A stretch of 64,000 nucleotides of DNA from an uncultured Prevotellaceae bacterium (GTDB taxonomy: Bacteria; Bacteroidota; Bacteroidia; Bacteroidales; Bacteroidaceae): NCBI GenBank assembly GCA_900318995.1, contig ONMR01000001.1:62001-126000 (forward strand), read 5' to 3'. Below the pieces are notes generated by a model. It made no database searches and was not told the DNA's origin. It saw only the letters and a list, made by a program, of their open reading frames with translations. Both the position numbers and the translations under genes were made by a program. The number at the start of each line of letters is the position of its first letter. Position 1 is the first letter of the stretch. Below, in pieces: positions 1 to 64,000 of the stretch.

Positions 1-1
1 T

Positions 2-3000
2 ATAGTATGGGATATCTTGGAATATGTAATGAAGGGTCACCCGGTTCTTTTGAACCGTGCTCCTACACTGCACCGTCTGGGTATCCAGGCATTCCAGCCC
101 AAGATGATAGAGGGCAAGGCTATTCAGCTGCACCCGCTGGCTTGTACTGCTTTCAATGCCGACTTTGACGGTGACCAGATGGCTGTACACCTCCCACTCA
201 GCAATGAGGCTATCCTTGAGGCTCAAATGCTCATGCTTCAGTCTCATAATATCCTGAACCCTGCCAACGGTGCACCTATCACAGTGCCCGCACAGGATAT
301 GGTACTTGGTCTGTACTACATCACCAAGCTGCGTCGTTCAGTAAAGGATGCCGACGGCAACTATATTGAGAAGGTAAAGGGTGAGGGCCTGACATTCTAC
401 GGACCCGAAGAGGCTCTGATTGCATATAATGAGGGTAAGGTTGATATCCACGCCGTTGTCAAGGTTATGGTAAATGACGTTGACGAGCAGGGTAGCCCCA
501 TCACCCATCTGGTTGAGACATCAGTAGGTCGTGTCATCGTTAACGAGCTTGTTCCCGATGAGGTTGGTTACATCAATTATATCATATCGAAGAAGACTCT
601 GCGTGACCTGATTTCGGACGTTATCAAGAAGGTCGGTGTTGCCCGCGCCTGCGAGTTCCTTGACGGAATCAAGAACCTGGGTTACAAGATGGCCTTCCAG
701 GGCGGTCTGTCATTCAACCTGAACGATATCATCATTCCTAAGGAGAAGCAGGAGCTTGTTGCCAAAGGTAATGAGGAGGTCGAAGGTATCATGGCCGAGT
801 ATAACATGGGTCTTATCACCGATAACGAGCGTTACAACAAGGTTATCGATGTATGGACACACGTCAATGAGGACCTGTCAAAGGTTCTTATGAAGACCAT
901 CTCCAATGATGACCAGGGATTCAACTCAGTATATATGATGCTTGACTCCGGTGCCCGTGGATCTAAGGAGCAGATCCGTCAGTTGTCCGGTATGCGTGGT
1001 CTGATGGCCAAGCCTCAGAAAGCCGGTGCCGAGGGCGCACAGATCATTGAGAACCCTATCCTTTCAAACTTCAAGGAGGGTCTGTCAGTGCTGGAGTACT
1101 TCATCTCCACGCACGGTGCGCGTAAGGGTCTGGCAGATACCGCTCTTAAGACAGCCGATGCCGGTTATCTGACTCGTCGTCTGGTTGACGTATCACACGA
1201 CGTGATCATTACCGAGGAGGACTGCGGTACTCTGCGTGGTCTGGTCTGCACCGCTCTTAAGGAGAATGAGGAGGTTGTAGCATCATTGTATGAGCGTATC
1301 TTGGGTCGTGTATCAGTACATGACGTTATCCATCCTACTACCGGTGAACTTCTTGTTGCCGACGGAGAGATGATAACTGAAGATATAGCCAAGAAGATAG
1401 ACGAGTCACCTATTGAGAGTGTTGAGATACGTTCAGTGCTCACTTGCGAGAGCAAGCGCGGTGTCTGCGCCAAGTGCTACGGACGCAACCTGGCTACAGG
1501 ACGTCTGGTTGAGAAGGGTGAGGCAGTGGGCGTTATAGCAGCCCAGTCAATCGGTGAGCCTGGTACACAGCTTACTCTGCGTACATTCCACGCCGGTGGT
1601 ACTGCATCTAACATTGCCGCCAACTCAAGCCTGACTGCCAAGTATGACTGCCGTATTGAGTTTGAGGAGGTTCGTACCGTTGATGCTGTAAATGATGACA
1701 ACAGCAAGGTTCAGATTGTAGTCGGTCGTCTGGGTGAGGTCAAGTTCATTGATGAGAACACCGGTATCGCACTGTCAACCCATAACCTTCCTTACGGTTC
1801 AAAACTCTTTGTAAAGAGTGGAGCTACAGTCAAGAAAGGCGATATGATTGCTACCTGGGATCCGTTCAACGCTCTGATCATAACGGAGGTTGCAGGTAAG
1901 GTTAAGCTTACTGACGTTATTGCAAACGTTACATATAAGATTGAATCCGATGAGGCTACCGGTCTTGAGGAGATCATCATAACTGAGACCAAGGACAGAA
2001 CCAAGATTCCTTCGGCCGATATCATCGGACCTAAGGGTGAGGTGCTGCGTTCTTACAACCTGCCGGTAGGCGGTCACGTTGTTATCAAGGATGGTCAGGA
2101 ACTCTCGGCCGGTGACATCCTGGTTAAGATTCCGCGTGTTCAGGGTAAGGCTGGTGATATCACCGGTGGTCTGCCCCGTGTTACCGAACTCTTTGAGGCA
2201 CGTAACCCGTCTAATCCCGCCGTGGTATCAGAAATTGATGGTACCGTCCACATGGGTAAGATCAAGCGTGGTAACCGTGAGATTTCAGTCGTATCACGTA
2301 CTGACGATGAGCGCAAGTATCTGGTTGCCCTGTCCAAGCAGATTCTGGTACAGGAGGGCGACTATGTACGAGCCGGAACACCGCTGTCCGACGGAGCCAT
2401 CACACCGAGCGATATCCTTGCCATCAAGGGTCCCACAGCCGTACAGGAGTATATCGTGAACGAGGTTCAGGATGTATATCGTCTGCAGGGTGTGAAGATC
2501 AATGATAAGCACTTCGAGATTATCGTACGTCAGATGATGCGTAAGGTTGAGATAGACGAGCCGGGCGATACCCGCTTCCTTGCACAGCAGGTTGTAGACA
2601 AGCTGGAGTTTATGGAGGAGAACGATCGCATCTGGGGTAAGTACGTTGTTACTGATCCGGGTGACAGCGAGAATCTGTTTGCCGGTCAGATGGTAACTGC
2701 ACGCAAGCTCCGTGATGAGAACTCAATGCTCAAGCGCAAGGATCTCAAGCTGGTTAAAGCTCAGGAGGCACGTCCCGCTACTTCTACTCAGATTCTGCAG
2801 GGTATTACCCGTGCAGCTCTGGCTACTCAGAGTTTCATGTCTGCCGCATCATTCCAGGAGACCACAAAGGTTCTGAATGAGGCTGCCATCAACGGTAAGA
2901 GCGACAGTCTGCTGGGTATGAAGGAGAACGTTATCTGCGGTCACCTGATTCCTGCCGGAACAGGTCTTCGTGAATTCGAGAAGATTATTGTGGGTGACAA

Positions 3001-3073
3001 GGAGGAGTACGAGCGCCTTCAGGCATCACGCAACAATTTCCTTGATATGAATCTCCCCTCAAAAGAAGATTGA
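2..3073 (+). CDS. rpoC: DNA-directed RNA polymerase beta' subunit, 3' part (truncated by window edge)
   Basis: This is the largest catalytic subunit of RNA polymerase. The reading frame is open from base 2 and encodes the C-terminal ~1,020 residues; the N-terminal zinc-binding and clamp regions lie outside the window. The absolutely conserved active-site motif [12 protein letters not shown], whose three aspartates hold the catalytic magnesium, appears about 50 residues in, preceded by [19 protein letters not shown]. The C-x6-C-x2-C set of the second zinc site ([15 protein letters not shown]) and the trigger-loop region [13 protein letters not shown] are intact. A strong hairpin follows the stop codon, so rpoC is probably the last gene of its operon. 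The identity is beyond reasonable doubt. Confidence 0.99.
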
Positions 3074-3088
3074 TTATACTTGATAGTA

Positions 3089-3128
3089 AGAACGGGGTGG
3101 CGCTTTGAGCGTCACCCCGTTCTGTTTT
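3089..3128 (+). terminator. Rho-independent terminator after rpoC
   Basis: A near-perfect GC-rich hairpin (AGAACGGGGTG left arm at 3089-3099, CACCCCGTTCT right arm at 3113-3123) is followed by GTTTT. It sits between the convergent rpoC and dgt genes. The other strand has no T-tract next to it, so it should act mainly on rpoC. Confidence 0.9.
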
Positions 3129-4464
3129 ATACTGCAGGGAGACTGTTGCCGTTTATCTTTCGGTATATGTCCAATGCATATACATCGGTCATGCCGCTAA
3201 TGTAGTCCAGAACGGCTTGTATGCGGTGGTATATATCTGTGGCATTGATATCATACTGGCTGGAGACACGTCCTATAAGCAGTTTGGAATACTCACGATC
3301 AGGGTTCTGTACTGCTTCAATCATCAGGTCCAGCAATGTACTTATGATACGGAAACCGGCCAATTCCACTTCCAGGACATCACGCGAGCGGTATATCTTC
3401 CGGATTGAGAGATCGGACAAACGTTGGTAGGCTTCTCTTGGGGTGGGGCTGATATGCTTGATCAGTGAACCGCTGAAACTGCCGTCCAGAATAGCCTTCT
3501 CATTCTCTAGGAAGACCTGTGTACACTCTTCAACCAGGACGCCTACAAGTTTTGACCTAAGATAAGATACCTGCTCGTTGACATCGGTTACCATCCCTAT
3601 TATGCTTTTGGCATGGTCCCGTTCAGCGGGCTCAAGAAAGTCCATCATAAGGCTTATGGTATTGTCTGTAGACAGAAGCTTGAGTTTGTGTGCATCCTCC
3701 AGGTCCATCAGCAGATAGCAGATGTCGTCGGCAGCCTCAACCAGCCATACCAGTGGATAGCGCACATATTTGAGAGGTTCGCCCGGTTCCGATATACGTA
3801 TTATGCCCAATTCATCGGCAATTCGGGCGTATATGGGAGCTTCGCTGTCAAAGAATCCGAACTTGTGTTTGCCGTTGGCTAGTATTGATGCGTAAGGATA
3901 TTTGACGATCGATGCAAGGGTTGAGTATGTCATTGCAAAGCCTCCTTTGCGCCGTCCAATGAACTGATGGGCAAGCAGACGGAATGCATTGGCATTTCCT
4001 TCAAAGTTTATTATGTCTGTCCATTGCCCGGGCCTATCCGAGAACATTTGCTCCAGAGATTGTCCCTTTCCTTCGGTGAAATAGGCAGAAATTGCCTTCT
4101 CACCGGAATGTCCGAACGGTGGGTTGCCCATATCATGAGCCAGGCAGGCAGCCGATACGATATTGCCTATCTCCGTTATGTTGGATGTAACAAGTTCAGG
4201 ATGTTCCAGCAGAATTCCGCGTGCTACGTTATTTCCTAATGAACGTCCTACGCAGGCTACCTCAAGGCTATGGGTCAGGCGGTTGTGTACAAATACGCTG
4301 CCGGGCAGGGGAAATACTTGGGTCTTGTTCTGCAACCGGCGGAAAGGTGCGGAGAAAATGAGCCTGTCATAATCCCTGAGGAATGCAGAGCGGTCATCTT
4401 TGTGAATGGTTTCAATGCCTTCCATTCCCAACCGCTTTGCTGAAATGAGTCTTTCCCAATTCAT
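3127..4464 (-). CDS. dgt: Deoxyguanosinetriphosphate triphosphohydrolase-like HD hydrolase
   Basis: Dgt-type enzymes cleave dGTP (or other dNTPs) to the nucleoside and tripolyphosphate and so help set the dNTP pool. The protein is 445 residues, normal for the family. The HD-domain metal ligands are visible: NRLTHSLEV (His65), then AACLAHDMGNPPFGHSGE with the His110-Asp111 doublet. The N-terminal FRRLQNKTQVFPL motif is characteristic of the dNTPase branch. The gene is convergent with rpoC and divergent from dut, another nucleotide-pool enzyme. A perfect TAnnTTTG -7 element lies 20 bases upstream of the start codon. Confidence 0.93.
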   Translation of the reverse strand: MNWERLISAKRLGMEGIETIHKDDRSAFLRDYDRLIFSAPFRRLQNKTQVFPLPGSVFVHNRLTHSLEVACVGRSLGNNVARGILLEHPELVTSNITEIGNIVSAACLAHDMGNPPFGHSGEKAISAYFTEGKGQSLEQMFSDRPGQWTDIINFEGNANAFRLLAHQFIGRRKGGFAMTYSTLASIVKYPYASILANGKHKFGFFDSEAPIYARIADELGIIRISEPGEPLKYVRYPLVWLVEAADDICYLLMDLEDAHKLKLLSTDNTISLMMDFLEPAERDHAKSIIGMVTDVNEQVSYLRSKLVGVLVEECTQVFLENEKAILDGSFSGSLIKHISPTPREAYQRLSDLSIRKIYRSRDVLEVELAGFRIISTLLDLMIEAVQNPDREYSKLLIGRVSSQYDINATDIYHRIQAVLDYISGMTDVYALDIYRKINGNSLPAV

Positions 4465-4483
4465 CTGTTTGTTTCTTTTGTTT

Positions 4484-4491
4484 CAAAATTA
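4484..4491 (-). promoter_or_regulatory. -7 promoter element for dgt
   Basis: On the minus strand this reads TAATTTTG, a perfect match to the Bacteroidetes -7 consensus TAnnTTTG. It places the transcription start about 15 bases before the dgt start codon. I see no convincing TTTG -33 element. Confidence 0.5.
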
Positions 4492-4570
4492 ATGGTTTTT
4501 CAGATGATTTCTGATTTAGTTGGCGGTATATTTGTTATTTTCGCTGTGTAAAACAAAACCCCTATAAAGC

Positions 4571-5002
4571 ATGAAGGTAAAAATCATAAACCGTTCCCAT
4601 CATCAGCTACCCGAGTACGCCACATCGCAGTCTGCCGGAGTGGACCTGAGAGCTAATCTGGATGAGCCCGTCGTGATGAAGCCCATGGAACGCCGTCTTA
4701 TCCCTACCGGTCTTTTCATATCACTGCCTGCAGGGTTTGAGGCCCAGGTACGTCCGCGCAGCGGTTTGGCCATCAAGAAGGGAATTACAGTACTTAATAC
4801 TCCGGGAACAATCGATGCGGATTATCGTGGGGAAATAGGAGTTATACTCATAAATCTTTCACAGGAAGATTTCATCGTCAATGACGGAGAGCGCATAGCA
4901 CAGATGGTGTTGGCCCGTCATGAGCAGGCTCAGTGGGAGCAGACCGATACGCTTGACGAAACGGAACGCGGGGCAGGAGGCTTTGGACACAGTGGAGTTT
5001 AA
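4571..5002 (+). CDS. dut: Deoxyuridine 5'-triphosphate nucleotidohydrolase (dUTPase)
   Basis: This trimeric dUTPase hydrolyses dUTP to dUMP, keeping uracil out of DNA and supplying dTMP synthesis. At 143 residues it has the usual length and all five motifs in order: [46 protein letters not shown] and the C-terminal [12 protein letters not shown] that closes over the active site. It is the first gene of a rightward run; the lipoprotein gene follows 16 bases after its stop codon. Confidence 0.97.
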
Positions 5003-5018
5003 AAGAGTTTCTGAGCCG

Positions 5019-6362
5019 ATGAAAAGAGGCGTTTCCATAGCTTTTTTCTGTTTTTTACTGGTCGCATTGGTTTCATGCGGCTCGTTACGTCATGCGTCAT
5101 CCGAACCTCTTGATCAGGCCAGTCTGGACGGTTATGCACGTGACCACTTCTTCAATGAGGGAATAAAGATGTTCAATGACGGGCATTATGATGCCGCCAT
5201 GGACCTTATGACACGCAGTCTGGATTACGATACGGCATCGGCCGCAACATGCTATAATCTGGCACAATACTATATGTCTCTCAACGACCGGAACTTGTTG
5301 GAACAATACAGCGATGTGGCCAGAGACCTTTTGCTCAGGGCTGTACGGTTGGAACCGGACAACTATTGGTATCGCCGTTTGCTGGCTGTCGGTTATCTGC
5401 GCCAGAACCGTCGTCAGGAGGCTATCGGCCAGTACGAAGAGATTGCCAGGCGTTTCCCGGGCCGTACTGACGTCCTGATTACTCTTGCTGGTCTTTATGA
5501 TGACGTGGGAGATTACGAGAAAGAGTTACGCGTACTCAAGCGTTACGGAACGTTGGAGGATGTGGCTGATGAACTGAAGTTCCAGAGGTTTGTATGCTAT
5601 CTTCAGATGGGTGATTTGGATTCGGCTTATTATGAGTCAGAGAATCCGGCAGAGGTGATAGAACTCCTTATGAATACCACAAGAGACATGATTGAGAAAG
5701 CTGAGACTCAAATAGACAAGGCTCGTTGCCGTTCTCTTCTGGATGTGACTATGAACTTCTGTGATGTGGTATCCAGACATGAGCCGGAACTGATGGCTCC
5801 TTATACGCAAAAATCAATGGCTTATTTCTGGCTGGGAGACAATGAAAAAGCCATTGAGATGCTTGGAAAGGGACTGAAATCGGTAAGGACTGATGCTGAC
5901 AGAGCCTCAATCTATAATTTGAGAGGGGACTTTTATCATACCATTGGGGACACAGACAGGATGTATGCCGATTATGACACGACACTTATGTACGACCCTG
6001 ATAACATAAACGTTCTGAACAATTATGCCTATTATCTCGCAGTAGAGGGGCGTAATCTGACCAGGGCGCTTGAGATGAGCTCAAAGACGCTTGAGTCCGA
6101 GCCGCTGAATTCCACCTATCTGGATACTTACGCATGGATCCTATTCAAGATGGAAAAGTACAGGGAGGCACTTGGGTATATGGAAAAAGCTCTGCGTTAT
6201 CTTGAATCGGACAATCCTGAGATTTATGAGCATTACGGTGACGTCCTGTATATGTGCGGTGAAACAGAGAAAGCCATTGAGAATTGGCATAAGGCTGTAC
6301 AATTCAATAGCACATCACCTGTATTGGACCGTAAGATCCGTGAGCGGAAATATATAGAATGA
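5019..6362 (+). CDS. Tetratricopeptide-repeat lipoprotein
   Basis: This predicted outer-envelope lipoprotein is built of TPR helices (447 residues). The chosen start gives MKRGVSIAFFCFLLVALVSC, a type II signal peptide with the lipobox LVSC. The open frame extends upstream into dut, but that part shows no sense as protein. TPR-like repeats run through the protein, for example around residues 30-70 and 300-430 (FNDGHYDAAMDLMTRSLDYD; NVLNNYAYYLAVEGRNLTRA). TPR proteins are scaffolds for protein-protein contacts. It overlaps the next gene by four bases, which suggests a shared envelope function with the DUF4292 and EnvC-like proteins. The precise role is unknown. Confidence 0.85.
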   Translation: MKRGVSIAFFCFLLVALVSCGSLRHASSEPLDQASLDGYARDHFFNEGIKMFNDGHYDAAMDLMTRSLDYDTASAATCYNLAQYYMSLNDRNLLEQYSDVARDLLLRAVRLEPDNYWYRRLLAVGYLRQNRRQEAIGQYEEIARRFPGRTDVLITLAGLYDDVGDYEKELRVLKRYGTLEDVADELKFQRFVCYLQMGDLDSAYYESENPAEVIELLMNTTRDMIEKAETQIDKARCRSLLDVTMNFCDVVSRHEPELMAPYTQKSMAYFWLGDNEKAIEMLGKGLKSVRTDADRASIYNLRGDFYHTIGDTDRMYADYDTTLMYDPDNINVLNNYAYYLAVEGRNLTRALEMSSKTLESEPLNSTYLDTYAWILFKMEKYREALGYMEKALRYLESDNPEIYEHYGDVLYMCGETEKAIENWHKAVQFNSTSPVLDRKIRERKYIE

Positions 6363-7162
6363 GATTACTGAGGAACATATTGCCTGTTGTCCTGGCAGCC
6401 CTGTTACTGGGCAGTTGCCGTTCAACTTCGTCCCTGCGCAAGCAGAAAGAGAAGGAGGAGCAGGAGAACGTGATGTTTCTACGTTCCCTTCTGGAGCCTC
6501 CTCCTGTACAGGAACTGACAGCCTCTGTTTCATTTGACGTAAGCGGAAACAGGGTAAACGGACAACTCAGGATGCGCCGTGACCGCAGTATACAGATCAG
6601 TGCCAGCATGTTGGGGTTGGTTGAGGTGGCACGAATAGAATTCCTTCCGGACATGGTTGTAGTTACGGACCGTATCCATAATGTCTATACGGTGTGTCAT
6701 TATGCAGAGATACCTTACCGTAATGAGTTTGGGCTCAGCTTTGAGGTGGTGCAGGCTTTGTTGTGGAACCGGATGTTTGTGCCGGAGAGTGCTGATATCA
6801 CCGATGCCTCCACGCGTCTGACCATGGGAACACCCGAACCCGATGGTTCAGTTTACTTCAGGGATATAGAGTACGGATATCGCTTCACGACCGATGGCAA
6901 GAAGTATCTTAAAGCGGTTTCAAAATCCGGAAGCGGATACAGTTTCCGTATTGATTATTCCGATTTCACTGATGTTTCCGGCTCATTGAAATTCCCATTA
7001 GGGTTAGGTATGGAGATCAGCTTATCCGGGCTTGTTTATAGAATATCGGCAAAGTTGTCTTCTGTATCGGTTGAGAACAGAAACTGGGCAGACCGTACAG
7101 CTGTATCCCGCAGACTCCGACAGGTGCCTCTTGATGAATTTCTTGAAAATCTGGACTTATGA
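6359..7162 (+). CDS. DUF4292 family lipoprotein
   Basis: This 267-residue protein has a lipoprotein signal ending in ALLLGSC and then a beta-rich region (TASVSFDVSGNRVNGQLRM; IQISASMLGLVEVARIEF). This arrangement resembles DUF4292, a family conserved in Bacteroidetes whose predicted fold is similar to LolA/LolB lipoprotein carriers; that resemblance is from memory and not tested here. It overlaps the TPR gene by ATGA and the EnvC-like gene by ATGA, so the three are almost certainly one translationally coupled envelope operon. A role in lipoprotein or envelope maintenance is inferred from context only. Confidence 0.8.
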   Translation: MRLLRNILPVVLAALLLGSCRSTSSLRKQKEKEEQENVMFLRSLLEPPPVQELTASVSFDVSGNRVNGQLRMRRDRSIQISASMLGLVEVARIEFLPDMVVVTDRIHNVYTVCHYAEIPYRNEFGLSFEVVQALLWNRMFVPESADITDASTRLTMGTPEPDGSVYFRDIEYGYRFTTDGKKYLKAVSKSGSGYSFRIDYSDFTDVSGSLKFPLGLGMEISLSGLVYRISAKLSSVSVENRNWADRTAVSRRLRQVPLDEFLENLDL

Positions 7163-8355
7163 CTAAAAATACTCTGTTTCTTCTGTTTCTTCTGTCTGTT
7201 CCGGTTTTGAGCTTGGGACAGAACAACTCCGTCATTGAGAAGATGCGTAGGGAACGGGCTGAGATGGAGGAACAGATTGCCCGTCAGGAAAAGATACTGA
7301 TCAGTACGGAAACAGACATATCCAGTCAAGTCAAGAATTTGAATATCATTACGGCAAAACTAAAGGAACGTACCAAAGTTCTTGAAAAAACCCGTAGTGA
7401 GATACGTGCCCTTGACCGTGAGTCCGGTCGATTGGAGCAGGAGATTGTCCAACTGGAGAAAGAACATGAACAATGCAAGGAACGTTATGCTGATGCCTGC
7501 CGTTTCTATCAGCGGCAGAACTCAAGTTTCAATCCTCTATCCTTTATCCTTGCCACAGATTCATTCCGTGAAATGAGCCGCAGGGCGCGCTATGTAAGCG
7601 AGTATTCCAGTTCATTGCGTGAAATGGCCGATGAAATCATGCAAAAGAAAGATACCCTTGAGGACAGGAAGGCACAGGTTGAAATCATGAAACAGGAGAA
7701 GGTTGAGTTGCAGAAAGTGCAGCAGCAGAATGAAGAGGCTGCCCGCATGGAGGAAAAACAGCAGAAGAGTCTGGTTGACCAACTCAAGAACAAACGGACA
7801 AATCTTAAGAAAGAGATAGCTTCACAACAGAAAAAGATGAATGAACTGTCAAAGGAGATCGACCGTCAGATCCAGTTGGCAATAAAGGAGGAAAAGGAGA
7901 CAGTAAGACAGCCTGACCAGTCTCAGGTGGATGTGAAACTGTCGGGAAGTTTTGAAAGCAACAAGGGTAAGTTGCCCATGCCTATAACTGGTGCTTATCT
8001 TGTGGTAGGAGAGTATGGCGTACAGAACGTGGCAGGCTTGAAGGATGTCAAACAGAACAATCTGGGAATTGATATACAGGGACAGGATGGGGCACAGGCG
8101 CGTGCCGTGTTTGACGGAACCGTATCGTCAATCTTCCAGCAAGGTAAGGGACAGATAGGCGTTCTTATCCGCCACGGATCATATATTTCGGTTTACTGCA
8201 ACCTTAGTGAGACCCGACTCAAGAAGGGAGATACCGTAAAGACCTCGGATATAGTAGGTGATATACAGACATCCGAGGACGGGACCCCTGTCCTGCATTT
8301 CCAGTTACATAAGGAAAGTACGCGCCTGAATCCTTCGGATTGGCTACGCCGTTGA
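7159..8355 (+). CDS. EnvC-like murein hydrolase activator (coiled coil plus degenerate LytM/M23 domain)
   Basis: A 398-residue secreted protein: signal peptide (residues 1-20, ending SLG-Q), a long coiled coil (about 25-260, rich in E, K and Q), then a LytM/M23 domain (about 285-398). The domain keeps the M23 layout, but the first zinc-ligand histidine is replaced: NNLGIDIQG has Asn where active enzymes have His. The second motif is LHFQLHKE. In E. coli EnvC the LytM domain is likewise inactive and activates amidases for daughter-cell separation, so an activator role is inferred. It is translationally coupled to the DUF4292 gene. Confidence 0.88.
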   Translation: MTKNTLFLLFLLSVPVLSLGQNNSVIEKMRRERAEMEEQIARQEKILISTETDISSQVKNLNIITAKLKERTKVLEKTRSEIRALDRESGRLEQEIVQLEKEHEQCKERYADACRFYQRQNSSFNPLSFILATDSFREMSRRARYVSEYSSSLREMADEIMQKKDTLEDRKAQVEIMKQEKVELQKVQQQNEEAARMEEKQQKSLVDQLKNKRTNLKKEIASQQKKMNELSKEIDRQIQLAIKEEKETVRQPDQSQVDVKLSGSFESNKGKLPMPITGAYLVVGEYGVQNVAGLKDVKQNNLGIDIQGQDGAQARAVFDGTVSSIFQQGKGQIGVLIRHGSYISVYCNLSETRLKKGDTVKTSDIVGDIQTSEDGTPVLHFQLHKESTRLNPSDWLRR

Positions 8356-8382
8356 TGTTATCGGATTTTTTGACTAATTTCG
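8352..8382 (+). promoter_or_regulatory. Candidate promoter of prfB
   Basis: GTTG (8351-8354), a 20-base gap and TAATTTCG (8375-8382) fit the Bacteroidetes -33/-7 layout with one mismatch in each element. The same GTTG-N20 spacing occurs upstream of the DUF4254 gene at 40379. Confidence 0.45.
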
Positions 8383-8400
8383 CAGTCCAAACAAACTCCT

Positions 8401-9522
8401 ATGATTACAGCAGAACAACTCAAAGACGTGCTTGACCGTACCGAAGCCTTGAAACGCTACCTTAATATAGATTCCAAACTTATCCAGGTTGAGGAGGAGC
8501 AGTTGCGCACTCAGGCTCCCGGTTTCTGGGATGACCCCAAGAAGGCAGAGGTGCAGATGAAAAAAGTCAAGGATTTGCAAAGTTGGATTGACGGTTACAG
8601 GCAAGTCAAGGCATTGGCCGATGAGCTGCAACTGGCAATGGATTTCTACAAGGAGGAACTGGTGACTGAGCAGGAGGTTGATGATAATTATGCCAAAGCT
8701 CTTGATGCAGTTGAATCCCTTGAGCTTAAGAATATGCTACGCGAAGAGGCGGATGAGATGGATTGTGTACTCAAGATCAATTCCGGAGCTGGCGGAACAG
8801 AGAGTCAGGACTGGGCACAGATGCTTATGCGTATGTATATGCGTTGGGGTGAGGATAACAAATACAAGGTTACGGTGGCGAACCTTCAGGAAGGTGATGA
8901 AGCCGGAATCAAACAGGTTACTCTTGAGATTGAGGGCCCGTTCGCATACGGTTACCTTAAGGGAGAGAACGGAGTTCACCGTCTGGTACGCGTATCACCC
9001 TACAATGCTCAGGGCAAGCGTATGACATCATTCGCAAGTGTCTTTGTCACCCCGCTTATTGATGATTCAATAGAAGTTGACATCAATCCGGCACTGATGA
9101 GTTGGGATACATTCCGTAGTGGCGGTGCCGGTGGTCAGAACGTGAACAAGGTTGAATCGGGAGTGCGTCTGCGATATCAGTTCAAGGATCCTTATACCGG
9201 TGTAGAGGAGGAGATACTGATTGAGAACACCGAAACCCGTGATCAGCCCAAGAACAAGGAACGCGCTCTGCAGCACCTGCGTTCCATCCTGTATGATAAG
9301 GAGCTGCAGCACCGCATGGCAGAGCAGGAGAAGATAGAGGCCGGTAAGAAAAAGATAGAGTGGGGTTCCCAGATACGTTCTTATGTTTTTGATGACCGCC
9401 GCGTAAAGGATCACCGTACCGGTTTCCAGACATCGGATGTAAACGGAGTGATGGACGGACATATTGACGGTTTCATCAAGTCTTACCTGATGTCTTTTGC
9501 CGAATCCCAGAATAAGCAATAA
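8401..9522 (+). CDS. prfB: Peptide chain release factor 2
   Basis: RF2 recognises UAA and UGA stop codons and releases the nascent peptide. The 373-residue frame is full length. It carries the catalytic GGQ loop (SGGAGGQNVNKVESGVRL) and the codon-recognition loop, which here reads SPY (LVRVSPYNAQGKR) rather than the textbook SPF. The programmed +1 frameshift found in many prfB genes is absent: at the equivalent place (RYL-NID, bases 8461-8466) the DNA reads CTT AAT with no in-frame UGA. RF2 synthesis is therefore not autoregulated by frameshifting here. The CYTH gene follows 24 bases later, probably co-transcribed. Confidence 0.97.
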   Translation: MITAEQLKDVLDRTEALKRYLNIDSKLIQVEEEQLRTQAPGFWDDPKKAEVQMKKVKDLQSWIDGYRQVKALADELQLAMDFYKEELVTEQEVDDNYAKALDAVESLELKNMLREEADEMDCVLKINSGAGGTESQDWAQMLMRMYMRWGEDNKYKVTVANLQEGDEAGIKQVTLEIEGPFAYGYLKGENGVHRLVRVSPYNAQGKRMTSFASVFVTPLIDDSIEVDINPALMSWDTFRSGGAGGQNVNKVESGVRLRYQFKDPYTGVEEEILIENTETRDQPKNKERALQHLRSILYDKELQHRMAEQEKIEAGKKKIEWGSQIRSYVFDDRRVKDHRTGFQTSDVNGVMDGHIDGFIKSYLMSFAESQNKQ

Positions 9523-9546
9523 CCATAAACCAAACAAACTAATACT

Positions 9547-10017
9547 ATGTCTATTGAGATTGAACGCAAGTTTCTTGTAAAAGGTACATCTTACCGGACC
9601 CAGGCATTCAGCTATTATGACATCCAACAGGGTTATATAGCACATGAAAACGGCCGTTCCGTACGCGTACGCATCACTGACAAGGAGGCAATCCTTACTA
9701 TCAAGGGTCCGTCGGACAGTAAAGGAATGAGCCGCTACGAGTGGAATCATGTAATTCCGGTCGAAGATGCCAGAGAGCTATTTGAACTGCATCAGAGCGG
9801 TTCGATTGAAAAGCGCCGTTATCTGGTCCACAGCGGACCGCATGTGTTTGAGGTTGATGAATTTCATGGAGACAATGAAGGACTGGTCATGGCAGAGGTA
9901 GAACTCGGTTCAGAGTCCGAAGCATTCATAAAGCCCGATTTCATCGGCAAAGAGGTGACAGGCGACCATCGTTATTATAACGCATATCTGGCCACAAATC
10001 CCTATAAGACCTGGTAG
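9547..10017 (+). CDS. CYTH-domain phosphohydrolase
   Basis: CYTH proteins form a beta-barrel tunnel that binds triphosphates. Members hydrolyse tripolyphosphate or thiamine triphosphate, or act as class IV adenylate cyclases. This protein of 156 residues has the signature ExExK at Glu4-Glu6-Lys8 (SIEIERKFLV), followed by alternating charged strands (RVRITDKEAILTIKG; FEVDEFHGDNEGLVMAEVEL) expected of the tunnel. The substrate cannot be told from sequence; triphosphatase is the more common activity of short bacterial forms. It lies just after prfB and converges with VanZ. Confidence 0.88.
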   Translation: MSIEIERKFLVKGTSYRTQAFSYYDIQQGYIAHENGRSVRVRITDKEAILTIKGPSDSKGMSRYEWNHVIPVEDARELFELHQSGSIEKRRYLVHSGPHVFEVDEFHGDNEGLVMAEVELGSESEAFIKPDFIGKEVTGDHRYYNAYLATNPYKTW

Positions 10018-10025
10018 TGTGGGGA

Positions 10026-10409
10026 TTATCTTTTTCTTAAGACCCTTCTTATCATAAAGAATCCGATTACAGATCCGACAACCACTCCTATGGTATCGGC
10101 AATGAAGTCTGCCCATTCGCCGCTTCTGCCTTGAGTGAGTTCCATCTGGGTTATTTCCATAAGCCCACCCAGCGCTATTGGGAAGAGTATACCCAACAGA
10201 ACGATCCTGATCCAGTTTAGCGTAGAATGATGACGGAGGTACTCAAACCATATAGTCAACTCCAATCCACCGTACATACACACATGTGCCAGTTTGTCAA
10301 TATTGCTTATATTGTCAAGTTTGGTCTGGGGAGGGTTGAACAGTGACAGGAATATGATGGCTGCAATCACCAACAGAGACAGCGGATATTTTCGGATAAA
10401 TTGTGTCAT
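10026..10409 (-). CDS. VanZ-family membrane protein
   Basis: A 127-residue integral membrane protein with about four predicted helices: LSLLVIAAIIFLSLF, a segment around HVCMYGGLELTIWFEY, IVLLGILFPIALGGLMEI and TIGVVVGSVIGFFMI. The DKLAHVCMYGGL and LMEITQMELTQGRSGEWADFIADTIG motifs are typical of the VanZ-like family. VanZ gives low-level teicoplanin resistance in enterococci, but chromosomal VanZ-like proteins are widespread and mostly uncharacterised, so no resistance is claimed. A perfect -7 element lies only four bases before the start codon. Confidence 0.85.
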   Translation of the reverse strand: MTQFIRKYPLSLLVIAAIIFLSLFNPPQTKLDNISNIDKLAHVCMYGGLELTIWFEYLRHHSTLNWIRIVLLGILFPIALGGLMEITQMELTQGRSGEWADFIADTIGVVVGSVIGFFMIRRVLRKR

Positions 10410-10441
10410 ATGGCAAAAATAGCCAATAATACCATAACATT

Positions 10442-11173
10442 ATGTCTAAGGACCATTTCTATTTCAGCAGAAATGACAAGATTGTAGCATTGATACTGCT
10501 TTTTGTGATTGTTGTTTCAAATCTGATACGTATGCCCCGTAAGACTACTCTCCAGGAGTTTGTTGAAGAAAGAGATTCAGTCAGTCATGTGGCATTGACA
10601 GAAGAGAGTGTCCGGTCGGATACTATCCCTGTGACCCGACGGAAAACTGATTATTCCCGTTCATCGGCAGTCAGGTATGAAAGGAACAGACCGTATCCGG
10701 AAAGACGGGATACTGGCATTCAGAAACATGCTTTTAAGGACACCGTCCGGCAGAAACGTTATCCGGTCAAGGTAAGACCGTCATCTCCCATTGATTTAAA
10801 TCTGGCAGACAGTATGCTTCTGGTTTCATTGCCCGGAATAGGTCCCTATTACTCATCGTCTATCATTCGCTATCGGGAACAGTTGGGAGGTTTTGAAAGC
10901 GTATCGCAGTTATCTGAGATAAACGGATTGCCAGATTCAATTACGGAATGGTTTACAGTAGCGGATTCTGTTCAATTGAGAAAGGTAAGTGTAAACAGTT
11001 TTACGCTGTCAGAGTTGCGTAAACATCCATATATTGATTTCTATCAGGCAAGAGCTATCGTCGATTATCGGCGTGAGCGGGGTAAAATACAAGGTCCCGG
11101 CCAACTATCCTTCATGGAGGAATTCACTGACCGGGACCTTGAAAGGTTGTTGCCTTACCTTGATTTCAGATGA
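10442..11173 (+). CDS. Membrane-anchored helix-hairpin-helix (ComEA-like) protein
   Basis: A 243-residue protein with one N-terminal transmembrane segment (residues ~14-28), a charged linker rich in Arg and Tyr, and two helix-hairpin-helix motifs. The first is LVSLPGIGPYYSSSIIRYRE and the second lies around YQARAIVDYRRERGKIQG. The spacing DLNLADSMLLVSLPGIG resembles ComEA and related DNA-binding proteins. Such proteins bind DNA without sequence preference. Whether it takes part in DNA uptake or another envelope process is not shown. The gene starts 32 bases from divergent VanZ and ends one base before alkaline phosphatase ends on the other strand. Confidence 0.82.
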   Translation: MSKDHFYFSRNDKIVALILLFVIVVSNLIRMPRKTTLQEFVEERDSVSHVALTEESVRSDTIPVTRRKTDYSRSSAVRYERNRPYPERRDTGIQKHAFKDTVRQKRYPVKVRPSSPIDLNLADSMLLVSLPGIGPYYSSSIIRYREQLGGFESVSQLSEINGLPDSITEWFTVADSVQLRKVSVNSFTLSELRKHPYIDFYQARAIVDYRRERGKIQGPGQLSFMEEFTDRDLERLLPYLDFR

Positions 11174-11174
11174 A

Positions 11175-12575
11175 TCAGTATTTGGCCAGTTTCTTGATCT
11201 TCATGGGAATCTCTGTGTTATCCATCTGGCCGGTGAAAAGTTCTGCACCTGCGCCTATGGCAAACACGGGAACGTAACTGCCTGAATGGCAACCTGCAGC
11301 CCAACTGATTTGGGCACACTCCGTCATTATACGCGCAGCTTCATCGGTAAGGTTGTCTACCTTGAAGTATTCTCCCTCCTTGAGCTCGCCCGGACCCATG
11401 CCGAAAGTCTCGACATAGACGCTTCTGAGACGGTCTGTCTGCTTATCTGTCAGTTTAACTGTATCCCAGAAACCAAAGTTCTCCTTGAGTTCCTGCTGTA
11501 CCTCATCCCATGTCAGGATGTCGCCAATTTCGCGCCCCATATTCTCCAGATGGGCACTGAAAGCTCCCTTGCTCATCTTCTGGTACTGAAGGACCTTAAG
11601 ATTGGTCTTATAGTCTCCAGCAGTGAGTCCAAGTCCACCGGTCTCATGATCGGCTGTGATGACAATCAGGGTCTCTTTCTTATGCTTCAGATAGAAGTTG
11701 TAGGCTACTTTTATGGCTTCATCAAAATCGAGCATTTCCTGAATGTAGGTCCCAGGGTCATTTGCATGGCAGGCCTGATCAATCCTTCCGCCTTCCATCA
11801 TCATGAAGAAACCCTTCTTGGGGTCTTTCATCATGAAATCTATTGCAGCCTCGGTTATCTCTGACAGTTTCAGGTCATCATCCTTGCGGTCTATGGCATA
11901 TGATAGATAATGATCGCTGTTGGGCTCTTTGTCAAAAAGGATGATTTTATCGTTAGATGCGGCCTTCTGTTTGTATTCATCGTATCCATGGACGATTGTG
12001 TATCCGGCTTTTTCGGCCTGTACATAGTTGCCTTCATCGCTGTTGTCATCTGTATACGGAGAGTGGAAATCGGCACCTCCAAAGAACTCGAACCCGGATT
12101 CACTCAGTTGAGTTCCGATCTGATGATACTGGTTGCGGTGAGGACGGTGTCCGTAGAAGCATCCCGGAGTGGCATGGTCAATACATACGGATGTTCCTAT
12201 TGCCACGCGTATGCCCTTGTTGTGAGCCATTTCAGCGATGGATTCCACTCTTGTCTCCTTATCCGGGAGTACTCCCAGATAGTTGTTGTTTGTCTTCTGG
12301 CCACTGGCCAATGCTGTTCCTGCAGCCGAGCTGTCGGTTACGTCGCTGTTGGCTGAATTGGTCACTACAAGTCCTGTATAAGGGAATTGCGTAAAGCAAA
12401 GCGGCTTGAATCCATACTTACCCTCAATGTCCTGAAGATAATACTGGATTCCCATCACCTGATTAGTGCCCATACCGTCACCGATAAAGTAAAAGACATA
12501 CTTGGGACCTTTTTTGGCTGATGCTGACAGAATGAACAGCATCATGGCTAAAAACAGTGTAATTTTCTTTCTCAT
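11175..12575 (-). CDS. Alkaline phosphatase, PhoA superfamily
   Basis: A secreted phosphomonoesterase of 466 residues with a type I signal peptide (residues 1-20, ending ASA-KK). Visible features are the metal site FIGDGMG, the phosphoryl-accepting serine in VTDSSAAGTALASG (Ser82 by alignment with E. coli Ser102), the DHATPG motif and the C-terminal metal ligands ITADHETGGLG. It probably acts in the periplasm to release phosphate from organic esters. It begins 10 bases after the cyclophilin gene and is likely co-transcribed with it. No Pho-box could be recognised. Confidence 0.95.
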   Translation of the reverse strand: MRKKITLFLAMMLFILSASAKKGPKYVFYFIGDGMGTNQVMGIQYYLQDIEGKYGFKPLCFTQFPYTGLVVTNSANSDVTDSSAAGTALASGQKTNNNYLGVLPDKETRVESIAEMAHNKGIRVAIGTSVCIDHATPGCFYGHRPHRNQYHQIGTQLSESGFEFFGGADFHSPYTDDNSDEGNYVQAEKAGYTIVHGYDEYKQKAASNDKIILFDKEPNSDHYLSYAIDRKDDDLKLSEITEAAIDFMMKDPKKGFFMMMEGGRIDQACHANDPGTYIQEMLDFDEAIKVAYNFYLKHKKETLIVITADHETGGLGLTAGDYKTNLKVLQYQKMSKGAFSAHLENMGREIGDILTWDEVQQELKENFGFWDTVKLTDKQTDRLRSVYVETFGMGPGELKEGEYFKVDNLTDEAARIMTECAQISWAAGCHSGSYVPVFAIGAGAELFTGQMDNTEIPMKIKKLAKY

Positions 12576-12585
12576 AGGTCAGTAA

Positions 12586-13431
12586 TTATTTGATAATTTC
12601 CATAGTCAGAATTCTTATATCCTTACGCGGACGGTCATGTGTATCCGTGCCGGCATATTCAATCTTGTCTACCACTTTCATGCCGTCAATGACCTCGCCG
12701 AATACAGTGTATTGGTTATCCAAGGAAGGAGTACCACCAGTTGTGGTGTAAGCGTCAACCTGCTCCTTGGTAAATCTGAACGGTCCCTCTTCCTTCATCT
12801 TCTCCTGCATCTTGGAAACCAGTTCATCCTGCAGTTTCATCAGCCCTTCACGGTCATTGGCCATCTGCATTCTCATTATGGAATCTCTGTTCTCTCCGCA
12901 AAGTCTGTCAAAAATGCTCTGTGCCTTCATTTCGTTGAGTTGCTTTTCCATATCCTGAAGGTCATATTTGTTATATGTCTTTCCGGTTACTATGTAAAAC
13001 TGCGATCCCGATGAACGGCGTTCGGGATTCACCTGATCGGCCTGTCTGGCTGCACTCAGGGCTCCACGCTTATGAAAATATTTAGGATAAATGAATTCTG
13101 CCGGAAGGTCATAACCTGGACCGCCTGCACCCAATATCTCGTATTTTTCGGCGTTCTTGGATTCCGGATCACCGGCCTGTATCATAAACTCTTTGATAAC
13201 CCTGTGAAACAGTATGCTGTCATAAAAGTGTTCCTGGACCAACTTTATGAAGTTGTCCCTATGCTGGGGTGTCTCATTATACAGTTTGACAGTGATGTCG
13301 CCTGCTGTAGTCTTAATAAGTACTTTGGTTTCATTCTCGGCCGATTGGGCGTTGGCTTTCTGTGAAGTTCCGGCTCCACAGGAATTGATTGTTGCTGCCA
13401 TCAGTAGTAATGCTATTAGTTTGTATTTCAT
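12586..13431 (-). CDS. Cyclophilin-type peptidyl-prolyl isomerase lipoprotein with helical insertion
   Basis: A 281-residue lipoprotein (lipobox INSC) with a cyclophilin domain that speeds proline isomerisation in envelope proteins. The domain is split. The first half ends at SSGSQFYIVTGKTY, then about 80 mostly helical, charged residues (KYDLQDMEKQLNEMKAQS through MQEKMKEEGPFRFTKEQ) come before the second half SLDNQYTVFGEVIDGMKVV. The catalytic region FHRVIKEFMIQAGDP is intact. It is the first gene of a leftward pair with alkaline phosphatase and is divergent from the UpxY gene, sharing a short intergenic region with a perfect -7 element. Confidence 0.93.
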   Translation of the reverse strand: MKYKLIALLLMAATINSCGAGTSQKANAQSAENETKVLIKTTAGDITVKLYNETPQHRDNFIKLVQEHFYDSILFHRVIKEFMIQAGDPESKNAEKYEILGAGGPGYDLPAEFIYPKYFHKRGALSAARQADQVNPERRSSGSQFYIVTGKTYNKYDLQDMEKQLNEMKAQSIFDRLCGENRDSIMRMQMANDREGLMKLQDELVSKMQEKMKEEGPFRFTKEQVDAYTTTGGTPSLDNQYTVFGEVIDGMKVVDKIEYAGTDTHDRPRKDIRILTMEIIK

Positions 13432-13464
13432 TTGATATAATCCTTTTTGAGTGATTCTTTACTG

Positions 13465-13503
13465 CAAAGGTAACCTTATTTTGTCATAAATCACCTATCT
13501 TTG
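13465..13503. promoter_or_regulatory. Divergent -7 elements for the cyclophilin and UpxY genes
   Basis: Two perfect TAnnTTTG elements face away from each other 23 bases apart: TACCTTTG on the minus strand (13465-13472) and TATCTTTG on the plus strand (13496-13503). Neither has an obvious TTTG -33 element at the right distance. No flanking inverted repeats of the kind that flip capsule promoters were seen. Confidence 0.5.
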
Positions 13504-13526
13504 CGTTAAAGCAAATTCCTCACGTT

Positions 13527-14087
13527 ATGCCGTTGTTTCCTGTCGGAGCTGACATCCCGGATTATTACACCAAGCCGCAATGGTTTATCGGCAGGGTAAA
13601 GTATTGTCATGAGCATAAGGCAGCTGATTTGTTGGGGAATATGGGGGTAGAGTATTATCTTCCTGAGCAGACGGTGAGCCGTCAATGGAGTGACCGTACC
13701 AAGAAATGCAAGGTGCTGCTCCTGCCCAGGTATATATTCATACGTTGCCTTAACTCTAAAAGAGTCGAGATACTTCAAGGCGTACCAAGTATAACCGGTT
13801 TCATGGCAGACCATGAAACCAAACTTGCGGCAGTAATCCGTGAAAAGGAACTTAATATGTTTCGACTGATGGTTGATTATGAAGACAGACTGATAACAAT
13901 TGACAAAGCAAAATTCTCACCGGGAGATGTTGTACGTGTCAAATGCGGTCCGTTGATGGATCACGAATGTGAACTTGTGGAGGTTTTCAACAAGAAATGC
14001 ATAGCAGTCGGTTTGGGGGTACTAGGTTCCGCAAGGATAGAGTTGCCTCTTTCATACATAGAAACAATTGAAGATAAAAAGGAATAG
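13527..14087 (+). CDS. UpxY-type NusG-like transcription antiterminator
   Basis: UpxY proteins are NusG paralogues that let RNA polymerase read through the leader of a capsule operon in Bacteroides. The 186-residue protein has an NGN domain (QWFIGRVKYCHEHKAADLL; LLLPRYIFIRC) and a C-terminal KOW-type region (FSPGDVVRVKCGPLMDHECEL). It is followed after 3 bases by a UDP-sugar dehydrogenase, but no glycosyltransferases, flippase or UpxZ partner follow; the next genes are on the opposite strand. It could be a reduced capsule locus or a stand-alone antiterminator acting on distant operons. Confidence 0.85.
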   Translation: MPLFPVGADIPDYYTKPQWFIGRVKYCHEHKAADLLGNMGVEYYLPEQTVSRQWSDRTKKCKVLLLPRYIFIRCLNSKRVEILQGVPSITGFMADHETKLAAVIREKELNMFRLMVDYEDRLITIDKAKFSPGDVVRVKCGPLMDHECELVEVFNKKCIAVGLGVLGSARIELPLSYIETIEDKKE

Positions 14088-14090
14088 ATT

Positions 14091-15362
14091 ATGAAGATTG
14101 CAGTAGCCGGAACCGGTTATGTTGGCCTGTCTTTGGCCACATTGCTGGCACAGAAGAATCATGTCACAGCAGTAGACGTCATAAAAGAGAAGGTTGACCT
14201 TATAAACAACCGTAAATCGCCCATCCAGGATGATTACATTGAGAAGTATCTGGCCGAGAAGGACCTGGACCTGACCGCCACATTAGACGGTGAAAAGGCA
14301 TATTCCGATGCGGACTTCGTGGTCATTGCCGCTCCCACCAACTATGACAGCAAGAAGAACTTCTTTGACACCAGCCATGTGGAGGAGGTGATAGACCTGG
14401 TGCTCAAGGTCAATCCCGATGCAATCATGGTAATCAAGTCAACCATTCCCGTAGGCTATACCGAGAGCGTGCGCGATAAGTTCTCATACCGCGAGCGCCT
14501 GCAGGACGGCACCATGAAGGTGGTTGTACCCAATATCATATTCGCCCCCGAGTTCCTGCGTGAAAGCAAGGCCCTTTATGATAACCTCTATCCGTCCAGA
14601 ATCATCGTTGGATTCGATAAAAACGTAAAGCGTCTGGAAGAGGCCGCCCATACTTTTGCCCGTCTGCTGCAGGAGGGAGCCATCAAGGAGAACATTGATA
14701 CCCTTTATATGGGAACCACCGAGGCCGAGGCCGTGAAACTGTTCGCCAACACCTATCTGGCACTGCGCGTAAGTTTCTTCAATGAGCTTGATACTTACGC
14801 CGAGATGAAGGGCCTTGACACCCGAGCCATCATAGACGGCGTGGGCCTGGATCCGCGTATCGGAAGCCACTACAACAACCCGTCGTTCGGTTACGGCGGC
14901 TATTGCCTGCCCAAGGATACCAAGCAGTTGCTGGCCAATTACAACGATGTGCCCGAGAACCTTATCCAGGCCATCGTGGACAGCAACCGCACCCGTAAGG
15001 ACTTCATTGCCGACCGCGTTCTGGAAAAAGCCGGCTACTATACCGCCAACAGCGCATGGAACGAATCATCGGAGAAAGATATTACCGTAGGCGTTTATCG
15101 GCTTACCATGAAATCCAACTCCGACAACTTCCGTCAGAGTTCCATTCAGGGTGTAATGAAGCGTGTCAAGGCTAAGGGAGCCAAGGTAATCATTTATGAG
15201 CCCACGCTCAAGGATGGCGATACATTCTTCGGGAGTGAGGTGGTAAACAATCTGGACGAGTTCAAGAGCCGCTGCAACTCAATCATAGCAAACCGCTATG
15301 ACTCCTGCCTGGACGATGTCCAGGAAAAGGTCTATACCCGTGACCTATTCCGCCGCGACTGA
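14091..15362 (+). CDS. UDP-glucose/UDP-ManNAc 6-dehydrogenase family nucleotide-sugar dehydrogenase
   Basis: The enzyme oxidises the C6 of a UDP-sugar to a uronic acid with two NAD+, giving precursors for capsule or exopolysaccharide. The 423-residue protein has the Rossmann motif AGTGYVGLS at the N terminus, the middle dimer domain ([22 protein letters not shown]) and the catalytic cysteine in [15 protein letters not shown] (Cys272). UDP-glucose is the likeliest substrate; UDP-N-acetylmannosamine or GDP-mannose cannot be excluded. Its codons look richer in G and C than those of the UpxY gene before it. The gene ends exactly where the converging TonB-domain gene ends (TGA|TCA). Confidence 0.9.
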
Positions 15363-16181
15363 TCAGAAGGTTTTATCTTTGGTGCTGGCCATAATATCCT
15401 CCTCAATTACCGCGTCAGTAGCTGGGATAGCCAGGTTTTTGTAGTAATCTTTCCTGAAGTTGACAGGAATTGTATATTTTACCCGTTGGACTTCACCATT
15501 CTGCCTGCCGGGTTTCCATTTGGGCATTGCCGATACCAGGCGTAATGCCTCTGCATCAAGAATGGGGTGTACACTCTTTACAACCTCCGGCTTAGTGATA
15601 GAACCGTCCTTTTCAACGATGAATGTAACCAGGACACGCCCCTGAATATTATTCTCCCAGCAGGAGTCCGGGACAACCATATTGTCTCTAAGGTATCCCA
15701 TCAGGGCATTAATGCCACCCGGGAACTCCGGTGATTCTTCAACCACCATAAAAACATCCTCCTCACCGGGTGCTTGACTCTTCTGGGCAGATTCAATAGG
15801 CTTATCCCAGTCATCGTCACCATCTAAAGTTAAAGTCACATATTCAACAACATTATCTGTACAGTCAAGGATATCCGCATCGTCCTCGGCTATACCTTCA
15901 TTGCCTTGGGCCGGGATCACTTGTTCCTGAACGGCAGGTGTTTGGGTGTTGTTTACCGGAACATCATCCTGTTTGGAGAGCAGGCTGATGGTGAACACCA
16001 ATGCCATAATGATTGCGGCTACAGCAGGTAAACCTACTGCAATACTAAGATATGTGCGCCTACGGCGGGCGTAGCGTTCCCGTGTTGCTTTCCGGTTAAG
16101 GAAATCATCACGGTCCGATGAGGGCAGTTTCATTTCATACCCATCCAGACGCTGCTTGAATATGTCGTCATAATCTTTCAT
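15363..16181 (-). CDS. Membrane protein with C-terminal TonB domain, paired with ECF sigma factor
   Basis: A 272-residue protein. An N-terminal cytoplasmic part (DIFKQRLDGYEMKLPSSDRD) precedes an Arg-rich stretch, one transmembrane helix (about 46-68), an acidic/Pro linker, and a TonB C-terminal domain at about 145-255 (INALMGYLRDNMVVPDSC; GRVLVTFIVEKDGSITKPEV; MPKWKPGRQNGEVQRVKYTI). Its start codon overlaps the sigma-factor stop codon (ATGA), the usual place of an anti-sigma factor. The short N-terminal segment may bind the sigma factor while the TonB domain senses or drives an outer-membrane partner; that is inference. Confidence 0.8.
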   Translation of the reverse strand: MKDYDDIFKQRLDGYEMKLPSSDRDDFLNRKATRERYARRRRTYLSIAVGLPAVAAIIMALVFTISLLSKQDDVPVNNTQTPAVQEQVIPAQGNEGIAEDDADILDCTDNVVEYVTLTLDGDDDWDKPIESAQKSQAPGEEDVFMVVEESPEFPGGINALMGYLRDNMVVPDSCWENNIQGRVLVTFIVEKDGSITKPEVVKSVHPILDAEALRLVSAMPKWKPGRQNGEVQRVKYTIPVNFRKDYYKNLAIPATDAVIEEDIMASTKDKTF

Positions 16182-16732
16182 CTTCCTGTCCTTTTAAGAT
16201 AATCATTAACTGCACTCCTTAATTGAGTGCGGGCCTTGGTCAGAATGGATGCCGATCCTTTCTCCGTGATACCGATGGCTGCGGCAATATCCTTATGGCT
16301 GAAACCGTCTATGCAGTACATGTTGAAAACCGTGCGCCTGACCGATGGAAGGGCTGCCACCATATCCATCAATACCTTTGCAGGAATATCATCGGCGGCA
16401 TCTTCATTGGTATCCGGATTTTCCGTTTCCATCGTCTGATCCAGCGGGACAAGACGCAACTTGCTCATCTGGCGCAGACGGTCAATCACAACGTTGACCG
16501 TAAGGCGGCGCAGCCATGCGTAGAGTGACCCGTCACCGGAATAACTGAAAGACCGGAAACTGTCCATGGCCTTTATCATGGCGTCATGCATAAGGTCCTG
16601 GGCCTCATCGCGGTCAGCCACGTATCGGTAGCAGAGAGCATACATGCGCGACGCATACTGAGCGTAGAGTTCGCCTTGCGCCTCCCTATCGCCTGCAGTA
16701 CACAAGCGTGCCAGTTCCTGCTCAGTTCTCAT
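16178..16732 (-). CDS. ECF RNA polymerase sigma factor
   Basis: A 184-residue group IV sigma factor. Region 2 is at about residues 22-92 (YAQYASRMYALCYRYVADRDEAQDLMHDAMIKA, including the -10 recognition helix YAWLRRLTVNVVIDRLR). Region 4 is at about 122-175 (LPSVRRTVFNMYCIDGFSHKDIAAAIGITEKGSASILTKAR, an HTH that reads the -35). It is co-transcribed with the TonB-domain membrane protein by a 4-base overlap. Regulon and signal are unknown; the neighbours are the aryl-acid locus and the sugar dehydrogenase, with no SusCD genes nearby. Confidence 0.93.
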   Translation of the reverse strand: MRTEQELARLCTAGDREAQGELYAQYASRMYALCYRYVADRDEAQDLMHDAMIKAMDSFRSFSYSGDGSLYAWLRRLTVNVVIDRLRQMSKLRLVPLDQTMETENPDTNEDAADDIPAKVLMDMVAALPSVRRTVFNMYCIDGFSHKDIAAAIGITEKGSASILTKARTQLRSAVNDYLKRTGR

Positions 16733-16797
16733 CCTACTTTCTGCTTATCCGCTTTAAGAACGCCAAGATAAGCGAAATACGTCTTTATGCCAAGTAT

Positions 16798-18123
16798 TTA
16801 TTTGTGAGCCTCGTTGAAGAGGCGCAGACGCTCCTCAAGGGCGGGGAACTGGTCGTCGCGGAAGTTTGATGAGCAGCCGCGCATGCCCTGACGGTCACTT
16901 CCGGTCGATGACAGTACTATTCCGCTTATTCCGTAGTACAGCAGCTCATGCATAAGCTGCCCGCCCTCCATGGGTGTACCGTCGGGCAGGTTATAGCCAA
17001 ATGTAAAGTAGAAACCGTCACTTACCGGCTCCTCAAGGTCCTTATCGTAAGTGATATGGAATCCGTTGCGCAGCATAGCCTCCTTGATCTTCTCCGACCG
17101 GCGTGCGTACTCACGGATATCCTCACGGAACCTGTATGTACCGTCACATGCGGCCTTGAGCATGGCGGCCATAGCGCACTGTACGGAGTGGGTTACACCC
17201 GATGACATTGCGTAAAGCATATCGTATGCATATACGGCCCCAAAGCGGGATATGTTGTAACGTTTCTGCAGAGTCTCAAAATGACGTTCGGCCAGCTTGT
17301 CCGATATGCATGCTACAGCGATACGCTCGCCCGCGTAACTGAAAATCTTGCTGCCGCTTATCATCATGATGTAGTTATCGGTGTAGTGCGATACACTAAC
17401 CTGATAAGGCGGCTGGAAAGGAATACCCAGACCGTCACGGCGGAAATCCATAGTCATGTAGGCCAGGTCCTCCAGTATGATGGTATCATATTTTGTAGCC
17501 AATCCACCGATGGTTTTTATCTCCTCCTCGGTAAGGCACATCCAACTGGGGTTGTTGGGGTTGCTGTAAACAATGCAGCAGATGTTTCCTTTCTCTAGAT
17601 AGCTCTCCAGCTTGGGCCCAAGTTTCTCAGCACGGAAACCGGCTACGTCAAACTGGGCGAACTTGACACCCATAACCTGGCACTGCATCTTCTGGACGGG
17701 GAATCCCGGGTCAATAAAGAGGATGGTATCCTTCTTGGGGTCAACCTGCGAGCAGAGCAGGAATGCGGCAAATGTGCCCTGCATGGCTCCGCAAGTGGGA
17801 GTGCAGTGAGAGGGCTGGATATCGGTATTGATGAAAGCCTTTACAAAACGGGCAGCCTGCTCCTTGAGTTCGGTTATTCCCTCAATGTTGGGGTACTTGG
17901 AAGCCACTCCGCGGTCCAGGGCCTCTTTCTGTGCCTGGATACCTACAGCCGCAGCCGGTATTCCTGGTACACCCATCTCAAAATGTATGAACTCCTTGCC
18001 GGTCACCTTCTCGGCATTCATGGCGCAGGCCAGCACCTGACGGATGGAGGCCTTGTTCATATCGGTTACCTCAATGCTCTTGAGGAAATCATCTATAACG
18101 TTTTTGGGAATAATCGTATTCAT
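16798..18123 (-). CDS. PLP-dependent class I/II aminotransferase (probable aromatic aminotransferase)
   Basis: A 441-residue fold-type I aminotransferase. The PLP region shows SNPNNPSWMCLTEEE (Asn of the cofactor site), ILEDLAYMTMDF (Asp and Tyr) and the Schiff-base lysine in MISGSKIFSYAGERIAVACIS. It follows indolepyruvate oxidoreductase subunit B by 8 bases. It should therefore supply or consume arylpyruvates (phenylpyruvate, hydroxyphenylpyruvate, indolepyruvate) by transamination of Phe, Tyr or Trp. Specificity is inferred from this context; some members of this family act on valine or alanine. Confidence 0.87.
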   Translation of the reverse strand: MNTIIPKNVIDDFLKSIEVTDMNKASIRQVLACAMNAEKVTGKEFIHFEMGVPGIPAAAVGIQAQKEALDRGVASKYPNIEGITELKEQAARFVKAFINTDIQPSHCTPTCGAMQGTFAAFLLCSQVDPKKDTILFIDPGFPVQKMQCQVMGVKFAQFDVAGFRAEKLGPKLESYLEKGNICCIVYSNPNNPSWMCLTEEEIKTIGGLATKYDTIILEDLAYMTMDFRRDGLGIPFQPPYQVSVSHYTDNYIMMISGSKIFSYAGERIAVACISDKLAERHFETLQKRYNISRFGAVYAYDMLYAMSSGVTHSVQCAMAAMLKAACDGTYRFREDIREYARRSEKIKEAMLRNGFHITYDKDLEEPVSDGFYFTFGYNLPDGTPMEGGQLMHELLYYGISGIVLSSTGSDRQGMRGCSSNFRDDQFPALEERLRLFNEAHK

Positions 18124-18131
18124 CGGTGTTT

Positions 18132-18704
18132 TTATTCACAGTTACGGCCTATCTCAAGGGCCTTTATGTTCATATCTACAATTGCATCGCCCTTGGCGCC
18201 GAATATGGTGCGTACGCTCTGGCACAGCTTGTCAAAGCTGATGCTCTTGAGTGCCTTTGATGCGGCGCCCAAAAGGATCATGTTGACAGCCTTGGGCATC
18301 TTGTGCTCCTTACCCAGTTCATCGGTATCGATCAGGATAACGTTACCCAGTTCCTTGAGCTCGGCTATGATGACATCCTTATCGGGATAGTTGCCTATGT
18401 TAACGAAAGGGTTTGATGATGTGATTACCCATCCGTCCTTGCTCAGATAGTGCTTGTAACGCAGGGCCTCCATGGGCTCCATAGCGATGATGATATCGGC
18501 CTGACCAAGTGATATGAGGTCACTTGCAATGGGCTGGTCCGATATGCGCAGGTTTGACTGCACGTCGCCGCCGCGCTGGCTCATTCCGTGAACTTCGGCC
18601 TGCTTGATGTAGAGGTTCTCATCAAGGGCGGCCTGACCTATTACTGTTGCGATTGAGAGGATACCTTGTCCTCCTACGCCTGCAAGAATTATATCTGTCT
18701 TCAT
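18132..18704 (-). CDS. iorB: Indolepyruvate:ferredoxin oxidoreductase, beta subunit
   Basis: The small (gamma-type domain) subunit of the enzyme that converts arylpyruvates plus CoA to aryl-acetyl-CoA, CO2 and reduced ferredoxin. The protein is 190 residues, with the typical start DIILAGVGGQGILSIATVIGQAA and the motif EVHGMSQRGGDVQSNLRIS. Its start overlaps the alpha-subunit stop codon by four bases, giving coupled synthesis of the two subunits. The reaction is reversible in anaerobes and can also serve aromatic amino acid synthesis from aryl acids. Confidence 0.95.
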   Translation of the reverse strand: MKTDIILAGVGGQGILSIATVIGQAALDENLYIKQAEVHGMSQRGGDVQSNLRISDQPIASDLISLGQADIIIAMEPMEALRYKHYLSKDGWVITSSNPFVNIGNYPDKDVIIAELKELGNVILIDTDELGKEHKMPKAVNMILLGAASKALKSISFDKLCQSVRTIFGAKGDAIVDMNIKALEIGRNCE

Positions 18705-20305
18705 TTCTGTGCTGCTTTTGCCTTTGCCTTACGGGCAAGTGTCTGGATACATTCACGGCGCGGTATGATAACCGACAAACCCTGATACTCAATCTCCTCT
18801 CGCAGTGTGCGTGTAATCTCCTCCATGTTCTGGGGCAGCGGGACAACCACCTTGAGGTGATCCGGGTCAACACCTATACCGCGGCAGATAGCCTCGAATT
18901 TGTTGGTTCCGGCGCTGTCCTGTCCGCCGGTCATACCGGTAGTCAGATTATCGGATATGATGATTGTGATGGGAGAGTTCTCATTAACGGCATCCAGCAG
19001 ACCGGTCATACCGGAGTGGGTGAATGTGCTGTCACCTATTATGGCCACTGCGGGGAACACGCCTGCATCGGCTGCACCTTTGGCCATAGTGATGCTGGCA
19101 CCCATATCAACCGTGCTGTCAAGAGCCTGGAACGGAGGCAGGGCACCCAGGGTGTAGCAACCTATGTCACCGAATACCTTGGCTGTCTTGTAATCCTTAA
19201 GCACTATGTTGATGGCCTCATATACTGAGCGGTGACCGCAACCCTGACAGAGGGCGGGCGGACGAGCTACAACGTTCTTGGCTACTTCCGGATGCGGCAG
19301 CGGAGCCAGACCCAGGGCGGCCTTTACGATATCGGGATTGAGTTCTCCCTGACGGGGCAATTCTCCGGTCAGACGGCCTATTATCTTGCAGTCAGAGGGC
19401 AGTATGCCTGCCACCTGTTCCTCAACAAAGGGCTGGCCGTCCTCAATAACCATTACAGAGTCACACTGCTCGGCCAATGTACGAACGGTCTCGGCAGGTA
19501 TGGGATACTGTGATATCTTTAGTACCGGGAAAGGTATGCCCTCGGGGTAGCACTCGGACAGATAGTTGAAAGCGTTACCGCAGGCAATGGCACCCATCTT
19601 GAAGCGCTTGGCCTGGGCCTTGAAACTGTTGAAGGGTGATTCAACAGACAGACGCATAATCTCCGGCTGACGCTCCAGAAGTGATGCGTAGCGGCGCTTG
19701 GCGATAGCGGGCAGCAGCACCCAGTCACGGACACCGCTTACCGGATTGAGGTCATTCTGATTACGCTTCTCCTTGAGAGACACAACGGCGCGGGAGTGGG
19801 CCAGACGGGTAACGGTACGCATCAGCACCGGCAGCTTGAGAGACTCCGACAGGTCGTATGCATATGACATCATATCATAAGCCTCCTGCTGTGATGAGGG
19901 TTCCAGTACCGGTATCAGGGCAAATTTGCCGTAATAGCGGGTATCCTGCTCATCCTGTGACGAGTGCATCGAGGGATCATCTGCCACAAGGACTATCAGA
20001 CCTCCGTTGACTCCGGTGATTGATGAGTTTACGAACGGATCGGCAGCTACGTTCATTCCAACGTGTTTCATGCACACAAGTGCACGCTTGCCTGCAAATG
20101 ACATACCCAGAGCGGCCTCCATGGCGGTTTTCTCATTGGTACACCAGCGGTTGTGTATTTTTTCTGCGGGGTTCTTCTTACAGTAACCCTGTATGTATTC
20201 GGTAATCTCAGTAGAGGGTGTGCCCGGATAAGCGTAAACGCCGCTCAGTCCGGCATCAATTGCACCCTGCGCTATGGCCTCATCGCCAAGTAGGAGTTTT
20301 TTCAT
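18701..20305 (-). CDS. iorA: Indolepyruvate:ferredoxin oxidoreductase, alpha subunit
   Basis: The large thiamine-diphosphate subunit (534 residues). The N-terminal pyrimidine-binding domain has GVYAYPGTPSTEI and the GKRALVCMKHVGMNVAADP region. The TPP/Mg domain has RPPALCQGCGHRSVYEAI, FGDIGCYTLG and GDSTFTHSGMTGLLDAVNEN. Archaeal and many bacterial IorA proteins end with a ferredoxin-like domain with two CxxCxxCxxxC clusters. This one stops after VIIPRRECIQTLARKAKAK with no such motif, so it must pass electrons on without its own C-terminal clusters. It is transcribed with iorB, the aminotransferase and an upstream membrane protein. Confidence 0.95.
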   Translation of the reverse strand: MKKLLLGDEAIAQGAIDAGLSGVYAYPGTPSTEITEYIQGYCKKNPAEKIHNRWCTNEKTAMEAALGMSFAGKRALVCMKHVGMNVAADPFVNSSITGVNGGLIVLVADDPSMHSSQDEQDTRYYGKFALIPVLEPSSQQEAYDMMSYAYDLSESLKLPVLMRTVTRLAHSRAVVSLKEKRNQNDLNPVSGVRDWVLLPAIAKRRYASLLERQPEIMRLSVESPFNSFKAQAKRFKMGAIACGNAFNYLSECYPEGIPFPVLKISQYPIPAETVRTLAEQCDSVMVIEDGQPFVEEQVAGILPSDCKIIGRLTGELPRQGELNPDIVKAALGLAPLPHPEVAKNVVARPPALCQGCGHRSVYEAINIVLKDYKTAKVFGDIGCYTLGALPPFQALDSTVDMGASITMAKGAADAGVFPAVAIIGDSTFTHSGMTGLLDAVNENSPITIIISDNLTTGMTGGQDSAGTNKFEAICRGIGVDPDHLKVVVPLPQNMEEITRTLREEIEYQGLSVIIPRRECIQTLARKAKAKAAQK

Positions 20306-20314
20306 ATATAATGT

Positions 20315-21094
20315 TTATTCAGCGGTTTTCTCAGCATCTCTTATTTCACAATAGAATGCAGACTCAGTTGTATAGATATACGGCAGCAACCAGAGGTAAC
20401 CTATACCCAGGGTAAAGATACCCAGAAGGATCCAACCAATGAAACTCAGGCCCAAAAGCAGGAATCTCCATTTGTTTCCGTTCATAAGGGTACGGCTGCG
20501 GCGCATCGTATCTATGATGTCAAGCTCGGGATTGTCGACTATGATAAAACTGATCATAGAGTACATAAGACCAATCCAGATGCAATATACAAGTGCTACA
20601 ATTGTCAGAATGACGGCAGCTACACCACTCTGTAATACTAATCCTACCAATACCAGGATTATTATGGCCGGAACAAGTATCAATGCAATCAGTATACCTG
20701 CGCATAAATAAACCAGGACTATATGAAGATAATGCTTGCCGAAGGCCAGTTTGAAGAAATTCCTGAAAATGGCGTTATCGGCACCCTTGCTTTCAAAGAG
20801 AACCCTGAAAGAATTGTAAACACCGATACCCAGAGGCATTGTAAAGAGTATTCCGCCCAGGACCTGAAGTATGGTGACATAGATATTGCCTCCCATTGCC
20901 TCCCTGAGAGCGGCAGTGTCATTGGTAAACAGAGCTTCATAATAATCCAGGATATTGGTGCCTGATAACAGTTGAAAAACCATGCTGAAGGCGATGCTTA
21001 CAACCAGTAGGCCCAATGTAGCCAGAACTGCCTTTCCCCAATTTCCACTGAGGGCAGCAATTGCCTCATCCTTTAGTTGAGATAATCTTTTCAT
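20315..21094 (-). CDS. DUF975-family integral membrane protein
   Basis: A 259-residue polytopic membrane protein with about five or six helices (AVLATLGLLVVSIAFSMVF; ILFTMPLGIGVYNSFRVLF; HIVLVYLCAGILIALILV; VAAVILTIVALVYCIWIGLM; LLLGLSFIGWILLGIFTLG). The motifs YSMISFIIVDNPELDIIDTMRRSRTLMNGNKWRF and IGYLWLLPYIYTTESAFY are typical of DUF975. No function is established for the family. It is the promoter-proximal gene of the ior operon, nine bases before iorA, but it may be there only by position. Confidence 0.82.
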   Translation of the reverse strand: MKRLSQLKDEAIAALSGNWGKAVLATLGLLVVSIAFSMVFQLLSGTNILDYYEALFTNDTAALREAMGGNIYVTILQVLGGILFTMPLGIGVYNSFRVLFESKGADNAIFRNFFKLAFGKHYLHIVLVYLCAGILIALILVPAIIILVLVGLVLQSGVAAVILTIVALVYCIWIGLMYSMISFIIVDNPELDIIDTMRRSRTLMNGNKWRFLLLGLSFIGWILLGIFTLGIGYLWLLPYIYTTESAFYCEIRDAEKTAE

Positions 21095-21123
21095 ATTATT
21101 GTTTTTTTAAAGTTTGACTGATA

Positions 21124-21131
21124 CAAATATA
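21124..21131 (-). promoter_or_regulatory. -7 promoter element for the DUF975-iorA-iorB-aminotransferase operon
   Basis: Minus-strand TATATTTG, a perfect TAnnTTTG match, lies 30 bases before the DUF975 start codon. It suggests the ior genes are transcribed apart from the upstream symporter gene. Confidence 0.5.
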
Positions 21132-21136
21132 AGGAT

Positions 21137-22714
21137 TTATTTCTCATCGGCATCCATAAGGGAGGTTGATGCGTGTACGGTAACCTGACGCTCGTAGCAA
21201 TCAAACATCCTGTCAACGTTCTCCTTCTCCTTAACTTTGGTGAATGCGCTTACTATGGGAACTATCACCAGACCGGCCACCATTGAGAGCACACCGGCGT
21301 TGATGGGTGATGAGAAGAACGGGCTTATGAATGTGGTCCCCGTGAATGTTCCGTACATACAGCCGCACATGATGGCCACACCCACGATGAAACTGGCCCA
21401 GACTGATGCCTTGGTGGTCTTTTTCCAGTAGAGTCCGTACATAAACGGAGCCAGGAAAGCACCGGCCAGAGCGCCCCAGCTGATACCCATAAGCTGAGCT
21501 ATGAAAGTAACAGAGCTCTTGGCCTGAATGATGGCCAGAACCGATGAAACCGCAATGAAGAACACCACCAGCAGACGGATGGAGAGCAGCTGAGATTTCT
21601 CGCTCATGCTCTTGCCGCCCTTGGCAAGTGCCGGCTTGATGATATCGAGCGTAAGGGTTGAGCCCGATGTCAGAACCAGCGATGAAAGGGTTGACATTGA
21701 TGCCGAGAGCACCAGGATGATAACCACACCGATCATCAGGTCAGGCAGTGTCTGGAGCATTGACGGTACTATGCTGTCATAGATGGGGCCTTTGGCTCCA
21801 TACTCTATCTTATCGGCATACAGACGGCCGAATCCGCCCAGGAAGTAGCATCCGCCTGCCACGATAATTGCAAAGAATGTGGAAATGAACGTGCCCTTGC
21901 GGATGGCAGCCTCGTCACGGATGGCGTAGAACTTGCCAACCATCTGGGGCAGACCCCATGTGCCCAGAGATGTGAGCAGCACCACACCCAGCAGATAGAT
22001 GGGCTGCGGGCCGAAGAATGATACGAAAGCACCGTTCAGCGCAGGTGCGCTCTCGCTCTGAAGCTGTGACAGTTTCTCGATTGCTGCGGTGAATCCGCCG
22101 TTTCCGTTAAGTACTGACAGGATTACGGCAACTATACCGACCAGCATTATCATACCCTGGATGAAATCGTTCACGGCTGTTGCCATGTATCCGCCCACCA
22201 GCACGTAGACACCGGTAAGGATAGCCATACCCAGCACGCACCAGCTGTAGTCAATGCCGAATGACAGTCCGAACAGACGTGACAGTCCGTTGTAAAGTGA
22301 TGCGGTATAAGGAATAAGGAATACGAACACTATAACCGATGCAGCCACCTTGAGAGCTTCGGAATTGAAACGCTGTCCAAAGAAATCGGGCATGGTAGCG
22401 CTCTTGAGGTATTGGGTCATAAGGCGTGTACGGCGTCCCAGTATCCTCCAGGCCAGGAGAGAACCTATCAGGGCGTTACCCAGTCCTATCCAGGTGGCGG
22501 ACAGACCGTATTTCCAACCGAACTGACCGGCATATCCCACGAATATTACGGCCGAAAAATAAGATGTACCGAAAGCGAATGCTGTAAGCCATGAGCCTAC
22601 CTTGCGGTCACCCAGGACAAATCCCTGCACATTATTGGCTGTCTTGCGGCAATAAATTCCTACGCCAATCATTACGGCGAAGAACAGAATCAGAATGAGA
22701 ATCTTTAAAAACAT
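21137..22714 (-). CDS. Sodium:solute symporter (SSS family)
   Basis: A 525-residue transporter with about 13 transmembrane helices. The N-terminal region (VQGFVLGDRKVGSWLTAFAFGTSYFSAVIFVGY) and the stretch LTGVYVLVGGYMATAVNDFIQGMIML are hallmarks of the SSS/PutP family, which import proline, sugars, carboxylates or amino acids with Na+. The substrate is unknown. The neighbours (ior, phenylacetate-CoA ligase) make an aryl acid or amino acid attractive, but proline-like substrates are equally possible. A terminator separates it from the ACT gene upstream, so it probably has its own promoter, which I could not find. Confidence 0.9.
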   Translation of the reverse strand: MFLKILILILFFAVMIGVGIYCRKTANNVQGFVLGDRKVGSWLTAFAFGTSYFSAVIFVGYAGQFGWKYGLSATWIGLGNALIGSLLAWRILGRRTRLMTQYLKSATMPDFFGQRFNSEALKVAASVIVFVFLIPYTASLYNGLSRLFGLSFGIDYSWCVLGMAILTGVYVLVGGYMATAVNDFIQGMIMLVGIVAVILSVLNGNGGFTAAIEKLSQLQSESAPALNGAFVSFFGPQPIYLLGVVLLTSLGTWGLPQMVGKFYAIRDEAAIRKGTFISTFFAIIVAGGCYFLGGFGRLYADKIEYGAKGPIYDSIVPSMLQTLPDLMIGVVIILVLSASMSTLSSLVLTSGSTLTLDIIKPALAKGGKSMSEKSQLLSIRLLVVFFIAVSSVLAIIQAKSSVTFIAQLMGISWGALAGAFLAPFMYGLYWKKTTKASVWASFIVGVAIMCGCMYGTFTGTTFISPFFSSPINAGVLSMVAGLVIVPIVSAFTKVKEKENVDRMFDCYERQVTVHASTSLMDADEK

Positions 22715-22752
22715 GGTTTATGCGATGTATTAAGTAATATTGGTTACATATT

Positions 22753-22784
22753 TATAAAAAAGAAGGGAATGAATCATCATTCCC
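22753..22784 (-). terminator. Terminator overlapping the stop codon of the ACT-domain gene
   Basis: A perfect 8-bp stem (GGGAATGA at 22765-22772 pairing with TCATTCCC at 22777-22784, loop ATCA) is followed on the minus strand by TTCTTTTTTAT. The stop codon of the ACT gene lies inside the stem. Confidence 0.8.
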
Positions 22785-23193
22785 AACCCTGAATAAGTGT
22801 AAGACCTTTCTCAGTGGCTACCCGTTCCGCTATTTCAAGACTTGCAGGACGTATGATAAGCACCAGTTTCCCGTCCTTATGGAAAGTGTAGAGATAGCTT
22901 ATGGAGCAACCGCCTGATGTAAGTGTGTCTACAGCATCGGCAAATGCTGCGGTATCGGGCTCCACCTGAATGGCCAGCACCTCATTGAGGTTGACCAGAT
23001 GACCTTTCTCTGTCAGAAGAGCGGATGCTTTTTTCTGGTCCGATGTAATCAGACGCAGGATTCCGTATTCTGTGGTATCGGCCACTGATGCGGCCTGGAT
23101 CTCTATGTTCTGGTTCTTGAGAGCAGTGAATATGTCACTCAACTTACCGCGCTGGTTCTCAAGGAATATTGAAATCTGCTTGATAGTCTTCAT
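22777..23193 (-). CDS. Tandem ACT-domain protein
   Basis: A 138-residue protein made of two ACT domains: about 1-65 (KQISIFLENQRGKLSDIFTAL) and 70-138 (LAIQVEPDTAAFADAVDTL). ACT domains bind amino acids and often regulate enzymes. Stand-alone tandem ACT proteins commonly lie next to phenylacetate-CoA ligase and IOR genes, as here: the gene starts 14 bases after paaK. It probably senses an aromatic or branched amino acid for this locus. That role is inference from the neighbourhood. Confidence 0.88.
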   Translation of the reverse strand: MKTIKQISIFLENQRGKLSDIFTALKNQNIEIQAASVADTTEYGILRLITSDQKKASALLTEKGHLVNLNEVLAIQVEPDTAAFADAVDTLTSGGCSISYLYTFHKDGKLVLIIRPASLEIAERVATEKGLTLIQGWE

Positions 23194-23207
23194 AAATCGG
23201 TCCTTAA

Positions 23208-24509
23208 TTAATGGTTGTTACGCAAATCATTCACTCTCTTGGCTTTGCCGTCCGACTGCGGGATTACGCCCTTGCCCACAAGCTTGACCTTAGGTGTAAA
23301 CAGCAGTTCATCCTTGAGTCGGCGGGTAATCTCCTTGGTCAGGTTCTGCAGCATGCCGAAATCATCGGTAGCCTTGGCCAGCTCTGCCTCAATGGTCATC
23401 TCATCGTTATCGCCGATGGTCTCAATAGTAATAAGGTAGTCCGATGCAAGCTCGGGGAACTGCATCAGTATCTTCTCAATCTGGATAGGATAGAGGTTAA
23501 CACCCTTCACGATGAGCATATCGTCGCTGCGGCCCTGGAAACGTGCCAGACGGACATGAGTACGTCCGCAAGGGCAGTCACCCGGCAGGATGCGGGTAAG
23601 GTCACGTGTGCGGTAACGGAACAGCGGCATGGCCTCACGGTTGAGTGTGGTCAGTACCAGCTCGCCCAGCTCTCCCTCAGGAACGGGTTCCAGAGTCTCT
23701 GGATCAAGTATCTCAACTATGTAGTTATCCTCCCAAATGTGCATACCGTTCTGCTCCTGACACTCAATGGCCACGCCGGGGCCGCACATCTCGCTCATAC
23801 CGAAGTTGTTGTAAGCCTTGGCTCCCCAAATCTCCTCAATGCGCTTGCGCTGAGCCTCGGAGTGGGGCTCGGCACCGATAATCAGAGTATGAACTGTAGT
23901 GTTGCGCGGGTCAATACCTTCTTCCTGGAATGCGGCAGCCAGACGTGTGGCGTATGAAGGTATGCAGTGAAGTGCGGTAGTGCCGAAGTCTGTGATGAAC
24001 TTTACGTGACGCTTGCTGTTACCGGCACCGGCAGGCACGGTCAGGGCACCCAGACGCTCTGCGGCATACTGTATGCCCAGACCTCCGGTAAACATACCGT
24101 AACCGGATGTATTCTGGATTATGTCAGTGTTGCGCAGACCTATGCAGTACATGGAGCGTGCCATAGCATCGGCCCATTCGTCAAGGTCCTTTTGAGTGTG
24201 AAGGATTACAGTGGGATTACCTGTGGTGCCGCTTGAAGAATGCAGACGTACTACCTTCTCCAGAGGAACGGACTTGATACCGAACGGATATGTGGCACGC
24301 AGGTCATTCTTGGTAGTAAACGGAAAGCGCTTGATGTCCTCTACGGACTTTATGCTATCCGGGGTGATACCAAGTTCCTTGAATCTGGGGGCATAGAACT
24401 GACTGCCCATAGCTATCTCGACGGTTTTTTTGAGACGCTCCACCTGCAGCTTTTCAAGTTGCTTGCGGGGCATTGTCTCAATCTCCTCGTTCCAGTACTT
24501 ACTGTTCAT
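23208..24509 (-). CDS. paaK: Phenylacetate-CoA ligase
   Basis: An AMP-forming adenylating enzyme that joins phenylacetate (or another aryl acetate) to CoA. At 433 residues it has the usual PaaK length. Motifs are the P-loop-like LHSSSGTTGNPTVILHT, the adenylate-binding YNNFGMSEMCGPGV, and RSDDMLIVKGVNLYP near the C-terminal hinge. With IOR it connects phenylacetate and phenylpyruvate through phenylacetyl-CoA, allowing either aryl-acid formation from amino acids or the reverse assimilation route of gut anaerobes. It has its own promoter inside the 3' end of the upstream lipoprotein gene and is followed by the ACT gene. Confidence 0.95.
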   Translation of the reverse strand: MNSKYWNEEIETMPRKQLEKLQVERLKKTVEIAMGSQFYAPRFKELGITPDSIKSVEDIKRFPFTTKNDLRATYPFGIKSVPLEKVVRLHSSSGTTGNPTVILHTQKDLDEWADAMARSMYCIGLRNTDIIQNTSGYGMFTGGLGIQYAAERLGALTVPAGAGNSKRHVKFITDFGTTALHCIPSYATRLAAAFQEEGIDPRNTTVHTLIIGAEPHSEAQRKRIEEIWGAKAYNNFGMSEMCGPGVAIECQEQNGMHIWEDNYIVEILDPETLEPVPEGELGELVLTTLNREAMPLFRYRTRDLTRILPGDCPCGRTHVRLARFQGRSDDMLIVKGVNLYPIQIEKILMQFPELASDYLITIETIGDNDEMTIEAELAKATDDFGMLQNLTKEITRRLKDELLFTPKVKLVGKGVIPQSDGKAKRVNDLRNNH

Positions 24510-24546
24510 ATTTGTATTATTATACGTTGTTTCTGTAATCGCGATG

Positions 24547-24578
24547 CAAATTTATAAAATTTTGTCCAGTTCGTCAAG
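24547..24578 (-). promoter_or_regulatory. Promoter of paaK
   Basis: On the minus strand CTTG (24575-24578), a 20-base gap and TAAATTTG (24547-24554) match the -33/-7 layout with one mismatch in the -33 element. It overlaps the last codons of the upstream gene on the same strand. Confidence 0.55.
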
Positions 24579-25274
24579 CAGATAATCCAACCCTTTGTCG
24601 CTTATTCCAACATAATACCGCAAGGGTTCCCCGCTTGAAATGGCTTTTCGGACGAAAACACTACCAATGGCACCAGTCTTAGTCTTCTCTTCAACACCGG
24701 GCATGATGATCGTGGCTGTTACTCCATGCGGATACTCTATTGCAAAACCTTCATCAATTTCTTTTATAGTGCCTGTACTTGCCGATGATAGTCCGGCTGC
24801 AATATTGAGTAGTTCAAAAATGCCGTCATAATAGTCTATCACTTTCATGATAGGACTGTCACGGAAAAGCGTAATCTGTTTATTCAGTGTTATAGACTGG
24901 TCAACTATAATCCACGGGTCGTATTCAAGATGTATGACCATCTGATCAGGAGTCTGTATCAGTATCTCGGCATTGCTTATTCCATGTTCAGGCTTGTACA
25001 GGCCGCTGTTACCCATGGGGCATGATGCACCATATCCCAATGCATATGTGTCAAAGGGCATCTGGATCTCTTTTCCGTGCTGATCTCTGATATAGAGCTG
25101 AAAAGCCGGATTGGGATTCCGTTTGCCGGATGTCTTCTTTTCGGCTTCAAACCTTACTGAGCCGTTTGTCCATGAAATAAGGTCCTTGCTTACCTTGAGA
25201 CCGAAACCTTTGTCCCTATCAGAACAGTCGGCAAGTATGAATGTCGTCAAAAGTAATAACAGTATCCTCTTCAT
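24552..25274 (-). CDS. Lipoprotein resembling DUF4861
   Basis: A 240-residue lipoprotein with a signal ending FILADC. The body looks beta-rich (FGLKVSKDLISWTNGSVRFE; VIHLEYDPWIIVDQSITLNK; ITLFRDSPIMKVIDYYDGIF). The pattern, with DTYALGYGASCPMGNSGLY, recalls DUF4861, a family linked in Bacteroidetes to pectin-associated loci, but it is shorter than the ~400 residues I remember for that family, so the assignment is tentative. It overlaps SufE by four bases (ATGA) at the end of a long leftward operon. Confidence 0.5.
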   Translation of the reverse strand: MKRILLLLLTTFILADCSDRDKGFGLKVSKDLISWTNGSVRFEAEKKTSGKRNPNPAFQLYIRDQHGKEIQMPFDTYALGYGASCPMGNSGLYKPEHGISNAEILIQTPDQMVIHLEYDPWIIVDQSITLNKQITLFRDSPIMKVIDYYDGIFELLNIAAGLSSASTGTIKEIDEGFAIEYPHGVTATIIMPGVEEKTKTGAIGSVFVRKAISSGEPLRYYVGISDKGLDYLLDELDKIL

Positions 25275-25687
25275 TGCGCAGAGTAAGCCAAAGCGTATGT
25301 CTTGATTTGTTTAAGCATAGACAGGAGACCGTTGCTGCGGGTGGGAGAGAGGTGTTGCGTAAGGCCTATGGCATCAATGAAATGCACATCACTGTCCAGT
25401 ATCTCCCCGGGAGTATGGTCAGACAGCACACGGATAAGCAGCGCAATCAGTCCTTTGGTGATTATGGCATCGCTGTCTGCCTCAAAGTGAACCAGTCCCT
25501 CACGCATCTCTGCATGAAGCCACACTCGGCTCTGGCATCCGTCTATCAGATTATCTTCGGTCTTGTAAGCCGGATCCAACGGAGGTTGCTCATTGCCCAG
25601 GTCTATTATCATCTGATACTTGTCCATCCAGTCGTCAAATGCGCTGAACTCTTCTATAACCTCTTCCTGTATCTGGTCTATAGTCAT
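25271..25687 (-). CDS. sufE: SufE-family sulfur acceptor
   Basis: SufE takes persulfide sulfur from the cysteine desulfurase SufS and passes it to the Fe-S scaffold. This 138-residue protein has the acceptor cysteine in the conserved DGCQSRVWL motif (Cys51) and the C-terminal FIDAIGLTQHLSPTRSNGLLSM stretch typical of SufE. The other suf genes are not in this window. It overlaps the M28 peptidase gene upstream and the lipoprotein downstream by four bases each. Confidence 0.95.
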   Translation of the reverse strand: MTIDQIQEEVIEEFSAFDDWMDKYQMIIDLGNEQPPLDPAYKTEDNLIDGCQSRVWLHAEMREGLVHFEADSDAIITKGLIALLIRVLSDHTPGEILDSDVHFIDAIGLTQHLSPTRSNGLLSMLKQIKTYALAYSAQ

Positions 25688-26673
25688 GGTTTTTCGTTGT
25701 ATATAACTTCCATCAGCGTCTTGCCGACTGCCTCCAGAACGTTCTTGTCAATATTCTCTATGTTGTCATGAGTGGTGTGCCATGTGGGTCCGAACGAACT
25801 CTCCTTGCAATTGGGCAGATAAGGCACAATATCAATAGCCGGTATCCGTGCTATGGTGTTGATGAAGAAATGGTCATCAGTCACATATCCGCCGTCTATT
25901 GGCCTGAACAGTGAACTGTAGCCCAATCGTCCTGCTGCACCCCAAACCTTGTCAACCACATTCTTGCCGAACATGACCGAGTACATCTCACGGTAGAATG
26001 TAGCGCCTTTGCCGCCCACCATATCCAGCAGTATGGCGTAACGTGCGCGGTAGCCCTGCTTATGAGGATTTTTGGCCCAGTATTGTGTACCCAGTCCCCA
26101 ATAGGTCTCCAGGTGTTCTCCTTTAAAGTCATTACCCGGCCCCCAGTCCTCGGCATCAAGGAAAATGCAATCAACACCTATTTCAGGTGCCTTTTTCTGC
26201 ATCTGGCGTGCTATCTCCAGAATCACGCCTACACCGCTGGCACCGTCATTTGCGGCATCTACAGGAGTCTTGTGTTTGGTAGGATCAGGGTCATTGTCTG
26301 CCCACGGGCGGCTGTCCCAGTGTGAGCACAGGATTACGCGGGTGGGGCTGTCAGGGTTATAGCTGCCTATAATATTGTAGCACCGTATCCTGGTCTTGTC
26401 AAAGGTAACAGTCTCAAATTCCTGCAGGAATGTCTGGGCTCCGAATCCGGCCAGTCTGCCCATAAGCCAGGCGGCACAGTTCTGCTGTGCATCGGTATTC
26501 GGCACGCGCGGACCGAAATCGGTCTGCTTCTTTATGTAACTGAAAGCGCTGTCGGCACAGAATTCGGGTACGGATGTACCTTCTGAGCTGACTGTACCTG
26601 TGTTTGCGACCTTCCGGCCTCCGCATGAGACAGCCAGAAACAGCAACAGCACGGTTATGGCATGACTATTCAT
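25684..26673 (-). CDS. M28-family lipoprotein, glutaminyl-peptide cyclotransferase-like
   Basis: A 329-residue lipoprotein (lipobox AVSC) of the M28 zinc fold. Metal-ligand motifs are LCSHWDSRPWAD (His, Asp), DAANDGASGVGVILEIA (Asp), CIFLDAEDWG (Glu/Asp) and VTDDHFFINT (His). The arrangement with SHWDSRPW and the long loop before DAANDGASG is closer to glutaminyl cyclases, which convert N-terminal Gln to pyroglutamate, than to aminopeptidases. Envelope Gln cyclisation after signal peptide removal is reported for Bacteroidetes. Activity is inferred from motif likeness only. Confidence 0.82.
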   Translation of the reverse strand: MNSHAITVLLLFLAVSCGGRKVANTGTVSSEGTSVPEFCADSAFSYIKKQTDFGPRVPNTDAQQNCAAWLMGRLAGFGAQTFLQEFETVTFDKTRIRCYNIIGSYNPDSPTRVILCSHWDSRPWADNDPDPTKHKTPVDAANDGASGVGVILEIARQMQKKAPEIGVDCIFLDAEDWGPGNDFKGEHLETYWGLGTQYWAKNPHKQGYRARYAILLDMVGGKGATFYREMYSVMFGKNVVDKVWGAAGRLGYSSLFRPIDGGYVTDDHFFINTIARIPAIDIVPYLPNCKESSFGPTWHTTHDNIENIDKNVLEAVGKTLMEVIYNEKP

Positions 26674-26675
26674 AA

Positions 26676-28151
26676 TTAACGGTTAAGTTTCCAGGTTGCG
26701 CCGTCCTTGGTATCCTTAATCTCGAATCCAAGCGCGGTCAGTTCATTGCGTATCTTGTCACTTGTAGCCCAGTCCTTGTTGGCCTTGGCAATGGCACGCT
26801 GTTCAAGCAGCATATCCACGACTTTGCCGAACGCCTCCTCCCGGCCGGTTCCGCCGCCTTCTTCGGCTTTGATTCCCAGTATGTTAAAGAGGAATGTGTC
26901 AAACAGGCTCTTAAGCTCTGCCACATCAGCTGAATTGAGCTTTGCATGACCGTCAACCGCCTGATTGATAACCTTTGCGGCATCAAACAGGTGGCTAATC
27001 ACTATAGGTGTGTTAAGGTCATCGTCCATTGCCTCATAGCACTTGGCCTTGAACTCACTCACGCTAACGCTGCTCTCTGCTGCGGGCTGTATGCGGTCTA
27101 TGGCGCTATATGCCTCCATAAGCCTTGACATAGCCTTCTCGGCAGCTATCAGGGCATCATTGCTGAAATCAACAGTGCCGCGGTAGTGGGCCATCAGTAT
27201 GAAGAACCTTATGGTCATGGGGCTGTAGGCTTGCTTAAGATTGGGGTTCTGACCGGTAAAGAACTCGTTCAGGGTAATGAAGTTACCAAGGGATTTGCCC
27301 ATCTTCTGACCGTTGATGGTAATCATGTTGTTGTGCATCCAGTAGTGCACTATGTCATGACCCTGGCTGGCTACAGCCTGGGCAATCTCGCATTCGTGGT
27401 GCGGGAATATCAGGTCCATTCCGCCTCCGTGTATGTCAAAACGCTCTCCCAGATACTTGCGGCCCATGGCGGTGCACTCGCAGTGCCAGCCGGGGAATCC
27501 GTTGCTCCATGGTGACGGCCAGCGCATTATGTGCTCGGGCTGGGCCTTTTTCCAAAGTGCAAAGTCTGCCGGATTGTGTTTCTCCTCCTGACCGTCCAGC
27601 TCACGTGTGGTGTTGAGCACATCATCAAGGTTGCGGCCGGAAAGAATGCCGTAGTGGTGATCCTTGTTGTACTTGTTTACGTCAAAGTAGATGCTGCCCT
27701 GGCTCTCGTATGCATAGCCGTTGTCAAGTATCTGCTTTACAAGCTCTATCTGCTCTATTATATGGCCCGATGCGTGAGGCTCTATACTGGGCGGCAGTAC
27801 ATTAAGCATATCCATGGCCTTGTGGTAACGCAGCGTGTAGTACTGCACCACCTCCATCGGCTCCAGCTGCTCCAGACGGGCTTTCTTGGCTATCTTGTCC
27901 TCGCCCTCATCGGCATCATGCTCCAGATGACCGACATCGGTTATATTACGGACGTAACGTACCTTGTAGCCCAGATGTTGCAGGTAACGGAACAGAATAT
28001 CAAAGGTTATGGCGGGACGGGCATGACCCAGATGCGGATCGCCGTAAACGGTGGGACCGCATACGTACATGCCTACATGTGGCGGGTTCAAGGCTTCAAA
28101 CAATTCTTTCTTCCTTGTCAGGGTGTTGTAGATGGTCAATTTGTTTTCCAT
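26676..28151 (-). CDS. cysS: Cysteinyl-tRNA synthetase
   Basis: The class I synthetase charging tRNA-Cys. In 491 residues it shows the zinc-site cysteine in [22 protein letters not shown] (Cys31), the HIGH motif as HLGH (40-43), the zinc ligands GWHCECTAM and HHECEIAQ, and the KMSKS motif as KMGKSLGNF. The C-terminal anticodon-binding part ([29 protein letters not shown]) is complete. It lies two bases after the M28 gene on the same strand and is one base from ispG, within a housekeeping operon. Confidence 0.98.
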
Positions 28152-28152
28152 A

Positions 28153-29529
28153 TCATTTATTCATTGTTTCTTCAATTAATAGGAGGAGTCGCTCCACAGC
28201 ATTCTCCTCGGGGAGATTTTTCTCTATGCACTCCTTGCCGCGATAAAGGCTTATCTTTCCGCGACCTGCGCCTACATAGCCGAAATCGGCGTCGGCCATC
28301 TCGCCCGGGCCGTTTACTATGCAGCCCATAATGGCAATCTTTACGCCTTTAAGATGCCCTGTGGCAGCTTTGATGCGTGCTATCGTATCTTCTAAGTTGT
28401 AAAGTGTACGTCCGCAGCCCGGACAGGAAATGTATTCGGGCTTGCTGAACCTTATGCGTGCGCCCTGCAGGATGGCATCCTGGGTGGAGCGTATCTGGTC
28501 TGACGGTATGTTGGGATCTGTAAGCTTCAGGTCACTTGCCTTGCCGTCAATGAGCAACGCTCCGGCATCCATTGCGGCATGCAACTGGAAATCCTCAAGT
28601 TTGCTGTCATTATAGCTCAACTGCAGCACTCCGTCCGTAATCCGAGCCGATGCACGCACTCCAGCGCTGGTCTCTGCGTAGTCAACCAACTTGCGGGCTA
28701 CAGGAATCTCACGCTCGGGGGCCTCTGAGAGAGATACGCGTATGGTATCGCCTATGCCCTCGGCCAGCAGTGCGCCTATGCCTATGGCACTCTTTATGCG
28801 TCCGTCCTCGCCCTCGCCTGCTTCGGTCACACCCAGATGTATTGGGAACGCCATTCCCTCACGTTCCATCTCCTTAACCAGCAACCTGACAGTCTCTATC
28901 ATGACCACTGTGTTGCTGGCCTTGATGGATATCACCACGTTCAGGAAATCCTGCTCCACACAGATGCGCAGGAACTCCATGCAGCTCTCCACCATACCTG
29001 CCGGTGTATTGCCGTAGCGGCTCATGATACGGTCCGACAGAGATCCGTGGTTAACTCCTATTCTAATGGCTGTATTATGATCACGGCAAATATTGAGGAA
29101 CGGGATGAATCGGTCACGGATGCGCTGTATCTCCTGTTCATATTCAGCATCAGTGTATTCCAGATGCTTGAACGTTCGTGCGGGATCCACATAGTTACCC
29201 GGGTTGATGCGTACCTTTTCCACATACTGTGCGGCCACATCGGCAACTGCGGGATTGAAGTGGACATCTGCCACAAGCGGGGTGTTGTAACCTAGGGCTG
29301 TGAGCCCTTCTCGGATTAACCGCATGTTCTCCGCCTCACGTGTGCCCTGAGTGGTCATACGTACCAGCTCGCCGCCTGCCTTGATGATTCGGATGGCCTG
29401 CTCAATGCAGCCCTCCGTATCCATTGTGGCAGTGGTGGTCATGGATTGCAGGCGTATGGGATTGCTGCCGCCTATTGCGGTACTACCCACGCGTACGCTA
29501 ATGGTTTTACGGCGGTTGTAAACGCTCAT
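28153..29529 (-). CDS. ispG: 4-hydroxy-3-methylbut-2-enyl diphosphate synthase with short insertion
   Basis: IspG (GcpE) reduces MEcPP to HMBPP in the MEP isoprenoid pathway using a 4Fe-4S cluster. The TIM-barrel part ([48 protein letters not shown]) and the cluster domain ([11 protein letters not shown]-type CPGCGRT, then GCIVNGPGE) are intact. At 458 residues it is longer than the E. coli type (about 370) but much shorter than the ~600-residue form with a large A* domain that I recall for Bacteroidetes. About 75 residues ([16 protein letters not shown] to LQGARIR) sit where that domain normally is. Its start overlaps purE by one base. Confidence 0.95.
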
Positions 29530-30035
29530 CAGTTGGTCTTGTAGTTATACTTAACCTGACTCAATTCAGCATTGGCCTTTTCAATCTTATCCTTGAGTCC
29601 CTCCTTGTGTGCGGCCAGGCGGGCAGCCAGTTCGCTATCTGCTACAGCCAGTATCTGGGCTGCCAGTATGGCTGCGTTCTGAGCACCGTTTACGCCAACT
29701 GTTGCCACAGGTATTCCAGGGGGCATCTGGATGATGGAGAGCATTGCGTCCAGTCCGTCCAGCATACCTTTGATAGGCACACCGATTACCGGGACGTTTG
29801 TATTGGCAGCTATGACACCGGGCAAGGCTGCTGCCATGCCTGCAGCTGCTATTATTACCTTGATGCCGCGTGCCTGAGCACCTTTGGCAAACTCCTCAAC
29901 TGCTGCCGGTGTGCGGTGAGCGGACAATGCGTTCATCTCAAACGGCACCTGGATGCTGTCCAGGAATGCGGCTGACTTTTCCATAACGGGCAGATCTGAA
30001 GTACTGCCCATGATAATGCTTACTACTGCTTTCAT
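29529..30035 (-). CDS. purE: N5-carboxyaminoimidazole ribonucleotide mutase
   Basis: Class I PurE moves the carboxylate of N5-CAIR to give CAIR in purine synthesis. It has 168 residues, with the active-site motifs IMGSTSDLPVMEKSA, LSAHRTPAAVEEFA and AGMAAALPGVIAANTNVPVIGVPI. No purK lies nearby. It sits between rpoN and ispG in the leftward operon. Confidence 0.97.
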   Translation of the reverse strand: MKAVVSIIMGSTSDLPVMEKSAAFLDSIQVPFEMNALSAHRTPAAVEEFAKGAQARGIKVIIAAAGMAAALPGVIAANTNVPVIGVPIKGMLDGLDAMLSIIQMPPGIPVATVGVNGAQNAAILAAQILAVADSELAARLAAHKEGLKDKIEKANAELSQVKYNYKTN

Positions 30036-30048
30036 ATATTCTCAATTC

Positions 30049-31518
30049 TCAATTTTTTCGCATCCTTGCTACCGGGATGCCAATCTGCTCACGGTATTTT
30101 GCTACGGTACGTCGTGCCACCTTGAAACCGCGCTGGGCCAGCATGTCGGACAACTGCTCATCCGTGAGCGGGTTATTGTGGTCCTCGGCATCGGTTGCCT
30201 CACGCAGTATGCGGTGTATCTCCTTGACCGATACCTCCTGCCCGCTGTCGGTCTTGACACCGTCGGTAAAGAATGACTTGAGCGGGAATGTGCCGAACGG
30301 AGTCTGCACATATTTGCCGCTGGTTACGCGGGATATGGTTGATATATCATAACCGGTCCGCTCAGCCACATCCTTGAGGATCATGGGGCGGAGCAGGGTC
30401 TCGTCACCATCCTGGAAGAACGGACGTTGCAGGTCAATTATGGCTTGCATGGTACGCGTCATTGTCTGCTCACGCTGACGTAGAGCCTGAATGAATCCGC
30501 GGGCCGAATCCAACTTGCTCTTGATATATACGGCAGCGGCTTTCTGGCTGCTGGTGCCCTCCTTTATCTGGTTTTCCAGCATATCGGAGTATTCACGACT
30601 GACGTGAAGTTGCGGAATGTTACCATTGTTGAGGGTAAAATGAATATCCCCGTCATAGTTGTCAAGCAGGAAATCGGGAACTATGTGCTGACGGCTGTGA
30701 CCTACAGTCTCGCCCAGCGAACTGCCCGGACGCGGATTCAGTTTGACAAGCTCGGTTATTACGGCATCTGTCTGCTCCTTGGTCAGCTCAAGCCGTGCCG
30801 CTATCTTATCCCAGCGTTTGTGGGTAAACTCATCAAACATGGATGAAATAACCTTTTCCTGCAGATCCTTGGAAGGAGAGTCTTCTTTTCTTCTTATCTG
30901 TATGAGCAGGCATTCCTGCAGATTGCGTGCACCGATTCCTGCCGGATCAAAGTCCTGGATAACTTTTAGAACCTGTTCAATTTCATCGGTCGTAGCGTCC
31001 AGGTCATGATAGAAGGCCAGATCATCCGAAATGGCCTGCAGGTCTTTGTCCAGCATGCCGTCATTGTCGATGGAACCTATTATGTATAGGGCAATCTTCT
31101 GTTGCCGTTCAGTCAGTTCCTGTTCACGCAACTGCTCATACAGGATGTCATAGAATGAGCGTGTATCGGCCAAAGGAACATCGGATATGTCTCCCGACCG
31201 GTCTTGCTGCTGACGGTCATACCAGTCATCATCGTCTTCTGACCAGTCATCATGGTTGTCGGATTGTGCTGCGTAATCATCATCGTCATACTGGCCGTTT
31301 TCATCAGTCTGACTATCATCCGATTCCTGTCCGACCGAAACTGCAGGCCCGTCTTCAAGGGCCGGATTGTCACCCAGTTCAGTGCGCACGTGTTCCTCAA
31401 GCTCAAGCGTAGAGAGCGCAAGCAGACGCGCTTCGAGCACCTGCTGCGGTGAAAGTGTCTGTATCTGGGCCTGAGTCTGAGTCTGGACCTGTGTCTGAAT
31501 GTTTCCGGTTGCGGCCAT
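30049..31518 (-). CDS. rpoN: RNA polymerase sigma-54 factor
   Basis: Sigma-54 recognises -24/-12 promoters and needs enhancer-binding ATPases. This 489-residue form has region I (IQTLSPQQVLEARLLALSTLELEEHVRTEL), a strongly acidic region II (about residues 60-110, runs of Asp), the core-binding and HTH regions, and the RpoN box RRTVAKYREQIGIPVARMR at the C terminus. Region I is preceded by an unusual Gln/Thr alternation (IQTQVQTQTQAQIQT). It is 9 bases after the nucleoside kinase gene. No -24/-12 promoter was recognised in the intergenic regions of this window. Confidence 0.97.
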   Translation of the reverse strand: MAATGNIQTQVQTQTQAQIQTLSPQQVLEARLLALSTLELEEHVRTELGDNPALEDGPAVSVGQESDDSQTDENGQYDDDDYAAQSDNHDDWSEDDDDWYDRQQQDRSGDISDVPLADTRSFYDILYEQLREQELTERQQKIALYIIGSIDNDGMLDKDLQAISDDLAFYHDLDATTDEIEQVLKVIQDFDPAGIGARNLQECLLIQIRRKEDSPSKDLQEKVISSMFDEFTHKRWDKIAARLELTKEQTDAVITELVKLNPRPGSSLGETVGHSRQHIVPDFLLDNYDGDIHFTLNNGNIPQLHVSREYSDMLENQIKEGTSSQKAAAVYIKSKLDSARGFIQALRQREQTMTRTMQAIIDLQRPFFQDGDETLLRPMILKDVAERTGYDISTISRVTSGKYVQTPFGTFPLKSFFTDGVKTDSGQEVSVKEIHRILREATDAEDHNNPLTDEQLSDMLAQRGFKVARRTVAKYREQIGIPVARMRKN

Positions 31519-31527
31519 AATGCGGAA

Positions 31528-33192
31528 TCAATAATGGAAACTGCTGCCTCCTATGAATTCACGGACAAGTGATGTGGGCGGCAGATTCTGGCTGGGTATG
31601 GTCTTGAACAGTTTCAGGAAGTCCTTGAGCTGTCCTGCTTTTGTATATTCGGGGCTGTTTTCCGGAACTTCTTCAAGCAATGGAGCCACCATATCCTTTA
31701 TGACTGCAATTTCAAACATCATTGCGGAATTGAACATGGCATCGGCATTCTCCTGATACGGGAATATCCATTTTTCCTCACCGGCGCGGACAGACGGCCA
31801 GCGTCCGATGGTATCCATAGCTGAGTAACTGCGGTACTTGTGGTCACGGGTAATACGTCGCAGCAGACGGTTGTCTGTGGTGGGGATATAGTTATGTTCG
31901 TCAATACGTATGCTGGTAAGAGCCGATACATATATCAGGAATCTTCGTTCAGCGGGAATATCCGGCATCAGATCCGGATTAAGGGCATGAATGCCTTCAA
32001 TGAGCAGGATGTCGTTCTTGCCAAGTGTTATCTTGGGGTCTGTGAACTCGCGTACTCCGCCTTTCTTGAAGTTGAAAGTGGGCGGCTGTATGGTCTTTCC
32101 TGCCAGCAAATCCTTAAGTTGTGCATTGAAGTAGGGCAGGTCAATGGCGTAAAGTGACTCAAAATCATGCTCACCGTTCTCATCCAGAGGAGTGTGGTCC
32201 CGATCCAGGAAATAGTCGTCAAGCGATATGACCTTAGGTGTCAGGCCGTGGGCCATAAGCTGGACCATCAGTCTTTTGCTGAATGTGGTTTTGCCCGATG
32301 ACGACGGGCCTGAAACCATTACCAGCTTAAGCCCTTTGCCCTCATTGCGGCGGGCCACAATCTGGTCGGCAATATGAACTATCTTCTGCGACTGAAGAGC
32401 TTCGGCCACGTTTATTATCATATTGCTGCCTCCGTTCCGGACAGCTTCGTTCAGTTCACCCACAGTTGAGAATCCCAGGATTCCCATCCAGTCATGATGC
32501 TCCTTGAACATCTCGAACATCTTATCCTGCCTGACCATAGGTTCAAGCTGATCGGGATTTGCCCTGTTGGGAACCCGCATAAGCACTCCGTTTGACATCA
32601 ATTCCAGTCCGAATACCTTCAGACATCCGGTGTGGGGCGGTAAAGTTCCGAAGAACCAGTCCGGCATATCCTCCAACGTATAGTATGTGGAGTAAACGGA
32701 GCCGATGCTGCGCAATAGCCTGGCGGAATCCTCCCTGTCGGCTTTGGACATTATTTCCGCCACATCTGCTGTATGTGCAATATGTTTTACAAAAGGAATG
32801 GAGCGCCCTATTATGCTGCCCATCCGTTCGCTGATTGATGTGACATCATCTTCTGTGATATTACGGCCAATCTCGACTGGACAATAAAAACCCTTTGATA
32901 CAGCGTTGGATACTCTGATCTTACCCTTTGGATACAGTTCTGATACAGCTTTTGCCAGAACAAACACCAGTCCTTGGGAATAGCTTCGGGCTCCGACGCT
33001 TGTGGTAACGTCCAGAAACTCGACGTCACAGTCTTCATAACACTTGGAATCCATGTCGGTTACCTTGCCGTTTACAGTAGTGCAGACAGGGCAGCTCTTA
33101 AGTTCCGGTCTGAACTTGTCAAACATCTCAGAGTATGTGGATCCAGGATTGAAACTCTCGGTTTTCTTGTTGTTGATGCAGTAGATTTCCAT
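31528..33192 (-). CDS. Multidomain nucleoside (uridine-like) kinase with TGS and tRNA-synthetase editing-type domains
   Basis: A 554-residue protein: a TGS-like N terminus (MEIYCINNKKTESFNPGSTYSEMFDKF), a region like the second additional domain of threonyl/alanyl-tRNA synthetases (about 170-230), then a P-loop kinase domain of the phosphoribulokinase/uridine kinase family (GPSSSGKTTFSKRLMVQL, LDDYFLDRD, DILLIEGIHALNPDL). This architecture is common in Bacteroidetes and Firmicutes; substrate use is uncertain. The start is ATG at 33192: a longer frame beginning with TTG at 33222 would start inside the -7 promoter element. Confidence 0.9.
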   Translation of the reverse strand: MEIYCINNKKTESFNPGSTYSEMFDKFRPELKSCPVCTTVNGKVTDMDSKCYEDCDVEFLDVTTSVGARSYSQGLVFVLAKAVSELYPKGKIRVSNAVSKGFYCPVEIGRNITEDDVTSISERMGSIIGRSIPFVKHIAHTADVAEIMSKADREDSARLLRSIGSVYSTYYTLEDMPDWFFGTLPPHTGCLKVFGLELMSNGVLMRVPNRANPDQLEPMVRQDKMFEMFKEHHDWMGILGFSTVGELNEAVRNGGSNMIINVAEALQSQKIVHIADQIVARRNEGKGLKLVMVSGPSSSGKTTFSKRLMVQLMAHGLTPKVISLDDYFLDRDHTPLDENGEHDFESLYAIDLPYFNAQLKDLLAGKTIQPPTFNFKKGGVREFTDPKITLGKNDILLIEGIHALNPDLMPDIPAERRFLIYVSALTSIRIDEHNYIPTTDNRLLRRITRDHKYRSYSAMDTIGRWPSVRAGEEKWIFPYQENADAMFNSAMMFEIAVIKDMVAPLLEEVPENSPEYTKAGQLKDFLKLFKTIPSQNLPPTSLVREFIGGSSFHY

Positions 33193-33219
33193 AATTGCGG
33201 TTCTTCTGTTTTGAAATTT

Positions 33220-33227
33220 CAAATTTA
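33220..33227 (-). promoter_or_regulatory. -7 promoter element for the kinase-rpoN-purE-ispG-cysS operon
   Basis: Minus-strand TAAATTTG, a perfect TAnnTTTG match, 28 bases before the chosen kinase start codon. It excludes the upstream TTG start and marks the head of the leftward operon that may run to 24552. Confidence 0.55.
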
Positions 33228-33313
33228 GTGCATTTTTCGGTATCGTAGATGGCCTCCATATAAAAAAAGGCTCCTAATGCCGGATAGAATAAACAATCAT
33301 CGGAAAAAAACAT

Positions 33314-33321
33314 TATCTTCG
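33314..33321 (+). promoter_or_regulatory. -7 promoter element for the FKBP isomerase gene
   Basis: TATCTTCG differs from TAnnTTTG at one position and lies 48 bases before the start codon, followed by the purine-rich stretch AGAAGGAT just upstream of the ATG. Confidence 0.4.
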
Positions 33322-33368
33322 CATCCGATTTTCTTAGCAAACAAGTACTTATCAATAAATAGAAGGAT

Positions 33369-34217
33369 ATGAAAAGATTGAATCTTCTGGCAACCGTTAT
33401 GGTTGCAGCCGTATTGGCATCATGTGGAGGTGCAGGTACAGGTAAAGTTACTATGAATGATGTTAAGGACTCTATCTCCTATGCGATTGGAATGGGCCGT
33501 GCTGTTCGTGTATATAAGGAGCAGCTTCCTTATGATATCGTAGACTCTGTTACGATCAAGCAGTTTGTAAAGGGTTTCATGGAGGCTGCTTCAAATCCTG
33601 ACGACAATTCAAAACTGGCTTATGCTCTTGGTCTTGAGATCGGTTTCCAGGAGATGAACCAGGTATTCCCCGGTATGAGCCAGAATCTGTTCGGCAATGG
33701 AGAGACATTCAACAAGAACAATTACGTAAGCGGTTTCCGCGACGGTATGTTGGACAACTGGAAAGTAATGTCATTTGAGGATGCCGATGATACTGCAAAC
33801 CGTCTGTATGAGCTTCTCATGCAGCAGCAGATGGACAAGTCAAAGGAGGAGAATCAGGCTTATCTGGAAAAGAAAGCCAGGGAAGAGAATGTAGTAAAGA
33901 CTCCCAGCGGGCTCCTTTATCAGGTAATCAAGCTTGGTGACGGCGGTCCCAAGCCAACTGCTACAAGTGATGTTGAGGTACGTTATCGCGGAGAGTTCAT
34001 AGACGGTACCGTATTTGATGAAGCAACAACTCCTATTACTCTTAACCTGGGTGGCGTTATCAAAGGTTGGACTGAAGGTATCCAACTGATGAGCGTGGGT
34101 GACAAGTACCGTTTCTTCATTCCCTATGACCTGGGTTATGGAGAGAATGGTTACGGTTCGGATATCAAACCTTACTCAACTCTTGTCTTTGAGGTTGAGC
34201 TTGTAAGTTTCAAGTAA
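33369..34217 (+). CDS. FKBP-type peptidyl-prolyl isomerase lipoprotein (FkpA-like)
   Basis: A 282-residue lipoprotein (lipobox LASC) that should fold envelope proteins. The N-terminal part (SYAIGMGRAVRVYKEQLPYD, residues 35-165, helical) resembles the dimerisation domain of FkpA/Mip. The C-terminal FKBP domain starts near residue 195 (DVEVRYRGEFIDGTVFDEAT) and contains the active-site stretch LNLGGVIKGWTEGIQLMSVGDKYRFFIPYDLGYG. It is monocistronic: own promoter, strong terminator. Confidence 0.95.
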   Translation: MKRLNLLATVMVAAVLASCGGAGTGKVTMNDVKDSISYAIGMGRAVRVYKEQLPYDIVDSVTIKQFVKGFMEAASNPDDNSKLAYALGLEIGFQEMNQVFPGMSQNLFGNGETFNKNNYVSGFRDGMLDNWKVMSFEDADDTANRLYELLMQQQMDKSKEENQAYLEKKAREENVVKTPSGLLYQVIKLGDGGPKPTATSDVEVRYRGEFIDGTVFDEATTPITLNLGGVIKGWTEGIQLMSVGDKYRFFIPYDLGYGENGYGSDIKPYSTLVFEVELVSFK

Positions 34218-34238
34218 ATACAATTTAACCAAAACAAG

Positions 34239-34273
34239 GAGAGGGAACCGGAAACCGTTCCCTCTCTTTTTTT
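34239..34273 (+). terminator. Terminator after the FKBP gene
   Basis: A perfect 10-bp stem GAGAGGGAAC (34239-34248) / GTTCCCTCTC (34257-34266), loop of 8, followed by seven T residues. Confidence 0.93.
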
Positions 34274-34317
34274 GTCATTATGTAAGGGAAACCTGGATAA
34301 CGGATACTTTTTTTGTT

Positions 34318-34325
34318 TATATTTG
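34318..34325 (+). promoter_or_regulatory. -7 promoter element for the Lrp-type regulator
   Basis: TATATTTG is a perfect TAnnTTTG match. It places the transcription start near 34332, so the ATG at 34364 is the earliest usable start codon. Confidence 0.55.
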
Positions 34326-34363
34326 GACCAAGAATCAAACGTCTACCAATTGGTGCTTACATT

Positions 34364-34849
34364 ATGAATTCAAAAAAGACTGTTCAGTCAACCGAGAAAA
34401 TGGATTCTCTTGACAAAAAAATTCTTGGAATCATTTCGCAGAACGCACGTATTCCTTTCCGTGATGTCGCTGCTCAGTGCGGTGTCTCCCGCGCTGCAAT
34501 CCATCAGCGTGTTCAGAGAATGTTTGACCTGGGCGTAATAACCGGATCGGGTTATAATGTAAATCCGCGCAGCATCGGATACAATACCTGTACTTATGTA
34601 GGTCTGACCCTGGAGAAGGGCTCGATGTACCATCAGGTGGTTGCCGAGCTGGACCAGATCCCGGAGGTTGTGGAGAGCCATTTTACCACCGGAAGGTATA
34701 CAATGATGATCAAACTGTACGCCCGTGACAACTCCCATCTTATGGAACTTATAAACGGCCATATTCAGGAGATTAAGGGTGTAACCGCCACCGAGACTCT
34801 TATTTCACTTGATGAGAGTATCCGTAAGACCATCCCTATCATAGAATAG
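34364..34849 (+). CDS. Lrp/AsnC-family transcriptional regulator
   Basis: A 161-residue regulator. The N-terminal winged HTH (LDKKILGIISQNARIPFRDVAAQCGVSRAAIHQRVQRMFDLGVI, residues 15-58) is followed by a RAM/AsnC ligand-binding domain (CTYVGLTLEKGSMYHQVVAELDQIPEV; VESHFTTGRYTMMIKLYA). These proteins respond to amino acids. The start at 34364 is chosen because a longer frame would begin upstream of the -7 element. The amidotransferase-dipeptidase fusion starts two bases after its stop codon, so it probably regulates or is co-expressed with that enzyme. Confidence 0.93.
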   Translation: MNSKKTVQSTEKMDSLDKKILGIISQNARIPFRDVAAQCGVSRAAIHQRVQRMFDLGVITGSGYNVNPRSIGYNTCTYVGLTLEKGSMYHQVVAELDQIPEVVESHFTTGRYTMMIKLYARDNSHLMELINGHIQEIKGVTATETLISLDESIRKTIPIIE

Positions 34850-34851
34850 AC

Positions 34852-36603
34852 ATGTCTAAGGCCGAAGAGCTCAACACCGGATTCATAAAAATGAATTCCG
34901 GCACAGATGTGTTGGATTGGCATAATCCTGTAATAGGCATAAGCGGTAATTTCAGGGATGGAGACTGTACGCTTGCCGAGGCTTATTACAAGTCAGTGCT
35001 TGAAGCCGGAGGCACTCCTGTCATAATACCTCCGTATGATGATGAGAAGGCTTTGGTATCAGTTGTTTGTACGCTTGACGGTATCGTACTCTCAGGTGGT
35101 GCCGATATAGACCCCGGCTATCTGGGCGAAGAGCCCCTCGACTGCGTGTCGGTCAATCCCCGTCGCGACGCGCCGGAACTGAAGCTGGTAAGAATGGCGT
35201 TAGACCGTCAGATCCCGGTTCTGGGTATATGCCGGGGCATTCAGGTCCTTGCCGCAGCTCTTGGAGGCAGGCTTTATCAGGATATAAAGTCACAATATGA
35301 CCGTCCTTCGATTGAGCATAGTCAGAGTGCACCACGCGGAGTACCGTCACATGATGTCAGAATAGAGAAAGATTCCCTTCTGTATACTCTTTTAAAGAAG
35401 GATACTCTGTCTGTAAACTCTTTCCATCATCAGGCTGTAATGGAGGTGCCTGCAGGATTCCGTGTCACCGCCATAGCTCCTGACGGAATAATAGAGGCAA
35501 TGGAATCTGTTTCGTTCCGTCCTATCCTTGGTGTGCAGTGGCATCCGGAATGCTTTATCCAGGAGAATGACCGTTCTATGATTCCTATATTCGAATGGCT
35601 TACAAGTCAGGCAGCCCTATTCCGAAGAGCTAAGGTGTTGCATAGCAGGACAATAATACTTGACAGCCATTGCGACAGTCCAATGTTATTTGATGAGGGT
35701 GCTCTTTTCTGTGACAGGAACCCGGAGCTTCTGGTTGACATTCACAAGATGACAGCAGGTCGGCAGGATGTAAGTTTCATGGTGGCATATATCAAGCAGG
35801 AGGAACGGGATACGGAATCCCTTAAAGCTGCAACTGCCAAAGCAGACCGTCTGCTCTCCCTTATCGACGAACGTATAGGCCAGTGTAAGGGACATGCAGC
35901 TATCGCGGTAACTCCTGAAGAGTTGTGGAACAACAAGTCGAAAGGGATAAAATCAATAGTAAAAGGTATAGAGAACGGGTATGCTGTCGGAAGGGATATT
36001 GACAACGTGGACCGTTTCAGAAGGAGAGGTGTAGCTTATATGACACTTTGCCATAACGGTGACAACGATATCTGTGACTCCCACAATGGCAACAATGAGC
36101 ATAACGGATTGTCTGACCTTGGACGTGAGGTTGTGGCACGTATGAACAGGGTAGGAATGATGGTTGATCTTTCACATGCATCAGAGAAGAGTTTCTGGGA
36201 TGCCATAGAGTGCAGTTCCAGACCCATTATATGCTCACATTCATCAAGCAGGGAACTGTGCGACCATACGCGTAACCTGACAGATGACCAGATGCGTGCG
36301 CTTGCCAAGTCGGGAGGTGTGGCTCAGGTGTGCCTTTACAGCGGTTTCCTCAAAAAGAGCGGAACCGCCACAATCGACGATGCTGTACGCCATATTATGC
36401 ATATGACAGACGTAATGGGCATCAACCATGTCGGAATAGGTTCTGATTTTGACGGAGGAGGCGGGATTCAGGGACTGGAGGACGCTTCATGGTTTATTAG
36501 ACTGACTGAGAAACTGATGGCCGAAGGGATGAGTGATGATGACCTCTCACTGCTTTGGGGACGGAATTTCCTGAGAGTCTGGAGAGCTAACATCGGAATC
36601 TAA
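34852..36603 (+). CDS. Fusion of class I glutamine amidotransferase-like (peptidase C26) and membrane dipeptidase (M19)
   Basis: A 583-residue two-domain protein with no signal peptide. Residues 1-255 are like PuuD-type gamma-glutamyl hydrolases: nucleophile Cys127 in VLGICRGIQVLAAALGG and the catalytic GVQWHPE near residue 230. Residues 265-583 are an M19 renal-dipeptidase domain with its zinc ligands: DSHCDSP (His-x-Asp), a Glu in GIENGYAVG, LSHASE and ICSHSS, then HVGIGSDFDG. The pair could strip gamma-glutamyl groups and then split the dipeptide, or recycle murein peptides. The coupling to an Lrp regulator fits peptide or amino acid salvage. The last 57 bases overlap a gene on the other strand. 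Confidence 0.88.
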   Translation: MSKAEELNTGFIKMNSGTDVLDWHNPVIGISGNFRDGDCTLAEAYYKSVLEAGGTPVIIPPYDDEKALVSVVCTLDGIVLSGGADIDPGYLGEEPLDCVSVNPRRDAPELKLVRMALDRQIPVLGICRGIQVLAAALGGRLYQDIKSQYDRPSIEHSQSAPRGVPSHDVRIEKDSLLYTLLKKDTLSVNSFHHQAVMEVPAGFRVTAIAPDGIIEAMESVSFRPILGVQWHPECFIQENDRSMIPIFEWLTSQAALFRRAKVLHSRTIILDSHCDSPMLFDEGALFCDRNPELLVDIHKMTAGRQDVSFMVAYIKQEERDTESLKAATAKADRLLSLIDERIGQCKGHAAIAVTPEELWNNKSKGIKSIVKGIENGYAVGRDIDNVDRFRRRGVAYMTLCHNGDNDICDSHNGNNEHNGLSDLGREVVARMNRVGMMVDLSHASEKSFWDAIECSSRPIICSHSSSRELCDHTRNLTDDQMRALAKSGGVAQVCLYSGFLKKSGTATIDDAVRHIMHMTDVMGINHVGIGSDFDGGGGIQGLEDASWFIRLTEKLMAEGMSDDDLSLLWGRNFLRVWRANIGI

Positions 36604-38724
36604 CTGTGTTTTTCCGGCCTTGGATCTGGCTCTGATCTCACGGTATTTTTCCTTGTTCTTTTCACGGCGCTCCTTGCGCTCTTTGCGTTTGCGCTCTTTC
36701 TTATCCTTTTCAGATTTCTTCTTTTCGGCTTTCTTTTCAAGCCTTTCAATATTCTTCTGGTGTATGTCTACTATCTTTCTCTTGCTCTTGTTCTTGAGAA
36801 GATCATCGGGCTTCTGCTCCGGAAGCGGGTACTCAAGTATGTTCCAGGAGTCAGTCTCATGAGTCCAGTCCTGCTTAAGAGACCAGCTTCTCTTTATATA
36901 CCATACTCCTTCCGGTTGGCGTTTCAGGTCATAATCACCGGTGTCCCACTTGCCGTTTCCGTTTACGTCATCAAACATGGAAACATAATACATGGCAGGA
37001 GTCAGGCAGAAAAAATCAACGCTTCCTTGATTCAGTTTACCCGTCCTGACTATTTTGCCGGTACTGTTGTGCAATCGTACCGTGTATCCTGGTCTTGGGT
37101 TGGAAACATTGACAGTCAGGGTACTGTACTGGTTCAGGGCACTGAACTTGAAAGTGCCTTCTACCTTGTTGTTGTGCAGTCCGTAAAGGCCTTGAATGCC
37201 GGCCGAATCTATGGTTAACCTGAAAGTCTCTTCAGGTCTCCACTCTCCATAGACATAGTAACGAAGAATATTGGTGGAATCCTGTTCAATCTCAAAGGGA
37301 ATGGCTTTCCATATGGTATCAGCCTTTTGATACAGATGCATGATACTATCGGAATTGAAAGAAACCGGTTCCTTGAAATTCAGGGTAATCTTTGTCGTCA
37401 AAACGTTTAGGGCGTTTCCTGTAGAGAGTGTAAAATTCAGGAAATTCTTTTTGGGCGTCAGCAGTTTGGCCATTCCCAGCGAATCTCCTGACCGCTCAAG
37501 ACGTCTGATCTGTTTCTCGAGTTCTTTTCTGTCCTCCTCGGCCTTCTTGGCGGCATCTTTAAGGATACGTTCCCTTGACCTTTTTGGTATGAGGTTCAGG
37601 GTATCTGTCTTAGGCGACAGCAGTCCGGCGGTATCTGTGGCCAGATAGGTGACACTTATGCTTAGGGTATCCCGATAATACACCAGGGTATCCTTCATCC
37701 AGAAAGTCAGAGTGTCATATCTTGAGCTGTGCTGAAGGATGTATGCATCAGTATCATCAAAGTTCAGTCCTTTGATTTGGGGCATTGAGTCCAACGGAAG
37801 CGCAAAAGTGAGACTGAACTTTTCATGAGTGGAACGGTCGTATTCGCTCAAATACTGAATTACAGGTTCCGGTTTGAAAGCCAGAAGCGTAATGTCATTT
37901 GGCAGGTATTGGGTATATGAAACCAGCATTGTGGTATCAACCATTCCCTCGGCCGTGTACAAGGTGTCTTCGCGGTATCTGATTTCGGATGATGGTACAA
38001 TGACCGAATCCATCCAGGCAATCATCTCGCTGCGCTGTGAGTAACTGAAGGTCTGGTCCATATCCATAACCGCGTAAATCCTGTAGGTGCCGGGCGCAAT
38101 ACCTCTTACGGTAAAGTGTCCGCTCGCATCGGTTCTTGAAACCCTGTCAAAAGGTTTGCTTGTAAAAGCTGAATCAGACAGGTCGCTGTGAAGTCCGACA
38201 GTTATGCCCTTAATGGGTTCCAGATCCTCGGCATTCAATACGTATCCGGACACTTCAAGCGTATCAATGGCATCGCCTGTGCTGAAACGGAAACAGTAAT
38301 CACCAAGTTGGTTTCCTTCATTGTTGTCAACAATTCCGTCAGCAAAATCTATGGAGTAGGTGGTGTTTGGCTTCAGCGAGTCAAATAATTCCACCTGAAT
38401 CTTCTTGCCGGTTACCTTGATCTCAGGCTGTTCTTTCTGAGGGGGAGAGATGACAACATTCTCGTTTGCATTCTCGAGTTTGATGAATTCGTTGAAGTCG
38501 ATGCTGACTTTGCGTGTCTTAACGCCTGTGGCGCCGTTCTCGGGATGAGAGGATGTGATTTTTGGCGGGGTTTCGTCATAGGGTCCGCCGTCAGGATTAC
38601 CAATAACCGCACAACCCGACAATGCGGCAAAGGCCGTTATAGCCGATGCCGCATTGCGGAGTATACGGGTTATATCGCCCAGGCGATTCTTGTTCAATCC
38701 TTGAACTTTTTGAAGATAACGCAA
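36547..38724 (-). CDS. Large lipoprotein with N-terminal Big_5 (Ig-like) domain and lysine-rich C terminus
   Basis: A 725-residue predicted lipoprotein. After a signal ending ALSGC comes PDGGPYDETPPKI and a Big_5/SbsA-type Ig domain (about 45-140: SSHPENGATGVKTRKVSIDF). A carboxypeptidase-regulatory-like fold follows (VSGYVLNAEDLEPIKGITVGL; GHFTVRGIAPGTYRIYAVMD), then beta-rich segments, and a basic Lys/Arg/Glu-rich tail (about 650-710). This architecture is common and uncharacterised in Bacteroidetes. The exact start is uncertain: the ATG at 38724 overlaps fabF by 31 bases. It overlaps the dipeptidase gene tail-to-tail by 57 bases. Confidence 0.82.
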   Translation of the reverse strand: MRYLQKVQGLNKNRLGDITRILRNAASAITAFAALSGCAVIGNPDGGPYDETPPKITSSHPENGATGVKTRKVSIDFNEFIKLENANENVVISPPQKEQPEIKVTGKKIQVELFDSLKPNTTYSIDFADGIVDNNEGNQLGDYCFRFSTGDAIDTLEVSGYVLNAEDLEPIKGITVGLHSDLSDSAFTSKPFDRVSRTDASGHFTVRGIAPGTYRIYAVMDMDQTFSYSQRSEMIAWMDSVIVPSSEIRYREDTLYTAEGMVDTTMLVSYTQYLPNDITLLAFKPEPVIQYLSEYDRSTHEKFSLTFALPLDSMPQIKGLNFDDTDAYILQHSSRYDTLTFWMKDTLVYYRDTLSISVTYLATDTAGLLSPKTDTLNLIPKRSRERILKDAAKKAEEDRKELEKQIRRLERSGDSLGMAKLLTPKKNFLNFTLSTGNALNVLTTKITLNFKEPVSFNSDSIMHLYQKADTIWKAIPFEIEQDSTNILRYYVYGEWRPEETFRLTIDSAGIQGLYGLHNNKVEGTFKFSALNQYSTLTVNVSNPRPGYTVRLHNSTGKIVRTGKLNQGSVDFFCLTPAMYYVSMFDDVNGNGKWDTGDYDLKRQPEGVWYIKRSWSLKQDWTHETDSWNILEYPLPEQKPDDLLKNKSKRKIVDIHQKNIERLEKKAEKKKSEKDKKERKRKERKERREKNKEKYREIRARSKAGKTQLDSDVSSPDSQEIPSPKQ

Positions 38725-39968
38725 GAGTTGTGTCCGCCGAATCCAAAGGTGTTGGACAGTGCGGCACGAACCTCTCTTTTTTGTGCCTTGTTAAAGGTAA
38801 AGTTCATGCGGTAGTCTATCTGCTCATCTTCATCACCCTCCTCATGGTTGATGGTCGGAGGAATGATGTCATTATTGACGGCAAGCACTGTGGCAATGGC
38901 CTCAATCACTCCGGCGCCGCCTAGCAGATGGCCGGTCATGGATTTGGTTGAACTCAGGTTCATGTCATATACATGATCACCGAATACGGCTTTTATGGCC
39001 TTGCATTCTGCGATGTCACCCAGAGGAGTTGATGTTCCGTGCATATTGATGTAGTCAATATCCTGGGGTTTCATACCTGCGTCGTCAAGGGCTTCCTGCA
39101 TGACGCGGATGGCTCCGCTTCCTTCGGGATCCGGTGCTGTCATGTGGTATGCATCGGCTGTAGCACCCCATCCTGCAACCTCGGCGTAGATTTTTGCGCC
39201 GCGGGCAATGGCGTGCTCATACTCCTCCAGGATAAGGATTCCACCACCTTCACCCAGTACGAATCCGTCGCGGCTGGCGCTCATGGGGCGCGATGCCGTC
39301 TCAGGTGAGTCATTGCGGGTGGAAAGTGCATGCATTACTCCGAATCCGGTTATTCCGCAGTCTCCAAGTGCGGCCTCGGCACCACCGGTGACAATGACGT
39401 TGGCTTTACCCAAACGTATCATGTTAACGGCATCAATGATGGCGTGTGTGCTGGATGCGCAGGCCGATGAAGTTGCGTAATTGGGACCCTTGAGCTTGTA
39501 CATGATGGATATCAGTCCCGAAGCTATGGAACCTAGGATTCTGGGTACAAAGAACGGGGTGACCTTGAGTTCCTGACCAAGTTTCTTCTGTTCATGGATG
39601 GTATCTATACCCTCCTCAAAGGAGTCAACGCCACCCATACCGAATCCGAGGATCACGCCTATGCGGTTAAGGTCCTCTTTCTCAAGGTCAAGGGCGGAAT
39701 CCTGTATGGCCTGTACTGCCGAAGCCACTGCAAAATGACTGTATTTGTCAAGTTTGCGCGCCTCCTTGCGGTCCATATACTGTGAGATGTCAAAGTTCTT
39801 GACCTGACATCCTATCTTGACCTTGGTCTGTATGGCGTTGGTATCAAAATTGGTAATAGGACCGGCACCGCTTACGCCCTTCAAGGCATTATCCCAGAAT
39901 TCGGGAATAGTATTGCCTATAGGGTTGACGGTTCCCAGTCCGGTTACGACAACTCTTTTCAGATCCAT
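38694..39968 (-). CDS. fabF: 3-oxoacyl-[acyl-carrier-protein] synthase II
   Basis: The condensing enzyme of fatty-acid elongation. It has 424 residues, with the catalytic triad: Cys170 in NYATSSACASSTHAI, His in INMHGTSTPLGD and His in SMTGHLLGGAG. It follows acpP by 23 bases in the standard acpP-fabF order and shares its promoter. Confidence 0.97.
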   Translation of the reverse strand: MDLKRVVVTGLGTVNPIGNTIPEFWDNALKGVSGAGPITNFDTNAIQTKVKIGCQVKNFDISQYMDRKEARKLDKYSHFAVASAVQAIQDSALDLEKEDLNRIGVILGFGMGGVDSFEEGIDTIHEQKKLGQELKVTPFFVPRILGSIASGLISIMYKLKGPNYATSSACASSTHAIIDAVNMIRLGKANVIVTGGAEAALGDCGITGFGVMHALSTRNDSPETASRPMSASRDGFVLGEGGGILILEEYEHAIARGAKIYAEVAGWGATADAYHMTAPDPEGSGAIRVMQEALDDAGMKPQDIDYINMHGTSTPLGDIAECKAIKAVFGDHVYDMNLSSTKSMTGHLLGGAGVIEAIATVLAVNNDIIPPTINHEEGDEDEQIDYRMNFTFNKAQKREVRAALSNTFGFGGHNSCVIFKKFKD

Positions 39969-39991
39969 CTTTATGAAAGGAAGATTGCTGA

Positions 39992-40237
39992 TTACTTGGT
40001 AGCTGCCTGGCTGATGAGCTCGATAGCCTCACCTACGGTTGTGATCTTCTCAGCCTGATCATCGGGAATTGAAATGCCAAACTCCTTCTCGAACTCCATG
40101 ATGAGCTCAACGGTGTCCAGTGAATCTGCGCCCAGATCAGCTGCGAAGCTAGCCTCAGGAGTAACCTCTGATGCCTCAACACCAAGTTTGTCAACGATGA
40201 TAGCCTGAACTCTCTCTGCAATCTGTGAATCTGCCAT
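39992..40237 (-). CDS. acpP: Acyl carrier protein
   Basis: An 81-residue acidic carrier protein. Ser39 in [20 protein letters not shown] is the 4'-phosphopantetheine site. It carries acyl chains for fatty-acid and lipid A synthesis. It is the first gene of acpP-fabF with a well-formed promoter 38-69 bases upstream. Confidence 0.98.
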
Positions 40238-40274
40238 AATTGTAATTTTTAAGTATTAAAAATGAATTTGGGTG

Positions 40275-40306
40275 CAAAGAAACCCAATTTCAGCATGCGT
40301 CACAAA
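40275..40306 (-). promoter_or_regulatory. Promoter of acpP-fabF
   Basis: On the minus strand TTTG (40303-40306), a gap of exactly 20 bases and TTTCTTTG (40275-40282; one mismatch to TAnnTTTG). It is one of the few sites in the window with a perfect -33 element. Confidence 0.65.
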
Positions 40307-40378
40307 TATTGAAAAGCCAAAACAACTATTGTATGCACAAACACCCCAAGTGTGTGTAATGCTAATTTGGGCATAATG

Positions 40379-40410
40379 GTTGTCTATTCAGAAAAATACC
40401 GCTATTTTTG
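40379..40410 (+). promoter_or_regulatory. Promoter of the DUF4254-GT9 operon
   Basis: GTTG (40379-40382), a 20-base gap and a perfect -7 element TATTTTTG (40403-40410), 27 bases before the start codon. Confidence 0.6.
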
Positions 40411-40436
40411 CACCACTTTACTGAAGATATCGTATC

Positions 40437-41051
40437 ATGACATTCAGCCGGAACAGTTTTGGGATTTTTGAGCGGGCAATTGCGGATTATCACAAATATG
40501 ATAATGTCGATACTCCCATATCCAATCCGTATCAGGAAAAGAGCATTGAGTTCTATCTTTATCTCAAGAACTGGATTGATACGGTTCAATGGCATCTGGA
40601 GGATATTATACGTGACCCTGAGATAGATCCCGTCAAGGCATTGGCCATAAAGCGTAGGATAGACCGTTCCAATCAGGACCGTACAGACCTGGTAGAGTTG
40701 ATTGACAGTTATTTCCTGGATAAATTCAGCAATGTTCAGGTAATGCCGGACGCTACAATCAATACAGAGAGTCCGGCATGGGCGATAGACCGTCTGTCTA
40801 TCTTGGCGCTTAAGATTTTCCACATGAAGATTGAGGCCGAGCGCACGGATACCTCTTCGGACCAGCAGGAGCGTTGCCGCCAAAAACTGAGCGTGTTGCT
40901 GGAGCAGAAAAAGGATCTGTCTGAAGCTATTGATACTCTGCTTGATGATATGGCCGCCGGGCGTAAGTTCATGAAGGTCTACAAGCAGATGAAAATGTAC
41001 AACGATCCTACATTAAATCCTGTACTTTACGGCCATAATGGCTCAAAATAA
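40437..41051 (+). CDS. DUF4254 family protein
   Basis: A 204-residue, mostly alpha-helical soluble protein without signal peptide or membrane segments. The stretch TPISNPYQEKSIEFYLYLKNWIDTVQWHLEDIIRDPEIDP is characteristic of DUF4254, a Bacteroidetes family found beside LPS-type glycosyltransferases. It overlaps the GT9 gene by 14 bases, so it probably works with lipopolysaccharide core synthesis. No biochemical role is known to me. Confidence 0.85.
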   Translation: MTFSRNSFGIFERAIADYHKYDNVDTPISNPYQEKSIEFYLYLKNWIDTVQWHLEDIIRDPEIDPVKALAIKRRIDRSNQDRTDLVELIDSYFLDKFSNVQVMPDATINTESPAWAIDRLSILALKIFHMKIEAERTDTSSDQQERCRQKLSVLLEQKKDLSEAIDTLLDDMAAGRKFMKVYKQMKMYNDPTLNPVLYGHNGSK

Positions 41052-42078
41052 GCCCAAATACAAAAACGTTCTGTTAATCCGTTTCTCTGCCATAGGAGAC
41101 GTGGCAATGACGGTACCTGTAATCCATTCAGTGGCACAGGCCTACCCTGATGTGCATTTTACCGTACTGTCTAATCAGAGGTTTGCTCCGTTCTACAGCG
41201 GCACTCCGGGTAATGTATCTTTCATGGGCGTGGACCTTAAGAAAGATTATCATGGTTTCGGTGCCATGCTGAAACTCTTTCTTAAACTAAGGAAATGTCA
41301 TTTTGATGCCGTGGCTGACCTACATGGAGTATTGCGTACCACCGCACTCTCCATATTTTTCAGACTGGCTTTCAAGAAGGTGCGCCGCATTGACAAGGAC
41401 CGCCGTTCACGTAAACGCATAACGCGCCAGCATAACAAGGACCTGTCCCAAAGGCTTACATCATTTGAGCGTTATCAGATAGTGTTGGAGAAACTGGGTT
41501 TCAGTTTTGAACTCCGTTTCTGCTCCATTTTCGGTCAGGGCAAGGGAGACTTGTCTGCTATAAGCTTTATGGGCCCAAAGGAATGTCCCTGGATAGGAAT
41601 AGCACCGTTCGCCGCTCACAAGGGAAAGATTTATCCACTATACCTCATGGAGGAGGTGGTAGCCCAGATTGACAGTTCATACTTATGCCGCCAGTTTGTC
41701 TTTGCTTATGGAAAGGAGCGTATTCTTGTAGAAGAGTGGGCTAAAAAATACCGTTCAGTAGAGTTAATTGACACCCGCTTGGGAATGTCTGGCGAGTTGA
41801 TTCTTATGAGCCATATGGATGTAATGCTGGCAATGGACTCATCAAACATGCATCTGGCTTCACTCACAGGAACTCCCGTTGTCTCAATATGGGGTGCCAC
41901 ACATCCTGCAGCCGGTTTCTTAGGCTGGGGCCAGAAACCTGAGGATTGCATGCAGACGGACCTGCCTTGCCGTCCGTGTTCCATTTACGGAAAAAAGGAG
42001 TGCATTTATGGCGATTACCGCTGTCTTACCGGCATTGATCCCGATACCGTTTTCAGCAAAGTCAAAACTTATCTTTAA
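41038..42078 (+). CDS. Glycosyltransferase family 9 (heptosyltransferase-like)
   Basis: GT9 enzymes add heptose or similar sugars from an activated donor to the lipopolysaccharide core at the inner face of the cytoplasmic membrane. The 346-residue protein has the start VLLIRFSAIGDVAMTVPVIHSVAQAYPDVHFT, the middle IGIAPFAAHKGKIYPL and the donor-site motif AMDSSNMHLASLTGTPVVSIWGATHPAAGF. It is translationally coupled to the DUF4254 gene. It ends in a 4-base tail overlap with wbqC. Confidence 0.92.
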   Translation: MAQNKPKYKNVLLIRFSAIGDVAMTVPVIHSVAQAYPDVHFTVLSNQRFAPFYSGTPGNVSFMGVDLKKDYHGFGAMLKLFLKLRKCHFDAVADLHGVLRTTALSIFFRLAFKKVRRIDKDRRSRKRITRQHNKDLSQRLTSFERYQIVLEKLGFSFELRFCSIFGQGKGDLSAISFMGPKECPWIGIAPFAAHKGKIYPLYLMEEVVAQIDSSYLCRQFVFAYGKERILVEEWAKKYRSVELIDTRLGMSGELILMSHMDVMLAMDSSNMHLASLTGTPVVSIWGATHPAAGFLGWGQKPEDCMQTDLPCRPCSIYGKKECIYGDYRCLTGIDPDTVFSKVKTYL

Positions 42079-42677
42079 AGGTAGAGGGGGAATTCGGGTC
42101 CCATATTGAAGAGCAGGTCTACGGCGCTCAGGTTGGGTAGGAATCCGTATTTCTGTTTGAATACCTGCCAGTATGGATGGGGTGCGGCGGACTCTTGAAC
42201 GCCGGGTTCTACCATTTGGCGAAAATCAGTTGTTCCGTCGGTATGGCGCGTGTATGATTCGGTAAGTCTAAGCTCTTTATTAATTCCGGCCAGTTTCAGT
42301 ATGAGCAGGGTCAGTTCAGTGTTGAAATCAACCAGGAATTCATACTTCTTGTCGTAGAATGGACGGAAATCATCCTGATAGTACATAAAGAAAGGACTGT
42401 TCATGTAGGCCGATTCCAATGCGTTCCAATGTTGACGGCGCCACTCTCCGTGGTCGCTTATGCGGACGTCTTTCATCAGTTGCTTGGGACTGTCGGACTT
42501 TACTACCGGTATGGTAAGTGTCTGTACTCCGCCTGCTGTGGCAATACGGCAGCGGTTGCGGTAGGTCTGCTTGCAGTAGTTGTCGTACTGTTCAATAAGA
42601 ACATCACCGCCACTGTTGATGGCGGTGAAGAAACTTATAGGCGGCAGGTATGCCGAAGAGAGCAGGATGGTCTCCAT
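42075..42677 (-). CDS. WbqC-family protein
   Basis: A 200-residue WbqC-like protein: ILLSSAYLPPISFFTAINSGGDVLIEQYDNYCKQTYRNRC, then TLTIPVVKSDSPKQLMKDVRI and WRRQHWNALESAYMNSPFFMYY. WbqC homologues often lie in polysaccharide loci; the function is unproven. The ATG at 42677 is chosen because it overlaps the lepB stop codon as TGATG. A longer frame reaches 42767 inside lepB without family similarity. Confidence 0.87.
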   Translation of the reverse strand: METILLSSAYLPPISFFTAINSGGDVLIEQYDNYCKQTYRNRCRIATAGGVQTLTIPVVKSDSPKQLMKDVRISDHGEWRRQHWNALESAYMNSPFFMYYQDDFRPFYDKKYEFLVDFNTELTLLILKLAGINKELRLTESYTRHTDGTTDFRQMVEPGVQESAAPHPYWQVFKQKYGFLPNLSAVDLLFNMGPEFPLYL

Positions 42678-44119
42678 CAGTTGTATTTCTTGACAGAGCG
42701 GAACATGCGGTTCCAACGTATCTTGCCTTTCTGTCCCCATTTCTTGTCCTGGTTCAGAGAAAGCCATATAAACACAGGACGTCCTACGATATGATCTTCA
42801 GGTACAAATCCCCAGTAACGGGAGTCAAGACTGTTATGGCGGTTGTCGCCCATCATCCAGTAGTAGTCCATCTTGAAGGTATAACTGGTGGCTTTCTGTC
42901 CGTTTATCAGGATTGTGCCGTCGCGTTCCACTTTGAGGTCATTTCCTTCATACACTTTGATGATACGCTCGTAAATGGGAAGATTCTCAATGTTGATTTC
43001 GACCGTTTCCCCCTTTGCCGGGATCCAGACAGGTCCATAATCATCTACGGTCCAATGGGTGTTCATGTTAAGCGGAAACATCCATTCTGATTCGGCGGGG
43101 GTCCAATTATGACGGACAATAGTGTCAGCAATGTCTTTCCGGCTTTCCAGAATCTCCTTAGCCTGTTCCGTCAGTGGTATTTCTACAATTCCTTTGTGGT
43201 TGTATGAAGGGTTCAGTCCGTCATGACTGAGGTCAATCTTTTCCCTGAGCGATTCAGGTATCGGTTTGAGCAGTCTTACCAGATAATTGCTCTGAACGGC
43301 ATCCGGCTGCTTAACGGCAACTCCGTCAGTGTATACTGTTCCGTTCTTTATCTCAAGAGTCTGTCCCGGAAGTCCGACACAGCGTTTCACGTAGTTCTCC
43401 CTACGGTCAACAGGCCTGGTTGTAATATTGCCGAACACCTTGCCGTTACTTTCAATAAGCTTGCGTCCCAGATCATAATACAGATTGTAGACACGGCGCT
43501 GCTGCATCGTGGTAAGTGTATCAAGGTTTATCTCTTTGCAGTGGTTCTTGCCTTCCCTGTAAACCTGAATGTAGTAATCAATCACATCGGGATTGGTAAC
43601 TATGGTATCACCTGACGGGTAATTGAACACCACAATGTCATTCTGTTTTATACTTCCAAATCCCTTGACACGCTCATATGGCCACTGCGGCTTGTCAAAA
43701 TAGCTTTTTCCGCCTCCCGGGAACTTGTTTTGAGTGAGCGGCATGGTAAGCGGTGTCATGGGTTTGCGCGGGCCATATGCCACCTTGCTCACATAAAGGT
43801 GATCGCCTATAAGAAGAGACTTTTCAAGCGACGACGACGGTATGGCGTAGTTTTGGAAGAGGTAAAGGTTTACAAAATAGACTGCAACCAATGCAAATAC
43901 AATGGCATCAACCCATCCCATAATCTGATACAGGGTCTTGTTCTTGAGTTGTTTCCACCAGTCCCATTTTATGAAGCGTGTGGTGCAGGCATCAAAAATG
44001 AACGGGATTATGATTATGCCCAGCCAGCTCCTGACCCAAATCAGGAAAAGGATGTAAAGAGCCAGATAAAGACCGGCCTTTATCCACTGTTTCTTTGTAA
44101 CCTCTCCAAACTTTTTCAT
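42677..44119 (-). CDS. lepB: Signal peptidase I
   Basis: The membrane serine protease that removes type I signal peptides. The start at 44119 (MKKFGEVTKKQW) gives 480 residues and places the gene five bases after dapB. Two hydrophobic segments (15-45 and 66-90) precede the catalytic Ser97 in YAIPSSSLEKSLLIGDHLYV. The general-base lysine is in RRENYVKRCVGLPGQTLEIKNG, and box E is MMGDNRHNSLDSRYWGFVPE. The long form with extra sequence between the Ser and Lys boxes is usual in Bacteroidetes. Confidence 0.96.
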   Translation of the reverse strand: MKKFGEVTKKQWIKAGLYLALYILFLIWVRSWLGIIIIPFIFDACTTRFIKWDWWKQLKNKTLYQIMGWVDAIVFALVAVYFVNLYLFQNYAIPSSSLEKSLLIGDHLYVSKVAYGPRKPMTPLTMPLTQNKFPGGGKSYFDKPQWPYERVKGFGSIKQNDIVVFNYPSGDTIVTNPDVIDYYIQVYREGKNHCKEINLDTLTTMQQRRVYNLYYDLGRKLIESNGKVFGNITTRPVDRRENYVKRCVGLPGQTLEIKNGTVYTDGVAVKQPDAVQSNYLVRLLKPIPESLREKIDLSHDGLNPSYNHKGIVEIPLTEQAKEILESRKDIADTIVRHNWTPAESEWMFPLNMNTHWTVDDYGPVWIPAKGETVEINIENLPIYERIIKVYEGNDLKVERDGTILINGQKATSYTFKMDYYWMMGDNRHNSLDSRYWGFVPEDHIVGRPVFIWLSLNQDKKWGQKGKIRWNRMFRSVKKYN

Positions 44120-44123
44120 TGCG

Positions 44124-44885
44124 TTATGAAAGTGAGTCCATAAGGTCATCCATCTTAAGGAATCCCTTGTGGTTTGCTGTATATTCGGCTGCAAGAACTG
44201 CTCCAAGTGCCAGACCGCTGCGGTCCTTGGCAAAATGGATTATCTTGATGAAGTCTGCGCTTGAGTCATAGGTAATCTCATGGATGCCGGCTATCTCGCC
44301 CTGGCGTAAGGAATCAATGCGTATATCCTGAGGCTTGTATTGGGTGGTTCCGGTTATTGTCCCGTCGGGATTGAGCAGAGTTCCTTTGCTCCAGCCCTCT
44401 TTGCGGTCCAATTGGCTTATAATACCTTCGGCCAGTGTAATGGCTGTTCCGCTGGGTGCATCCAGTTTGTGGATGTGATGAGTCTCGGACATTGATACCT
44501 CATACATGGGATAGCCGTTCATGAGTTTGGCAAGATAGGTGTTGACTCTTGAAAACAGAGCCACTCCGATGCTGAAGTTGCTTGACCAGAACAGGGTGTT
44601 GGCGCCGTCCTTGCAGAGATCCTTCATCTCGTCGCGGTGCTGTTCCATCCATCCGGTACTGCCGCTTACTACCTTTACGCCAGACTTGAAACATTTGAGT
44701 ATATTGTTATAGGCCTGTGTGGGAGCGGTGAACTCAATGGCAACGTCGGCATTCCTGAACTCGGGACTTTCAAAATCCTGAGGGTTGTCAATGTCAATCT
44801 TACAAACTACCTGATGACCGCGGGATAGAGCAATCTTCTCAATCTCGTGGCCCATCTTGCCGTATCCTATTAAAGCTATCTTCAT
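44124..44885 (-). CDS. dapB: 4-hydroxy-tetrahydrodipicolinate reductase
   Basis: The enzyme reduces HTPA with NAD(P)H on the way to meso-diaminopimelate and lysine. At 253 residues it has the N-terminal GYGKMGHEIEKIA Rossmann motif, the active-site stretch SETHHIHKLDAPSGTA and the conserved SIGVALFSR region. It is 12 bases after the DUF4890-like gene and just before lepB. Confidence 0.96.
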   Translation of the reverse strand: MKIALIGYGKMGHEIEKIALSRGHQVVCKIDIDNPQDFESPEFRNADVAIEFTAPTQAYNNILKCFKSGVKVVSGSTGWMEQHRDEMKDLCKDGANTLFWSSNFSIGVALFSRVNTYLAKLMNGYPMYEVSMSETHHIHKLDAPSGTAITLAEGIISQLDRKEGWSKGTLLNPDGTITGTTQYKPQDIRIDSLRQGEIAGIHEITYDSSADFIKIIHFAKDRSGLALGAVLAAEYTANHKGFLKMDDLMDSLS

Positions 44886-44897
44886 GTTAAGGGTTTA

Positions 44898-45452
44898 TTA
44901 AAACATACTTTGTGTGTTCTGCTGAACGTGCTGGAGTATGCTGCTGAACTTGTTGTCAAGTGTTGTTCCCGGTAGTTCCTTCCAGAGCTGGTATTGAGAA
45001 TCGTTCAATGCTTTCTTGTAGCGCTTGTCAAACTTCTCAATGATCTGATTGTAGATTTTCCGTGCTCCTTCGGTATCAAACTGGACATTGGCGGGAGTCT
45101 GCTGAGCATCCATCATGTTGTTGCCACGGCCACGGAAACCACCGTTCTGCCTCATTTGGAACTCCATAACCGACATCTGTAGATTACGGCAAATCTCCTC
45201 GAATTCCTGAGCATAAAGCTTGACCATTTTATCCAATTGTTTCTCTGAGAGATCCAGACGTCCGGCAACGTCCTGAATGCGTGCATTGGCGATAGAGTCT
45301 GACTCCTTCTCGTAGAAGGGTTTTTCCATGCTCATACCACCTCTGGGGGCACCCATCGGACGGCCTCCACCCATTGGACGACCTCCCATAGGTTGTGCCG
45401 ATGCCATTATTGCCAACATGCAGGCTGCGATTGTAAAGAACAGTTTTTTCAT
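44898..45452 (-). CDS. Secreted DUF4890/Spy-like protein with Gly-Met-Pro-rich segment
   Basis: A 184-residue protein with a type I signal peptide (MKKLFFTIAACMLAIMASA) followed by a low-complexity segment of GGRPMGG-type repeats (residues 21-40). A helical body follows with LDLSEKQLDKMVKLYAQEF and DSQYQLWKELPG, like Spy/CpxP or DUF4890 periplasmic proteins. Spy-like proteins act as periplasmic chaperones or stress sensors; that role is a guess here. The start is chosen by the signal peptide; the open frame runs 25 codons further without sense. Confidence 0.75.
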   Translation of the reverse strand: MKKLFFTIAACMLAIMASAQPMGGRPMGGGRPMGAPRGGMSMEKPFYEKESDSIANARIQDVAGRLDLSEKQLDKMVKLYAQEFEEICRNLQMSVMEFQMRQNGGFRGRGNNMMDAQQTPANVQFDTEGARKIYNQIIEKFDKRYKKALNDSQYQLWKELPGTTLDNKFSSILQHVQQNTQSMF

Positions 45453-45527
45453 TGTTTTACCTTTTAATAGATGGTTGTAATTAATATTTCTTTCGTGAAG
45501 TAAAGTTAAACGACTTCTGTTAAGCAA

Positions 45528-45564
45528 AGATTCTCTTACCGGTTATGCGCCGGAAAGAGAATCT
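45528..45564 (-). terminator. Hairpin after pckA
   Basis: A 10-bp stem AGATTCTCTT (45528-45537) / AAGAGAATCT (45555-45564), with an inner CCGG/CCGG pairing across a single A-A mismatch. On the minus strand it is followed only by TTGCTTAAC, a poor T-tract, so termination may be partial. The 3' arm runs into AATCTTTG, similar to a -7 element for the DUF4890 gene. Confidence 0.65.
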
Positions 45565-45596
45565 CTGAATAGTTTATCTTAGAGTTTGTGATATCA

Positions 45597-47210
45597 TTAG
45601 AGCTTCGGTCCGGCAGCAACGAGTGCCTTACCGGCTTCGTTACCCTCGTACTTTTTGAAGTTCTTGATGAAGCGTGCAGCCAGATCCTTAGCCTTCTCTT
45701 CCCACTCTGCGCGGTTCTGATAGGTATCGCGAGGATCAAGGATGCCCCATGCCACACCGTTGAGCTGTGTGGGAACCTCCAGGTCAAAGTACGGGATCTT
45801 CTTGGTGGGAGCGTTCAGGATGTCTCCGCCCAGGATAGCGTCGATAATACCACGGGTGTCGCGGATAGAGATACGCTTGCCTGTTCCGTTCCAACCGGTG
45901 TTGACCAGATAAGCCTTGGCACCGCTCTTCTCCATCTTCTTGACCAGCTCCTCGGCATACTTGGTAGGATGCAGCTCCAGGAAAGCCTGGCCGAAGCAAG
46001 CTGAGAATGTGGGAGTAGGCTCTGTGATACCGCGCTCTGTACCGGCCAGCTTGGCTGTGAAACCTGACAGGAAGTAGTACTTGGTCTGCTCGGGAGTCAG
46101 GATTGATACGGGAGGCAGTACTCCGAATGCATCGGCTGACAGGAAGATAACGTTCTTGGCATCGGGACCGGCGCTCTTGCCGTTTACCTTCTGGGCAATC
46201 TTCTCGATATGGTCGATAGGATATGATACACGGGTGTTCTCGGTAACGCTCTTGTCGGCAAAGTCAATCTTACCGTCCTTGTCAACGGTTACATTCTCAA
46301 GCAGAGCGTTCCTGCGGATAGCGTTGTAGATATCGGGCTCTGACTCCTTGTCCAGGTTGATAACCTTGGCATAGCAGCCGCCCTCCAGGTTGAATACGCC
46401 CTCGTCGTCCCATCCGTGCTCGTCATCACCTATGAGCAGGCGCTTGGGATCGGTTGAAAGGGTGGTCTTACCTGTACCTGACAGACCAAAGAATATAGCG
46501 GTGTTCTTACCCTGCATATCGGTGTTGGCTGAGCAGTGCATTGAAGCGATACCCTGCAGAGGCAGATAGTAGTTCTGCATTGAGAACATACCCTTCTTCA
46601 TCTCACCGCCGTACCATGTGTTGATGATAACCTGCTGACGTGACTTGGTGTTGAAAGCAACGCAAGTGTCTGAGTTCAGACCCAGCTCCTTGTAGTTGTC
46701 AACCTTAGCCTTGCTGGCGTTGAAGATAACAAAGTTGGGCTGGAACTTCTCAAGCTCATCGGCTGTGGGCTGGATGAACATGTTCTTGATGAAGTGAGCC
46801 TGCCATGCAACCTCAACGATAAAGCGTACTGCAAGACGGGTAGCCTCGTTAGCGCCGCAGAATGCGTCAACTACATAAAGCTCCTTGTTTGAAAGCTCCT
46901 TGATGGCAATCTCCTTAACCTTTGCCCAAACCTCCTCAGTCATGGGGTGGTTATCGTTCTTGTACTCATCGGATGTCCACCATACGTTGTTGTGGCTCTC
47001 GTCATTGTCAACAATGTACTTGTCCTTAGGAGAACGACCGGTAAATACGCCAGTCATTACGTTAACTGCGCCAAGCTCTGTCTCCTGACCCTTGTCATAA
47101 CCGGTCAGACCAGCCTTGGTCTCCTCTTTGAACAACTCCTCATAAGAAGGATTGTGTGCAATCACGGTTGAACCGTTGATTCCGTACACGCTTAAATCGA
47201 TTTTTGCCAT
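45597..47210 (-). CDS. pckA: Phosphoenolpyruvate carboxykinase (ATP)
   Basis: PckA interconverts oxaloacetate + ATP and PEP + CO2 + ADP. In Bacteroidales it mainly runs toward oxaloacetate, feeding succinate/propionate fermentation. The 537-residue protein shows the substrate site RSPKDKYIV, the P-loop [15 protein letters not shown], the metal site [24 protein letters not shown] and the adenine-binding [17 protein letters not shown]. It is monocistronic, with a structured 5' leader and a hairpin after its end. Confidence 0.98.
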
Positions 47211-47249
47211 TGTTTTTATAGTTTGATTGTTACTAAACTCTCATTTTTA

Positions 47250-47296
47250 TAGCCGGTTCCAAAGGGCTTATTCAAAGCACCCTTGTAAACCGGCTA
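47250..47296 (-). promoter_or_regulatory. 5' leader stem-loop of pckA
   Basis: On the minus strand, TAGCCGGTT at the predicted 5' end of the mRNA (47288-47296) pairs perfectly with AACCGGCTA (47250-47258). An inner AAGGG/CCCTT (47280-47284 with 47262-47266) and GCTT/AAGC pairing continue the stem. The structure begins within a few bases of the predicted transcription start. It could protect the mRNA from 5' decay or regulate pckA; its function is not shown. Confidence 0.6.
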
Positions 47297-47328
47297 CAAA
47301 AGTAACTCCTTTTTGAGGGATAGAGAAA
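47297..47328 (-). promoter_or_regulatory. Promoter of pckA
   Basis: On the minus strand TTTC (47325-47328), a 20-base gap and TACTTTTG (47297-47304; perfect TAnnTTTG). The start point is predicted near 47293, with an 80-base leader. Confidence 0.6.
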
Positions 47329-47403
47329 TCAAAAAAGTGTTTTTACCCGTACGCGCACATTATTTAATATTTTGTAACAAAACTGCTTTCTTGAGATAGC
47401 AAT

Positions 47404-48579
47404 CTACTTCCACTTGTAGTTGTTGCGCCACAGGCCGGGCAGGAAGTGGTAGTAGAGCAGATGGCGCCAGGTTACAAGGTCGTGGGCGCCGGGGGCGTCG
47501 GAGTCATACTCGTGCTTTACTCCCAGCTCGTCCAGCTGGTTGTGCAGGGTGGTGTGACGGCCCATCATACCGGTCTCGTACTGGCCACCTCCCACAAAGA
47601 GGTAGTCAATCTTCTTGTTGACATCGGGCTCCTTGATGGCGGGAGTCTCATCCAGGCCGATGGCCGCGCTCAAGAGACCGGCCGATCCGAACACGTCCAG
47701 ATTGCGGAACACCACGTACTGGGTCATGCGTCCGCCCATGGAGAGTCCGCTCAGGGCGCGTGCATGCTTGTTCTTGATGCAGCTGTAGTGTGACTCCACA
47801 AAGGGGATGATGTTGTCAATCAGGTCCCTCTCAATCATGGGGAATGCCAGCTCGGTGTGCTGCGGATGGCTGCGGGTAACCATCTGGTCATTGGGGAACA
47901 CCACAATCATCTCACGGGCCTTGCCCTCGGCAATCACGTTGTCCAGTATCCAGTTGGCGCGTCCGTGCATGATCCAGGTCTCGGTAAGGTCGCCCGATCC
48001 GCCCATCAGATATAGTACGGGGTACTTTTTCTTGGGATTGTAGTTAGCCGGGGTATAGACTATCAGGTCCCTGAGGCCGTTGGTCACGTCCGAATAGTAG
48101 TAATGCGTGGTCCATGAGCCGTGCGGCACATCTGGTTTGGGGTCATACCATGCGGGCTCGTCACCGTGAACAAAGAGCATGCTGAACGACGGCATTGCGG
48201 CATGTCCGGTAAACTGGTTGTTGGCATCGATGTTCTGGACTCCGTCAATTATGATGTAATAAAGGTAAATCTCTGGAGCCAGCGGACCGATGGTCAGTTC
48301 CCAGATACCGTTTGCGCCTTTGGTAAAGTTGGGACGCTGGCGGTTGTTGCCTACGAACATGGATCCGGTCAGTTGGACAGACTGGGCATTCGGGGCGTTT
48401 ACGCGAAACGTAACGGTATGATCATCATGTACTTCGGGTGACAGTACCCGGGCGTTATAGGGAAGTATGCCCTCAGGCTCGGTGCGCTGAGGGTCATACT
48501 GTATGTTCACTCTTGACTGCTGTGCCACGATGGGCAGAGCGGCCAGCAGCAATGTTGAAAGAATAAGTGAGCGTTTCAT
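47404..48579 (-). CDS. Secreted CE1-like esterase with N-terminal E-set domain
   Basis: A 391-residue secreted enzyme: signal peptide (ending PIVAQ), an immunoglobulin-like E-set domain (about 45-120, VSFRVNAPNAQSVQLTGSMF type) and an alpha/beta-hydrolase domain of the esterase D/feruloyl or acetyl xylan esterase group. The nucleophile serine is in ALSGLSMGGRMTQY and the catalytic histidine in APGAHDLVTWRH. It should cleave ester side groups from plant polysaccharides. Its start overlaps the stop of the tandem esterase gene upstream (TAATG), so the two are coupled. Confidence 0.88.
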   Translation of the reverse strand: MKRSLILSTLLLAALPIVAQQSRVNIQYDPQRTEPEGILPYNARVLSPEVHDDHTVTFRVNAPNAQSVQLTGSMFVGNNRQRPNFTKGANGIWELTIGPLAPEIYLYYIIIDGVQNIDANNQFTGHAAMPSFSMLFVHGDEPAWYDPKPDVPHGSWTTHYYYSDVTNGLRDLIVYTPANYNPKKKYPVLYLMGGSGDLTETWIMHGRANWILDNVIAEGKAREMIVVFPNDQMVTRSHPQHTELAFPMIERDLIDNIIPFVESHYSCIKNKHARALSGLSMGGRMTQYVVFRNLDVFGSAGLLSAAIGLDETPAIKEPDVNKKIDYLFVGGGQYETGMMGRHTTLHNQLDELGVKHEYDSDAPGAHDLVTWRHLLYYHFLPGLWRNNYKWK

Positions 48580-50912
48580 TACTTGAAGAGTTCTTTTACG
48601 GTCAGTTCAAGATAGTCACGGCAGTTCATCCATGTGTGGCCGCCGCCGGGGTTGTAGAATGTGTGCTTGAGCCCCTGGTCGGTCAGATACTTGTCGAGTC
48701 CCTGTGATGCAGAGATAAGGAAATCCTCCTTGCCTGTACCCAGGAACATGAACTTGAGCTGTTTCTTGAGGTCGCTCATGGGCTTGTATGTACCATTTGT
48801 GAAGTTGGTCTCATACTCGTTGCCGAAAATGGCGGGAGCGTAGGCTGCCACGTAGTGGAACTTGTCGGGGTTGCCGAATCCTGCAGCCAGTGTCTGACGG
48901 CCTCCAAGTGAGAAACCGGCTATGGCGCGATGGTCGGCATCGGCTATGACATTGTAGTTCTTCTCTATGAACGGCATTACCTCCTCTACAAACTCCTTGG
49001 TGGTAAGCTGTACATCCATTGAGTTATAGGCCTGTGCTTTACCCTGTGCAATCATTTCGGGATAGGGGTTGGCGTAAGGCATGACTACGATCATGCGCTT
49101 GGCCTGACCCTTTGCTATCATATTGTCCAGTATGTTGTTCATCTGGCCAACCTTGAACCAGGTCTCGTAGGTATCGGTCATACCGTGAATAAGGTACAGA
49201 ACGGGGAGTTTCTCACTGCCCTTGGGGTCATATCCGGCGGGAGTATATACGCACATGGGGCGCTCTATGCCGCAAGCCTTTGAATAGTAGTAGCGGTATG
49301 ATACCTTGCCGTGGGGAACACCCTCCTGGATGTCCTGGACCGACGGAGCCTCACCGCGTACATCCACAAGGCTGTACTTGAAGTTCTCATTGGGGAACAT
49401 GTGCATGTTGTTGGGATCGGCCACCTGTGTGCCGTCAATCTGGAATGCGTAGGGGTAGATGTCGGGGACATCGGGCTTAACGGTGATAGACCATACGCCA
49501 CGGTCATCCTTCTCCATATCCTTGGTGCCGCTGAACATCTGGCACTCCAGGGCTACCTTCTGGGCATCGGGAGCCTGGCAGCGGAACGTAACAGTGCCGT
49601 CGGCATTGTACTCCGGTGACTTTACGCCTGCGGGGAAGAGGCTTGACATAAGCGATCCGGTAAGACGTGAGGGCTCTGCGCCGCCCAGTTTCTCAAGGCG
49701 TACCTTCTCAGCTTCCTCAAGACTCATGCTCTCTGCTACAGCCTTGTCAATGACCTTCTGGTCCTGGAACAGTAGGGGGAATGACTTCTCCAGCCAGTAG
49801 CGGGCGTTCATCCAGGTGTGTCCGTACTTATCATGAGTGAATACCTTGACGTTCTTGATGTTATGACGGTCAAGCATCTGCATCAGGTCCTTGGAGTTTC
49901 CATACAGGAAATCATCGGTGCCGATGCCCAGCCAGAACAGATGTACCTTCTTGTTGAATGCGTCCGAATCCTCAAACTGGCTGTCGCGAACCTGGGTGAA
50001 CGAGCTGTATGAGCACAGGTATGAGAACTTGTCCAGGTTGGCAAGTCCTATGGCCATACCCTGGTTACCGCCGCGTGAGAAACCGCCTATACCGCGATGG
50101 TCGGCATCGTTGATGGTGCGGTAGTTGCTCTCAACAAAGGGCATCAGGACATCGGTGAAATCGGCATTGAAGTTGTAGCCTCCGCCCATGCCGAAGCCAC
50201 CGCCCATACCTCCGAATCCGCCCATGCCGCCTCCCTGGCGCTGGGGCTGACGCTCGGTCTTGAGCAGAGTTGCGTTACCGTAGGGCAGAACCAGGATCAT
50301 CTCCTTGGCCTTGCCCTGGGCAATCAGGTTGTCAAGGATGAGGTTCATCTTACCAACCTTGAAGTATACCTCTTCGGTATCGGTGGTACCGCTTATAAGG
50401 TACATCACGGGGTATTTCTTGTCCTTGTTCTTGGGGTCATCGTAGAACGGCGGGGTATATACTATCACGGGGATGTGCATGCCCAGTCCGGGTGACCAAT
50501 AGTTCAGGTAATCCACGCTGCCGTGGGGAACGTCCTTAAGTGCGCTCAGCTTGTCGGCACGCATATCCAGCAGGCTGTTCTTGAATGTCTCGTTGGGGAA
50601 CCACTCCGGGCACTGGGGGTCCATTACGCTTATTCCGTCCACCTCAAAATGATAGGGGTAGATATCGGGCTCGGCGGGTCCGATGGTGGCGGTCCAGACT
50701 CCGTTGGCGCCTTTGGTCATCTCAACGCTCTCGCTGAACTGGGTCCAGACCTTTACTGACTTGGCATTGCGGTTGGAGTAGTTGAAAGTTACTGTGTTAT
50801 CGGCATTGATAACAGTTGACGGGGCCTGCTGTCCCATTCCGCCCGGCTGGGCGCTGATGGCTCCTGTCATAGCGGCTGCTACGAGGAGAAGAGTCAGATT
50901 TTTGATTCTCAT
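48579..50912 (-). CDS. Secreted tandem esterase: two E-set plus CE1-like modules
   Basis: A 777-residue protein with signal peptide (ending GAISAQ) and two copies of the module E-set plus esterase: module 1 at about 30-385, module 2 at about 430-777. Serine nucleophiles are in GIGGFSRGGNQG and AIAGFSLGGRQTL; histidines lie in KYGHTWMNAR and GGGHTWMNCRDY. The two modules are only moderately alike, so they may attack different esters. Module 1 carries a Gly/Met-rich loop of about 25 residues (QGGGMGGFGGMGGGFG) between the core strands, absent from module 2. Confidence 0.9.
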   Translation of the reverse strand: MRIKNLTLLLVAAAMTGAISAQPGGMGQQAPSTVINADNTVTFNYSNRNAKSVKVWTQFSESVEMTKGANGVWTATIGPAEPDIYPYHFEVDGISVMDPQCPEWFPNETFKNSLLDMRADKLSALKDVPHGSVDYLNYWSPGLGMHIPVIVYTPPFYDDPKNKDKKYPVMYLISGTTDTEEVYFKVGKMNLILDNLIAQGKAKEMILVLPYGNATLLKTERQPQRQGGGMGGFGGMGGGFGMGGGYNFNADFTDVLMPFVESNYRTINDADHRGIGGFSRGGNQGMAIGLANLDKFSYLCSYSSFTQVRDSQFEDSDAFNKKVHLFWLGIGTDDFLYGNSKDLMQMLDRHNIKNVKVFTHDKYGHTWMNARYWLEKSFPLLFQDQKVIDKAVAESMSLEEAEKVRLEKLGGAEPSRLTGSLMSSLFPAGVKSPEYNADGTVTFRCQAPDAQKVALECQMFSGTKDMEKDDRGVWSITVKPDVPDIYPYAFQIDGTQVADPNNMHMFPNENFKYSLVDVRGEAPSVQDIQEGVPHGKVSYRYYYSKACGIERPMCVYTPAGYDPKGSEKLPVLYLIHGMTDTYETWFKVGQMNNILDNMIAKGQAKRMIVVMPYANPYPEMIAQGKAQAYNSMDVQLTTKEFVEEVMPFIEKNYNVIADADHRAIAGFSLGGRQTLAAGFGNPDKFHYVAAYAPAIFGNEYETNFTNGTYKPMSDLKKQLKFMFLGTGKEDFLISASQGLDKYLTDQGLKHTFYNPGGGHTWMNCRDYLELTVKELFK

Positions 50913-50998
50913 AATGTATATTGGTGTTGTTTATAATTTTCGGGGTTTGAAGATACCCATTTTAATCATAATAATGATTGTTTTTACTTTGAATTATG

Positions 50999-51006
50999 TA
51001 CATTTG
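50999..51006 (+). promoter_or_regulatory. -7 promoter element for upp
   Basis: TACATTTG is a perfect TAnnTTTG match 44 bases before the upp start codon. A weak GATTG lies 18 bases upstream of it (50976-50980). Confidence 0.5.
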
Positions 51007-51050
51007 TTGGATTTTGGCCTCTTGAAACAGGACTACAATATAAAAATAAT

Positions 51051-51701
51051 ATGGAAGTAATTGATTTCAACAAACAGAACAGTATTCTGAACCAGTTCAT
51101 CGCTGAGATTCGTGATGTAAACATCCAAAAGGACCAGCTGCGTTTCCGCCGCAACCTGGAGCGTATAGGTGAGATAATGGCGCTGGAGGTAAGCAAGAAA
51201 CTCAACTATGTGACAAAAGAGGTTACAACCCCGCTGGGCACCACAACCATCAATGTCCCCGAGGAGGATATAGTACTGGGTACCGTGTTCCGCGCCGGAC
51301 TGCCCCTGCATCAGGGTTTCCACAACTATTTTGACCACTGCGAGAACGCGTTTGTATCAGCTTACCGTAAGTATCTGGATGAGGTGAATTTTGATGTGCA
51401 CATTGAGTATATGGCATCGCCTAAGCTGGACGGTAAGACCCTGATTCTGGTTGATCCCATGCTGGCTACCGGTAACAGTATGTATCTGGCATACCGCGCA
51501 CTGCTGCTCAAGGGAACTCCCGCCAAGGTTCACCTGTGCTCTGTAATTGCAGCTCAGGCCGGCGTTGACTATGTGTGCAAGATGTTCCCGCAGGATACCA
51601 CCACACTCTGGTGTGCCGCAGTTGACCCAGAGCTCAACAGCCACGCCTACATCATTCCCGGTCTGGGAGATGCCGGTGACCTCTGCTTCGGCGAAAAATA
51701 G
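51051..51701 (+). CDS. upp: Uracil phosphoribosyltransferase
   Basis: The enzyme makes UMP from uracil and PRPP in pyrimidine salvage. The 216-residue protein has the PRPP-binding loop TLILVDPMLATGNSMYLA, the flexible hood region GTVFRAGLPLHQGF and the C-terminal uracil site IIPGLGDAGDLCFGEK. It is an isolated housekeeping gene within a polysaccharide-enzyme cluster, divergent from the tandem esterase. A palindromic repeat starts at its stop codon. Confidence 0.96.
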   Translation: MEVIDFNKQNSILNQFIAEIRDVNIQKDQLRFRRNLERIGEIMALEVSKKLNYVTKEVTTPLGTTTINVPEEDIVLGTVFRAGLPLHQGFHNYFDHCENAFVSAYRKYLDEVNFDVHIEYMASPKLDGKTLILVDPMLATGNSMYLAYRALLLKGTPAKVHLCSVIAAQAGVDYVCKMFPQDTTTLWCAAVDPELNSHAYIIPGLGDAGDLCFGEK

Positions 51702-51734
51702 TACCATTGGGGTCAGGCCCCTTTGGTATCATTT
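51699..51734. repeat. 36-nt palindromic repeat, copy 1 (REP-like)
   Basis: This hairpin-forming element has arms TACCA...TGGTA around GGGG-TCAGG-CCCC. A second copy lies at 63961-63996, with 32 of 36 identical bases. The C-G pair at positions 7/27 here is an A-T pair there. It starts on the upp stop codon and may also act as its terminator. Confidence 0.75.
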
Positions 51735-51766
51735 TTATTCAAAAGTCTGATTATTAACCTATTCTT

Positions 51767-54082
51767 ATGAAAAAAACCTTATTGACAGCCACAGCCGTGA
51801 TATGCGGTGCAGTGGCGTGGGCACAGCCCAAACTGAGTGCAGACAACATTGACCAAGTGCTCAAGGCAATGACCCTTGAGGAGAAAGCCACCCTGGTTGT
51901 AGGTGGCAGGGCAAACAGTGTTCCCGGTGCAGCCGGAGGTACACAAGCCATCACCCGTCTGGGAATACCCGCAACGGTTCTGGCCGATGGCCCAGCCGGA
52001 CTGCGCATATCGCCTACGCGTCAGGGTGACAGCCAGACCTATTACTGCACAGGATTCCCTGTAGGCACGGTTCTGGCCTGTACATGGAACACGGAACTTG
52101 TGGAGCAACTTACCACCGCCATGGGCCAGGAGGTTCATGAGTATGGTGTCGATGTACTGCTGGCTCCCGGCATGAACCTGCACCGTAACCCGCTTTGCGG
52201 CCGTAACTTTGAGTATTTCAGCGAGGATCCGCTGCTGAGCGGCAAGATATCGGCCGCATACGTAAAAGGTATCCAGAAGAACGATGTGGGTGTATCGGTA
52301 AAGCACTTTGCCGGTAATGACCAGGAGATAAACCGCAGCGAGAACGATGCCCGTATAGGTCAGCGTGCCCTGCGTGAGCTCTATCTCAAGAACTTTGAGA
52401 TCACTATCCGTGAGGCCAAGCCCTGGACCATAATGTCATCATACAACAAGATTAACGGCACATATACCCAGCAGAGTCATGACCTGCTGACAGGTTTCCT
52501 GCGTGACGAGTGGGGCTATCAGGGCATAGTTATGACCGACTGGGGCAACAAGGCCGGAACAGTCAATGCCGTACATGCAGGCAATGACCTGATGGAGCCG
52601 GGTGCAGCTTCCGAGACGCAGCGTATAGTGGAGGCTGTGAACAACGGAACACTTGACGTGGCCGACCTGGACCGCAACGTACGCCGTATGCTGGAGTATA
52701 TCGTAAAGACTCCTAATTTCAAAGGCTACAAGTACTCTAACAAGCCTGATCTGGACGGTCATGCAAGAATGGTCCGTGAATCTGCCCCCGAGGGTATGGT
52801 TCTGCTCAAGAACAACGGCAACCTGCCTATGGAGGCTAAGGGTAATATAGCACTCTTTGGCCTGAGCGCATATAAGTCAATCGCCGGCGGAACAGGATCG
52901 GGTAACGTGAACAAGCCCTATATCCGCAACATCAGCGAGGGTCTGGAGGGTGCCGGTTTCACGCTTGATTCACGTCTGGCCGATTTCTATGCCAAACACC
53001 GTGACTATGTGGCAAGCCAGAGTGCCCTGGGTATGGGAGGTGGTGGCCGCAATGTCATGCTTGGTGAGGCTGTACTCCCTGAGGTAGCCATCAGCCAGAA
53101 TGCCATCCAGTCATGTGCACAGCGAAATGACGCTGCCGTCATTGTGATAGGCCGTAACGCAGGTGAGGGTGATGACCGCCGTATGGTCGATGACTTTGAG
53201 CTTACTGACATAGAGCGCTCACTTATCCGTGATGTCTGCAACGAGTTCCACAAGGCCGGCAAGAAAGTCACTGTGGTAATGAACATAGGCGGTGTGATAG
53301 AGACAGCTTCATGGAAGTCACAGCCCGATGCCATCCTGTTGGCCTGGACACCCGGACAGGAGGTGGGCAACTCTGTGGCCGATATACTCATCGGTAAGTC
53401 AAATCCTTCCGGCAAGCTCTCCATGTCATTCCCGCTCTCATATCTGGACATACCTTCATCACAGAATTTCCCCTACACCGGCCAACAGGCACGTCAGCAG
53501 CAGGGCGGATTCGGTGGCTTTGGCGGAGGTCGCGGAGGACAGCAGAATGCTGGTACACGTAACATAGACTATACCACATATGCCGAGGGCATCTGGGTTG
53601 GTTACCGTTATTTCAATACCGCAGGCGTGGAGGTTTCTTATCCGTTCGGTTATGGACTGAGCTACACCACATTTGAGTACAGCAAGCCTACTGTAAAGGC
53701 CAAGGACGGCGGTTTTGAGGCAACCATCACCGTAAAGAACACCGGTAAGGTGGCTGGCAAGGAGGCCGTTGAGATTTACGTGAGCGCCCCTGACGGCGGA
53801 CTTGTAAAGCCTGAGTCAGAGCTCAAGGCATTCGGTAAGACCCGTCTGCTGCAGCCCGGTGAGAGCCAGACCCTGACTTTCAAGGCCGATGCATACACTC
53901 TGGCCAGCTTTAACGAGGAGGCATCCGAGTGGCAGACCGCAGCCGGCAAATATACCGTAAAGTTCGGTGCCAGCGCAACAGATATCCGCGCCACCGCAAC
54001 ATTCAACGGCAAGGCCAGAAGCTGGAAGGTTGAGAAACTCCTACTCCCTCAGCAGCCCATCCAGGAGATTGCAATCCGCTGA
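51767..54082 (+). CDS. Glycoside hydrolase family 3 beta-glycosidase
   Basis: A 771-residue secreted enzyme (signal peptide ending AVAWAQ) with the three GH3 parts. First is an (alpha/beta)8 domain with the nucleophile aspartate in GIVMTDWGNKAG (Asp258) and the KHFAGNDQEINR substrate motif. Second is an alpha/beta sandwich (about 340-560). Third is a C-terminal fibronectin III-like domain (about 640-740, VSYPFGYGLSYTTFEYSKP). A Gln/Gly-rich low-complexity stretch (QQARQQQGGFGGFGGGRGG) lies between the last two. It is likely a beta-glucosidase or beta-xylosidase; the exact sugar cannot be read from sequence. Confidence 0.95.
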   Translation: MKKTLLTATAVICGAVAWAQPKLSADNIDQVLKAMTLEEKATLVVGGRANSVPGAAGGTQAITRLGIPATVLADGPAGLRISPTRQGDSQTYYCTGFPVGTVLACTWNTELVEQLTTAMGQEVHEYGVDVLLAPGMNLHRNPLCGRNFEYFSEDPLLSGKISAAYVKGIQKNDVGVSVKHFAGNDQEINRSENDARIGQRALRELYLKNFEITIREAKPWTIMSSYNKINGTYTQQSHDLLTGFLRDEWGYQGIVMTDWGNKAGTVNAVHAGNDLMEPGAASETQRIVEAVNNGTLDVADLDRNVRRMLEYIVKTPNFKGYKYSNKPDLDGHARMVRESAPEGMVLLKNNGNLPMEAKGNIALFGLSAYKSIAGGTGSGNVNKPYIRNISEGLEGAGFTLDSRLADFYAKHRDYVASQSALGMGGGGRNVMLGEAVLPEVAISQNAIQSCAQRNDAAVIVIGRNAGEGDDRRMVDDFELTDIERSLIRDVCNEFHKAGKKVTVVMNIGGVIETASWKSQPDAILLAWTPGQEVGNSVADILIGKSNPSGKLSMSFPLSYLDIPSSQNFPYTGQQARQQQGGFGGFGGGRGGQQNAGTRNIDYTTYAEGIWVGYRYFNTAGVEVSYPFGYGLSYTTFEYSKPTVKAKDGGFEATITVKNTGKVAGKEAVEIYVSAPDGGLVKPESELKAFGKTRLLQPGESQTLTFKADAYTLASFNEEASEWQTAAGKYTVKFGASATDIRATATFNGKARSWKVEKLLLPQQPIQEIAIR

Positions 54083-54104
54083 TAACAATCAGCAGCAAAA
54101 AAGA

Positions 54105-54134
54105 GAGGGTTCCGATTGCGGAACCCTCCTTTTT
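54105..54134. terminator. Terminator between GH3 and GH127 genes
   Basis: A 10-bp stem GAGGGTTCCG (54105-54114) / CGGAACCCTC (54119-54128) is followed by CTTTTTT on the plus strand and preceded by CAAAAAAGA. It can therefore serve both convergent genes. Confidence 0.9.
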
Positions 54135-54138
54135 TGTA

Positions 54139-56979
54139 TCATTTGGCCAGTTGGGACAGCCACTGCTTAAGGTCACTCATCCATTGCTGCCGGTAGACGA
54201 AGTTTTCATTGGCGCACCAGCCGTGTCCGCCTGTGGGATAGACGTGCAGAGCGGAGCGTACGCGGTTGGCCTGCAGGGCGTTGTAGTACTCTATGCTGTT
54301 GCGCACGGGCACCAGGTTGTCATCGGAGTTGGCCATGATGAATGCGGGCGGGGTATCGCGGGTAACCTGTTTCTCGTTTGAGTAGAGGTCTATCTGCTCT
54401 TGCGATGCGTTACGGCCCAGCAGGTTGTTGTGTGAACCCATGTGGGTGAATGTCTTGTCCATGGTGATGACCGGATAGAACAGAATCTGGAATTCGGGAC
54501 GCTGTTCCGGACCGTTGTAGTGGGTGGCGGCTGTGGCTGCCAGATGTCCGCCTGCGGAGCATCCCTGTACGCCTATCTTCCTGATTCCGTATTTATCGGC
54601 ATCAGCCTTGAGCAGACGCATGGCCTCATGCAGGTCATCCAGCGGAACCTCGGTGTGGCCGTTGGGCAGACGGTACTTGAGCACGGCCAGGGTTATGCCC
54701 TGGTCCATGTACCACTGAGCCATATTGTTGCCCTCCGATCCGTTCCAGACGTCGGTGTAACCACCGCCCGGGCAGGCAATGACAGCCAGGCCATTGGGGT
54801 TGGGAGCAGCCCAGATGCTGAGAGTGGGCTGTGTCACATTGGATACGTGCATATCCATAACCCTCTCGGGACCGGTAAGTCCGTTATCGGTAGGTGCACC
54901 GTTTGGCCAAAGGTTGATTACGGCTGTGGGCTCAGGTACCTGCGGAGCGGCAGGAGCCTGTGCAGCCTGGGCCGGCGGGTTGTAGCGTGTCATCCAGACC
55001 TCCATGTTGCCGTTGCCGCGATGTGCCCATGCGTAGTAGGGGATTAGGCGTAGCTTGACCTGATTGGCGCGGGCCACATTGCCTGTATAGTTGTCATAGG
55101 CGGTGGTCTCAAGGGCATTCATTGCGTATGCACGTCCCTCAACGTTCATCTTGAACGGAATCACCTTGAAATCGGAGTTGGCGGGTAGTGATGTGTTGAG
55201 TATGTTGTAGTCATTGTCGGCCCACTCTGCGCAATATACCAGCGGCCCGCGCTCAACGGCTATCTTGCCGCGGTCCTCAACCACCTGACGGTGAGCGGTA
55301 ACTATGCGGGGCTCCATGTCAAAGTGGATGCTTACCACATCTCCCTTTTTCCATTTACGGTCTATGCCGAAATATCCGTCCTGGAGCGTTGCCTCTACGG
55401 TCTCTCCGTTAACCTGAACGGTGTATCCCGGGGTCTTGCCGTCCGAGTAGCGGTAAAGGTCAGTGGGAACCACCTCATTGCGTACCCATCCGGGTATGCG
55501 GATGTTCAGACAGAACTGTCCCGGAGTCTTATCGACGGTAATCTTTATATCACCGTTCCAGGGATACTCGGTTGACTGGGTTATCTGAACGTTCTTGCCG
55601 CCCACCTTGGTAGCAAGTGTGTTGGACATAAAGAGGTTCACAAACAGCTTGTTGTCCTTTACGGCATATACGTAACCGGGAACCGACGGTATGAATCGGC
55701 ATATGTTGCTGGGGCAGCAGGCACAGCCGAACCATGCTTGACGCTGATGCTGTCCGTGGCTCTCCAGCGGGTTGGGGTAGAAGAATCCGCCTCCGTCCAG
55801 ACTCACGCCGCTTATAACGCCGTTGTACAGGGCGCGCTCCAGCACATCCATGTACTTGGCATCGCCGTGCAGCAGGAACAGACGGTAGTTGGTATAGACA
55901 TTGGCAATGGCGGCGCAGGTCTCACAGTAGCCGTTCATGTTGGGCAGGTCATAGTTCTCGGTAAATCCCTCGCTGCCTCCGGTTGAGCCGATGCCTCCGG
56001 TCAGGTACATCTTCTTTCCTACCATATTGTCCCAAATACGGTCTATAGCGGTCACGTATGACTGATCGCCGGTCAGGGCGGCCACATCGGCCATACCGGA
56101 GTACATGTAACCGGCGCGGACGGAGTGGCCTACAGCCTCATCCTGCTCAATTACCGGCTTGTAAGACTGGTCATACTTGTCCTTGCGGGCGGTCTTGCCC
56201 TTGTTGTCCAGGAACAGTTTGGCCTCATCCAGGTATTTCTTGTCACCCGTTACCAGATAGAGTTTGGCCAGCGCCATCTCGGCTATCTGATGTCCGGGAA
56301 CCACCACCTTCTGGTCCGGACCGTAACCGATCTCACGGCATACACAGTCGGCATAGCGGATGGCTATATCCAGGAACTTGCGGCTTCCGGTGGCCTGATA
56401 GTGGGCTATGGCACCTTCTACCATGTGGCCCAGGTTATAGAGCTCATGGCTACCGCTCTCCTCGGCACTCCAGCGGGTAGGGCCTGACCAATCGTGCGGA
56501 TGGGCGGGGTTCATGGTGCGGGCGGTGTAGAGATAGCCGTCGGGCTCCTGCGCTGCGGCCACTATATCCAGTACGCTGTCTATGTAGGCCTCCAACTTCT
56601 TGTCAGGATAGGTCTGCAGCAGGTAGCTGGCACCTTCTATTGTCTTATAGACATCGGTGTCATCAAACGGGAACTGGGTGGGGCGGTAGTTGCTGCTGTT
56701 GTCGCCGCGGGCGGTCTCGGCCATCTTGGCGGCGGCATGCTCAAAGTTTGTGTAGCGGTCCGTCTCCTCACACTTGCTGAATGCCAGCGGAATGGTAACC
56801 TCACGGCTCTGGCGGATACGGTCACCCCAGAATGTCTCTGGTGCCACCTTGACCTGGGTGAACGGCACGTTACCTATGGGATAACTTGGCTTGTCGGCTT
56901 TCTTGGCAGCTACAAGGCTTATGCCTATGGCTACTATAGAAACATAAAGGGTTGTTTTGACGATTGATTTCATACTCAT
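54139..56979 (-). CDS. Fusion of GH127 beta-L-arabinofuranosidase and alpha/beta-hydrolase esterase
   Basis: About 946 residues with a signal peptide (MKSIVKTTLYVSIVAIGISL region). Residues ~40-640 match GH127 (DUF1680). The zinc-thiolate site is complete: Glu and Cys in GYCETCAA (about 351 and 353) and the Cys pair in FGCACCPSNICRF (about 419-420), where the first Cys is the nucleophile in HypBA1. A Pro/Ala linker leads to an alpha/beta hydrolase (about 690-946) with GCSAGGHLAA and GGHGWCAN. It probably removes both arabinose and acetyl side groups. ATGs at 56979 and 56973 are both possible starts; the frame further upstream overlaps the tRNA and its promoter. Confidence 0.92.
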   Translation of the reverse strand: MSMKSIVKTTLYVSIVAIGISLVAAKKADKPSYPIGNVPFTQVKVAPETFWGDRIRQSREVTIPLAFSKCEETDRYTNFEHAAAKMAETARGDNSSNYRPTQFPFDDTDVYKTIEGASYLLQTYPDKKLEAYIDSVLDIVAAAQEPDGYLYTARTMNPAHPHDWSGPTRWSAEESGSHELYNLGHMVEGAIAHYQATGSRKFLDIAIRYADCVCREIGYGPDQKVVVPGHQIAEMALAKLYLVTGDKKYLDEAKLFLDNKGKTARKDKYDQSYKPVIEQDEAVGHSVRAGYMYSGMADVAALTGDQSYVTAIDRIWDNMVGKKMYLTGGIGSTGGSEGFTENYDLPNMNGYCETCAAIANVYTNYRLFLLHGDAKYMDVLERALYNGVISGVSLDGGGFFYPNPLESHGQHQRQAWFGCACCPSNICRFIPSVPGYVYAVKDNKLFVNLFMSNTLATKVGGKNVQITQSTEYPWNGDIKITVDKTPGQFCLNIRIPGWVRNEVVPTDLYRYSDGKTPGYTVQVNGETVEATLQDGYFGIDRKWKKGDVVSIHFDMEPRIVTAHRQVVEDRGKIAVERGPLVYCAEWADNDYNILNTSLPANSDFKVIPFKMNVEGRAYAMNALETTAYDNYTGNVARANQVKLRLIPYYAWAHRGNGNMEVWMTRYNPPAQAAQAPAAPQVPEPTAVINLWPNGAPTDNGLTGPERVMDMHVSNVTQPTLSIWAAPNPNGLAVIACPGGGYTDVWNGSEGNNMAQWYMDQGITLAVLKYRLPNGHTEVPLDDLHEAMRLLKADADKYGIRKIGVQGCSAGGHLAATAATHYNGPEQRPEFQILFYPVITMDKTFTHMGSHNNLLGRNASQEQIDLYSNEKQVTRDTPPAFIMANSDDNLVPVRNSIEYYNALQANRVRSALHVYPTGGHGWCANENFVYRQQWMSDLKQWLSQLAK

Positions 56980-56998
56980 AAGCGGTTTAGTCTCTTTT

Positions 56999-57031
56999 TT
57001 TGCAAACTTAAGCAAAAAAGCAGTATCTTCG
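56999..57031 (+). promoter_or_regulatory. Promoter of tRNA-Arg(CCT)
   Basis: TTTG (56999-57002), a 21-base gap and TATCTTCG (57024-57031), 27 bases before the tRNA. On the opposite strand the overlapping TAAGTTTG (57003-57010) is a perfect -7 element for the GH127 gene. Confidence 0.55.
57003..57010 (-). promoter_or_regulatory. -7 promoter element for the GH127-esterase gene
   Basis: Minus-strand TAAGTTTG (perfect TAnnTTTG) lies 23 bases before the ATG at 56979. It overlaps the tRNA promoter region on the other strand. Confidence 0.5.
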
Positions 57032-57057
57032 CGGCCGAATAGGTTGAAAACCAGTTT

Positions 57058-57129
57058 GCCTCTGTAGTTCAATGGATAGAACGGAAGTTTCCTAAACTTT
57101 AAATTTGGGTTCGATTCCCAGCGGGGGTA
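57058..57129 (+). tRNA. tRNA-Arg, anticodon CCT
   Basis: The cloverleaf folds fully: acceptor 57058-57064 with 57122-57128, D-arm GTTC/GAAC, anticodon stem GAAGT/ACTTT with loop TTCCTAA (anticodon 57091-57093, reading AGG), a 4-base variable loop, T-loop TTCGATT, discriminator A. CCA is not encoded. The acceptor stem has three G-U wobbles, one of which (57061-57125) is absent in the displaced original 3' end at 63444-63458. Its 3' end is the attachment site of the integrative element. Confidence 0.95.
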
Positions 57130-57131
57130 CA
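57117..57131 (+). other. attL, 3' end of tRNA-Arg
   Basis: CCCAGCGGGGGTACA covers the T-stem 3' strand, the acceptor 3' strand and two bases beyond. It recurs at 63444-63458 with one change (G at 57125, A at 63452). Confidence 0.85.
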
Positions 57132-57139
57132 TTAGAACG

Positions 57140-57182
57140 ATGCTAATTGACTGATATTCGGTTGATTAGCATTATTCTTTTT
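57140..57182 (+). terminator. Terminator for tRNA-Arg supplied by the element
   Basis: ATGCTAAT (57140-57147) pairs with ATTAGCAT (57165-57172), followed by TATTCTTTTTC. It lies inside the element and replaces the original terminator now at 63453. Confidence 0.7.
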
Positions 57183-57188
57183 CAATTA

Positions 57189-57207
57189 TTGGCGACATAT
57201 TGGCGAC
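57189..57207 (+). other. Left arm-type integrase sites, two TTGGCGAC copies
   Basis: TTGGCGAC at 57189-57196 and 57200-57207, 11 bases apart (one helical turn). Three direct copies and one inverted copy lie at the other end of the element. Confidence 0.65.
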
Positions 57208-57246
57208 TTAATGATTTTTTGCCCCCAAAATGGCCATATCAGAACA

Positions 57247-57282
57247 TAAAAATCACCGCCCAATCTCTCGACCAGACGGTGA
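57247..57282 (-). terminator. Terminator for the leftward operon of the element
   Basis: On the minus strand TCACCG (57277-57282) pairs with CGGTGA (57253-57258), followed by TTTTTATG. It lies just downstream of the 190-aa gene. Confidence 0.65.
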
Positions 57283-57299
57283 CAACTGAATCATTGCTA

Positions 57300-57872
57300 T
57301 CAATGCAATTTTCTATGGAACAAATTTACTAAAACTCTACCTAATGTCCTATCTGCACGTTCTTGATACATTTCCATTTTCATCATCTTCTTTCCGTATG
57401 GTGTCAATATACCTCTATATGTAAACTTTCCCCATTTGCGGTATGCATCTTCATGTCTGTGACATTGTGAATACGTTCTTGCAATCTTGCTCTCCATTTG
57501 TATAGAATACTTTGGATTGGATATAACATGTCTGGGCAAGAATGCGCCACCACTATTCCCATGATAGTTGATTCTGCAATAATATAGTTTGCGGAACTTT
57601 ATGCCGGTATAAGGATTATAGAAAAACCATTGTTCGCCAATGCCCAGATTAGTTGGCTCTCTCCGCAATTCCCATGTGACTTGCATTGTTTCCTCACCCT
57701 CACTCTTGCAAATGATCATGCAAGTCATCTTTGTCAGGTCAACATTGATGGTGAAATCCACGTCATAACCTTGAACGTATGCCGTTCCATGCAACGTTGT
57801 TCTATCAGATAAGAATGCACCCCCATCTTTCAATGTCGAAATCTTCAACCTCAATGTTTCATCCAATATCAT
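57300..57872 (-). CDS. Unknown protein of the integrative element (190 aa)
   Basis: I do not recognise this protein. It has no signal peptide or membrane segment. The first half looks beta-rich (LHGTAYVQGYDVDFTINVDL; CMIICKSEGEETMQVTWELR; QWFFYNPYTGIKFRKLYYCR). The second half is basic (RTYSQCHRHEDAYRKWGKFTYRG; ADRTLGRVLVNLFHRK), which could allow nucleic-acid contact. It is the last gene of the leftward operon, preceded by the TGAACA motif cluster and followed by a terminator. In satellites or integrative elements such a terminal gene is often accessory cargo, but nothing here shows a function. Confidence 0.7.
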   Translation of the reverse strand: MILDETLRLKISTLKDGGAFLSDRTTLHGTAYVQGYDVDFTINVDLTKMTCMIICKSEGEETMQVTWELRREPTNLGIGEQWFFYNPYTGIKFRKLYYCRINYHGNSGGAFLPRHVISNPKYSIQMESKIARTYSQCHRHEDAYRKWGKFTYRGILTPYGKKMMKMEMYQERADRTLGRVLVNLFHRKLH

Positions 57873-57926
57873 AACCTAAATTATTTGAGAACTTATACTA
57901 TTTACTCTGATATTACCCCCGTTCAA

Positions 57927-57994
57927 TGTTCATTCATGAACACATGAACAGATAAACAAATGAACACTTTGAACACCTTGAACATACATGAACA
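57927..57994. repeat. Cluster of TGAACA motifs (iteron-like)
   Basis: Six direct TGAACA hexamers (starts 57937, 57945, 57961, 57970, 57979, 57989) and one inverted TGTTCA (57927) lie within 68 bases, spaced 8-10 or 16 bases. Two more inverted copies occur at 59072 and 59081. They fill most of the non-coding gap between the primase-like gene and the 190-aa gene. Confidence 0.75.
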
Positions 57995-57999
57995 CAACC

Positions 58000-58956
58000 T
58001 TACAATATCACATCATGCCAATCAAATCCGTCATTCCAAACAACACCTTTGGTGATAGTGTCCATTATCAAATCACCGATGTCATCACCCTGATTGATAA
58101 ACTTGCGTTCCATGACATCTGAAATGACCGTTGTGGGGTTGAACTTGCATATATTGTCACATAATACACTCCACTTGTCAAACATTCCGTTATCTGGGAA
58201 TAATACCACGTTGTGACCTTTAAGTGATTTGAACATATCGACATTGATATTACTGCAACCGCCCGTTGCCAAACAGATACCAGATTCAAGAATGCATGAA
58301 AATATCAATGCGGTTTTCTCACTCTCCACAACCATGATGTCATCTTCCGGTTGGCACTTGTTTAGGAGATGTTCACCAAATAGACATTGATTGAGGTTGT
58401 AATCATCAAAATTCAAAAGTGTGTGCGCCCACGTCACTTGATTGAATGGTTTCTTAACTCTCTTTCCGTCATCTGGGTTATACTGCATTATCTTTCCGGC
58501 TCTGATGTGTCCACATCTGTCAACTTGCCAATAGACAACTGCACCACCACCGAAATGATTTGATGTGCCGACATAATAACGGCCCACGATCTCGGCAACC
58601 TTATTCACTCCAAACCATCTGACAAGATATTGAATCAGATTATTTGAATCAGGTGAACACATCGATTGTTTGAGCAATGATGCATCCATATAACTTGTTT
58701 TTGGCTTTGCCTGGACTCGATGTGGGCCTTGTGGCGGTATATAATGATATGGCCTTTGATATGTGTCAAGTTCATTAAGATACTCTTTTGGTGGGCAATG
58801 ATAACCGCATTTGTTCTCACGGTCACATCTACCAACGGCATCATTCAGGATATGGCCATAATCATCCACATACGGAACGAATGTTTTTTGTCCGCATCTG
58901 GGGCATATAATCTTTTTGTGTTCTTGACTTTTTGCAAGATGATATTTGTAATCCAT
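58000..58956 (-). CDS. DUF6371/primase-like protein with zinc finger and Toprim-like region
   Basis: A 318-residue protein. An N-terminal zinc finger (IICPRCGQKTF, then GRCDRENKCGYHCPP) resembles CHC2-type primase fingers. A Toprim-like core follows, with DIMVVESEKTALIFS (catalytic-type Glu), a LATGGCSN loop and VVLFPDNGMFDKW, where the second acidic position of the usual DxD is Gly. This matches the DUF6371 proteins I know from Bacteroidetes mobile elements. It is expected to make primers at the element's origin. Its start codon lies inside a 21-bp sequence repeated exactly 100 bp upstream, on the far side of the iterons. Confidence 0.8.
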   Translation of the reverse strand: MDYKYHLAKSQEHKKIICPRCGQKTFVPYVDDYGHILNDAVGRCDRENKCGYHCPPKEYLNELDTYQRPYHYIPPQGPHRVQAKPKTSYMDASLLKQSMCSPDSNNLIQYLVRWFGVNKVAEIVGRYYVGTSNHFGGGAVVYWQVDRCGHIRAGKIMQYNPDDGKRVKKPFNQVTWAHTLLNFDDYNLNQCLFGEHLLNKCQPEDDIMVVESEKTALIFSCILESGICLATGGCSNINVDMFKSLKGHNVVLFPDNGMFDKWSVLCDNICKFNPTTVISDVMERKFINQGDDIGDLIMDTITKGVVWNDGFDWHDVIL

Positions 58957-59063
58957 GACTATCTTTTTTCAGCCGTTAAATACACGCTATTTCCACGCTA
59001 TTCACACGTAATTCACACGTAATTTCCACGTAATTTCCACGCTATTTGCAATCCATGACTATC
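58943..59063. repeat. 21-bp direct repeats flanking the iteron array
   Basis: The sequences at 58943-58963 and 59043-59063 differ at one base (T/C at 58949/59049), are exactly 100 bp apart and frame the iterons. The left copy contains the primase start region; the right copy keeps the ATG but runs into a stop after four codons (M-D-C-K). Confidence 0.85.
58983..59048. repeat. Six tandem 11-bp iterons, candidate replication origin
   Basis: Six units without gaps: CACGCTATTTC, CACGCTATTCA, CACGTAATTCA, CACGTAATTTC, CACGTAATTTC and CACGCTATTTG. The common core is CACG-(C/T)-(T/A)-ATT. The 11-bp period puts every unit on the same DNA face. The position between the RepA-like ATPase gene and the primase gene is that of an iteron origin. 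Confidence 0.9.
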
Positions 59064-59122
59064 CGTTTTAATGTTCATCATGTTCAATGCGTTTACATCA
59101 TTTGCTCGAACACTTAATCATC

Positions 59123-60130
59123 TTACATATTGGCATACTTGTTCACACTCCCCACCGACAAATCAAGTTGTCTTGCAATCTCACGTTGCGGAACATTCGC
59201 TTTGCGCAATTCCTTGACTTTTTCAATCTTTTCCTCACTTATTCCGTTTGCATTAGAAACAAGATGTTCGGATTCAAAACCGAATCTTTCAAATTGGAAA
59301 TGAACAAAGTTGTCTGGGTTAACCTTGCAGACTCTACACACGGCCACATTATCGGTGTCATAAGTGAACTTTCCGTTGCGACATTTAATCTGTTTGAGAT
59401 AACGGACATCAGAACCTTGACAACTCTTGCCGATGGCAAAACTACTATCACAAAAGTTCATCAGCATCTTTGAACCGCCCAGATGGTTTTGTGTGATTGG
59501 ATCACTTTGGTTTCTTTTGGGGGTGTGGGCCAATAGCAATGCGGACAAATATGATTCACGGCATAACCGATGAATCCATTTCATCAATGGCAATGCATCT
59601 TTCGCGGTTTCCGTTCCGTTCTTTAACCATGTGATGTTATCAATGATTATCACCTTGACACCCGTTTCTTTAATCAGGCCGGATAACTCGCTTTTTAAGT
59701 ATTCCTCAAATCTTACATCATCAGGCATGTCATCAATATTGTCCATCTCGACACGTTCAAACAATTCATCAAAGATGTAGTGATTTGTTCCCTCAATACT
59801 GCATCTTATCTCAAATTGCTTTGAGGTCAACTCAAAATCAAAATATAAGACTCTTTGTTTCTCTGCATCCATCTGGAATCCGGCTATTGGTGTTCCTCTA
59901 CTGATGGAATCTGCTATCTGAACCGCGAGAATGGATTTGCCAGCATTGGTATCACTGAACAATATACACACCTCACCCTCACACCATAAGTCACCAAACA
60001 GATGTTTTGGCATGGGTTGATTTTTCGCGTCATTCAACCATTGATTGGCTTTTTTGACCGTAAACAACCCATTGGTTTTGGGTTCATCAATGGGGTTGTC
60101 TATTATGCTGAAATCTGGGTTTGTTTCCAT
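59123..60130 (-). CDS. RepA-like AAA ATPase (DnaB/RecA fold) with C-terminal HTH
   Basis: A 335-residue P-loop ATPase of the RepA/AAA_25 type: Walker A in CILFSDTNAGKSILAVQIAD (about residues 50-72), Walker B in GVKVIIIDNITWL, and a sensor-like LSALLLAHTPKR. RSF1010 RepA is a hexameric replicative helicase of this fold. The C terminus adds an HTH (VPQREIARQLDLSVGSVNKYANM), which could bind the nearby iterons. It lies 35 bases after the excisionase-like gene, in one operon, and is followed by the iterons. Confidence 0.85.
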   Translation of the reverse strand: METNPDFSIIDNPIDEPKTNGLFTVKKANQWLNDAKNQPMPKHLFGDLWCEGEVCILFSDTNAGKSILAVQIADSISRGTPIAGFQMDAEKQRVLYFDFELTSKQFEIRCSIEGTNHYIFDELFERVEMDNIDDMPDDVRFEEYLKSELSGLIKETGVKVIIIDNITWLKNGTETAKDALPLMKWIHRLCRESYLSALLLAHTPKRNQSDPITQNHLGGSKMLMNFCDSSFAIGKSCQGSDVRYLKQIKCRNGKFTYDTDNVAVCRVCKVNPDNFVHFQFERFGFESEHLVSNANGISEEKIEKVKELRKANVPQREIARQLDLSVGSVNKYANM

Positions 60131-60165
60131 AATAATTGCATCGAATAATGATTCATTCCTGGTAA

Positions 60166-60468
60166 TTACTTATTCTCCAAAATGCTTTGAATGTCAGTTG
60201 ACTTGTATCGTTGCTGACCGCCCACAACAATGGGAACGAGATATCCCGTCTTTTTCCATCTCCACAATGTTGATGATGTGATGCTTAACATCTTCATCAC
60301 CTTATCAGATGTCAAATAGGTCACGTTCTTGTTGTCTGCAATGGTCTGTTCCATTTCCCTTGCACATTCAGCAACAAGCATTTCATTTGCAGTCACCAAA
60401 TCCTTTGCGGAGATGGAGATGATTACGTTTGGGCATTCCTTTGCCAATTCAATCAAATTAGTTGTCAT
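60166..60468 (-). CDS. Excisionase-like helix-turn-helix protein
   Basis: A 100-residue protein from the chosen ATG (MTTNLIELAKECPNVIISIS) ending with a MerR/excisionase-type HTH (LTSDKVMKMLSITSSTLWRWKKTGYLVPIVVGGQQRYKSTDI). Proteins of this type in Bacteroidetes elements direct excision or regulate the replication operon. The frame is open further upstream, with ATGs at 60567, 60564 and 60561 just downstream of a perfect -7 element, so a 131-133-residue form is possible. It is the first gene of the replication operon and has a palindromic operator-like site upstream. Confidence 0.8.
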   Translation of the reverse strand: MTTNLIELAKECPNVIISISAKDLVTANEMLVAECAREMEQTIADNKNVTYLTSDKVMKMLSITSSTLWRWKKTGYLVPIVVGGQQRYKSTDIQSILENK

Positions 60469-60575
60469 AATCTTTTGTTTTATTGGTTCGCCCCTCATGG
60501 CATCCGTCAATGCCATTGTTTCGGCTATGGGAAATCTGATGCCGTTGACGGTCACTGACATCATCATGTCCGATG

Positions 60576-60640
60576 CAAAACTATAATCACATATAGCAAA
60601 CAAAAATGGGTTAACCCATGTCAACCCAACACCACAACCC
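60576..60640 (-). promoter_or_regulatory. Promoter and palindromic operator of the replication operon
   Basis: On the minus strand a perfect -7 element TAGTTTTG (60576-60583) has TTTG upstream (60601-60604, gap 17). Immediately upstream lie the perfect 14-bp palindrome ATGGGTTAACCCAT (60606-60619) and two GGGTTG half sites (60622-60627, 60635-60640). This is the layout of a repressor or activator binding site. Confidence 0.6.
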
Positions 60641-60682
60641 ATTGCACCATCTATAATTGTCTATCAGTCATCATAATGTTGC

Positions 60683-60721
60683 ATAAAAAAAGCGGAGATT
60701 CTGTTAAAAATACTCCGCTTT
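60683..60721 (-). terminator. Terminator after the 268-aa gene
   Basis: On the minus strand AAAGCGGAG (60713-60721) pairs perfectly with CTCCGCTTT (60689-60697), loop of 15, followed by TTTTATGC. It separates the integrase-side operon from the replication operon. Confidence 0.85.
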
Positions 60722-60743
60722 CATCTGATTGATTCAGTAATCA

Positions 60744-61550
60744 TCAATGGGATGTGGTTGATGTATCACACAAATCTTTATTTGTCAGGTAATTCCCATC
60801 AGCACTATATCTGAATATCCCGTTTACACTTACCCAATCCCATTTATTGCCCCATTTCCTTTCAATGATAGGTTTGTATTGTTTTTCTTGTCCTTTAATG
60901 GGTATTCCGCGCAACCATCTGGACAAATCTGCTTGACTACCAGACCAAATCAAATCATCATCAATGAGTCTTGCTTGATATCTCATATAAGAGAAAGACG
61001 GATGTTTTTTAATCTTATCAATCATCGTCTTTATCTCTCTTGACTTATGTTTGGTCTTTTTCACCGCCAGAACACTATCGGCCCACACCTCATATCCAAC
61101 ATCGATGTTATCAGGAATCATCTTGTTGTTATCTCGATATTCTTTAACCAGCTCTTTGCATACATCAGGATAATATTGATATATCCATTTTAGCCATGAT
61201 AATGCCATTGCCAATGGTTTTCGAATCCAACTGCATTCCGATGGATTTGAATAATATGGGTCATTAGGGTTAGGTCTATGGGTCAGATGTATCAAATCAA
61301 GCAATGAACGTATGAAATCAAAATCATATGTTGCCAATGGTATTCCTTTGAACTTGCAATCACGGAGATAACTTTGATAATTGATATCATTCTCTTGAAA
61401 CAACCCATTGTTGCGCCCCCAATCCCCACATAATTTGTTGCATTGCTCATGCCATATGGCTGATCCAAATGGTATTCTACTTGAATAATTGGAAAGACTC
61501 AATCCGATATAAGATTGAATCTCTTTGATAATCTCTTTGTATGGGAACAT
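60744..61550 (-). CDS. Unknown protein of the integrative element (268 aa)
   Basis: I do not recognise this protein. It is soluble, aromatic-rich and mostly helical, with no signal peptide. Notable stretches are CSWIRKPLAMALSWLKWIYQ, a basic patch KKTKHKSREIKTMIDKIKKHP, and a C-terminal part with SQADLSRWLRGIPIKG and ERKWGNKWDWVSVNGIF. The SQADLSRWLRG segment, with WSG before it, could be a small HTH. It follows the 84-aa gene by 17 bases and ends before a strong terminator, so it belongs to the integrase-side operon. Confidence 0.7.
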   Translation of the reverse strand: MFPYKEIIKEIQSYIGLSLSNYSSRIPFGSAIWHEQCNKLCGDWGRNNGLFQENDINYQSYLRDCKFKGIPLATYDFDFIRSLLDLIHLTHRPNPNDPYYSNPSECSWIRKPLAMALSWLKWIYQYYPDVCKELVKEYRDNNKMIPDNIDVGYEVWADSVLAVKKTKHKSREIKTMIDKIKKHPSFSYMRYQARLIDDDLIWSGSQADLSRWLRGIPIKGQEKQYKPIIERKWGNKWDWVSVNGIFRYSADGNYLTNKDLCDTSTTSH

Positions 61551-61567
61551 ATTGCCGTTGTTATTGG

Positions 61568-61822
61568 TTACACCATCACCTCATTGCCTTGAATGTTCTT
61601 GATGTTGGATAGGTTATCCATAACATTTGCAAAGAGCCGTTCTCTAAACATACCCATCAGTTCATTGAACTTTGTAGTCATCGGTTCAATCTCATTGTCA
61701 AGCATTAACGGGTCTACCGTTGCCGATACTCCATCAACAAAGCATTCATAATCCTTTGTCAAATCTACCATTGCATTCAACACAACTTGTGATTCCTTGC
61801 TTACCTTAAATGTTCTTTCCAT
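61568..61822 (-). CDS. Small unknown protein of the integrative element (84 aa)
   Basis: An 84-residue acidic protein (MERTFKVSKESQVVLNAMVDL) with predicted helices and no cysteine motif beyond one Cys. It is not recognised. It starts 22 bases after the integrase stop codon and precedes the 268-aa gene on the same strand, suggesting co-transcription. It could be a small regulatory or recombination-directionality factor; nothing in the sequence proves that. Confidence 0.6.
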   Translation of the reverse strand: MERTFKVSKESQVVLNAMVDLTKDYECFVDGVSATVDPLMLDNEIEPMTTKFNELMGMFRERLFANVMDNLSNIKNIQGNEVMV

Positions 61823-61844
61823 AATCGTTCTATTTTGTTTATAA

Positions 61845-63215
61845 TCATTTATCCAATAGTCTTACCAGCTCACGGCCCATGTCATCATCAATGTCACGAT
61901 AACGGGCAAATGCTCTTGAACCCTCTGCATGGCCGGAGAACTTGCCAATCAAATTGGGGTCTTTCACTTGCTTGTATAGGTTACCGCAAAATGTACGTCT
62001 TGCAAGATGTGAACTTGCAACCTCATTAAGAGGTCGCCACACTTGTTCTCTTGTCAGTGAATCCAACACCAGAACCTTGCGAGTCAGTCCGGCAATGGCA
62101 AACATCTTTTTGATTGCTTGATTGTAATTCTGGTCAGATATGAACGGCAATAGTTTGTTGTCTGGAATGTTTGCATATCTATTTACAATCTCTTTGGCCG
62201 TTTCATTAAGAGGAACTCTCACAATCTTGCCGTTTGCGTTCAATGTCTTGACGGGTATATATTCAACCATGTCGCCCACAACACTTTGTTTTGTCAGTCT
62301 TGATAGGTCTGACACACGGCATCCAATCAGGCATTGGAAAACGAATATATCTCTTTGTACGGCAAGACTCGGATTGTCAGTGAGGTCAGTATTATAGAGC
62401 TGGTTTCGTTCCTCATTGGTGATGTAGTATGGTGTTCCGTAAATGCTTGTTCCTATCTCATATCCATTAAATGGATCATTGGTTGTGAAACCTCTGTCAA
62501 TGGCCCAATTTGTGAATGCTCTTAATCTTTTCATGATGTCGATAATTGCATTCTCACCTCTGGGTTGCGGTTCTCTACTTTCCGGCACGGAAAGAAAAGC
62601 ATTCTTATACCTTGCATTGGCAAACGTCATGTTGCCATCAGAGTCATGGCCGATAAGGTTGTGTTCATCAGATAAGAAATCGGAGAAATCACGCAACACA
62701 TCTGGACTGATGGATTCAAAGGTCAAATCCAATCCTTTGTATATGTCAAATCTTTGAAACACCCTCAATGTGGCTCTTGTTGTGGCTTTGCGGTGTTCCG
62801 ACATCTTATGTGTTGTTATATACTGATTGTATCTATCAAAATAACCATTGCTTGTGATTGTTCCCTGATTGGGAAAGTTGTATGATGTCATCAGGTTAAC
62901 AAGCCAATCTTTGGGTAATTCGGTTTTGCCAGCACCAGACGCAATGAATGATTGACTTATCAGTTCTTTGATGTCATTGATTCTCTTGTTCTGTTCTGTC
63001 AGTTCTGAAATAACCCTCTTTTGCTCTGCATTCATCAATCGAGTTTTGGGGATGTTATTACACCCATGCTCGTTGTTCCAATAGTCAGGTGAAACAAAGA
63101 TGTTTGTTCTTGCTCTTTGGTTGATGTGATGACCATGAAAGAACCTCACCATCACCTCACTTTTGCCGGATATCTTGTCGGTTTTACTTGACAATGATAA
63201 TTGAATGGTCGCCAT
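61845..63215 (-). CDS. Tyrosine-type site-specific recombinase (integrase)
   Basis: A 456-residue phage-type integrase of the Bacteroidetes kind. It has an N-terminal arm-binding region, a SAM-like core-binding domain (about 110-220) and a catalytic domain with Arg in LIGCRVSDLSRLT, Lys in VKTLNANGKIVRVPL, His-x-x-Arg in SSHLARRTFCGNL, His in GKFSGHAEGSRAF and the nucleophile Tyr in ARYRDIDDD. It should integrate and excise the element at the tRNA-Arg 3' end. Its gene is next to attR, and its promoter overlaps TTGGCGAC repeats, so it may control its own expression. Confidence 0.95.
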   Translation of the reverse strand: MATIQLSLSSKTDKISGKSEVMVRFFHGHHINQRARTNIFVSPDYWNNEHGCNNIPKTRLMNAEQKRVISELTEQNKRINDIKELISQSFIASGAGKTELPKDWLVNLMTSYNFPNQGTITSNGYFDRYNQYITTHKMSEHRKATTRATLRVFQRFDIYKGLDLTFESISPDVLRDFSDFLSDEHNLIGHDSDGNMTFANARYKNAFLSVPESREPQPRGENAIIDIMKRLRAFTNWAIDRGFTTNDPFNGYEIGTSIYGTPYYITNEERNQLYNTDLTDNPSLAVQRDIFVFQCLIGCRVSDLSRLTKQSVVGDMVEYIPVKTLNANGKIVRVPLNETAKEIVNRYANIPDNKLLPFISDQNYNQAIKKMFAIAGLTRKVLVLDSLTREQVWRPLNEVASSHLARRTFCGNLYKQVKDPNLIGKFSGHAEGSRAFARYRDIDDDMGRELVRLLDK

Positions 63216-63245
63216 TGCTTTGATATAAATAATGATTCAGTGCAT

Positions 63246-63253
63246 CAAAGATA
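63246..63253 (-). promoter_or_regulatory. -7 promoter element of the integrase gene
   Basis: Minus-strand TATCTTTG, a perfect TAnnTTTG, 30 bases before the integrase start codon. The nearest TTGGCGAC copy (63262-63269) lies within its -33 spacer. Confidence 0.55.
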
Positions 63254-63261
63254 ATACGTTT

Positions 63262-63300
63262 TTGGCGACTTTGGTTATATTTTGGCGACTTTTTGGCGAC
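63262..63300 (+). other. Right arm-type integrase sites, three TTGGCGAC copies
   Basis: TTGGCGAC at 63262-63269, 63282-63289 and 63293-63300, spaced 20 and 11 bases, in the same orientation as the two left copies. An inverted copy GTCGCCAA is at 63420-63427, 17 bases from attR. Confidence 0.65.
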
Positions 63301-63443
63301 TTACATGAAATTATTTGAAAACGGATGCAATCTTTTGAAATGGCAAACAAGTAATTCAAGATATTGCAAATCAAATGTTTTACGTCACAATAGAACTATT
63401 ATCCAACGAATTGCGAAAAGTCGCCAATTTCATACTTTATACC

Positions 63444-63458
63444 CCCAGCGGAGGTACA
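63444..63458 (+). other. attR, displaced original 3' end of tRNA-Arg
   Basis: CCCAGCGGAGGTACA matches the tRNA 3' end except for A at 63452. That A would make a Watson-Crick A-U pair with tRNA base 57061, where the present tRNA has a G-U wobble. It is therefore probably the ancestral end. Confidence 0.8.
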
Positions 63459-63506
63459 AATATAGGCGGCATCAAGCCGCCTATATTTGTACCTGGACCT
63501 TTTTTT
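63453..63506 (+). terminator. Perfect 18-bp palindrome with T-tract, displaced tRNA-Arg terminator
   Basis: The left arm 63453-63470 pairs perfectly with 63476-63493 (loop ATCAA), then TGGACCTTTTTTT. The left arm includes the last bases of the tRNA (GGTACA), so before integration this would have been the terminator directly attached to the tRNA. No gene now reads into it from the left. Confidence 0.8.
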
Positions 63507-63507
63507 A

Positions 63508-63602
63508 ATTTGCTTCGCAAATGGCAGTCCTCCGGACTGACGGCTTCGCCGTTTTTATCAGATTTTATTAGAACCCAAATTTAAAGTTCAGGAAACTCCT
63601 GA
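63508..63602. repeat. Series of four mini-hairpins with 3-base loops
   Basis: Stems of 5-6 bp with loops of three bases: ATTTGC-TTC-GCAAAT (63508-63522), CAGTCC-TCC-GGACTG (63525-63539), ACGGC-TTC-GCCGT (63540-63552, then TTTTT) and TCAGGA-AAC-TCCTGA (63588-63602). No coding explanation was found in this gap between attR and the GlsB gene. Confidence 0.7.
63571..63599 (-). pseudogene. Inverted 29-nt partial copy of tRNA-Arg(CCT)
   Basis: The minus strand matches tRNA bases 57084-57112 (anticodon arm through the start of the T-loop) at 27 of 29 positions. The acceptor and D-arm parts are missing. The plus strand here would be antisense to the tRNA. Confidence 0.75.
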
Positions 63603-63677
63603 CCTTATTTTCGATGTCTGCCATTCTTAGGCATTAATTAATCGGGCTATAATGGAGAGTTCTTTAGTAAATGATGT

Positions 63678-63685
63678 ATCTTTGG
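63678..63685 (+). promoter_or_regulatory. -7 promoter element for the GlsB-like gene
   Basis: TATCTTTG is a perfect TAnnTTTG match 27 bases before the start codon. Confidence 0.55.
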
Positions 63686-63712
63686 GGATACTAACCTTTT
63701 AAAATATTAATT

Positions 63713-63955
63713 ATGGGTCTTATTATTTCTATTCTTATTGGTTGCTTGGCTGGTTTTCTGGCTGGCAAGATTATGAAAGGTGGCGGTTTTGGTTTCTGGA
63801 TCAATCTGCTGGTTGGTGTAGTAGGTGGTTTTCTGGGCGGTAATATCCTGAGTTGGATTGGCATTAGCTGGGGCGGAACCGTTATCGGCTCTCTTATAAC
63901 AGCAGTTATCGGTGCTGTTGTACTGCTTTGGATTATATCTCTTTTCAAGAAGTGA
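63713..63955 (+). CDS. GlsB/YeaQ/YmgE-family small membrane protein
   Basis: An 80-residue, very hydrophobic protein with three predicted helices (LIISILIGCLAGFLAGKIM, WINLLVGVVGGFLGGNIL, VIGSLITAVIGAVVLLWII) separated by Gly-rich turns. This is the pattern of the transglycosylase-associated/GlsB family, which are stress-linked inner-membrane proteins of unknown mechanism. It has its own promoter and is followed six bases later by copy 2 of the 36-nt palindromic repeat. It marks the return to chromosomal DNA beyond the integrative element. Confidence 0.92.
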   Translation: MGLIISILIGCLAGFLAGKIMKGGGFGFWINLLVGVVGGFLGGNILSWIGISWGGTVIGSLITAVIGAVVLLWIISLFKK

Positions 63956-63960
63956 TAAAA

Positions 63961-63996
63961 TAGTACAATTGGGGACAGACCCCTTTTGTATCATTT
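63961..63996. repeat. 36-nt palindromic repeat, copy 2 (REP-like)
   Basis: Arms TACAA...TTGTA surround GGGG-ACAGA-CCCC. It matches copy 1 (51699-51734) at 32 of 36 positions, with the compensatory A-T for C-G change at positions 7/27. It lies directly after the GlsB-like gene. Confidence 0.75.
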
Positions 63997-64000
63997 CCGA

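Follow-up and report, generated by a model that had tools for sequence, protein, structure and literature searches.

Tn4555, a mobilizable transposon of Bacteroides that carries cfxA, has been reported to move by conjugation (PMC5704250). Its excisionase, AAA ATPase and DUF6371 genes stand in the same order as in the element described here, and the ATPase and DUF6371 proteins of the Tn4555-type locus L032 are 40 and 36 per cent identical to ours. L032 differs in that DUF6371 is followed by a mobilization protein, the integrase is distant (22 per cent identity) and a resistance gene is present, whereas our element has a protein of 190 amino acids, p190, in the mob slot and targets the 3′ end of a tRNA gene. 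The gene order (integrase, a further gene, HTH, ATPase, DUF6371) is also that of L085, an integrative element combining MobV and DUF6371. Such elements (e.g. L085, L087, L094) differ in encoding MobV-like relaxases, and several loci related to them (L086-L089) carry twin integrases, unlike ours.

Among phage satellites, PICMIs are described as minimal satellites of the Vibrionaceae with three core proteins that serve excision and replication, for which terminase- or capsid-hijacking genes are reportedly not required. By the same descriptions, they share with our element a reduced gene content and the lack of a capsid-remodelling gene; they differ in adjoining fis, where our element has tRNA-Arg as its target, in having a demonstrated helper and in belonging to another host phylum, and the likeness is one of description rather than of shared genes. 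PLEs are reported to build chimeric tails using their own tape-measure protein (PMC12987554). Satellites of the PLE and cf-PICI kinds, with a tmp gene, resemble only five loci considered below (L119, L148, L157, L160, L049), in which a tape-measure gene but no capsid gene was found; our element differs from these satellites in having no tape-measure gene and a different host phylum. Among the matches listed in a search of the open-licence literature, no title or opening of an abstract reported phage satellites of Bacteroides or Bacteroidales.

A 6.3-kb insertion in tRNA-Arg

The window is the whole stretch of 64,000 nucleotides that we analyzed. Named relatives suggest that the host belongs to the Bacteroidales. 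At positions 57117-63458, 6.3 kb of DNA is inserted in the 3′ end of a tRNA-Arg(CCT) gene (57058..57130, plus strand, identified with ARAGORN). The insertion is bounded by 15-base direct repeats with one mismatch between the copies: the attL core CCCAGCGGGGGTACA at 57117..57131 (plus strand) and the attR core CCCAGCGGAGGTACA at 63444..63458 (plus strand), the latter identical to the empty-site core of genome G026. A scan of both strands found no third copy with up to one mismatch in the 64 kb. As read from the sequence, the 3′ end of the tRNA gene is rebuilt by the element’s attL copy.

The insertion is demonstrated by related genomes of the same genus that have empty sites. When the flanks are joined, they align to G026 (L142) with 87 per cent identity over 805 bp, the alignment spanning the junction, and seven of thirty-six other genomes of the genus (G009, G026, G013, G031, G022, G005, G020) match for at least 44 bases past the junction. 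GC content is 39 per cent in the element and 53 per cent in the left flank. The hairpin scan also found a terminator with a 19-bp perfect stem (63452..63494, plus strand), which is contiguous with tRNA-Arg in the G026 empty site and has been parted from the tRNA by the insertion here. In G006, the tRNA and the distal flank are separated by 11.6 kb of other DNA, in which BLAST found no integrase-like ORF.

Genes and repeats of the element

Seven minus-strand genes fill the block, with intergenic gaps of 17-166 bp. The sequence-only reading had described a one-strand block of 6.3 kb between 15-base repeats, and the repeat scan, the seven genes and the empty sites bear this out. It had also named an integrase, an excisionase-like HTH protein, a RepA-like ATPase and a primase-like protein, and the families agree. 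The tyrosine integrase (61845..63215, minus strand) has Phage_int_SAM_5 and Phage_integrase domains (PF13102, PF00589). The HTH regulator (60166..60642, minus strand) resembles HTH_17 below the family cut-off and is 43-45 per cent identical to the HTH proteins of L119 and L146; its similarity to HTH_17 and phrog_66 is what suggests an excisionase, and its true start is probably downstream of a hairpin at 60607-60628. The RepA/DnaB-like AAA_25 ATPase (59123..60130, minus strand; PF13481, 7e-20), with a weak C-terminal HTH match, is 52 per cent identical to that of L110, an element with p190, and 40 per cent to that of L032. The DUF6371/PG0870 Zn-ribbon protein (58000..58956, minus strand; PF19898, 3e-53; PF21957, 1e-20; NF040506, 1e-17) may be called primase-like from its Zn ribbon and position.

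The three proteins that could not be placed at first reading, p84 (61568..61822, minus strand), p268 (60744..61550, minus strand) and p190 (57300..57872, minus strand), are still without a family: there was no match of note among the Pfam, PHROG and NCBIfam families searched, and no PADLOC family that would mark them as defence cargo. p268 is an orphan in a variable slot between the integrase and HTH genes, with no relatives in 100 other genomes, viral contigs or 50,697 phage records. With the same-slot genes of related elements it shares only 13-20 per cent identity, and we claim no kinship; of eight slot neighbors scanned in relatives, two match DUF6043 and one ORF6N. A single-sequence structure model of p268 (pLDDT 41) was unusable. 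No capsid, portal or terminase family was detected among the seven proteins, nor any tail, packaging, capsid-modifying or tape-measure gene (PHROG). The element is integrated and has excision and replication genes without a full virion gene set, as satellites do. Of the traits of IMEs of the NBU/Tn4555 type, it has an integrase, att sites and an excisionase-like HTH protein; an own relaxase or mob gene was not found.

Two repeat clusters seen earlier were both recovered. Six iterons of the form CACG[CT][TA]ATT, in exact 11-bp steps, form a putative replication origin at 58983..59046 (plus strand); the region matches itself at an 11-bp offset in 53/66 positions, against a mean of 29.6 and a maximum of 34 in 200 shuffles. 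By raw repeat count, six TGAACA repeats lie just upstream of p190 (57937..57994, plus strand), and could be an operator, a second origin or an oriT. A third motif, TTGGCGAC, occurs seven times in the 64-kb window, and six of these copies adjoin the two att repeats (8-kb shuffles, both strands: mean 0.23, maximum 3). Two stand near attL (57189 and 57200, spanning 57189..57207, plus strand), three near the other end (63262, 63282 and 63293, spanning 63262..63300, plus strand), and an inverted copy adjoins attR (63420..63427, minus strand), so that integrase arm-like sites are present at both ends. An inverted repeat followed by a T run (60690..60721, minus strand), noted by eye and absent from the hairpin scan list, is likely the terminator of the int-p84-p268 unit.

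p190 and the relatives without a mob gene

p190 belongs to a rare family with the motif WFF..P.TG..FRKLYY. It has no Pfam or PADLOC family and one weak NCBIfam match far below the cut-off. Its position after DUF6371 is held by mob in Tn4555-like relatives; in the control genomes G310 and G046, Mob_Pre directly follows DUF6371. The family was found in 9/393 genomes of the order, counting our own and four other seed genomes, and none of ten other p190 contigs or records checked has a PF03432 or PF01076 relaxase. The AAA-DUF6371-p190 order was found again in G635, with an ATPase 52 per cent identical to ours, and because p190 also follows DUF6371 in other families of the same order, its place in the mob slot is not a single accident. 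At other loci, p190 adjoins a DnaB module and a G2P-type initiator. We define here a class with p190 next to a replication module without a detected relaxase, to which the window element belongs. The p190 alignment has two invariant tyrosines and no invariant histidine. Since a structure model from three sequences reached a pLDDT of 52.5 and Foldseek found no PDB match at E 0.001, we claim no fold for p190.

Eleven tRNA elements of 7.8-18.7 kb have direct-repeat bounds and no Mob-like gene. Their bounds are exact repeats of 13-47 nt, the shortest of which (13-15 nt; L050, L160, L146) could be due to chance. A tape-measure gene is present in 4/11 (L119, L148, L157, L160). This was called with BLAST for L157 and with PHROG for the others, as it was for L049, which is 94 per cent identical to L118 over 3.8 kb including p190. 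L049 has a stretch of about 5.2 kb with the tape-measure gene that the near-identical L118 does not, so the gene is part of an optional cassette. The L119 element has no gene similar to the Mob references, and L118 has none that is Mob-like by an earlier reference set. We scanned 111 unassigned ORFs of the eleven elements, excluding those below 85 amino acids and five very long ones. The families listed (25/33 Pfam and 25/73 PHROG) include RusA, phage-type repressors, DnaC-like loaders, Fic, putAbiC and a kinase, and none of them is a relaxase, terminase, portal or capsid family.

We built an integrase tree of fifty rows and a reduced tree of forty-three, dropping seven long or distant rows (L115, L049, L050, L119, L160 and the second integrases of L153 and L158). 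The loci fetched at length represent a subset of the integrase matches, and the labels, given to each fetched locus rather than to each element, are from BLAST against twelve Mob and two tape-measure references plus the earlier set; L160 is labeled ‘none’ though PHROG shows its tape-measure gene. In the reduced tree, one side, supported at 100/100, consists of fourteen rows, among them that of the window element; 0/14 rows come from a fetched locus with a Mob-like gene and 2/14 from loci with a tape-measure gene. The other twenty-nine rows comprise twenty-two with mob and seven without, the latter from five loci that all end at contig ends (L086, L091, L100, L143, L161). The side of the window element includes complete tRNA-bounded elements (L090, L093, L099, L145, L146, L148, L157) and others cut by contig ends (L092, L151, L152, L156). 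In the full tree this side is supported at only 80/85, and placing the window element just outside the thirteen others gives a tree that is not rejected (P = 0.389). The window integrase thus appears to group with, or just outside, elements without a detected mob gene.

How the element may move

Searches against Pfam, NCBIfam and twelve Mob reference proteins bear out that the block has no transfer genes. These references were added because the Pfam relaxase models also give no match for the Tn4555-type Mob protein. A relaxase in an unplaced protein had been named beforehand as a find that would refute the sequence-only reading; profile searches found none, but for the same reason this test is weaker than was assumed. 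That reading had left a choice between a phage satellite and an autonomously replicating element mobilized by an unknown route. What is supported is an integrative element that has its own replication module and lacks a detected relaxase; the relatives tilt the choice toward a satellite, short of proof.

We consider the window element to be the minimal, relaxase-less form of an undescribed phage-satellite-like lineage of the Bacteroidales, with a probability of about 0.5. The integrase tree, the finding of p190 only where no relaxase was detected and the sister elements with a lone tape-measure gene tilt toward this interpretation. Against it, the integrase is most identical (44 per cent) to that of L096, which bears a Tn4555-type mob gene, the ATPase and DUF6371 proteins also resemble those of Tn4555, and the window element has no tail or packaging gene. 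A helper phage, cos or pac site, packaging signal, particle DNA or excised circle was not seen in the sequences examined. A search for the terminase phrog_2 gave weak matches of 19-30 bits in 36/37 genomes of the genus, mostly one each, which are uninformative because they are probably a housekeeping ATPase. Short exact pattern scans of viral contigs found no relatives of DUF6371, p268 or the p190 alignment, the phage records hold none of p190, and one viral contig (L048) has a relative of the integrase. DUF6371 relatives occur in six phage-collection records, five of them unannotated fragments of 6-13 kb; since two records (L033, L034) carry Mob-like genes, presence in such a collection is not proof of packaging.

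If the element is a satellite, the integrase and HTH protein would excise a circle, which the ATPase and DUF6371 protein would replicate from the iterons. p190 may be an accessory replication or packaging protein, perhaps one that binds single-stranded DNA, and p84 and p268, in the variable slot by the integrase, are candidate regulators or anti-phage cargo. A tailed helper phage would then package the amplified DNA and deliver it to a new cell, the least certain step, where the element would re-insert in tRNA-Arg.

The main rival, an integrative mobilizable element with only an oriT (iOriT), is in our view unlikely though far from negligible. It would excise, replicate and use the relaxase and mating pore of a conjugative element in trans. 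Elements of this kind have been recognized in print (PMC11389934), the replication module follows that of the conjugatively moved Tn4555 (PMC5704250), and the TGAACA cluster by p190 could be the oriT. However, neither a PF03432 nor a PF01076 relaxase was found in our own genome, a draft 87 per cent complete, the integrase clusters with elements that have no mob gene, and PF19044 TraG was found in 0/37 genomes of the genus, though it gave no match in Bacteroides among the control genomes either. Six oriT nick motifs, which do not cover every oriT type, are also absent. Conjugative helpers may still exist in the genus, since one of its genomes, G027, contains a locus (L158) that bears a Mob-like gene.

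Less plausible is a decayed Tn4555- or NBU-like element that has lost its mob gene and is now inherited vertically or rarely mobile. The gene order shared with mob-bearing relatives and the position of p190 would fit such a loss, but decay is not suggested by an element whose seven reading frames are open and whose att cores are intact, with iterons and arm-like sites in place, nor by the recurrence of p190 after DUF6371 in other families. Somewhat more doubtful again is carriage by transduction (general or lateral), by vesicles or through competence, in which case replication would serve stability only: lateral transduction has been reported in gut Bacteroides (PMC12946183) and a small size suits any carrier, yet this leaves unexplained why mob-less elements, some with tape-measure genes, cluster in the integrase tree. 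Lastly, we judge it very improbable that p190 or p268 is an unrecognized relaxase and the element a canonical mobilizable one, as the mob slot and two invariant tyrosines of p190 might suggest, given the Pfam and NCBIfam results, no similarity to the twelve Mob references, no invariant histidine, the DnaB and G2P-type neighbors of p190 and a low-confidence model without a PDB match.

Returning to the satellite-like interpretation, a broader version, which we hold more tentatively, is that an undescribed lineage of tRNA-targeting phage satellites exists in the Bacteroidales, with a shared replication core, an optional tail cassette carrying a lone tape-measure gene and possibly chimeric tails like those of PLEs. 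The window element would be its stripped, seven-gene form, and p190 would mark one branch. If this is true, tail remodelling would, through the lone tape-measure cassette, no longer be confined to PLE and cf-PICI, and phage particles, not conjugation, would carry some of the ‘cryptic island’ DNA and anti-phage cargo in a dominant gut order.

Insertion at a tRNA-Arg gene

The tRNA-Arg(CCT) gene has its 3' end at 57130, and the window contains no copy of the 15-base core with at most one mismatch besides those at 57117 and 63444. Joined without the block, the flanks align to an empty site in a genome of the same genus (G026) with 87% identity over 805 bp, and the match extends at least 44 bases beyond the junction in seven of 36 other genomes of the genus. 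Judged by this comparison, the block at 57117-63458 is an insertion. The empty-site core in G026 is identical to the right-hand core, so the variant base of the left-hand core was probably brought by the element. A terminator-like hairpin directly follows the tRNA in G026; in the window the insertion has displaced the same hairpin 6.3 kb from the tRNA. Past attR, at 63571-63597, lies a 27-nt inverted piece of the same tRNA-Arg (96%), and some genomes of the genus (e.g. G006, G008, and G021) also have matches to this stretch a short way downstream of the tRNA. The G006 locus (L140, 3250-14830) has 11.6 kb of other DNA between the same tRNA-Arg and the distal flank, with a 2280-aa ORF and without an integrase-like ORF.

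The block encodes an integrase, p84, p268, an HTH_17-like protein, an AAA_25 ATPase, a DUF6371/PG0870 protein, and p190, with no credible family for p84, p268, or p190. Read by eye, an inverted repeat plus a T run closes the int-p84-p268 unit, and because of this HTH-AAA-DUF6371-p190 is probably a transcription unit of its own. The motif TTGGCGAC occurs seven times in the 64 kb, six of them adjoining the two cores (shuffle control: 0.23 per 8 kb), which is how the arm-type sites of a tyrosine integrase are laid out. The AAA and DUF6371 genes are separated by six 11-bp iterons, and a second repeat cluster (TGAACA) precedes p190.

p190 and the mobilisation gene slot

Of 251 family genomes (own genome counted), 77 have relatives of the DUF6371 protein, as do 11 records of the plasmid collection, nine being Bacteroides. 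One record, CP103138 (L032), carries cfxA, and its integrase is followed by an excisionase, AAA, DUF6371, and then a hypothetical or mobilisation protein, the same order as that printed for Tn4555 downstream of the integrase. Among 19 fetched loci without p190 that had sequence beyond DUF6371, thirteen carry a Mob-like gene within three genes of it (L032-L034, L036-L038, L085, L087-L089, L094, L116, and L117) and six do not (L035, whose sequence stops soon after DUF6371, L090, L093, L095, L115, and L145). In the window element, p190 occupies the slot held by the Mob-like gene in those thirteen.

A p190 profile built from seven sequences matched nine genomes among 393 in the order: five that had supplied seed sequences or are the window's own (four and one), and four new ones. 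The protein is also present in two plasmid-collection records, and a species-genome scan yielded a further two loci, from Bacteroides acidifaciens and B. faecis. The gene follows DUF6371 directly or with one small gene between in three genomes (G402, G413, and G635); the copy after DUF6371 in G693 is interrupted by stops, and in B. finegoldii a DnaB helicase precedes p190. In G097 (L114 12893-15076), a p190 relative adjoins an initiator of a different replication type (G2P-type, PF05144). That relative also sits directly beside a tRNA-Met. The G413 element, 9.0 kb in tRNA-Met with a 47-bp bounding repeat, encodes int, a 680-aa protein, the ATPase, DUF6371, p190, and small ORFs, with no gene resembling the Mob references. 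The 10 contigs or records with p190 that were checked gave no match to either relaxase family (PF03432, PF01076). PF03432 is present in two p190 genomes (G635 and G485), on contigs other than p190's; both relaxase families are absent genome-wide from G402, G413, G473, G693, G097, G378, and the window's own genome.

Integrase relatives and mob-less elements

The window integrase was matched at 1e-40 in 36 of 301 family genomes (own counted), and part of these matches were fetched. They include elements bounded by direct repeats at tRNA genes for Arg-TCT, Arg-CCG, Arg-CCT, Leu-TAA, Leu-CAA, Leu-TAG, Phe, and Lys. Two tRNA-bounded elements (L096 and L144) have a Tn4555-type mob, and eleven bounded elements lack one: eight integrase relatives and three p190-set loci (L050, L083, and L119). 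L145 targets tRNA-Arg(CCT), as the window element does. This element, without a detected relaxase, also carries a PD-T4-6-like kinase (11658-12446). Unassigned ORFs of the eleven include four RusA, four phage-type repressors, and two DnaC-like loaders, but a transposase and a resolvase as well. The families listed (25 of 33 Pfam, 25 of 73 PHROG) contain no capsid, portal, terminase, or relaxase. Twin tandem integrases, adjoining each other and from two clades of the same family, occur in many mob-bearing relatives (L086-L089, L147, L149, L155, and L159 have the twin arrangement).

In a tree of 50 integrases, the window's side contains no mob-bearing row but is weakly supported (80/85). With seven long or distant rows dropped, that side has 14 rows and still no mob (support 100/100), and the opposite side has 22 mob-bearing rows among 29, the other seven coming from loci truncated by contig ends. 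A tree that puts the window integrase just outside the 13 others, not among them, is not rejected (p 0.389). The best pairwise match of the window integrase, 44% to mob-bearing L096, counts against the non-mob grouping.

Tail genes and the route of transfer

Four of the eleven mob-less elements, each 12-19 kb and tRNA-bounded, carry a tape-measure gene of 1365-1679 aa, and no other virion gene was seen in them. The gene was recognised through PHROG in L119, L148, and L160, and in L157 through its BLAST similarity to the L119 gene. A small gene precedes it in L119, L148, and L157 (phrog_5377 in L119 and L157). For the L119 tape-measure protein there are 156 matching phage records, among them phages of Porphyromonas, Parabacteroides, and Bacteroides; in the matches listed, the alignment covers about half of the protein at most, at roughly 28-39%. 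Loci from two Bacteroides species, L049 and L118, share 94% identity over 3.8 kb including p190, and similarity resumes on both sides of a stretch of about 5.2 kb with a 1325-aa tape-measure gene found only in L049 (11146-16394; L118 counterpart 5486-5800). Because this stretch is absent from L118, the tail gene is an optional cassette, and therefore its absence from the window element does not by itself exclude membership of the class.

Elements with only an oriT, which use a relaxase supplied in trans, have been described (PMC11389934) and are the best conjugative parallel to the window element. We consider this oriT route unlikely. Among phage satellites, two accounts describe PLEs that carry tmp and tac genes and build chimeric tails, putative tmp genes in PLE-like elements and cf-PICIs (PMC12987554), and PICMIs, which encode three core proteins required for excision and replication and depend on phage particles (PMC10803314). 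A phage-satellite route is the one we favour for the window element, with a probability of about one half that it would transfer in this way.
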